38,258 bases of DNA, from contig CAMVAV010000017.1 of the NCBI GenBank assembly GCA_947165595.1, positions 1 through 38,258 on the forward strand, given 5' to 3'. Within the stretch, counting starts at the first letter, position 1. Every line of letters begins with the position of its first letter. The translations under genes were made by a program, and so were the position numbers. Of the stretch, positions 1 to 38,258 are shown in pieces. Source of the stretch: an uncultured Clostridia bacterium. GTDB lineage: Bacteria; Bacillota; Clostridia; Oscillospirales; Oscillospiraceae. Below the pieces are notes generated by a model. The model did no database searches. It had not been told where the DNA came from and saw nothing but the letters and a program-made list of their open reading frames with translations.

Positions 1-2804
<2,804 letters not shown>

Positions 2805-2824
2805 GAAAGGGGAGGAACAGCATT

Positions 2825-6595
<3,771 letters not shown>

Positions 6596-6642
6596 GAGGC
6601 AGCTGGGAGCTCCCGGCACGCCGATCCATGTCAGATTAACCG

Positions 6643-6675
6643 AAAATCCCGTCCGAAAGGGCGGGATTTTCTATA
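6643..6675 (+). terminator. Intrinsic terminator after rpoC
   Basis: A 9-bp perfect stem (AAAATCCCG at 6643-6651 with CGGGATTTT at 6662-6670) extends inward by three more pairs (one a wobble) to a GAAA tetraloop. It is followed by a short U-rich tract. It separates rpoBC transcription from the str operon. Confidence 0.85.
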
Positions 6676-6683
6676 AATAATTC

Positions 6684-6712
6684 TTGACTCCGGCTGCGTT
6701 TTATGTTATAAT
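6684..6712 (+). promoter_or_regulatory. Strong sigma-A promoter of the str operon (rpsL-rpsG-fusA)
   Basis: TTGACT (6684-6689), a 17-bp spacer and a perfect TATAAT (6707-6712). A TGT just before the -10 box makes it an extended -10. The predicted transcript would start near 6719, so a 5-bp hairpin (GCGTG 6721-6725 with CACGC 6732-6736) would sit at the extreme 5' end of the mRNA, where it could stabilise it. That last point is inference. Confidence 0.9.
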
Positions 6713-6763
6713 CCCGCTCTGCGTGGTGTCTCACGCAAAAAATGATAAGAAAGGAGAACATGA

Positions 6764-7180
6764 ATGCCTACTTTTAATCAGCTGGTGCGCAAGGGCAGAG
6801 AGAAGGGTTCCTACAAGTCCACCGCTCCCGCGCTGCAGTACGGCCTGAACACGCTCAAGAACCGTCAGACCGACCTCAGCTCCCCGCAGAAGCGCGGCGT
6901 CTGCACCGCGGTCCGTACCGCGACGCCGAAGAAGCCGAACTCCGCCCTCCGTAAGATCGCCCGTGTGCGTCTTACCAACGGCTACGAGGTCACGGCCTAC
7001 ATTCCCGGCGTGGGCCACTCCCTGCAGGAGCACTCCGTCGTGATGATCCGCGGCGGCCGTGTGAAGGACCTCCCCGGCGTGCGTTACCACATCATCCGCG
7101 GCACGCTTGATGCCCAGGGCGTCGACGGCCGCAGACAGGGCCGCTCCAAGTACGGCGCCAAGCGCCCGAAGCAGAAGTAA
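6764..7180 (+). CDS. rpsL: Small ribosomal subunit protein uS12
   Basis: uS12 (138 aa) sits at the decoding centre of the 30S subunit and affects translational accuracy; mutations at conserved Lys residues give streptomycin resistance in many bacteria. The hallmark segments [10 protein letters not shown] and [15 protein letters not shown] are present, followed by a [17 protein letters not shown] block that holds the second streptomycin-relevant Lys. The residues look wild type. The length matches the family. The start is supported by AAAGGAG about 8 nt upstream of the ATG. It is the first gene of the str operon behind a near-consensus promoter, with rpsG 128 bp downstream. Confidence 0.98.
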
Positions 7181-7196
7181 GCCCCAAAAGTAGCTT

Positions 7197-7242
7197 TGCC
7201 AAATTGTGTTCTCTATCATCCGTAGATAAACCCTCTTTGGCA
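7197..7242 (+). other. Inverted repeat in the rpsL-rpsG intergenic region
   Basis: TGCCAAA (7197-7203) is complementary to TTTGGCA (7236-7242), enclosing about 32 nt that can form a smaller inner helix. In E. coli, S7 represses its own operon by binding the S12-S7 intergenic RNA. Whether this structure plays that role here is only a guess. There is no poly-U, so it is not a terminator. Confidence 0.3.
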
Positions 7243-7308
7243 GGCAAAACACCCTGAAAAACGGGTGAGTACCGATGACATCATTTTATAATGAAGGAGG
7301 GAAGCATA

Positions 7309-7779
7309 GTGCCCAGAAGAGGTAATGTTCCCAAAAGAGAAGTTCTGCCCGATCCTATGTACAACAGCGTACTGGTGACCAAGCTCGTCAACTCCATCAT
7401 GCTCGACGGCAAGAAGGGCGTTGCGCAGAAGGTCGTCTACGGCGCTTTTGACACGATCAAGGAGAAGACGGGCAACGAGCCCCTGGACGTGTTCACGCAG
7501 GCGCTCGAAAACATTATGCCGAGCCTTGAGGTCAAGGCGCGCCGCGTCGGCGGCGCGACCTATCAGGTCCCGATGGAGGTCCGTCCGGTCCGCCGTCAGA
7601 CCCTCGGCCTTCGCTGGCTGACCAGCTACGCGCGCGCGCGCGGCGAGCGCACCATGGCGGAGCGCCTGGCCGGCGAGATCATGGACGCTGCCAACAACAC
7701 CGGCAACGCCGTGAAGAAGCGCGAGGATACCCACAAGATGGCTGAGTCCAACAAGGCTTTCGCGCACTTCCGCTGGTAA
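7309..7779 (+). CDS. rpsG: Small ribosomal subunit protein uS7
   Basis: uS7 (156 aa, the canonical bacterial length) nucleates assembly of the 30S head by binding the 3' domain of 16S rRNA. The N-terminus [15 protein letters not shown] and the [18 protein letters not shown] block identify it. The upstream ATG at 7291 is in frame, but the GGAGG at 7296-7300 lies between it and GTG 7309. The start is therefore GTG at 7309, which also restores the standard MPRRG N-terminus. It sits between rpsL and fusA; fusA begins 15 bp after its stop, so it is co-transcribed from the rpsL promoter. Confidence 0.97.
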
Positions 7780-7794
7780 GGCAGGGTGTAGCAT

Positions 7795-9882
<2,088 letters not shown>

Positions 9883-9890
9883 AATAACTA

Positions 9891-9919
9891 TTGCAAAACC
9901 GCGTAACATATTGTAAAAT
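9891..9919 (+). promoter_or_regulatory. Candidate internal promoter for tuf
   Basis: TTGCAA (9891-9896), a 17-bp spacer and TAAAAT (9914-9919) lie in the AT-rich fusA-tuf gap. EF-Tu is needed in large molar excess over EF-G, so a separate promoter makes sense; the function is inferred. Confidence 0.65.
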
Positions 9920-9979
9920 AGTATTGTTATGCGAAATCGTTCCGATCAACCATGAATCATCTTACAGGAGGATTTTCCA

Positions 9980-11182
9980 ATGGCTAAGCAGAAATTCGAG
10001 CGCACCAAGCCCCACGTAAACATTGGCACCATTGGCCATGTTGACCACGGCAAGACCACGCTGACCGCGGCCATCACCAAGTACCTCGCCTTCTTCGGCA
10101 AGGCCGACTACACCGATTACAGCTCCATCGACAAGGCTCCCGAGGAGCGCGAGCGCGGCATTACGATCAACACCGCTCACGTCGAGTATGAGACCGAAGC
10201 GCGCCACTATGCGCACGTCGACTGCCCGGGCCACGCCGACTATATCAAGAACATGATCACCGGCGCTGCTCAGATGGACGGCGCGATCCTCGTCATCGCC
10301 GCTTCCGACGGCCCCATGGCCCAGACCCGCGAGCACGTCCTGCTCGCCCGTCAGGTCGGCGTGCCCGCCATCGTCGTGTTCCTGAACAAGTGCGATCAGG
10401 TCGACGATGAGGAGCTGCTCGAGCTCGTCGAGATGGAGGTCCGCGAGCTGCTCTCCAGCTACGAGTTCCCCGGCGACGACATCCCCATCATCCGCGGCTC
10501 CGCGCTCAACGCGCTGGTCAGCGAGAGCACCGACCCCAACGCCCCCGAGTATGCCTGCATCAAGGAGCTCATGGACGCGGTCGACAACTATATTCCGACC
10601 CCGCCGCGCGACGACAGCCTGCCCTTCCTGATGCCCGTCGAGGACGTCTTCACGATCTCCGGCCGCGGCACCGTGGCTACCGGCCGTGTTGAGCGTGGTA
10701 TGCTCAAGCTCGGCGAGGAAGTCGAGATCATCGGCCTGACCGACGAGCGCCGCAAGACCGTCGTCACCGGTATCGAGATGTTCCACAAGCTGCTCGACTT
10801 CGCCGAGGCCGGCGACAACGTCGGCACGCTGCTCCGCGGCGTTGCCAAGACCGAGATCGAGCGCGGCCAGGTTCTTGCCAAGCCCGGCACGATCCACCCC
10901 CTCACCAAGTTCGTCGGCCAGGTCTACGTCCTGACCAAGGACGAGGGCGGCCGTCACACCCCGTTCTTCAACAACTATCGTCCGCAGTTCTATTTCCGCA
11001 CCACGGACGTCACCGGCGTCATCACGCTGCCCGAGGGCACCGAGATGTGCATGCCCGGCGACAACGTCGACATGAGCGTTGAGCTGATCACCCCGATCGC
11101 CATCGAGAAGGGCCTCCGCTTCGCTATCCGCGAGGGCGGCCGTACCGTCGGCTCCGGCGTCGTCATCGAGACCAAGGACTAA
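9980..11182 (+). CDS. tuf: Translation elongation factor Tu
   Basis: EF-Tu (400 aa) delivers aminoacyl-tRNA to the ribosome in a GTP-dependent way. The G1 motif GHVDHGKT is at residues 19-26, the DCPGHADY G3 box is near 10217-10240, and NKCD is at 136-139. The switch I segment is intact and ends in [14 protein letters not shown]. The C-terminal beta-barrel domains are complete. The ATG at 9980 follows AGGAGG at 9 nt. It closes the str cluster: a strong terminator follows and no S10 ribosomal protein operon is attached. Confidence 0.98.
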
Positions 11183-11195
11183 GCCTAACGGCTTC

Positions 11196-11234
11196 AACGA
11201 AAGAAAGACAGGCTGCGCCTGTCTTTCTTTCGTT
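11196..11234 (+). terminator. Perfect 18-bp intrinsic terminator after tuf
   Basis: The arms 11196-11213 and 11217-11234 are exactly complementary, with a TGC triloop. The right arm itself is T-rich (CTTTCTTTCG). It ends the str/tuf transcription unit and could also stop minus-strand transcripts arriving from the DUF4830 gene. Confidence 0.9.
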
Positions 11235-11332
11235 TGAGAAAGGTTTTCGCTCCGCTTGCCGCGACTTCGGCGAACAGGCGCGCGGCGCAGGGCGAGGCTT
11301 TTGAGCGCATGCCGTCAGAAATCCCGATCCGT

Positions 11333-11836
11333 TCATTTCGCGTCCGCGGGCGCGAGGTCCTGCGGCGCATTCTGCGGCTCCGGAAAGTCCAGCGGCGCGA
11401 TGAAGCCGTTTTCGCCGGTGCAGATCACGTCTCCGGCGACGATCACGCCGTCGGAGAGGAAAAGGTCCGCCTGACAGGGGCCCGGGTGCGACGGGTGGTT
11501 CGTCACGGTGTAGGTGCAGCGCTCGAGCGTCTGTCCCAGATAGGGCGTCAGGTCGTAGCCCTGCCGCAGCTGCAGCTCGTTGTAGGAGCGGTAGGGCTCG
11601 ACGAGCTCGTCGGGCAGCGTCGTGCGCAGCACCTCGACCGGCTCCGGCACGACCGCCCAGCCGAGGGACTCCAGCCAGGCGACGCGCTGCTCGTTCGTCA
11701 GGAGCAGCGGCTCCGCCTCCGCCTGCTCCGTGCGGGCGTTTTTGAACAGCAGCAGGGCGGCGAGGAGCGCAAAAACGGCGAGCGCGCCCACGAGGAGGCT
11801 CCGGCGGCGCGGCGCCCTTGCGGTGACAATGAACAT
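11333..11836 (-). CDS. DUF4830-domain membrane-anchored protein
   Basis: This 167-aa protein has a short basic N-terminus (TARAPRRRS) followed by one hydrophobic segment at about residues 12-31, which suggests a type II membrane anchor or uncleaved signal. The extracellular part matches the DUF4830 pattern: a NEQRVAWLESLGW helix, then VPEPVEVLRTTLP, YRSYNELQLRQGYDL and a strand-rich end (TYTVTNHP, then DGVIVAGDVIC). DUF4830 has no established function; the proteins are common in gut Clostridia. ATG 11836 is preferred over the upstream in-frame GTG at 11860 because GAAAGGAAG lies about 10 nt before it. It is divergent from the downstream pseudouridine synthase gene, and no convincing promoter was found. 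Confidence 0.75.
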   Translation of the reverse strand: MFIVTARAPRRRSLLVGALAVFALLAALLLFKNARTEQAEAEPLLLTNEQRVAWLESLGWAVVPEPVEVLRTTLPDELVEPYRSYNELQLRQGYDLTPYLGQTLERCTYTVTNHPSHPGPCQADLFLSDGVIVAGDVICTGENGFIAPLDFPEPQNAPQDLAPADAK

Positions 11837-11947
11837 GAGGCAAGCACTTCCTTTCGGCACAGGCTATGCCTTTGCCGGGGAAGATATGACAGAAATCCCG
11901 CGGAGGGCCGCAGCGCCGCCGCGCGGCATGCGGGGAGGAGGAAAACC

Positions 11948-12661
11948 ATGGCAGCGGAACGGCTGGACAAGCTGCTCGCCTCGACGGGACGCTGGTCCCG
12001 CAGCGAGGTCAAGCGCCTCGTGCGCGAGGGGCGCGTGCTCGCGAACGGGCACGCGGCGGCCTCGGCGGAGGAGAAATACGACGGTGAAGCGGTGTTGCTG
12101 ACGGTCGACGGAGAAGAGGTGCGCCTGCGCCGGTTCGTCTATCTCATGCTCAACAAGCCCGCGGGCGTGGTTTCCGCAACAAGCGGCAGGGACGGGAAAA
12201 ACGTGCTCGACCTGCTGCCGGAGGAATACCGAAGGCGGGGGCTTTTCCCCGTGGGGCGGCTGGACAAGGACACGGTGGGGCTGCTGCTGCTCACCGACGA
12301 CGGCGCGCTCGCGCACGAGCTGCTCTCACCGAAAAAACACGTCGACAAGCAGTATTACGCGCGCGTGACGGGCGAGCTGGACGGGGACGATCGCGCTGCC
12401 TTCGCGGAGGGCATGGACTTGGGCGGCGGCTTTCGCTGTCTGCCGGCGGAGCTGAGAATTCTTTCCTCCGGCGCGGAGAGCGAGGCGCTGGTCACCGTCC
12501 GCGAGGGCAAGTTCCATCAGGTCAGGCGCATGTTTTCAAAGCGCGGGAAGTATGTCTTTTACCTGCAGCGCGTCGCCATGGGGCCGCTCAGGCTGGACGA
12601 GTCGCTTGCGCCGGGGGAGTGGCGCGAGCTGAGCGCGGCGGAGGAAAAAATGCTCAAATAG
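11948..12661 (+). CDS. RsuA/RluB-family 16S/23S rRNA pseudouridine synthase
   Basis: This 237-aa enzyme isomerises a uridine in rRNA to pseudouridine. An N-terminal S4 RNA-binding domain (RLDKLLASTGRWSRSEVKRL, about residues 5-50) precedes the catalytic domain. Its signature VGRLDKDTVGLLLLTDDGA includes the catalytic Asp106. Length and motif fit the RsuA type, whose E. coli member modifies U516 of 16S rRNA, but RluB/E/F-type targets cannot be excluded by eye. The frame is open far upstream, but ATG 11948 has GGGGAGGAGG just before it and begins the S4 domain properly. The stop codon lies inside the terminator loop at 12645-12694. Confidence 0.9.
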   Translation: MAAERLDKLLASTGRWSRSEVKRLVREGRVLANGHAAASAEEKYDGEAVLLTVDGEEVRLRRFVYLMLNKPAGVVSATSGRDGKNVLDLLPEEYRRRGLFPVGRLDKDTVGLLLLTDDGALAHELLSPKKHVDKQYYARVTGELDGDDRAAFAEGMDLGGGFRCLPAELRILSSGAESEALVTVREGKFHQVRRMFSKRGKYVFYLQRVAMGPLRLDESLAPGEWRELSAAEEKMLK

Positions 12662-12694
12662 GCAAGTTGCCCAACAAAATCGGGAGCATTTTTT
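12645..12694 (+). terminator. Terminator overlapping the end of the pseudouridine synthase gene
   Basis: AAAAAATGCTC (12645-12655) pairs perfectly over 11 bp with GAGCATTTTTT (12684-12694). The 28-nt loop contains the stop codon and a small GGCAA/TTGCC element. The left arm is coding sequence. Confidence 0.7.
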
Positions 12695-12722
12695 GAACAG
12701 ACCGCCGTGAATGAACGAAATG

Positions 12723-12795
12723 GCCAAAAAATTGAAAAAAATTTGTGGAAAAAAGAAAGAAATGTCTTGCAATGCTCTCGCGTTTCGCGTATAAT
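12723..12795 (+). promoter_or_regulatory. Promoter of the CdaR-type regulator, with A-tract upstream element
   Basis: TTGCAA (12767-12772), 17 bp, and a perfect TATAAT (12790-12795). The stretch from 12723 to 12761 is a run of phased A/T tracts resembling an UP element for the alpha-subunit C-terminal domain. The -35/-10 call is strong; the UP-element role is inferred. Confidence 0.85.
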
Positions 12796-12855
12796 AAGAA
12801 CGATTAGTTGACAGGTTGCACAAATCGCTCGCGTGAAGCGCATGGGAGGAAAGCA

Positions 12856-13950
12856 ATGTCCGGAAGAATGTTTCTCAACGTCGTTTCCCAGCTCAAGGAG
12901 ACGACCGATACGCGGATCGGCGTGATCGACTCGGAGGGTACGGTCATCGCCTGCACCGATCTTCAGGAAATCGGAAAGAAGTGGCCGCAGCTTGTCGCTC
13001 CGATCAACGAGGCGGGGGAGTCCTGCGTCGTGCTGGAGGGCAAGACCTTCAAGCCGCTTTCCGGCTGGGGCGGGCAGTTTGACTTTGCCGCCTATGCCGA
13101 GGGCGAGGACGAGCTCAGCCGGACCGCCTGCGCGATGGCGTCCGTCGCGCTCAACGGCGCAAAGAGCTATTATGAGGAGAAGCATGACAAGACCTCCTTC
13201 GTGAAGAACATCATCTCCGACAATATCCTGCTCAGCGACATCTATCTCCGCGCGAAGGAGCTGCACGTGGACGCGGAGCAGCCGCGGGGCGTGTTCGTCA
13301 TCCGCCGGCGCGACGAGCGGGCGGAGAACGTCACGGTCGACACGATCCAGAGTATCCTGCCCGACCGGCAATCCGGCACCGCGGTCTCGATGGGCGAGAA
13401 CGATATCGTGCTCATCCAGCACGTCGACGCGGAGGCGGAGACGCGCGATCTGGAGAAGATCGCGGCGCAGATCGAGGAGGCGCTGCGCTCAAGCGGCGAG
13501 AGCACGGTCGTCATCGGCATCGGCACCGTGGCGAGCCATCTGCGCGACCTTGCCAAGTCGTACAAGGAGGCGCAGATCGCCATCGAGGTCGGTAAGGTGT
13601 TCGACACGGAGAAGTTCATCATCAACTATGAGAATCTCGGCATCGGCAGGCTCATCTATCAGCTGCCGACGACGCTGTGCGAGATGTTTTTGCAGGAGGT
13701 TTTCAAGAAAAACCCGATCGACGCGCTCGACAAGGAGACGCTCTTCACGATCAACAAGTTCTTTGAGAACAACCTCATCCTCTCCGAGACGGCGCGCAAG
13801 CTCTTTGTTCACCGCAACACACTGGTCTACCGCCTCGAGAAGATCAAAAAGCTCACGGGGCTCGATCTGCGCGAGTTCGACGACGCGATCACCTTCAAGG
13901 TCGCGCTCATGGTCAAGAAATACCTTGCCTCGCGCGGGATCGAGGCGTAA
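12856..13950 (+). CDS. CdaR/PucR-family transcriptional regulator
   Basis: This 364-aa protein has the CdaR layout. It has an N-terminal putative ligand-sensing region (FLNVVSQLKETTDTRIGVID, then CTDLQEIGKKW), a central GGDEF-like fold and a C-terminal PucR-type helix-turn-helix. The HTH lies around residues 305-360 and is recognised by the segments LSETARKLFVHRNTLVYRLE and KIKKLTGLDLREFDDAI. CdaR of E. coli senses sugar diacids; the ligand here is unknown, and no diacid catabolic genes are adjacent. ATG 12856 follows GGGAGGAAAGCA and is preferred over a TTG in frame at 12808, which lies only about 13 bp from the -10 box. It has its own strong promoter and terminator, so it is a single-gene unit. 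Confidence 0.85.
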   Translation: MSGRMFLNVVSQLKETTDTRIGVIDSEGTVIACTDLQEIGKKWPQLVAPINEAGESCVVLEGKTFKPLSGWGGQFDFAAYAEGEDELSRTACAMASVALNGAKSYYEEKHDKTSFVKNIISDNILLSDIYLRAKELHVDAEQPRGVFVIRRRDERAENVTVDTIQSILPDRQSGTAVSMGENDIVLIQHVDAEAETRDLEKIAAQIEEALRSSGESTVVIGIGTVASHLRDLAKSYKEAQIAIEVGKVFDTEKFIINYENLGIGRLIYQLPTTLCEMFLQEVFKKNPIDALDKETLFTINKFFENNLILSETARKLFVHRNTLVYRLEKIKKLTGLDLREFDDAITFKVALMVKKYLASRGIEA

Positions 13951-13969
13951 AACGGAATCGGAACGATCG

Positions 13970-14001
13970 GCGGCGGGGGCGTTCGGCCTCCGCTGCTTTT
14001 T
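13970..14001 (+). terminator. Intrinsic terminator after the CdaR-type gene
   Basis: An 11-pair GC-rich stem (13970-13980 with 13986-13996, two wobbles) carries a GTTCG loop and is followed by five T residues. It isolates the ftsE promoter just downstream. Confidence 0.8.
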
Positions 14002-14022
14002 GCGTGTTGACATAATTTATTC

Positions 14023-14051
14023 TTGCTATTTGCGCATGAGTCCGCTATAAT
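14023..14051 (+). promoter_or_regulatory. Promoter of the ftsE-ftsX-peptidase operon
   Basis: TTGCTA (14023-14028), 17 bp, perfect TATAAT (14046-14051). A consensus TTGACA at 14007 is too far away to be the partner of this -10 box. Predicted start is near 14058, giving a leader of about 40 nt to the GTG start. Confidence 0.8.
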
Positions 14052-14097
14052 ACTACAGGTATTTCCCATGGAAATGGAAAAGGAGGGCGGCGCGCGC

Positions 14098-14775
14098 GTG
14101 ATTCGGCTCAAGGATGTGGAAAAGGAATACGAAAACGGCACCTACGCGCTGCGCGGCATCACGCTGACGATCGAGGACGGGGAGTTCGTTTTTCTGGTGG
14201 GGCCCTCCGGCTCCGGCAAGTCGACAATCATCAAGCTGCTCACGGGCGAGATTCTGCCCACGAGCGGGCGCGTGGTCGTGAACGGCTTCAGCCTGACGAA
14301 GATCTCCGACCGGCAGATCCCGCTGCTGCGCCGCTCCATCGGCGTCATTTTCCAGGATTTCCGCCTGATCGAGAAAAAGACGGTCTATGAGAATCTGAGC
14401 TTTGCGATGCGCGCCGTCGGAGCTTCTCCGCGGACGATCAAGAACCGTATTCCCTATGTGCTCAAGCTCGTGGGGCTGGAGGAAAAGGCGGACCAGTATC
14501 CCTATGAGCTCTCCGGCGGCGAGCAGCAGCGCGTCGGCATTGCGCGCGCGCTCGTCAACAACCCCATTACCATCATTGCCGACGAGCCGACGGCGAACGT
14601 CGACCCCGCGCGCTCGCTGGAGATCATGCGTCTGCTGAACCGGATCAACGAGCTGGGGACGACGGTGGTGGTCGTCACGCACGAGCGCGACCTCGTCAAC
14701 CGCTTTCACAAGCGCGTCGTTTTGCTGGAGGACGGGCTCATCACCGGCGACGGCATAGGCTACGACGCGAAATGA
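14098..14775 (+). CDS. ftsE: Cell-division ABC transporter ATPase FtsE
   Basis: FtsE (225 aa) is the cytoplasmic ATPase of the FtsEX complex, which couples ATP hydrolysis to activation of a periplasmic or extracellular murein hydrolase at the septum. Walker A GPSGSGKST is at residues 35-43, the signature LSGGEQQR at 138-145 and Walker B IIADEP around Asp162/Glu163, followed by a switch His in VVVTHERD. GTG 14098 is preferred: it has AGGAGG about 9 nt upstream and yields the typical MIRLKDVEKEY N-terminus. ATG 14069 is also in frame but lacks a ribosome binding site. ftsX begins 13 bp after the stop. Confidence 0.95.
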   Translation: MIRLKDVEKEYENGTYALRGITLTIEDGEFVFLVGPSGSGKSTIIKLLTGEILPTSGRVVVNGFSLTKISDRQIPLLRRSIGVIFQDFRLIEKKTVYENLSFAMRAVGASPRTIKNRIPYVLKLVGLEEKADQYPYELSGGEQQRVGIARALVNNPITIIADEPTANVDPARSLEIMRLLNRINELGTTVVVVTHERDLVNRFHKRVVLLEDGLITGDGIGYDAK

Positions 14776-14788
14776 GGCGGTGACGGGT

Positions 14789-15682
14789 ATGCAGAGACAC
14801 GATTTCGGATACTTCATCCACGAGGGCGTCAGCAACCTGTTCAGCCATGGGTTCATGTCCTTCGCCGCCATCGGCATCACGGTGGCGTGCCTGCTGATCA
14901 TGGGCACGTTCACGCTGGTGGCGTACAACGCGGAAATGCTGCTCCGAACGCTGGAGAGCGAGTATGAGATTCTCGCCTTTGTCGACGACGGCTGCAACGA
15001 AGCGCAGACAAAGGCGGTGGGCGAGGCGATCGCCAGGCTCGACAACGTCAAGAGCGTCGAATTCATCACGCGCGAGGAGGCCATGGAGGCGTTCGAGGAG
15101 CGCAACCTCGACGAGTACATGCGCCGCAACATTCTGCCTGAGATGTTCCGGGACCGCTATGCGGTGTATGTGAACGACTTGAATCAGGTCAAGCAGACCG
15201 CCGCCGCCGTGGAGGCCGTGGAGGGCATCGGCGAGGGGAACGTCCGTGTGGACGAGGATATCGCCGGCGGCTTCATTCTCGTGCGCGACGTCGCGAGCGC
15301 GGTGAGCCTCGCGCTGATCGCGATATTGCTGGTGGTGTCGGTCTTCATCATATCCAACACGATCCGGCTGACGACCTTCGACCGGCGCGACGAGATCGCC
15401 ATCATGAAGATGGTCGGCGCGACGAACGGCTTCATCCGCTGGCCCTTTGTGTACGAGGGCTTTTTGCTGGGGCTTTTGAGCTCGCTGATCGCCTTCGGGC
15501 TGCAATGGCTGGTCTATGCCTCGGTGGCGAAGGGGATCGAGGCGGCGGATACGCTGCAATTCCTCAGCACCGTGCCGTTCAGCCAAATCTGGAAGCCCGT
15601 GGCGGCGAGCTTCGGCGCGGCGGGCATCATCATCGGCGTGGGCGGCAGCCTGACCGCCATCCGCAAATTCCTGCAAGTCTGA
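14789..15682 (+). CDS. ftsX: Cell-division permease-like protein FtsX
   Basis: FtsX (297 aa) is the membrane partner of FtsE. The expected topology is visible: a cytoplasmic N-terminus, TM1 at about residues 22-45, a large extracellular loop (about 46-165) and three further helices at roughly 165-188, 211-240 and 268-292. The SNTIRLTTFDRRDEIAIMKM and VGATNGFIRWPF segments after TM2 are the conserved coupling region of FtsX/MacB-type permeases. The extracellular loop is the part that normally contacts the hydrolase, and the next gene encodes such a protein. ATG 14789 was chosen because the GAGGCGG upstream is well spaced; a GTG at 14780 sits too close to it. Confidence 0.93.
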   Translation: MQRHDFGYFIHEGVSNLFSHGFMSFAAIGITVACLLIMGTFTLVAYNAEMLLRTLESEYEILAFVDDGCNEAQTKAVGEAIARLDNVKSVEFITREEAMEAFEERNLDEYMRRNILPEMFRDRYAVYVNDLNQVKQTAAAVEAVEGIGEGNVRVDEDIAGGFILVRDVASAVSLALIAILLVVSVFIISNTIRLTTFDRRDEIAIMKMVGATNGFIRWPFVYEGFLLGLLSSLIAFGLQWLVYASVAKGIEAADTLQFLSTVPFSQIWKPVAASFGAAGIIIGVGGSLTAIRKFLQV

Positions 15683-15704
15683 CCGGAAAGGGGGCGCGAC
15701 GCCC

Positions 15705-16937
15705 GTGAATAAGAGGATCCTGCGCGCGGCGCTGTGCGCGCTGTGCCTGCTGGCTCTGCTGCTTGCGGACGCAATGCCCCTGACGCTGACGCGAAACGCC
15801 GCCGCGGTGACGCAGGCGGAGATCGACGCGAAGAAGCAGGACAAGAAAAAGCTGGAGGAGCAGAAGGCGGAGCTGCAATCGCAGCTTCGGGCGCTCCAGC
15901 GCAACAAGAGCGACGCGCTGGCGCAGAAGGAAAACCTCGACACGCAGATCGCGATCATCCGCTCGGAGATCGCCAACACCGAGGAGCAGATCGCTCAGTA
16001 TGAGGAGCTGATCGCGCAGACCAAGGCGGATATCGCCGAGACGCAGCGCAAGCACGAGGAGCAGTACGAGCTGTTCTGCGCCCGCGTGCGGGCGATGGAG
16101 GAGCGCGGCACCGTGTCCTACTGGTCTGTGCTGTTCCACTCGACGAGCTTTTCCGATCTGCTGGCGTCGATGGACTTCATCAACGAGATCATGGAGAGCG
16201 ACCAGCGCGTGATCGAGAATCTGCAGGCGACCGAGATGCAGCTCTCGGCGCAGCAGGAGCAGCTGGAGGGCGAGCTGGCGGAGCAGGAGAGCGTGCGCGA
16301 GGAGCTGACCGCGCGAAATCAGGAGCTGAACGAGCAGCTCGCGGCGGCGCAGAAGCTCATCAGCGACCTGGCCGCGAACGAGGCGGAATATCAGAAGCTG
16401 ATCCGGGAGAAGGAAGCCGCGGCGGAGCGGGAGAAGGACGAGATCGCCCGGCTCTCGCGCGAGCTGGCGGAGCAGCAGGCGAGAGAGGCCGCCGCGCGGG
16501 GCGAGACGGTCAGCGGCGGCACGAAGGGCGGCTACATCTGGCCGTGCAGCAGCCACTACGTCACCTCGCCGCTCGGATCGCGCTACACGGGCATCGCGGG
16601 CGCGTCCACGAACCACATGGGCATCGACATCGGACGCGTGGGCTACTCGACGCAGGTCGTCGCCTCCAAGGCGGGGACGGTCATCATTTCCGCCTACAAC
16701 CGCTATCGCGGCAACTACGTCGTGGTCAGCCACGGCAGCGGCTTCACCACGACCTACCAGCATCTTTCCAAGCGCTCCGTCAACGTGGGCGACAAGGTCG
16801 CGCAGGGACAGGTCGTGGGCATTACGGGCGACACGGGCGTTTCCAGCGGTCCGCATCTGCACTTCGAGATCATGGAAAACGGCCAGATCGTCAACCCGCT
16901 CAACTACCTGACGAACTACATCCGGGGCTGGCGCTGA
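15705..16937 (+). CDS. Coiled-coil M23 (LytM) peptidase, EnvC-like partner of FtsEX
   Basis: This 410-aa exported protein has a signal peptide (basic start, then a Leu/Ala-rich core at about residues 6-24). Long coiled coils follow (about 35-130 and 165-265, rich in Glu/Gln/Lys heptads), and a C-terminal M23/LytM domain spans about 285-405. That order is the EnvC/CwlO-like layout of FtsEX-dependent wall hydrolases or activators. Unlike E. coli EnvC, whose LytM site is degenerate, the zinc ligands look intact: His304 and Asp308 in NHMGID, and His384/His386 in GPHLHFE. It could therefore cut peptide cross-links itself. The start is GTG 15705, with AAAGGGGG upstream. It is 22 bp from ftsX and ends at a strong terminator. 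Confidence 0.9.
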   Translation: MNKRILRAALCALCLLALLLADAMPLTLTRNAAAVTQAEIDAKKQDKKKLEEQKAELQSQLRALQRNKSDALAQKENLDTQIAIIRSEIANTEEQIAQYEELIAQTKADIAETQRKHEEQYELFCARVRAMEERGTVSYWSVLFHSTSFSDLLASMDFINEIMESDQRVIENLQATEMQLSAQQEQLEGELAEQESVREELTARNQELNEQLAAAQKLISDLAANEAEYQKLIREKEAAAEREKDEIARLSRELAEQQAREAAARGETVSGGTKGGYIWPCSSHYVTSPLGSRYTGIAGASTNHMGIDIGRVGYSTQVVASKAGTVIISAYNRYRGNYVVVSHGSGFTTTYQHLSKRSVNVGDKVAQGQVVGITGDTGVSSGPHLHFEIMENGQIVNPLNYLTNYIRGWR

Positions 16938-16959
16938 CGCCGCGGGATATGAAAAAAGG

Positions 16960-16992
16960 CTTCCCTCCATACAATGGAGGGAAGTTTTTTTT
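16960..16992 (+). terminator. Strong intrinsic terminator after the M23 peptidase gene
   Basis: An 11-bp perfect stem (16960-16970 with 16974-16984) with an ACA triloop is followed by eight T residues (16985-16992). The ribosome binding site of the next gene starts at the very next base. Confidence 0.92.
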
Positions 16993-17009
16993 GGAGGAGT
17001 GCCGGGAGA

Positions 17010-17726
17010 ATGTTTGGTTGGATTCGTTATCACGGGCCGGAACGTGAGGAGCCGCCGCTGCAGCGGGTCGAGGGAGCGACGCTGCGTACCGTCTGCGTTC
17101 CGGCGGGGGAGACGCTGCGCGCGCGCCTTGCCTGTGACGCCGCCGCCCGCCGCCTGCGGAGGGAGGGCGTGCGGGAGGCGGTATTCCCGGAGGGCTTTGC
17201 GTACCGCGAGCGCTTTGCGCGGCGGGGCGTCCTGCCCGTGCCGGTGCCGCCGCTCTATCGGGCGAGCGCTGCGGCGATCGTCCGCTGCGTTCTGCGGCAG
17301 AAGGGAATCGACCCGCGAAGCGCGGAACTGGCGTTCTGTGCGGAGGGCGTGACGGCGGAGCTGCGCGCGCTGGTGTACGCGCTCGCGGCGGAGGCGCGGT
17401 ATGTGGCGCTCTCCGTCCCCCGGGGCGGGGAGGCGCTCTCGCGCGCCCTGATGCGCGATTGCGGCGCGGCGGCGCGGCTCCTTGCGCCCGGCGAGCCCGT
17501 CCGCGCCGCGCTGACGGTCGATTTCGACGGCGCCTCCGGGCGGGCGGGAGCGCTCCGCCTCGACGACACGCTGCGCGTCGACTACGAGGGCGCTCTGCCG
17601 TGCGGGCTGCTCGCGGCGCTTTGGCGCTCCGGCGCGCTCGACGCGGGGACGCTGCGGGTCGAAAGGGTGCGGCAAAGCGCGGAAAACGGCCAAACGTCTT
17701 GCATTTCGCCGGACCGTTCGCTATAA
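17010..17726 (+). CDS. Hypothetical protein, Ala/Arg-rich, unrecognised family
   Basis: This 238-aa protein is not recognised. It is soluble by appearance, with no signal peptide and no clear transmembrane helix. It is very rich in Ala, Arg and Leu. Alternating strand/helix segments such as RYVALSVPRGGEALSRAL and AALTVDFDGASGRAGALRL hint at an alpha/beta fold. ATG 17010 is chosen because GGAGGAG lies upstream and the earlier in-frame ATG at 16974 is inside the terminator hairpin. The reading frame has strongly GC-rich third positions, as in neighbouring genes, so it is probably real. No promoter fits between the terminator T-run and this start, so expression would need read-through from the ftsE operon. 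Its stop codon overlaps the -10 box of the next promoter. Confidence 0.65.
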   Translation: MFGWIRYHGPEREEPPLQRVEGATLRTVCVPAGETLRARLACDAAARRLRREGVREAVFPEGFAYRERFARRGVLPVPVPPLYRASAAAIVRCVLRQKGIDPRSAELAFCAEGVTAELRALVYALAAEARYVALSVPRGGEALSRALMRDCGAAARLLAPGEPVRAALTVDFDGASGRAGALRLDDTLRVDYEGALPCGLLAALWRSGALDAGTLRVERVRQSAENGQTSCISPDRSL

Positions 17727-17727
17727 T
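17699..17727 (+). promoter_or_regulatory. Promoter of the PfkB kinase operon, overlapping the preceding stop codon
   Basis: TTGCAT (17699-17704), 17 bp, perfect TATAAT (17722-17727). The TAA stop of the preceding gene (17724-17726) lies inside the -10 box, so the promoter sits in the last codons of that gene. Confidence 0.85.
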
Positions 17728-17769
17728 CAAAAAAGGAAGCGACTGTGTGCGGACGGAGAGGAGGAGCGT

Positions 17770-18723
17770 ATGGCGATCGTCGTAATAGGCGCGGTATTTG
17801 TGGACATCAAGGGCTTTCCGGACGATATCTACGTCCCGACCGGGCGCAACGCCGGACGGGTCGAGACGGTGCACGGCGGCGTCGGACGCAACGTGGCGGA
17901 GGATATCGCAAACATGGAGCTGCGGCCCAGGTTCGTCAGCATCGTGGACGACACCGGCTCCGGCGCGGAGGTGCTGCGCAAGCTCCAGAAGCACAAGGTC
18001 AACACCGATTATGTGCTGGTGCAGCCGGATGGCATGGGCATCTGGCTCGCCGTGTTCGACAACACCGGGGACCTCGCCGGCTCGATCTCCAAGCGCCCGA
18101 ACATGGACGCGCTCGTCGGGCTCCTGGACGAGAAGGGCGACGAGATCTTCCGCGACGCCGACAGCATCGTGATCGAGGTCGACATGGACAAGGAGATCGT
18201 CAAGCGCGTGCTCCGCGGCGCGGAGAAGTACGGCAAGAAGGTCTACGGGGTGGTGTCCAACATGGCGATCGCCTCGCAGCGCCGCGATTTCCTCCAGTCC
18301 ATCGACTGCTTCGTGTGCAACGTGCTGGAGGCGGGCATCCTATTCGTGGACGACTTTACGAAGCTGGAGCCGGAGGAACTGGCGGAGGAGCTGCTGCGGC
18401 GCATCGTCAAGGCGAACATCCCCTCCATGGTGGTCACGATGGGGAGCCGCGGCGCGGTCTACGCGAGCCTGGACGGGGACAAGGGCTACTATCCGCCGGA
18501 ATCCGTCGCGGTGCGCGACACCAGCGGCGCGGGGGACGCCTTCTGCGCCGGCGTGGCGGCGGGGCTGACCTACGGCAAATCGCTGCGCGAGGCGGTGCGG
18601 ATCGGCACGCATCTGGCGGCGTCGGTCATCACGATCTCGGAGAGCACCTGTCCCCGCTTCCTGCCGGGCGAGCTGGGACTGGACGTTCAGGTGGACGATT
18701 CGGCCACACATTCGATAGGGTGA
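17770..18723 (+). CDS. PfkB-family sugar/nucleoside kinase
   Basis: This 317-aa ribokinase-fold enzyme phosphorylates a sugar or nucleoside with ATP. The N-terminal substrate motif GGVGRN is at residues 36-41. The C-terminal PfkB signature DTSGAGDAFCAG is at 250-261, with the catalytic base Asp256 and its anion-hole glycines. GGVGRNVAEDIANM resembles the GGxGRN-x-A-x-NLA pattern of pseudouridine kinases more than that of ribokinase. A nucleoside or pseudouridine kinase is therefore a reasonable guess, but no pseudouridine glycosidase gene lies nearby. The start has GGAGAGGAGG in front. It heads an operon with a small membrane protein (14 bp gap) and a SIR2-like gene. Confidence 0.85.
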   Translation: MAIVVIGAVFVDIKGFPDDIYVPTGRNAGRVETVHGGVGRNVAEDIANMELRPRFVSIVDDTGSGAEVLRKLQKHKVNTDYVLVQPDGMGIWLAVFDNTGDLAGSISKRPNMDALVGLLDEKGDEIFRDADSIVIEVDMDKEIVKRVLRGAEKYGKKVYGVVSNMAIASQRRDFLQSIDCFVCNVLEAGILFVDDFTKLEPEELAEELLRRIVKANIPSMVVTMGSRGAVYASLDGDKGYYPPESVAVRDTSGAGDAFCAGVAAGLTYGKSLREAVRIGTHLAASVITISESTCPRFLPGELGLDVQVDDSATHSIG

Positions 18724-18737
18724 GGTGCTGAGCGGCG

Positions 18738-18974
18738 ATGGCAAAGAAGGAAAAGGGCTCCAAGAAAGAAAAGAAGGAAAAAAAGGGGAAAAAGGAAAAG
18801 AAGGAAAAAAAGGGCAAGCACTCCAAACGGGACAGTGAGCCGAAGCCCAAGGGTCCCCGCTACGCGTATGACACCGCCGTGTCCGCGCTGGGCACGCTGG
18901 TCTGCGGCGGCGCGATCCTGTGCGTGATCGGCTTCCTTCTGGCCGTTTTATACGCGATTTTCTTCATGACCTAG
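18738..18974 (+). CDS. Small Lys-rich single-pass membrane protein
   Basis: This 78-aa protein has a first half made almost entirely of Lys with some Glu and Gly (repeats of the KKEKK type over residues 2-30). A short linker (SEPKPKGPRYAYD) is followed by one hydrophobic helix at about residues 52-76, ending at the C-terminus. It is predicted to be a tail-anchored protein with a highly positive cytoplasmic arm, which could touch membrane phospholipid, RNA or ribosomes. Function is unknown. The coding DNA is a purine-only run (AAG/GAA/AAA) quite unlike its GC-rich neighbours. The start is supported by a GAGGTG motif 12-13 nt upstream and by the 14-bp gap to the kinase gene. Confidence 0.7.
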   Translation: MAKKEKGSKKEKKEKKGKKEKKEKKGKHSKRDSEPKPKGPRYAYDTAVSALGTLVCGGAILCVIGFLLAVLYAIFFMT

Positions 18975-19006
18975 AAAATGCTTCGACAAAGGACGGGGTG
19001 GAGAGC

Positions 19007-19954
19007 ATGGCGGAGCAAGGGCAAAGACGCCCGCAGGTGCTGCTGCTGGGCAACGGTGTCAACCGCGCGTTCGGCGGCGGCTCGTGGGGGCAGCTGATTC
19101 GGGACATCACCTGCAACGACGCGCTGCCCAAGGGCTGCGCGCTGCACCTGCCGATGCCGCTGCGCGCCATCCTCGTCACCGGGGACAACGTGGGAGCACA
19201 GCTGCGCGGCGCGGGCGACATCCTCTACGGCAAGCTGGGTGATCCGGGACACATGGAGATGCTCCAGCGCCTGCTGGACCTGAACTTCGACCACATCCTG
19301 ACGACGAACTTCAGCTATGAGCTGGAGCAGGCGGCGCAGCCGGACTGCCCCCTGACCGAGCAGAAGCTCAGGCACATGATGCGCCATACGGACGGGCGGC
19401 GTCAGGCGGAGGCGAAATACCTGTTCTACACCTACGGCGTCGTGGACTGGAGGGGGCGGCTGAACAAGGTCTGGCACATCCACGGCGAGGGGCGCAAGCC
19501 GGAGAGCATGATCCTCGGCCACTACAACTACGCCAATCTGCTGGAGAAGATATCCTCCTACGTCAAGGCGGAGGAAACGCGCTGGCGGCGCGAGCAGGCA
19601 AGGGGAGAAGCCATACACATCAAAAGCTGGGCGGACGCGTTTTTGTTCGGGGACGTGTATGTGCTCGGCTTCGGCTACGACGTGTCGGAATTCGACCTCT
19701 GGTGGCTGCTGAACCACAAGAAGCGCGAGCGCGCCGAAACGGGCGAAACCTGGTTTTTCTCCCCGGCGGAGCGCCTGGAGACGGACGAGATCAACGAGAA
19801 GGAGGAGCTGCTGCGCGTCCTCGGCGTCGAGGTGCGCCACTGCGGCTCAGTGCGGACCGACGGCACGCCCATCGAGCGCAGCCTCGGCTTCCGCGCCTTC
19901 TATGAGCGGGCGATCGACGAGGTCGCCGCCCTGATGGCGGAGCGCCGCGCCTGA
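19007..19954 (+). CDS. SIR2-like domain protein, stand-alone
   Basis: This 315-aa protein has the pattern of SIR2-like (non-sirtuin) domains. An N-terminal nucleotide-binding LLLGNGVNRAFGGGSW (residues 12-27) is followed by TTNFSYELE with Asn101, HIHGE with His157 and His159, and a GFGYDVSEFD segment from Gly221 to Asp230. In characterised bacterial relatives (for example ThsA and the DSR proteins) the Asn and His of these motifs support NAD+ cleavage in phage defence; other members are of unknown function. No extra effector or sensor domain is evident, and no known defence gene is adjacent. ATG 19007 is preferred because GGAG lies just upstream and the nucleotide-binding strand follows. It is third in the PfkB operon and ends at a bidirectional terminator. 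Confidence 0.75.
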   Translation: MAEQGQRRPQVLLLGNGVNRAFGGGSWGQLIRDITCNDALPKGCALHLPMPLRAILVTGDNVGAQLRGAGDILYGKLGDPGHMEMLQRLLDLNFDHILTTNFSYELEQAAQPDCPLTEQKLRHMMRHTDGRRQAEAKYLFYTYGVVDWRGRLNKVWHIHGEGRKPESMILGHYNYANLLEKISSYVKAEETRWRREQARGEAIHIKSWADAFLFGDVYVLGFGYDVSEFDLWWLLNHKKRERAETGETWFFSPAERLETDEINEKEELLRVLGVEVRHCGSVRTDGTPIERSLGFRAFYERAIDEVAALMAERRA

Positions 19955-19976
19955 CGCTTTTGCCCACATACAATAA

Positions 19977-20024
19977 AAGAGCGGTGAAATCACGAGAGGA
20001 TCGTCTCGCTGTTTCACCGCTTTT
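19977..20024. terminator. Bidirectional terminator between convergent operons
   Basis: GCGGTGAAA (19981-19989) pairs with TTTCACCGC (20012-20020), extended by four outer A/G-T pairs. A second small hairpin (CGAGA/TCTCG) lies in the loop. T-rich flanks occur on both strands, so it can end both the SIR2-like operon and the minus-strand DegV operon. Confidence 0.8.
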
Positions 20025-20393
20025 ATTCATCTTCATCGCTTCGCAGCAGGATCGTCTCCGTCCCGCTTCGGCAGCGATAGGGAACGCCCGGACGCATCGG
20101 GCGCGGATTTCGGGGCTCCTTCGGCTGCGCGAGGATCGCGGCGCGCGCGGAGAAGCTCCGCGAGCTGCGGGAAGCGCCGTCCAGAAGCAGCGCGCGGTCC
20201 TCTCGGCGAGTGCCCCGCGGCGGAGAGCGTCACGGAGCAGCCGCGGGCTTCCCGTCTCAAGGATCGCGTCGGCGCGGGGCACGCCGCCCTGCGCGCGCAG
20301 CTGCTCCCGGACGCCGAGACCGCCGAGGCTTTTCAGCTTCCACAGCAACTGCCCGGCTTCGTTTTCGCCGCGCTCCGCGTCTTGTCCGCTCAT
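20023..20393 (-). pseudogene. Small gene after degV, apparently frameshifted
   Basis: The ATG at 20393 overlaps the degV stop codon (ATGA), the usual sign of translational coupling. The first frame reads well for about 63 codons (MSGQDAERGENEAGQLLWKL, then KSLGGLGVREQL) with G/C-rich third positions. From about 20195-20215 onward this frame loses that bias and runs on antisense through the terminator into the SIR2-like gene. The -1 frame instead takes over the bias, reads RALLLDGASRSS, PKEPRNPRPMRPGVPYRCRS and GTETILLRSDEDE, and stops at 20023 exactly at the terminator. The simplest reading is one protein of about 123 aa broken by a single missing base near 20204. The family is not recognised. 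A sequencing error is as likely as a true mutation; no classical slippery heptamer is seen. Confidence 0.5.
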
Positions 20394-21238
20394 TCCTCGA
20401 TGAACATGACGCCGAGGGTCTGGGGGCCGCAGTGGGATGAGATCGTGCAGCCGGCGACCGCGCGGTGCGTCTCGCAGCCCGGCAGACGCTCGCGGATGAG
20501 CGTCTCCAGCTCGTCCAGCGTCTCCGGCGCGATCTCGCCGGATTCCACGAGAAAGACGTGCTTGCCGTGAATCCGCCTGCCGGCGAGCCGGTCCTCCGCG
20601 TACTGGCGGTAGACGCCGGCGATGCCGCCGCGGTATTTCTTGTAGACCTGCAGCTTGCCGTCCTTCATCATCAGAGCGGGCTTGATCTTCAGCAGATTCG
20701 CGCCGAAGGCGGTGATGCCCGAGCAGCGCCCGCCCTTTCGCATATACTCCAGCGTGTTGAGCACGAAGCTGGTCTGGACCTTCCCCGTCAGGGCGTTCAG
20801 ATGCCCGGCGATCTCTTCCGCGCTCCTGCCGCCCTCAACCGCCTCGGCGCCCTCCAGCGCGAGGAGCCCGACGCCGTTGGAGAGCATCCGACTGTCCACG
20901 ACGTGCACGCCCTGGAGCGTCTCCGCGGCGAGGCAGGCGTTGTTGTAGGAGGCGGAGAGCTCCGAGCTGATCGTCAGATGGACGACCTCGCAGCCGGCGG
21001 AGGTGAATTGGGTAAAAAAATCCAAATACTGCTGATAGCCGGGCGCGGAGGTCTTCGGGAGCGTCCCGTCCTCGCGGTAACGGCGGTACATGTCGGCGGG
21101 CGTGAACTGCTCGCCGTCGAGGAAGCTCTCCTCCCCGAGCGTGATGGTCAGCGGGATGATATGGATGGAATAACGCTCCAGCAGCTCCGCGGGAAGGTCA
21201 CAGGTGCTGTCCGACGTGATGACCGTTTGTTTTGACAT
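20390..21238 (-). CDS. DegV-family fatty-acid-binding protein
   Basis: This 282-aa protein belongs to the DegV family. Members bind fatty acids, and the FakB-type members hand them to the kinase FakA for incorporation into phospholipid. The N-terminal SDSTCDLP motif (residues 9-16), the THLTISSELSAS-like segment (here VHLTISSELSAS), the DSRMLSNGVGLLAL segment and the RKGGRCSG...KIKPAL region are all typical. The C-terminal acid HCGPQTLGVMF end is also family-like. No fakA gene is in the window. AAGGAG lies 9 nt before the ATG. It is 43 bp downstream of the GGDEF gene on the same strand and overlaps the next gene by 4 nt, so the three form one operon. Confidence 0.92.
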   Translation of the reverse strand: MSKQTVITSDSTCDLPAELLERYSIHIIPLTITLGEESFLDGEQFTPADMYRRYREDGTLPKTSAPGYQQYLDFFTQFTSAGCEVVHLTISSELSASYNNACLAAETLQGVHVVDSRMLSNGVGLLALEGAEAVEGGRSAEEIAGHLNALTGKVQTSFVLNTLEYMRKGGRCSGITAFGANLLKIKPALMMKDGKLQVYKKYRGGIAGVYRQYAEDRLAGRRIHGKHVFLVESGEIAPETLDELETLIRERLPGCETHRAVAGCTISSHCGPQTLGVMFIEE

Positions 21239-21281
21239 AGAAACTGTCTCCTTGCCGTTTGCGTTGGCGTGAATGGAGGGA

Positions 21282-22700
21282 TCACTTGCGCTCGGACTTC
21301 ATGATGCGCTTGTTGCGCGACATGATCATTTCGGCGCGGCGGTAGACCTGATCGATGTCCGTGTCCGCGTCGTCAAAGAACTCCGTCATGCCGGCGGCGG
21401 CGGAGCAGCGCTCCCACGGATCGACCTCCGTGTTGTCCTGCGCCTTGTAGAACTGCTCCTCCAGCACGGCGTACAGCTCGTCGCGATCACGGTAGGCGTC
21501 GCCCTGCAAAATGACCACGAAGTCGTCGCTGCCGACGCGGTAGACCGGGATCTCGCGATAGACCTGGCGGAGAATCTCGCAGCCGCTGATGATGTATTTG
21601 TTGCCGCCGTCCAGTCCGTAGATGTCGTTGATGCGCTTGAGGTCGTTGAGGTTGACCACGACGATCGCGACCTTCGTGTCGCCGTTTTTGATCGCCTCCG
21701 CGACCTCCGCCCGGCGCGCCTCGAAGGCGACCTTGCTGCCCGCCTTGGTCAGCGAGTCCTCATAGGCGAGCTTGGTGATGCCGGCGATCTCGCCCTCGGC
21801 GGCTTCGGCGCGCTTTTCCGCGCTGAGAATGTCCTCCACATAGGACTTCATGTCGTCCGACATCTGCTTGATCGCCATGCTGAGCGACTGTATTTCATTC
21901 TCCGTTTGGATGTTGGGCTGGTCGAAGGTCAGCACGTCGGCGATGTCCGCGCGGTTCTCATGGCTCTTCTGGGCAAAGCCGCGCGTGCTCTCCTCCAGCG
22001 CGAGCAGCGGGGAGGTGATGTTCTTTTGCAGCCAAAGCGACACGCCCAGCGCGAACAGAATGCCGATGAGCACCACCAGTATGACGCTGCGGACGATGTA
22101 GGTGTTGACGATCGCCTGCAGATCGTCGAGCGTCAGGTCGGCGCAGATCAGCGCCACACGCTCGCCGTCGGACGCCTGAATGGTCTTGCAGACCGTATAG
22201 CAGTTGCCCCAGTAGTCCGAGTAGCTCTTAAAATCGGTGAATTCGCCTGTCTTTTCCCACGCGTTGACGTAGGGGACGAGCTGCTCCGCCGTGTAGAAAT
22301 CGGGGTCGCCGAACATGATGGGATATTCTTCATCGCCCGCCTCGCGTTCCGCCTGACTGACGGAGGAGCAGACGCTGTACAGGATCCCATCCTCTGCGGA
22401 GGGGATGACGACATAGATGAATTCCACCTCGAAGTCGTCGACCATCGTGTTGAGCCGGCGCTGGAGCGCGTCGTACCTCTCCGAGGGCGTCCGCGTGCGG
22501 ATGCACTCGCGCAGGTCGTCCGCGTCCACCGTGTGCTCCACATAGGCCACGATATCCTTGAGATGGGCGTAATTCCGCTCGTCGAGCGACTGGTTGAGGA
22601 CGCTGGCGCTCTGAAACGACATCAGGGCGCACAAAATGGCTAAAAACAAGGTGCCGTAGATCAGCAGGCTGCGGCGGATGGGCTTTTTGCAGACAGTCAT
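21282..22700 (-). CDS. Membrane GGDEF-domain protein with degenerate signature
   Basis: This 472-aa sensor has TM1 at about residues 11-30, an extracytoplasmic sensor region of about 165 residues, TM2 near 196-217, a HAMP-like linker and a C-terminal GGDEF domain (about 305-460). Diguanylate cyclases make c-di-GMP from two GTP. Here the catalytic loop reads RVGSDDF (Gly390-Ser391-Asp392-Asp393-Phe394) instead of GGDEF. Both acidic positions stay acidic, but Glu is replaced by Asp and the second Gly by Ser, so activity is uncertain. No RxxD inhibitory site is evident. ATG 22700 is chosen over 22736 because GGAAGGAG lies 6 nt upstream. It heads the operon with degV. Confidence 0.85.
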   Translation of the reverse strand: MTVCKKPIRRSLLIYGTLFLAILCALMSFQSASVLNQSLDERNYAHLKDIVAYVEHTVDADDLRECIRTRTPSERYDALQRRLNTMVDDFEVEFIYVVIPSAEDGILYSVCSSVSQAEREAGDEEYPIMFGDPDFYTAEQLVPYVNAWEKTGEFTDFKSYSDYWGNCYTVCKTIQASDGERVALICADLTLDDLQAIVNTYIVRSVILVVLIGILFALGVSLWLQKNITSPLLALEESTRGFAQKSHENRADIADVLTFDQPNIQTENEIQSLSMAIKQMSDDMKSYVEDILSAEKRAEAAEGEIAGITKLAYEDSLTKAGSKVAFEARRAEVAEAIKNGDTKVAIVVVNLNDLKRINDIYGLDGGNKYIISGCEILRQVYREIPVYRVGSDDFVVILQGDAYRDRDELYAVLEEQFYKAQDNTEVDPWERCSAAAGMTEFFDDADTDIDQVYRRAEMIMSRNKRIMKSERK

Positions 22701-22751
22701 GACAGGCTCCTTCCCTTCATGTGAATCGTGGCGCAAAATATTCTAATCTGC

Positions 22752-22780
22752 ATTGTAGCACAATGAAAATGAATAATCAA
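22752..22780 (-). promoter_or_regulatory. Promoter of the GGDEF-degV operon
   Basis: On the minus strand: TTGATT (22780-22775), 17 bp, TACAAT (22757-22752), with a TGC extended -10. Predicted leader is about 45 nt to the ATG at 22700. Confidence 0.75.
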
Positions 22781-22817
22781 CTTCGGTTTTCCTTCATTCA
22801 TATTTTCAAAAAAACAC

Positions 22818-22846
22818 TTGACAGGGAAATGGCAAAACGATACACT
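22818..22846 (+). promoter_or_regulatory. Promoter of the glycine cleavage operon
   Basis: TTGACA (22818-22823), 17 bp, TACACT (22841-22846). It gives a leader of about 170 nt before the first gene at 23027. It is divergent from the GGDEF promoter, with about 37 bp between the -35 boxes. Confidence 0.8.
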
Positions 22847-22852
22847 GAATAC

Positions 22853-23026
22853 ACAAAAGAAGGGGGAAGAACTGCCCTTATGATTGTTGAAACCGCGAAG
22901 AAAAAGCGCGGATTTTTGTTGAAAACATCAAATGGGATAGAAAAAGGGGCTTTTCTGCCCTTTTTGTTTTGAATCGAGGAATCACATGCAAAACATGTTA
23001 TTGAATGAGGAAAGGGAGGCACATCA
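22853..23026 (+). promoter_or_regulatory. Long leader of the gcv operon with possible attenuator
   Basis: The leader holds a 5-bp GC hairpin (22893-22897 with 22907-22911) followed by five T, then the intrinsic terminator at 22941-22970. CTGCCCTT occurs at 22872-22879 and again at 22955-22962, where it forms the right arm of the terminator. The upstream copy could therefore pair with the same left arm (22946-22950 region), allowing alternative folds. A 30-codon frame (22880-22972) overlaps the hairpins but has no well-placed ribosome binding site. No glycine or THF riboswitch core is recognisable. The regulatory role is inferred. Confidence 0.5.
22941..22970 (+). terminator. Intrinsic terminator inside the gcv leader
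   Basis: AAAAAGGGGC (22941-22950) pairs with GCCCTTTTT (22957-22965) with one bulged G and a TTTTCT loop, followed by GTTTT. It lies downstream of the promoter and upstream of the first gene, the layout expected for premature termination control. Confidence 0.7.
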
Positions 23027-25675
23027 ATGAGCGAACTCAAACGGACCCAGCTTTACGACACCCACGTGGCGGCAGGGGCGACCATGGTCGACTTCGGCGG
23101 ATGGGAAATGCCCATCAAGTACCCCAGCGACATCGTCGCCGAGCATCTTTACACCCGGCATTTCTGCTCCCTGTTCGACGTGTCCCACATGGGACGCCTT
23201 CTGGTCGAGGGGCCGGACCGCGTCAAGTTCCTGCAGCACGTCCTCACGAGCAACGTCGCGGGACTGGACCTCAACAAGGCGCAGTACTGCATCATCCCCG
23301 ACGAGAACGGCTGCGCCATCGACGACGCGTACCTCTATCGCTTCGAGGAGGAGCGCTTCCTGCTCGTCGTCAACGCGGCGAACACGGACAAGGACCTTGC
23401 CCACCTCATGCCGATCGTTGAAAAATATGACTGCAAGCTGACGAACATCACCGCCGACTGGGCGGCGATCGCCGTGCAGGGGCCGAAGAGCAAGGAGCTG
23501 ATGATGACGCTCTCGGGCGGAGAGGCTGTCACCGAGCCGATGAAAAACGCCCTCAACACGCTCGAGCTGGAGGGGCACCTCGCCCGCGTCGCCAAGACCG
23601 GCTACACAGGCGAGCCGCTCGGCTACGAGGTCTATGTCAGGTCCGCCGACGCCAAGTGGCTGTGGGACCGCCTTTGCGAGCTGGGCGCGAAGCCCGCGGG
23701 CCTGGGCGCGCGCGACACGCTGCGTCTGGAGGCGGGCATGCCGCTCTACGGACACGAGATGGGCGTCGATCCCGACGGCGTGCCGATGCCGATCTTCTCC
23801 GTATCGCTGGCGAAGTTCGCCGTCAGCTTCTCCGACCTCAAGGGCGACTACATCGGCCGCAAGGCGCTGGAAAAGCAGAGCGAGACCTTCAAGCGCATCC
23901 AGAACCGCGACTTCTCCGACATGAGCGCGGTGCCCAAGTCCATCCGCCCCATCGCGCTGCTCGAGCGCGGCGTCATGCGCGCCGGCATGGAGGTCTTCCG
24001 CAACGGCGAGAAGATCGGCTGGGTCACCAGCGGCACGATGGTCCCCTACTACAAGGCGGAGGGCGAGGGGCTTGAGACCGTCATCACCGACGAGGTCGTC
24101 AAGCGCGCCATCGGCACCTGCTACATTGCGAGCGACGTGCTCGAGGATGACACGGTCGAGGTCGACGTGCGCGGCAAGCGCGTCAAGGCGGTCATCCCCG
24201 CGCGCCATCTGGACACCATGGCGCCGCCGTTCGCGCGCCCGATCGTCTACGGCGTGGAGCTGAGCAAACGCGCCGAGAGCAGCGAGGGGCGTCCGGCGCG
24301 CGCGCTGGAGCTTTTGAAGCGCGCGGAGGAGAACCACATCTGGCGCCAGAAGAAGTGCGTCAACCTCATCCCCTCCGAGAATACGCCCAGCCACGCCGTG
24401 CAGACGCTCTGCGCCAGCGATCCCTGCTGCCGCTACGCCGAGCACAAGAAGGTCAAGTCCTTCTACGACAAGGATATCTTCTATTATCAGGGCACCGGCT
24501 TCATCGACGAGGTCGAGCAGCTCGCCGTCGAGGAGCTGAAGAAGTACTTCGGCTGCACCGAGGTCGAGACCCGCGTCATCAGCGGCCAGATGTCCAACAT
24601 GTGCGTGTTCTCCGCGCTGATGGACTGGAAGAACCGCCTCGATCGCAAGCACACGCCGCAGCGTCTGGGCTACGTGCTCAACAACCACATCATCAAGGGC
24701 GGCCACCTCTCCGCGCAGCCGATGGGCGCGCTGCACGACTACATCGCGGTCGACCCCGTCACCGAGCGCAGCGCGGTCGTCAACTTCCCGGTGTGCAAGG
24801 ACGACATCTTCCGCATCGACGTGGAGGAGACCAAGAAGGTCATCGACGAGTACCGTCCCGAGTTCATCATCTTCGGCAAGAGCATGGTGCTGCGCAAGGA
24901 GCCGGTCGCGGAGATCCGCAAGTATGTCGACGAGCAGGGCATCCCCACCACGATCATGTACGATATGGCGCACGTCCTCGGCCTTGTGGGCGACTACTTC
25001 CAGAAGCCCTTCGAGGAGGGCGCGGAGATCGTCACCGGTTCGACACACAAGACCTTCTTCGGCCCGCAGCGCGGCCTGGTCGCGGTGAACTACAAGGAGG
25101 ACGAGCTCAAGTACGGCCTGTGGGAGACCATTGAAAACCGCGCCTTCCCGGGCAGCGTCTCCAACCACCACCTCGGCACGCAGCTCGGCCTTCTGATGGC
25201 GGTGTACGAGATGAACCACTTCAAGGACCAGTACCAGAAGGCGGTCATCGAGAACGCCAAGAGCTTCGCCAAGTCCCTCAAGGCGCAGGGGCTGAACGTC
25301 TGCGGCGACCCGTCCATCGGCTACACCGAGACGCATCAGGTCATCGTCTCCGTCGGCTACGGCGAGGGCGCGGAGATCGCGAGCCGCCTCGAGAAGAACA
25401 ACGTCATCGTCAACTATCAGGCAACGCCCGACGAGGAGGGCTTCACCGCCTCCGGCGCGCTGCGCATGGGCGTGAGCGAGATGACCCGCTTCGGCTTCGG
25501 CGCGGAGGACTTCGACAAGCTCGCGCAGCTGATGGCGGACTGCATCCTGCGCAACAAGGACGTCTCCGAGGACGTCACGAAGCTGCGCGCCGCGCACACC
25601 GAGATGCGCTACTGCTTCGACGACGCGCAGTTTGACGCGGCGCTTAACGAGCTGGCGTCGAAGATCGGCTTCTGA
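23027..25675 (+). CDS. GcvT-serine hydroxymethyltransferase fusion protein
   Basis: This 882-aa protein joins two enzymes in one uninterrupted frame. Residues 1 to about 405 are the glycine cleavage T-protein (aminomethyltransferase): [11 protein letters not shown], the FDVSHMGR motif and the conserved acidic pair in NGCAIDD. After a short linker (about 405-420), residues to 882 form a divergent serine hydroxymethyltransferase. [23 protein letters not shown] (His560), YDMAHV (Asp646, His649), [12 protein letters not shown] with the PLP Lys675, and ALRMG all align with SHMT active-site blocks. The first half would make 5,10-methylene-THF and the second would use it with another glycine to form serine. 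AAAGGGAGG supports the start. Another PLP aldolase function for the second half cannot be excluded. Confidence 0.9.
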
Positions 25676-25719
25676 TTTGCAAGCAACAAATTTACCATAT
25701 TTTTAAGGAGGCAGCATCT

Positions 25720-26100
25720 ATGAATTACCCGACTGATCTCAAGTATTCCAAGTCCCACGAGTGGGTGCGCATGGAGGACGGCGTCGCCGTCATCGGCATC
25801 TCCGACTTTGCCCAGAGCGAGCTGGGCGACGTGGTGTTCATCAACCTGCCCGAGGTCGGCGACGACACCACCGCGGGCGAGCCCTTCGGCGACGTCGAGT
25901 CCGTCAAGGCGGTCAGCGACCTGATCAGCCCCGTCAGCGGCTCGGTCTGCGCCATCAACGAGGAGCTGCTGGACGCGCCCGAGAAGCTCAACGAGAACCC
26001 CTACGGCGCGTGGATCATCAAGGTCGAGAACGTGGGCGACCAGGAGGAGCTGCTGGACGCCGAGGCCTACGAGAAGCACTGCGCCGAGGAAAAGGGCTGA
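25720..26100 (+). CDS. gcvH: Glycine cleavage system H protein
   Basis: GcvH (126 aa) is the lipoylated shuttle that carries the aminomethyl group from P-protein to T-protein and is re-oxidised by Lpd. The lipoyl attachment site is Lys63 in [11 protein letters not shown]. The N-terminal [13 protein letters not shown] and the [12 protein letters not shown] segment near the C-terminal end are family hallmarks. The length is standard. The ATG follows TAAGGAGG at good spacing, 44 bp after the fusion gene. No lipoate ligase or lipoate synthase is in the window, so the lipoyl group must come from enzymes elsewhere. Confidence 0.97.
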
Positions 26101-26133
26101 CCCCCGGGCGGCGTTGGAGAAGGAGGGAAACGT

Positions 26134-27447
26134 ATGAGCTATGTACCTTCCACGGCGGAGCAGCGCCAGGAAATGCTCCGCACGGTCGGGGTGCAGGACT
26201 ACCGCGGCCTGTACCGCGACGTGCCGCAGCAGATGCTGCTGGACCGCCCGCTGGATATCCCGGAGGGGATGAGCGAATTCGAGGTCACGCGCGCGATGAC
26301 CGCCATGGCGGCAAAGAACGTCGTGTTTCCGACCGTTCTGCGCGGCGCGGGCTCCTATGACCACTACATCCCCGCGGTGGTGAAATCCATCCCCGCGAAG
26401 GAGGAGTTCCTGACCGCCTACACGCCCTATCAGGCGGAGATGAGCCAGGGCGTGCTCCAGTCCATCTTCGAGTATCAGACCATGATCTGCGAGCTGACGG
26501 GCATGGAGGTCTCCAACGCGTCCGTCTACGACGGGGCGACCGCCGCCGCGGAGGCCGCCGCCATGTGCCGCGACCGCAAGCGCCGCGTGACGCTGATCTC
26601 CGGCGCGGCGAACCCCGACGTCATCAACACCGTGCGCACCTACTGCTACGGCACGGGCGACGAGCTGAAGGTCGTTCCGGCGAAGGACGGCAGGACCGAT
26701 CCGGACGCGCTGCGCGAGCTGCTCGGCGACGGCGTCTCCGCGTTCATCGTCCAGCAGCCGAACTTCTACGGCCAGCTCGAGGACGTCGAGGCGCTGGGCA
26801 AGCTCGCCCATGAGGCGGGCGCGATGTACGTCATGAGCTGCAACCCGATCTCGCTGGGCATCCTCAAGACCCCGCGGGAGTGCGGCGCGGACGTCGCCGT
26901 GGGCGAGGGGCAGCCGCTCGGTATGCCGATGGGCTTCGGCGGCCCGTACCTCGGCTTCATGGCGACCACCGAAAAGCATATGCGCAAGCTGCCCGGGCGC
27001 ATCGTCGGCGAGACCGTCGACAGCAAGGGCGAGCGGGCGTACGTCCTTTCGCTCCAGGCGCGCGAGCAGCACATCCGCCGCGAAAAGGCGAGCAGCAACA
27101 TCTGCTCGAACGAGGCGCTGTGCGCGCTGACCGCCGGCGTCTACCTCGCGACGATGGGTCCCGGCGGGCTCGCCGAGGCGGCGAAGCAGTCGATGGCGAA
27201 GGCGCACTACCTCTGCAGCGGGCTGACCGCGATCGAGGGCGTGGAGCTGGTCTACAAGGGCGACTTCTTCCATGAGTTTGTCACCACCATGCCTAGGCGC
27301 AACGAGGTGCTTGCCGAGCTGGAGCGCGCCGGGATCCTCGGCGGCCTGCCGGTGGAGGAGGGGCTCCTCTGGTGCGCGACCGAGAAGGTCGGAAAGGCCG
27401 AGCTCGACAGGGCGATCGGCATCGTGAAGGAGGTGCTGGCGAAATGA
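26134..27447 (+). CDS. gcvPA: Glycine dehydrogenase (decarboxylating) subunit 1
   Basis: GcvPA (437 aa) is the N-terminal-type half of the P-protein, which with GcvPB decarboxylates glycine on PLP and loads the remaining methylamine on GcvH. It has the expected YVPSTAEQRQEMLRTVGV start, the RGAGSYDHYIPAVVKSI block and the QGVLQSIFEYQTMICELTGM block. As expected for this subunit, it lacks the PLP-binding lysine motif, which is in GcvPB. AAGGAGG lies before ATG 26134. Its TGA overlaps the ATG of gcvPB (ATGA), indicating translational coupling and equal production of the two subunits. The split P-protein is typical of Firmicutes and Thermotogae. Confidence 0.96.
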   Translation: MSYVPSTAEQRQEMLRTVGVQDYRGLYRDVPQQMLLDRPLDIPEGMSEFEVTRAMTAMAAKNVVFPTVLRGAGSYDHYIPAVVKSIPAKEEFLTAYTPYQAEMSQGVLQSIFEYQTMICELTGMEVSNASVYDGATAAAEAAAMCRDRKRRVTLISGAANPDVINTVRTYCYGTGDELKVVPAKDGRTDPDALRELLGDGVSAFIVQQPNFYGQLEDVEALGKLAHEAGAMYVMSCNPISLGILKTPRECGADVAVGEGQPLGMPMGFGGPYLGFMATTEKHMRKLPGRIVGETVDSKGERAYVLSLQAREQHIRREKASSNICSNEALCALTAGVYLATMGPGGLAEAAKQSMAKAHYLCSGLTAIEGVELVYKGDFFHEFVTTMPRRNEVLAELERAGILGGLPVEEGLLWCATEKVGKAELDRAIGIVKEVLAK

Positions 27448-28847
27448 AGCTGATTTTCGAGAAGAGCGTTGCGGGCCGGCACTGCGACCTGCTGCCCAAG
27501 TGCGACGTGGAGTATGTCGAGGTCCCCGCGGCGTTCAAGCGCGAGACCGCGCCCGCGCTCCCCGAGCTGAGCGAGGTCGACGTCGCGCGCCACTACACCG
27601 AGCTGGATCACCGCGTCCACGGCGTCAACTGCGGCTTCTATCCGCTGGGCTCGTGCACGATGAAGTACAATCCCCGCATCGACGAGGACATGGCGGCTCT
27701 GCCCGGCTTCACGGGCGTCCACCCGCTCGCGCCCGCCGATACGGTCAAGGGCTGCCGCGAGGTGCTGGACACCGCGGCGAAGTACCTGTGCGAGATCACG
27801 GGCATGGACGGCATGACCTTCCAGCCCGCCGCCGGCGCGCACGGCGAATTCACCGGCGTGCTGCTGATCAAGCAGTACCACGACAAGCGCGGCGACAAGA
27901 AGCGCACGAAGATCATCGTGCCCGACTCCGCCCACGGCACCAACCCCGCCACGGCGGCGATGTGCGGCTTCGAGGTCGTGAACATCCCCTCCGCGCCGAA
28001 CGGCTGCGTCGATCTGGAGGCGCTCAAGAGCGTGCTGGGCGACGACACGGCGGGCCTGATGCTCACCAACCCCAACACGGTCGGCATCTTCGACGAGAAC
28101 ATCCTCGAGATCACGCGCCTCGTCCATGAGGCGGGCGGCCTGTGCTACTACGACGGCGCGAACCTCAACGCCGTCATGGGCGTCGTGCGCCCGGGCGACA
28201 TGGGCTTCGACTGCATCCATATGAACCTGCACAAGACCTTCGCGACCCCGCACGGCGGCGGCGGCCCCGGCGCCTGCGCCGTCGGCTGCAAGGAGTTTTT
28301 GCGCGAGTTCCTGCCCGCCTCCGTGCTGATGCAGGGCAAGGGACGCCTCCAGGTGCGCGCGTTCGCGGGCAACTTCCTGGTCGTCGTCCGCGCGCTGACC
28401 TATCTGCTGACGCTGGGGCGCGAGGGTGTGCCCGAGGCGGCGCAGAACGCGGTGCTCAACGCCAACTACCTGATGCAGCGCATCAAGGGCACCTTCGAGC
28501 CCGCCTTCGACCGCATCTGCATGCACGAGTTCGTGCTCGACCTGAGCGAGTTCAAGAAGGAGACGGGCGTGAGCGCGCTCGACGTGGCAAAGTCGCTCAT
28601 CGACTACGGCATGCATCCGCCGACGATGTACTTCCCGATGATCGTCCACGAGGCGCTGATGCTCGAGCCCACCGAGACCGAGAGCAAGGAGACGCTGGAC
28701 TGGGCGGCGGACGTGTTCCGCAAGCTCTACGAGCTCGGCAAGACCGATCCGCAGTACATGCACGACGCGCCGCACCACGCCCAGATCGGGCGCCCGGACG
28801 AGGTCCGCGCCGCGCGCCAGCCCATCCTGCGCTGGCAAAAGGCCTGA
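27444..28847 (+). CDS. gcvPB: Glycine dehydrogenase (decarboxylating) subunit 2
   Basis: GcvPB (467 aa) is the PLP-carrying subunit of the split P-protein. The cofactor lysine is Lys264 in NLHKTFATPHGGGGPG. The N-terminal YPLGSCTMKYNPR and the QPAAGAHGEFTG and DSAHGTNPATAAM blocks are diagnostic. Position 27444 is the true start because it overlaps the gcvPA stop by 4 nt and gives the normal MKLIFEKS start; the open frame extends further upstream only inside gcvPA. A very stable UUCG hairpin lies 27 bp after the stop, before lpd. Confidence 0.96.
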   Translation: MKLIFEKSVAGRHCDLLPKCDVEYVEVPAAFKRETAPALPELSEVDVARHYTELDHRVHGVNCGFYPLGSCTMKYNPRIDEDMAALPGFTGVHPLAPADTVKGCREVLDTAAKYLCEITGMDGMTFQPAAGAHGEFTGVLLIKQYHDKRGDKKRTKIIVPDSAHGTNPATAAMCGFEVVNIPSAPNGCVDLEALKSVLGDDTAGLMLTNPNTVGIFDENILEITRLVHEAGGLCYYDGANLNAVMGVVRPGDMGFDCIHMNLHKTFATPHGGGGPGACAVGCKEFLREFLPASVLMQGKGRLQVRAFAGNFLVVVRALTYLLTLGREGVPEAAQNAVLNANYLMQRIKGTFEPAFDRICMHEFVLDLSEFKKETGVSALDVAKSLIDYGMHPPTMYFPMIVHEALMLEPTETESKETLDWAADVFRKLYELGKTDPQYMHDAPHHAQIGRPDEVRAARQPILRWQKA

Positions 28848-28874
28848 TCCGCGAACGCAGGCTCCGCTGAGACT

Positions 28875-28908
28875 GCTGCCGCGGCGCGGTTCGCCGCGCC
28901 GCGGCAGC
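28875..28908 (+). terminator. 15-bp UUCG hairpin between gcvPB and lpd
   Basis: The arms 28875-28889 and 28894-28908 are perfectly complementary, GC-rich, and closed by a TTCG tetraloop. Only TTTA follows, so termination is probably partial. No promoter is seen between it and lpd, so it may lower lpd transcription or protect the upstream mRNA from 3' decay. Confidence 0.6.
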
Positions 28909-28945
28909 TTTATGCGGAAAACAATGAAAAGGGGAGATCGAAGCT

Positions 28946-30334
28946 ATGAATGATTATCAGCTCATCGTCGTCGGCGCGGGGCCGGGCGGTTACACCGCGG
29001 CGCTGCGCGCGGCGAAGCTCGGGCTCAAGACCGCCGTCGTCGAGGCGCGGGAGGCGGGCGGCACCTGCCTCAACCGCGGCTGCGTGCCGACCAAGACGCT
29101 GCTCCACTCCTCGGAGGCGTACAAGGCTGCGACGGCGAGCGCCGCCATCGGCATCCATGTCGAGGGCGCGCGCGCCGATATGGAGGAGATCTTCGCCTTC
29201 AAGCGCCGCGTCTCGCAGACGCTGTCGCAGGGGGTGGAGAGCCTGCTCAAGAGCGCGAAGGTCCCGCTGCTGCGCGGGCGCGCGCAGATCACCGCGCCGC
29301 ACGCCGTCCGCGTGACCGCGGAGGACGGAACGACGGCGGACTACACTGCGGATTACATCCTCGTCGCCACCGGCTCCGTTCCGGCGCGCCCGCCGATCCC
29401 GGGGCTGGACCTGCCCGGCGTGATGACCAGCGACGAGCTGCTGGAGGGGACGGACCACCTCTACCGCTCCGTTATTATCATCGGCGGCGGCGTGATCGGC
29501 GTCGAGTTCGCGACGTTCTACGCCGAGCTCGGCAGCGCCGTGACGGTCATCGAGGGGCTGGACCGCCTGCTGCCGAACATGGACCGCGAGCTGGGGCAGA
29601 ACCTCGCGCTGATCCTCAAAAAGCAGGGCGTGCAGGTGTTCACGGGCTCCATGGTCAAAAACGTGGAGCAGGGCGCGGACGGCATGACGGTCAACTTCAC
29701 GACCAAGGATACGCCCAACGCCGTCACGGGCGAGGCGGTGCTCTGCGCCATCGGGCGCAGGCCCTACTGTGAAGGGCTGTTCGCGGAGGGGCTTTCGCCG
29801 GAGATGAACGGCAGGAGCCTCAAGGTGGACGAGCGCTATCAGACCAGCATCGAGGGCGTCTACGCCATCGGCGACGTCTCCTCGCGCATCCAGCTCGCGC
29901 ACGTCGCGGCGGCGCAGGGCACGGCGTGCGTCGAAATGCTCTGCGGCGTGGAGGATCACACGGATATGCGCGTGGTGCCGAGCTGCATCTACTCCCGCCC
30001 CGAGATCGCGGTCGTGGGCGTTACGGACGCCGAGGCGAAGGAGCAGGGCGTCCCGGTCAAGGTCGGCAAGTGCGTCATGGGCGCGAACGCCCGCACGCTG
30101 ATCGCCGATCCGGGCCGCAGCTTCATGAAGGTCGTCGCCCACGCGGAGACGGGCGCGCTCCTCGGCGCGCAGCTGATGTGCCCCAACGCGACGGATATGA
30201 TCTCCGAGCTCGGCGAGGCGATCGCCAACGGCATGACCGCGCGGCAGCTCCTGTGCGCGATGCGCCCGCACCCGACGTTCGAGGAGGCGCTGTCCGACGC
30301 GCTCTCGGACCTGTGCGCAAAGCTGGCAAAATAG
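28946..30334 (+). CDS. lpd: Dihydrolipoyl dehydrogenase (E3/L-protein)
   Basis: This 462-aa flavoprotein re-oxidises dihydrolipoyl-GcvH with NAD+. The FAD dinucleotide motif GAGPGG is at residues 10-15. The redox disulfide is Cys41/Cys46 in GGTCLNRGCVPTK. A second GGGVIGVEFATFYAELG motif binds NAD. The C-terminal catalytic pair is His442/Glu447 in HPTFEE. No N-terminal lipoyl domain is fused. The gene could also serve other lipoamide complexes, but its place directly after gcvPB assigns it to glycine cleavage. AGGGGAG lies upstream of the ATG. Confidence 0.95.
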   Translation: MNDYQLIVVGAGPGGYTAALRAAKLGLKTAVVEAREAGGTCLNRGCVPTKTLLHSSEAYKAATASAAIGIHVEGARADMEEIFAFKRRVSQTLSQGVESLLKSAKVPLLRGRAQITAPHAVRVTAEDGTTADYTADYILVATGSVPARPPIPGLDLPGVMTSDELLEGTDHLYRSVIIIGGGVIGVEFATFYAELGSAVTVIEGLDRLLPNMDRELGQNLALILKKQGVQVFTGSMVKNVEQGADGMTVNFTTKDTPNAVTGEAVLCAIGRRPYCEGLFAEGLSPEMNGRSLKVDERYQTSIEGVYAIGDVSSRIQLAHVAAAQGTACVEMLCGVEDHTDMRVVPSCIYSRPEIAVVGVTDAEAKEQGVPVKVGKCVMGANARTLIADPGRSFMKVVAHAETGALLGAQLMCPNATDMISELGEAIANGMTARQLLCAMRPHPTFEEALSDALSDLCAKLAK

Positions 30335-30362
30335 CCTGAATTGTAAACTTTCTGCGAGCTGC

Positions 30363-30391
30363 TTGTATTTTATCGGGAAAAATGGTATCCT
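30363..30391 (+). promoter_or_regulatory. Promoter of the 50-aa small ORF
   Basis: TTGTAT (30363-30368), 17 bp, TATCCT (30386-30391) with a TGG extended -10. Confidence 0.65.
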
Positions 30392-30424
30392 ATCGGTAGA
30401 AAACAGAAAACGGAGGAACCGCAC

Positions 30425-30577
30425 ATGAAGAAATCGATCGTCTGCTGCCTGGTCGCCGCGCTGCTCGGCGTCTGCGTCTTTGTGCACCGCCGCGTGATCC
30501 TTGCCCTGATCGAGGGCGAGGAGCTGCCGGAGGCGCCGTCCTGGCACTGCTGGTGCAAAAACAGACGGGAAGCGTAA
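30425..30577 (+). CDS. Small Cys-containing membrane-associated peptide (50 aa)
   Basis: A 50-codon frame with ACGGAGGAAC 8-9 nt before its ATG, its own promoter and a strong terminator right after the stop. The peptide starts MKKSIVCCLVAALLGVCVFV, a signal-like or membrane helix with three Cys, then HRRVILALIEGEELPEAP and a C-terminal WHCWCKNRREA. The CCL start is not a standard lipobox. The CxC near the end could bind metal or form a disulfide. No family is recognised. The compact promoter-RBS-ORF-terminator unit argues that it is real and expressed on its own. Confidence 0.6.
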   Translation: MKKSIVCCLVAALLGVCVFVHRRVILALIEGEELPEAPSWHCWCKNRREA

Positions 30578-30580
30578 AAA

Positions 30581-30612
30581 AGGCCCTGACGCCGAAAGGC
30601 GTCAGGGTCTTT
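30581..30612. terminator. Bidirectional terminator with GAAA loop
   Basis: CCCTGACGCC (30584-30593) and GGCGTCAGGG (30598-30607) form a perfect 10-bp stem with a GAAA tetraloop, extended by outer pairs. There is TCTTTCTT after it on the plus strand and a T-run on the minus strand. It serves the 50-aa gene and the convergent 96-aa gene, whose last codons lie within its right arm. Confidence 0.85.
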
Positions 30613-30892
30613 CTTCGCTGCTTTCGTAGTCTTGTATCCGCATCCGGGCGAGATGCTCCGAGGCGTTGTTCAGGTCCTGCTCGGTCGGCAGGCGCCGTTC
30701 CTGTATGGGGACCGGAACACGCACGGCGGCGTCCGGCGCGACGCGGCGCACGGCGGAGACCGGCTCCACCGGCGCTTCGGGCTGAGAGGGATTCGCCGCG
30801 GCGGAGTAGGCGGCGGAGACGCGGGAGGCGTAGTAGGAGCGCTGCCACGCGACGTTTATTCCGCCGTAACCGACGGCGCTGACCGCAGACAT
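30602..30892 (-). CDS. Hypothetical protein (96 aa)
   Basis: A short soluble protein of unknown family. It starts MSAVSAVGYGGINVAWQRSY, has an Ala/Pro/Val-rich middle (ANPSQPEAPVEPVSAVRR), and ends in a charged helix-forming part (EQDLNNASEHLARMRIQDYE). No signal peptide, transmembrane helix or Cys is present. ATG 30892 is preferred because GGGGAGG lies about 8 nt upstream; the frame is open to 30952, but that extension overlaps the promoter. A near-consensus promoter and the shared terminator make it a single-gene unit that may be well expressed. Confidence 0.6.
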   Translation of the reverse strand: MSAVSAVGYGGINVAWQRSYYASRVSAAYSAAANPSQPEAPVEPVSAVRRVAPDAAVRVPVPIQERRLPTEQDLNNASEHLARMRIQDYESSEERP

Positions 30893-30923
30893 CCGACACA
30901 CCTCCCCGAAATTTTGTTGATAA

Positions 30924-30952
30924 ATTATACCACATTCCGCGGCGAAATGCAA
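30924..30952 (-). promoter_or_regulatory. Promoter of the 96-aa gene
   Basis: On the minus strand: TTGCAT (30952-30947), 17 bp, perfect TATAAT (30929-30924), with TGG extended -10. One of the best promoters in the window. Confidence 0.85.
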
Positions 30953-30991
30953 GCCGGATTTTTGCGTGCGGCGGGTTTTGCGAAAAAAGCG

Positions 30992-31020
30992 TTGAAGATT
31001 CTGCTTCTTTGTGATATCCT
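30992..31020 (+). promoter_or_regulatory. Promoter of the four-helix membrane protein gene
   Basis: TTGAAG (30992-30997), 17 bp, TATCCT (31015-31020) with TGA extended -10. It is divergent from the promoter of the 96-aa gene. Confidence 0.65.
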
Positions 31021-31052
31021 GACGGCAAGAACTCGTTTAGGAGGGAGAAACA

Positions 31053-31805
31053 ATGGCAGAACAGAAACAGCATAAGATCGTATCCGCCGACACCGGCAAG
31101 GAGAAGAAAGCGGGCACGAGCCGTCCCAAGACCGCGGCGGCGCATGAGGTCCGTCCCGCGCGCGAGAAGGGAAACGCGGGCGGCCTGCGCGCCGGCGCGG
31201 TGATCCTGTGGATCCTTGCGATAGTCTTCGAGGCGCTCGCGGTGCTGGTGCTCTTCGGCAAGATCCGCCTGACGTTTATGCCCGAGATGTATCAGCTCAT
31301 CGCGTTCATCGTCCTGGACCTCGTCTGCGTGGTCATCGGCTCGCAGCTCTGGAAGCGCGCCAATCACATCGACCCCGCGTCCGAGCGCAACAAGACCAAG
31401 TTCTGGCTGTGGAACAACATGGGCCTCATCGTCGCGATCTTCGCCTTTGTGCCGCTGGTCGTGCTGCTGCTCACGAACAAGGACCTCGACAAGCGCACCA
31501 AGATCGTGTGCACTGTTGCCGCGATTATTGCGCTGCTCATCAGCGGCGCCGCCAGCATCGACTACAACCCCGTGTCTCAGGAGCAGCTGGACAACGCCAT
31601 GGCCGTCTTCGGTGACACGAAGGTTTACTGGGCGCCCTTCGGCAAGGTTTACCACCTCGACGAGAACTGCCAGGCGCTCGCGCGCAGCGAGACGCTGACC
31701 GAGGGAACGGTCGACCAGGCGATCGAGCACGGGCGCACGCGCCTGTGCGCCTTCTGCGCCAGCAGCCACAACGTCACCGAGGTCGCCACCGACGACGCGG
31801 CGTAA
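31053..31805 (+). CDS. Four-helix membrane protein with C-terminal candidate metal site
   Basis: This 250-aa protein has a charged, probably disordered N-terminus (residues 1-43, Lys-rich). Four predicted membrane helices follow (about 45-68, 75-100, 116-141 and 149-170), then an 80-residue soluble tail. The tail reads VYWAPFGKVYHLDENCQAL and ends in RTRLCAFC. His201, Cys206, Cys232 and Cys235 form an HxxxxC...CxxC arrangement that could hold zinc or a thiol pair. Similar tails occur in uncharacterised Firmicutes proteins, as far as can be recalled; function is unknown. AGGAGGGAG lies upstream of the ATG. It forms a single-gene unit with its own promoter and terminator. Confidence 0.7.
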   Translation: MAEQKQHKIVSADTGKEKKAGTSRPKTAAAHEVRPAREKGNAGGLRAGAVILWILAIVFEALAVLVLFGKIRLTFMPEMYQLIAFIVLDLVCVVIGSQLWKRANHIDPASERNKTKFWLWNNMGLIVAIFAFVPLVVLLLTNKDLDKRTKIVCTVAAIIALLISGAASIDYNPVSQEQLDNAMAVFGDTKVYWAPFGKVYHLDENCQALARSETLTEGTVDQAIEHGRTRLCAFCASSHNVTEVATDDAA

Positions 31806-31819
31806 AACCTGCAGCCAAT

Positions 31820-31857
31820 AAAAACGCGGCTTCCGAGCGGAAGCCGCGTTTTTTTTT
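31820..31857. terminator. Bidirectional terminator with nine-T run
   Basis: ACGCGGCTTCC and GGAAGCCGCGT pair perfectly around a GAGC loop (31835-31838), with A-runs before and nine T after (31849-31857). It ends the membrane protein gene and the convergent minus-strand kinase/receiver operon. Confidence 0.93.
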
Positions 31858-31861
31858 GAAT

Positions 31862-32635
31862 TTAGGAGTAGATGCTCTCCCAACGCTTCGTTTCGAAGAA
31901 GCGGTCCACGGATTCGAGAATTTTTTCCTTGTCCATGGATTTGAGCAGATAGCCGTCCGGCTTGAGACGCATGACGCTCATGACGCTTTCGCGGTCGTTT
32001 TTGCCGGTGAGGAAGATCACGGGGATCTGCGCGGAGCTCGGCTCGCTGCGGATCATCTCCAGCACCTGCGGGCCCGGCGTGATCGGCATGTCGTAATCCA
32101 GCAGGATCAGGTCGGGCTCGTGCGCGGCAATGTAGGTGATCGCCTGCATCCCCGACTTCACGACGGTCACGCGGTAGCGCACCGTCAGCCAGCCCTGCAT
32201 CATCTTGAGGAAGGTCACGTCGTCGTCCACCAGGAGGATATGCCGCTCGCGGCTGCGCGCCGTACCGGCCGAGATGAGGGACAGCAGCGCCGTGGAGATG
32301 CTTTTGACATCGATGGGGCGAATGAACTCGTGCTCGATCATGCTCTTGGGGACGGTCTCCTCGATCTCGGCGATCTCCTTGGCGTAGCCCACGATGCACA
32401 GCGCCTTTTCCTCTCCGAAGCACAGGTCCTTGAGATAGACCAGCAGCTCCGGCGACTCGTAGATAAAATCTCCCGCGAAGAGCAGAAAAATATCAGTGTC
32501 GTTCTTCTCTGCCTCGATTTTCGCGATCTCGGGCTCCACCTGCACGGTGGCGACGTCTCCAGCCCTGAGGTTGGAGATCAGCGCGTCCGTCAGCAGCGCC
32601 GCACCGTGATTGATGAGCAAAACCTTGCCTGCCAT
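31862..32635 (-). CDS. Two-receiver signalling protein with one active receiver
   Basis: This 257-aa protein has two domains. The N-terminal half (about residues 1-120; KVLLINHGAALLTDALISNL) looks like a degenerate receiver: the expected acidic cluster after the first strand is replaced by NHG. The C-terminal half (about 130-250) is a complete receiver with the acidic pocket ILLVDDD, phosphoacceptor Asp180 in LLDYDMP, Thr in IFLTGKND and Lys in GYLLKSM. No DNA-binding or enzymatic output domain follows. GGGGAGG precedes the ATG. It lies 25 bp after the large hybrid kinase gene, so it is a likely phosphoryl-group acceptor or diguanylate-control partner of that kinase. Confidence 0.85.
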   Translation of the reverse strand: MAGKVLLINHGAALLTDALISNLRAGDVATVQVEPEIAKIEAEKNDTDIFLLFAGDFIYESPELLVYLKDLCFGEEKALCIVGYAKEIAEIEETVPKSMIEHEFIRPIDVKSISTALLSLISAGTARSRERHILLVDDDVTFLKMMQGWLTVRYRVTVVKSGMQAITYIAAHEPDLILLDYDMPITPGPQVLEMIRSEPSSAQIPVIFLTGKNDRESVMSVMRLKPDGYLLKSMDKEKILESVDRFFETKRWESIYS

Positions 32636-32660
32636 AGTGATCCTCCCCGTGTTGACGGGC

Positions 32661-35600
32661 TCAATTCAGCAGCTCGCTGATCTGATCCCAGTCGAAATTA
32701 TCCGCCGCGGCGCAAATCTTCTCGCAGCGCTCGCGCTCGCCGTCCGGGATGCGGTGGCGGGCGAGGTGGTCCGTGATGAACGAAACGCTGTCGTAATCCA
32801 TGCTCTCCAGCACCTCGCGCAGCAAGCCGTAAGCCTCGCTCAGCTCCGCCTCGGAGATCAGCGGAAGCTCCTCCTCCGTCGCCTTTTGCTCGCAAAGCGG
32901 GGCGAGCCGCTTGCCCAGCACACGGAAGCGCTCCAGCAGATCGCCCAGCTCGGTGCGCAGCGTCTCCGTGTCGCCCGCCTTGCCCGCGAGCTCCAGCTTT
33001 TCCGCGAACGCGCCCAACTCCTCCGCGCCGACGGCGCGGGAGGTGCTTTTGAGCGCGTGGACCTTGACCGTCGTGTTGTCCACATCGCCCGCGTTCCAGT
33101 AGCTTTCGATCTCGTCCGCGCTCGCCGCGACGGACTCCGCGTAGATCTTCAGCGTGCTGAGGTAGGTCTCCTCCGTGCCGCAGTGGCGGACGCCCTGCTC
33201 CACGTCCAGCCCGTCGACCTCATAGAGCCAGCCGGGAAGCTCGGCGGGCGGCTCCTCCTCTTCCGACGCATTGGGCTCCGCGCCCGCCGGAGCGGGGGAG
33301 GGAGCAGGCTCGGGCTGCTGCTCCGCGAGGGCCCAGAGCCGGTCGCTGCCCTTCCAGACGCGGATGTCCGCGCCGCGCTCGTTCATGATGTAATCCGTGT
33401 CCTCGTCGATCATCCGCAGCATGACCCTGGCGATCTCCGGGTCGAACTGCGTGCCGGCGCAGCGCTCGATCTCCGCGCGCACCGCCGACTGCGCGCGCGG
33501 CGTGGAGTAGGTGCGCGTCGAGGTCATGGCGTCGTAGCAGTCCGCGAGGCAGATGATGCGCGCCGCCTCGGGGATCGCCTCGCCCTTGAGAGCGTCGGGA
33601 TAGCCCGTGCCGTCGTATTTCTCATGGTGGGAGCGCGCGCCGTCCGCCAGCTCCGGCATGTCCGTGATGATGCGCAGGATCTCGCTGCCGACGACAGTGT
33701 GGCGCTTGATCTTCTCAAATTCCTCGTCCGTCAGGCGCGCGGCCTTGTTGATGATCTCCTCCGGCACGCCGATCTTGCCGATGTCGTGCATCAGGCCCAT
33801 CTCGTAGATTTGCTCCTGCTCCCGCGTGCTCTTGCCCATGCGGCGGGCGATTTCGGCGGAGTACGCCGCGACGCGCTGGGAGTGGCCGTTGGTGTAGTGG
33901 TCCTTGGCGTCGACCGCCTTTGACAGCGCGAGCATCATTTCCCTGGTCAGCCGCGAGGCGCGCAGCGTCTGCCGCCGCACCTCCTGCTGCAGGCCCGCCT
34001 GCAGACGGTTCAGCTCGATGATCCGCCGCGTGCGCTGGAGCAGCACATCGGGTACGAAGGGCTTTCGCACGAAGTCCGCCGCGCCGAGGCGGAAGCCCTG
34101 GATCTCGGCGTCCTCGTTCTTCTCGCCGGTGAGGAAGACCACGGGGATGGCGCTCGTCGCCGGACGCGCGCGCAGCGCCTCCAGCACCTCGAAGCCGCTC
34201 GTCCCGCCCAGGTTGATGTCCAGCAGGATCAGACCGGGACGCAGCGCCTCCGCCCGCCTGACCGCCGTTTCGCCGTTCGTGCAGGATTCGACGCGGAAGC
34301 TTTTGCCGAGGATCTCGCCCGCCAGATGGCAGATCAGCTCGTCGTCGTCGATGACGAGGACGGTCGCCTTCTCCGGCGCGGAGGAGGCGGGCGCGTTTGC
34401 CTCCGCGGGGGCGGACAGCTTCTCCGGCGGCAGCAGCTCCCGGAGCAGCTTTTCCAGCTTCCGTCCGTCGACAGGCTTGGAGAGATAGTCCGAGAAGCCC
34501 GCCTCCAGATAGCGCTCGCGTGAACCGGAGATGGCGTTGGCGGTCAGCGCGACGCAGGGCACGTCCCGCATCTCCGGCAGCTTGCGCAGCTCGTGCAGGG
34601 TCTCGATGCCGTCCATCTCCGGCATCATGTGGTCGAGCAGGATCACGTCGTAGTGCTGCTCCTTCACCATCGCGAGCGCCTTTTTGCCCGAATTCACCGT
34701 GTCGATCTGCAGCTTTGTCCGCTTGAGAAGGCCGCGGATGACGTTCAGGTTTACCTCCGTGTCGTCGACGACGAGGACGTGCGCCTCCGGGGCGTGGAAC
34801 AGCTCGTGATAGCCTCGGCTGCCCGCGCCGTTTCGGTCGAGACGGCAGGAGAGGCGGCCCACGCCGTCCCACTTGATGACGGTCTGCTCCACGGCGAAGG
34901 AGAACGTCGAGCCTTCGCCGTAGACGCTCTGCACCTGCAGCTCGCTGCCCATCAGGTCCAGGAGCTGACGCGTGATGCTCATGCCGAGTCCCGTCCCCTC
35001 GATGGAGCGGTTGCGTTTTTCCTCGATGCGGGAGAAGGGGGAGAAGAGCTTGTCCATATCCTCCGCCTTCATGCCGATGCCGGTGTCGCGCACGACGAAT
35101 TTGAGCGAGACGCGCCTGTCGTCCAGCTTTTCGTAGCCGATCTCCAGCGTCACCGAGCCCTTTTCCGTGTACTTGACGGCGTTGGTCAGGATGTTCAGCG
35201 CGCACTGGCGGATGCGGATTTCGTCGCCGAGGAGCAGGTGCGGCGTGCTTTCGTCCACGTTTACCTCAAAGCGCAGGTTCTTGTCCTCCGCGCGCTTGAG
35301 GATCATGTTCATCAGGTCGTTGATGACCGAGCTGAGATCGTACTGGATCGGGATGATCTCCATTTTGCCCTCTTCGACCTTGGAGAAGTCCAGAATGTCG
35401 TTGATGAGCGAGAGCAGCGTCTTTCCGGCGCTCTGGATGTCGGCGGCGTAACCCAGCGTCTCCTGCTCGCCGCACTCGCGCAGGATCATCTCGTCCATGC
35501 CGAGGATGGCGTTGATGGGCGTGCGAATTTCGTGGGACATGTTGGCGAGGAAGGAGGATTTCGCGTGGTTCGCCGCGTCCGCCAGCTCCTTCTGCTCCCT

Positions 35601-36581
35601 GAGCTCCTCCATGTACCGGAAGTGCTCGGTGTCGTCTATCAGGACGAAGAGCGACCCGCAGGATACGCCGGACTGGTAGAGCGGGTTTTCCTGCGGCGTA
35701 TAGATGTGGTCGTCCAGCTTCAGCGGCTCACCCGAGGCGATCGCCGCGCGCAGCATGTCCAGCACCGGTTTTTCTTTCGTCCGAAGCTCGGGGAAGAGCC
35801 GCTTGGCCGGCGTGTTGTAGTAGTCGACCTTCCCGTTGCAGCCCACGGCGATGATCGCCTCTGACAGCTCGTCCATGACGTAGTCCCGCGCGAGCTGCAT
35901 CGTGTCGAGCAGGTCATAGCGGAAGATCGCGATGAACAGAAAGACCGTGCTGATGGTGTAGCCGAGCGCCGTGCAGTCGTAGCCCTGCGTGAGCTTGAGG
36001 GAGTAGAGCCCGAAGAAGGCGCTGTCGGCAAGAAAGGCGAGAATAATCATCAGCAGCCGCTTGCGCGAGGCGGGCTCCTTTTCCCTGTGCCGCTTGACGA
36101 GCAGGGCGCCGATGCCGAAGATCACATAGAAGACCAGAAGTCCCGTGTAGAAATGGTGCCAGATGCCGTTGCCGTGGATGAGCTGGGGAACGAGCTGGTC
36201 GTCCGTAAACTCCATGCTCGTGTAGAACAGATTGTTCCACCGCACCGTGAGGACCAGAACGAAGGTGGTCAGGTGCGCCGCCACCATGGCGAGCTTGAGC
36301 GGGCGGATCACGGGGATCCGGCACAGCTCCATGGCGAAGAGAAACAGGGAAAAGGGGATCCAGACCTTTCCCAGATAGGCGAGCTGGAGCGCGACGAGGT
36401 AGGCGTCCGGCGTATGAGCCTGCATCTGCATCAGATAGCCCGTGTTGCTCACGAGCGTGGCGATGCAGCTTAAAAACAGATAAGAGTGGAGGATGCCGCT
36501 CCACTTTTTGAAAATGACCACACATTCGATCACCAGCGCAAGCAGGCTGGCGTACTGGATCCCCAGCAGGATCTGATACAT
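32661..36581 (-). CDS. Membrane hybrid histidine kinase with two receivers, HD-GYP and Hpt domains
   Basis: This 1306-aa protein carries a whole phosphorelay. Its order is: an N-terminal seven-helix sensor region (about 1-230), a PAS-like segment (245-335), HisKA with His350 in NMSHEIRTP, HATPase with DTGIGM and GTGLGMS, and receiver 1 with Asp650 (LLDHMMPEMDG). Next come receiver 2 with Asp788 (LLDINLGGTSG), an HD-GYP domain (His932-Asp933 in HDIGKIGVP, then HHEKYDGTGYP), a Pro/Glu linker, and Hpt with His1175 (KVHALKSTSR), ending in an about 75-residue tail. HD-GYP domains hydrolyse c-di-GMP, and all its metal-site motifs look intact. The ATG at 36581 has AAAGGAG upstream and begins at the first helix; an upstream in-frame ATG at 36635 lacks such a site. 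Confidence 0.9.
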   Translation of the reverse strand: MYQILLGIQYASLLALVIECVVIFKKWSGILHSYLFLSCIATLVSNTGYLMQMQAHTPDAYLVALQLAYLGKVWIPFSLFLFAMELCRIPVIRPLKLAMVAAHLTTFVLVLTVRWNNLFYTSMEFTDDQLVPQLIHGNGIWHHFYTGLLVFYVIFGIGALLVKRHREKEPASRKRLLMIILAFLADSAFFGLYSLKLTQGYDCTALGYTISTVFLFIAIFRYDLLDTMQLARDYVMDELSEAIIAVGCNGKVDYYNTPAKRLFPELRTKEKPVLDMLRAAIASGEPLKLDDHIYTPQENPLYQSGVSCGSLFVLIDDTEHFRYMEELREQKELADAANHAKSSFLANMSHEIRTPINAILGMDEMILRECGEQETLGYAADIQSAGKTLLSLINDILDFSKVEEGKMEIIPIQYDLSSVINDLMNMILKRAEDKNLRFEVNVDESTPHLLLGDEIRIRQCALNILTNAVKYTEKGSVTLEIGYEKLDDRRVSLKFVVRDTGIGMKAEDMDKLFSPFSRIEEKRNRSIEGTGLGMSITRQLLDLMGSELQVQSVYGEGSTFSFAVEQTVIKWDGVGRLSCRLDRNGAGSRGYHELFHAPEAHVLVVDDTEVNLNVIRGLLKRTKLQIDTVNSGKKALAMVKEQHYDVILLDHMMPEMDGIETLHELRKLPEMRDVPCVALTANAISGSRERYLEAGFSDYLSKPVDGRKLEKLLRELLPPEKLSAPAEANAPASSAPEKATVLVIDDDELICHLAGEILGKSFRVESCTNGETAVRRAEALRPGLILLDINLGGTSGFEVLEALRARPATSAIPVVFLTGEKNEDAEIQGFRLGAADFVRKPFVPDVLLQRTRRIIELNRLQAGLQQEVRRQTLRASRLTREMMLALSKAVDAKDHYTNGHSQRVAAYSAEIARRMGKSTREQEQIYEMGLMHDIGKIGVPEEIINKAARLTDEEFEKIKRHTVVGSEILRIITDMPELADGARSHHEKYDGTGYPDALKGEAIPEAARIICLADCYDAMTSTRTYSTPRAQSAVRAEIERCAGTQFDPEIARVMLRMIDEDTDYIMNERGADIRVWKGSDRLWALAEQQPEPAPSPAPAGAEPNASEEEEPPAELPGWLYEVDGLDVEQGVRHCGTEETYLSTLKIYAESVAASADEIESYWNAGDVDNTTVKVHALKSTSRAVGAEELGAFAEKLELAGKAGDTETLRTELGDLLERFRVLGKRLAPLCEQKATEEELPLISEAELSEAYGLLREVLESMDYDSVSFITDHLARHRIPDGERERCEKICAAADNFDWDQISELLN

Positions 36582-36641
36582 GGGGGAATCTCCTTTGCCA
36601 AGTTGTACAAGGTATACTACACCAATTCTATCCAATATAGG

Positions 36642-36670
36642 ACTTTACTCCGCGCGCATGGGTTTGTCAA
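36642..36670 (-). promoter_or_regulatory. Promoter of the hybrid kinase operon
   Basis: On the minus strand: TTGACA (36670-36665), 17 bp, TAAAGT (36647-36642). Predicted leader is about 55 nt. Confidence 0.7.
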
Positions 36671-36696
36671 TACCCCGCCCGTTCGGCGGAAACGCC

Positions 36697-36737
36697 GAAA
36701 AAACGATCCCGCCCACACCTTCGTGTGAGCGGGATCG
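36697..36737 (-). terminator. Terminator of the DUF4342 gene
   Basis: On the minus strand, CGATCCCGC (36737-36729 complement) pairs with GCGGGATCG over 9 bp. An inner CACAC/GTGTG extension and a run of six T (the A-run at 36698-36703) follow. Confidence 0.88.
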
Positions 36738-36754
36738 GGGTGGAAGAGGGAAAA

Positions 36755-37222
36755 TCAGCCGTTGCTGTCCTCGCTGGGCTGCTCGGACTGCTCGGGCTCC
36801 TCGGGCGCCGTGTCCTTCTTGGGGATGCCGCCGACTTCGTCGACGGTGCCGTCCTCCTTGACGATCTGAAAGCGGCAGTCAAAGCCGAACTTCGCGACCG
36901 CGCCGACAACCGCCGCGGAGATCATCAGCCAGGGAGCGGTGGCAAGGCCGATCACACCGCCGACAATGCCCGCGGTCACGGGGATGTTGACCAGCTCCTC
37001 CTCGCCGCGCAGCACGCGGATGCGGGTGACATTGCCCTTCTGCACCGCGGTCTTGATCTTCTCCACGATGTCGGGGGTGGTGTACTCCGGGCTCTTTTCG
37101 ATGTTGACGATCGCGTCGACGACGCTGCCGTTCGCGGCCTCCAGCGCGTTCTTCGCTTCCTCGTAGGTGACGCCCGTGCGGTCGCGTACCTGATCGAGCA
37201 TTTCCAGTGTAATCTCCGCCAT
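36755..37222 (-). CDS. DUF4342 protein with UBA-like N-terminus
   Basis: This 155-aa protein begins with a UBA/TS-N-like three-helix segment (MAEITLEMLDQVRDRTGVTY, EEAKNALEAANGSVVDAIV; residues 1-42) like that in EF-Ts. A DUF4342 core follows (TAVQKGNVTRIRVLRGEEEL), with a hydrophobic AGIVGGVIGLATAPWLM stretch that could be one or two membrane-associated helices. The acidic tail is Glu/Ser/Pro-rich. The family has no firm function; the UBA-like part suggests protein or ribosome binding. AGGAGGAG lies 7-8 nt before the ATG. No convincing promoter was found upstream; a weak TTGATG-N17-TGTTAC exists. It has its own terminator. Confidence 0.85.
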   Translation of the reverse strand: MAEITLEMLDQVRDRTGVTYEEAKNALEAANGSVVDAIVNIEKSPEYTTPDIVEKIKTAVQKGNVTRIRVLRGEEELVNIPVTAGIVGGVIGLATAPWLMISAAVVGAVAKFGFDCRFQIVKEDGTVDEVGGIPKKDTAPEEPEQSEQPSEDSNG

Positions 37223-37347
37223 GCTTATCTCCTCCTCATGTCGTCAGGGTATGTTGTCCTTTGGGAACCTCATACAGGGTAACATGGAATTGTTTCCCGT
37301 TCATCAACGAATTATGAACGATTCGTGAATTCCCGGCGGATATGTGC

Positions 37348-37376
37348 TTGCCTTTTGCCCGCGCCTGTGGTATAGT
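37348..37376 (+). promoter_or_regulatory. Promoter of the inositol-monophosphatase-family gene
   Basis: TTGCCT (37348-37353), 17 bp, TATAGT (37371-37376) with TGG extended -10. Confidence 0.75.
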
Positions 37377-37413
37377 CCTCTCAAATTGCACCGGAAGCGA
37401 GGAACAAAGAATT

Positions 37414-38208
37414 ATGGATATCGAAAAGCTGCTCTCCGGCGTCGCCGACGCCGCGCGCGAGGCGGGACGCATCATGCTGGAGGCGAACAACATCCGCGCC
37501 GGTACGACGGAGAAGGAGGGACACGGCAACTTTGTCACCGTGTATGACAGGCGCGTGCAGGCGTATCTCTTCGAAACGCTCGGCAGGCTGCTGCCGGAGG
37601 CGCACTTCATCGGGGAGGAGGACGGCGCGGACGTCTTCCGGAGCGAGGACCGCCGCGGCTTTGCCTTCTGCGTCGATCCCATCGACGGTACGTCAAACTT
37701 TCTCTCGGGCTGGCGCCCCTCGGTCACGTCGATCGCGCTGCTCAGGGATGGCGCGCCGTATCTCGGCGTGGTCTACAACCCGTATCAGGACCTCCTGTTC
37801 ACCGCCGTGCGGGGCGGCGGAGCGTTCGTCAACGGCGCGCCCATCCGGTCCTCCGGCGAGCCGCTCTCGCGCAGCCTGGTGCTCTTCGGCACCGCGCCGT
37901 ATTACCCGGAGCTGGCGGAGCACACGTTCGCCGTCTGCGCCTCGTATCTGCCCCGCTGCATCGACCTGCGCCGCAGCGGTACGGCGGCATGGGACCTCTG
38001 CTCCGTTGCCATGGGGACCGTGGGCCTGTATTACGAGCTGGAGCTCCAGCTCTGGGACTATGCGGCGGGGGGCCTCATCGCGGAGGAGGCGGGCTGCCGC
38101 CTCACCGATCTGGACGGAAAGCCGCTTTCGTGGGACGGTCCAAGCTCGGTGATCTGCGCGTCTGAGGGCGTTGCAAAGGAAGACTACTTTCCGACGGTTT
38201 CCTGGTAA
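37414..38208 (+). CDS. Inositol monophosphatase family protein
   Basis: This 264-aa Mg-dependent phosphatase has the family metal-site motifs: GEED at residues 67-70, DPIDGTSNF from Asp88 to Phe96 and WDYAAGG from Trp214. It removes phosphate from inositol phosphates or related sugar and nucleotide phosphates (bacterial members also act as fructose-1,6-bisphosphatase or PAP phosphatase); the substrate here is not decidable by eye. ATG 37414 is chosen: GAGGAAC lies upstream, and an earlier in-frame start would overlap the promoter. It has its own promoter; inverted repeats follow the stop. Confidence 0.9.
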   Translation: MDIEKLLSGVADAAREAGRIMLEANNIRAGTTEKEGHGNFVTVYDRRVQAYLFETLGRLLPEAHFIGEEDGADVFRSEDRRGFAFCVDPIDGTSNFLSGWRPSVTSIALLRDGAPYLGVVYNPYQDLLFTAVRGGGAFVNGAPIRSSGEPLSRSLVLFGTAPYYPELAEHTFAVCASYLPRCIDLRRSGTAAWDLCSVAMGTVGLYYELELQLWDYAAGGLIAEEAGCRLTDLDGKPLSWDGPSSVICASEGVAKEDYFPTVSW

Positions 38209-38213
38209 TACTA

Positions 38214-38258
38214 CTTTCAAATTAAAAGATTTAATTTGAAAGGCGCGTGCTGCGCACG
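38214..38258 (+). repeat. Two adjacent inverted repeats, the second cut by the window end
   Basis: CTTTCAAATTAAA (38214-38226) and TTTAATTTGAAAG (38230-38242) are perfect complements around an AGA loop. Right after it, CGTGC-TGC-GCACG (38246-38258) begins a second hairpin with the same TGC triloop as the tuf terminator. This may be the terminator of the phosphatase gene, but its T-run, if any, is outside the window. Confidence 0.55.

Follow-up and report, generated by a model that had tools for sequence, protein, structure and literature searches.

The GcvT-SHMT gene and its operon

The window, i.e., the whole 38,258-nt stretch of DNA that was analysed, contains an open reading frame in which a T-protein of the glycine cleavage system (GCS) is continued by a domain of the serine hydroxymethyltransferase (SHMT) type. 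The frame (23027-25675, + strand) starts with ATG and runs through 882 codons with no stop inside. The features of the locus, from the leader to the end of the operon, are as follows:

22818..22846, + strand: predicted sigma-70-like promoter, TTGACA-17-TACACT (consensus scan)
22942..22965, + strand: predicted terminator-like hairpin within the fusion-gene leader (consensus scan)
23027..25675, + strand: GcvT-SHMT fusion gene, 882 aa, stop codon included (single open reading frame; Pfam GCV_T, GCV_T_C and SHMT)
23027..24232, + strand: T-protein half, residues 1-402
24233..24289, + strand: inter-domain linker, about residues 403-421 (~20 residues; gap between the structural matches)
24290..25672, + strand: SHMT-like half of archaeal type, residues 422-882 (Pfam SHMT, PDB sequence match, tree)
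24443..24481, + strand: loop 1, residues 473-485, in which 7 residues are inserted between the catalytic Glu and the Tyr-Tyr pair (alignments)
25049..25051, + strand: PLP lysine K675 (Lys in 76 of 76 fusions)
25412..25423, + strand: NYQA motif, N796-A799, which replaces the canonical NKN folate motif (alignment of 76 fusions)
25720..26100, + strand: gcvH (NCBIfam TIGR00527, 146.5 bits, above the cut-off of 115.85)
26134..27447, + strand: gcvPA (NCBIfam NF001696, 566 bits)
27444..28847, + strand: gcvPB (NCBIfam NF003346, 682 bits; start at 27444 deduced from the translation, the listed frame beginning at 27372)
28946..30334, + strand: lpd, dihydrolipoyl dehydrogenase (NCBIfam TIGR01350, 475 bits)

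Pfam recognized both halves of the 882-aa protein, with GCV_T at residues 9-246 (259 bits), GCV_T_C (39.6 bits) and SHMT at residues 435-835 (151 bits), which bears out the first-pass annotation, where a full GcvT and a full SHMT-like domain had been read in one frame. The residues named there, i.e., K675, H560, D646, H649 and the substrate Arg (R813), were all present. In the predicted model, pLDDT was below 50 at residues 407-411 of the linker zone, and residues 401-432 around the linker were 41-75% identical across 16 relatives.

The fusion gene is followed by gcvH, gcvPA, gcvPB and lpd, in this order. The stretch that holds the putative promoter (22809-22857) was 84% identical to that of the nearest relative, L004, whose protein is 93% identical. 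The consensus scan detected 10 terminator-like sites in the whole stretch against 6.0 expected, and, as judged by eye, a similar stretch in L004 aligns with the leader hairpin. A glycine riboswitch lies ahead of the fusion or its operon in L004. In the window, no glycine riboswitch was observed at the gathering score, nor any with E up to 5 in 22700-23100, and no THF riboswitch was found; the window leader folded no better than its shuffles (z -0.73). When positions 22850-22970 were compared with L004:7620-7910, the promoter and the hairpin were kept, no aptamer was found and the leader was ~200 bases shorter. Further downstream, 32661-36635 (- strand) encodes a hybrid sensor protein of 1324 aa that combines 7TM, HisKA, HATPase, receiver, HD and Hpt domains.

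The T-protein half scored 257.1 bits with the NCBIfam gcvT model (TIGR00528, EC 2.1.2.10; cut-off 235.85), and the fusion differs from the GcvT described by this model in that a second enzyme domain of 460 residues is added. D99 and D100, the candidate equivalents of the folate-site residue D97 of E. coli (the reference being the D97N mutant named in the title of PDB 3a8k), were invariant in 30 aligned fusions, and the DD motif was found in 72 of 73 sequences. The partners gcvH and gcvP are both present in the window's operon, and 27 of the 28 carrier genomes checked, some of which also belong to the 30 carriers of the wider set (see below), have a P-protein. A single-contig MAG chromosome (G028, locus L080; CP070673.1) carries the fusion and GcvH with no P-protein match, and is the only such case among these 28 carriers. 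The fusion was the sole GCV_T match in 24 of the 30 carrier genomes of the wider set.

The T lineage of the fusion branches apart (100/100) from five ordinary GcvTs found in the same family. In three genomes of the window's family (G237, G274 and G287), a T-protein of the same type, nested among the fused ones, lies in a GCS operon without the SHMT half, so that the SHMT half was lost at least twice in this family. In family members, T-proteins of the fusion type without the SHMT half were observed at L142:5458-6699, L143:5082-6395 and L144:5396-6601, where they adjoin gcvPA and gcvPB.

Distribution of the fusion and lineage of its SHMT half

A scan of genome contigs was carried out, and the best 80 of 189 relatives were kept. 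Both halves were found in one full-length frame at 72 of the 80 kept loci; the remaining 8 are cut by contig ends (L049, L051, L053, L058 and L059) or have broken frames (L050, L057 and L081). The record titles correspond to Bacillota, Thermodesulfobacteriota/Deltaproteobacteria, Actinomycetota (Thermoleophilia), Planctomycetota, Firestonebacteria and Abyssobacteria, i.e., about six phylum-level groups; a Calditrichales-titled record (L052) was left out of this list, its genome being placed in the window's own class. Among the carriers of a full-length fusion is the complete O. valericigenes genome. The danger that the frame might be an assembly artefact joining two genes, which had been pointed out at the first pass, was therefore discarded. 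Among the frame-broken copies, that of L057 is interrupted at about position 9837 and those of L050 and L081 near the 5′ end, as pseudogenes or through sequencing error; the broken fusion of G319 is the same locus as L050.

Wider sampling gave different frequencies at each rank. Of 400 genomes sampled from the window's family, 38 had the SHMT half (E up to 1e-80), as did 4 of 196 from its class (E up to 1e-60), all four in frames of 884-894 aa. In the phylum of G028, 28 of 198 sampled genomes matched (E up to 1e-50), and 15 of these matches, counted by frame size, were open frames as long as the fusion (886-1112 aa). Among the 30 listed of 263 matches in plasmid records, one was a fusion (78.8% identical, the only one at 60% or more), and the other 29 were annotated as SHMT or carried no feature name. 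The one annotated record examined, that of Vescimonas fastidiosa strain MM35 (source Homo sapiens, presumably of gut origin), labels the 881-aa fusion (WP_212821284.1) simply as GcvT. Upstream of the fusion of this species (L150:4314-9259) are genes for a homocysteine S-methyltransferase-family protein, a cobalamin-dependent protein and an amidohydrolase, hinting at an entry of methyl groups into the same folate pool. As to whether such a protein is already well described, no paper on a natural GcvT-SHMT fusion was recognized from the titles and abstract starts of the open-licence papers searched.

The SHMT half exceeded the Pfam PF00464 gathering score (150.8 bits against 27), and fell below the cut-off of the NCBIfam SHMT model NF000586 (335), with 271.3 bits in the window and 236 and 263 in the two relatives scanned. 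Its best PDB sequence match was the M. jannaschii SHMT, with 194 bits (at most 106 for any other listed SHMT), and the same protein was the nearest SHMT-fold chain by Z in the structural match. A tree was built from 52 SHMT domains, i.e., 26 fusions (chosen from those at hand), 13 archaeal-type sequences including that of M. jannaschii and 13 canonical ones. The fused halves formed one clade (94/97; one clade in 88% of the bootstrap trees), beside a standalone relative (L140) and inside the archaeal-type group, which a 100/100 branch parts from canonical GlyA. A fast-evolving GlyA as the origin of the SHMT half was rejected on these grounds. The first-pass annotation had taken the SHMT half as divergent and perhaps a distinct clade, with THKTFFGPQ as a peculiarity. 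The distinct clade holds, but the motif is not peculiar to the fusion: the M. jannaschii SHMT reads such a motif at this 11-residue site, and, because the fused halves fall inside the archaeal-type group, THKTFFGPQ is a mark inherited from the archaeal SHMT lineage.

With respect to the archaeal-type SHMT of M. jannaschii (4bhd/4uqv), the window protein differs by its fusion to T, the 7-residue insertion in loop 1, the change of NKN to NYQ, extra insertions and a clade of its own. With canonical GlyA (NF000586) the fused half has the fold and the catalytic residues in common; it is distinguished by the 100/100 branch and by the score below the cut-off, and GlyA is often a separate gene in the same genome. 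When four standalone relatives were scanned with NF000586, three archaeal-type ones passed (369-408 bits) and L140 failed (258). L140 (6341-7798) encodes an SHMT of 486 aa that stands alone, groups as sister to the fused halves and likewise has the NYQA motif, with no GCS gene found within its 14-kb stretch; it is either a pre-fusion form or a split-off half. Other standalone archaeal-type SHMTs were observed at 11 loci from genomes of the G028 phylum (L130-L139 and L141). The neighbours at the two loci looked at, L130 and L137 (a PPDK_N protein, HAD, amidohydrolase and SpoU methylase), suggested no clear function. A pyrrolysine codon was considered for a TAG apparently inside two standalone archaeal-type SHMTs, and was rejected, as this TAG is the terminal stop directly after the open frame.

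The residues of the SHMT half were analysed in an alignment of 76 fusions (the window, 72 scan loci and 3 later ones). The equivalents of Y55, E57, Y65, H126, S175, D200, H203, K229 and R363, in what we take to be E. coli SHMT numbering, were identical in 76 of 76, so that the PLP lysine, the PLP-binding Asp and His, the catalytic Glu and the substrate Arg are the same in all of them. For soybean SHMT8, the side-chain contacts of the pteridine ring listed in PMC11366715 are N374, E61, Y69 and H134. When this list was matched by motif, the presumed equivalents were all kept except for the Asn, which is Gln in 76 of 76; Gln at this position (Asn347) retains the amide. The Lys next to the pterin Asn is replaced by Tyr in 72 fusions, Phe in 3 and X in 1. 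In addition, the folate loops are remodelled, with the insertion in loop 1 and a shortened loop 2, and pLDDT was below 50 in the SHMT active-site loops of the predicted model. PMC10495429 describes loops 1 and 2 as regions of folate binding in SHMTs and of substrate specificity in threonine transaldolases. The dN/dS values, in the 15 measurable of 16 pairs with close relatives, ranged from 0.12 to 0.20 in the T half and from 0.07 to 0.21 in the SHMT half (rough where dS >1). Both halves are under purifying selection.

Genomic context and relation to canonical GlyA

The surroundings of the fusion were analysed in 85 stretches, which comprise the 80 loci of the scan and 5 added later (L149 repeats L052). 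GcvH, GcvPA or GcvPB was found in 57 of the 85, many of which are short or cut by contig ends. Four of the 85 stretches (L027, L035, L036 and L057, the last with the frame-broken fusion) carry formate-THF ligase, FolD, FchA, a formate channel and FolC upstream of the fusion. These genes from formate to methylene-THF are the formate entry of the reductive glycine pathway, and such operons fit the synthesis direction. A 5-formyl-THF cyclo-ligase, the enzyme that removes an SHMT by-product, was observed in 6 of the 85 stretches. The T half by itself could account for this folate context.

A glycine riboswitch was detected ahead of the fusion or its operon at 19 of the 30 relatives' loci searched (2/5, 8/8, 8/8 and 1/9 by set, the last set being loci outside the window's close kin). 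It lies ahead of the operon's gcvH in L052, L055 and L148, and in L067 another frame stands between. A THF riboswitch was found near the fusion at 2 of the 30 loci. Glycine riboswitches usually turn on glycine disposal, and their presence thus favours the cleavage direction.

The question of a separate glyA was answered differently by the sets of genomes analysed. No canonical GlyA was found in the window's assembly, which is 78% complete. In the window's family, 21 of all 38 carriers are without it; among those of good quality (completeness at least 90%, contamination up to 5%), it is absent in 17 of 29 carriers and present in 12, as against its absence in 6 of 62 non-carriers (Fisher p = 1.6e-6, for related and hence not independent genomes). 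The carriers were drawn from 400 genomes, with several to a genus, and the non-carriers from 101, with about one to a genus; among the 29 carriers are a few whose fusion is cut or broken (e.g., G319, G585 and G684). Within the smaller draw of 101 genomes, GlyA is missing from 3 of the 4 good-quality carriers. GlyA-less carriers occur in 9 of the 13 carrier genera of the family, and one of them (G553) is rated 100% complete in 2 contigs. In the window's genus, GlyA was absent in 3 of 3 carriers and 2 of 6 non-carriers, a difference that is not significant (p = 0.17). Furthermore, the three genomes with the T half only and the broken-fusion genome G319 all have canonical GlyA.

In the wider set of 30 carrier genomes from the scan, on the other hand, 22 have canonical GlyA (>400 bits) and 8 do not, one of these 8 (G025) with a GlyA fragment of 58 positions. 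The two sets overlap, as G001, G004, G007 and G010 of the wider set have the coordinates of G718, G591, G623 and G254 of the family. The complete O. valericigenes genome has both the fusion and canonical GlyA. A replacement of GlyA by the fusion everywhere was accordingly rejected, the association being clear only in the window's family. The presence of GlyA in 22 of 30 and 12 of 29 carriers indicates that the fused half is often not needed as a general SHMT, and, since 6 of 62 non-carriers also lack GlyA, its absence is no proof of replacement. The pattern in the family would be expected of a fused half capable of taking over from GlyA, and does not prove that it does so.

Proposed function and significance of the fusion

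The protein is most probably a bifunctional T-protein/SHMT, with an SHMT of archaeal lineage, that couples glycine cleavage to serine formation or operates in reverse. The T half would free ammonia from the aminomethyl-lipoyl H-protein and put the carbon on tetrahydrofolate (THF), and the SHMT half would use the methylene-THF and a second glycine to form serine. Together with the P-, H- and L-proteins, the sum would be the conversion of 2 glycine to serine, CO2, NH3 and NADH, with a reverse flux under reducing, formate-fed conditions. In some relatives the fused half would be the only SHMT of the cell. We infer both activities, the direction of flux and a dimerisation through the SHMT half; a putative SHMT activity is suggested by several lines, and a direct hand-over of methylene-THF between the halves is plausible from the short linker and the shared cofactor. 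A more far-reaching version, in which the fused SHMT, its folate pocket remodelled, would receive methylene-THF from the T half with no release, the conversion of 2 glycine to serine (or formate-fed serine synthesis) thus being channelled in one polypeptide, and in which this self-sufficient arrangement has displaced GlyA several times in gut bacteria, is tentative and on balance doubtful.

As the main alternative, the altered SHMT domain would act as an aldolase or transaldolase; it would have left folate chemistry and would feed glycine cleavage by splitting threonine or another beta-hydroxy amino acid into glycine and an aldehyde. This role was judged by profile scores, the fold match and residues, and it appears unlikely. 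The fluorothreonine transaldolase model TIGR04506 gave 156.4 bits (cut-off 650), compared with 271 for the SHMT model (cut-off 335); TIGR04506 is a 609-position model of a longer enzyme, and the missed cut-off says nothing on enzymes of the ObaG type, for which the scan turned up no model. The kept Glu, Tyr and His among the listed pterin contacts, with an Asn to Gln change that retains the amide, also argue against this role, as do the position of the M. jannaschii SHMT, which is the closest solved structure in sequence and, by Z, the closest among SHMT-fold chains, and the more frequent absence of GlyA in family carriers than in non-carriers. In addition, the L-threonine transaldolases (ObaG/ObiH, 7k34; TIGR04506) described in PMC5490192 lie in natural-product clusters, in contrast to the GCS and folate genes around the fusion.

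It is very unlikely that the SHMT half is catalytically dispensable and serves as a dimerising or glycine-sensing domain for the T-protein. The repeated loss of this half in the family, with T staying in the GCS operon, indicates that T works alone and so speaks for such a role, but in all three cases seen the loss is accompanied by the presence of GlyA. Furthermore, across 76 sequences there is little or no variation at the PLP Lys, the acid-base Glu and the residues that contact pterin and carboxylate, when an inactive sensor need not keep all of them, and the dN/dS of the SHMT half is as low as that of the T half. A joining of two ordinary genes by chance or in assembly, without functional meaning, has nothing in its favour beyond the existence of a few broken copies (L057, L081 and L050); the one full-length frame at 72 of 80 loci, the complete O. 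valericigenes genome among them, the single clade in the SHMT tree (94/97) and the purifying selection on both halves leave it a negligible probability.

Methylene-THF is common to T-protein and SHMT, and the two enzymes work one after the other in plant photorespiration, glycine fermentation and the reductive glycine pathway. With a natural, conserved fusion of the two, the channelling of methylene-THF becomes testable with one recombinant protein, and engineered formate or CO2 assimilation gains a ready-made module. There is also an annotation gap: because the fusion is labelled only as GcvT in the one annotated record examined, metabolic models based on labels may score genomes that rely on it as devoid of SHMT. 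The window bacterium is related to bacteria from animal guts, and the fusion may sometimes stand in for the usual serine enzyme.
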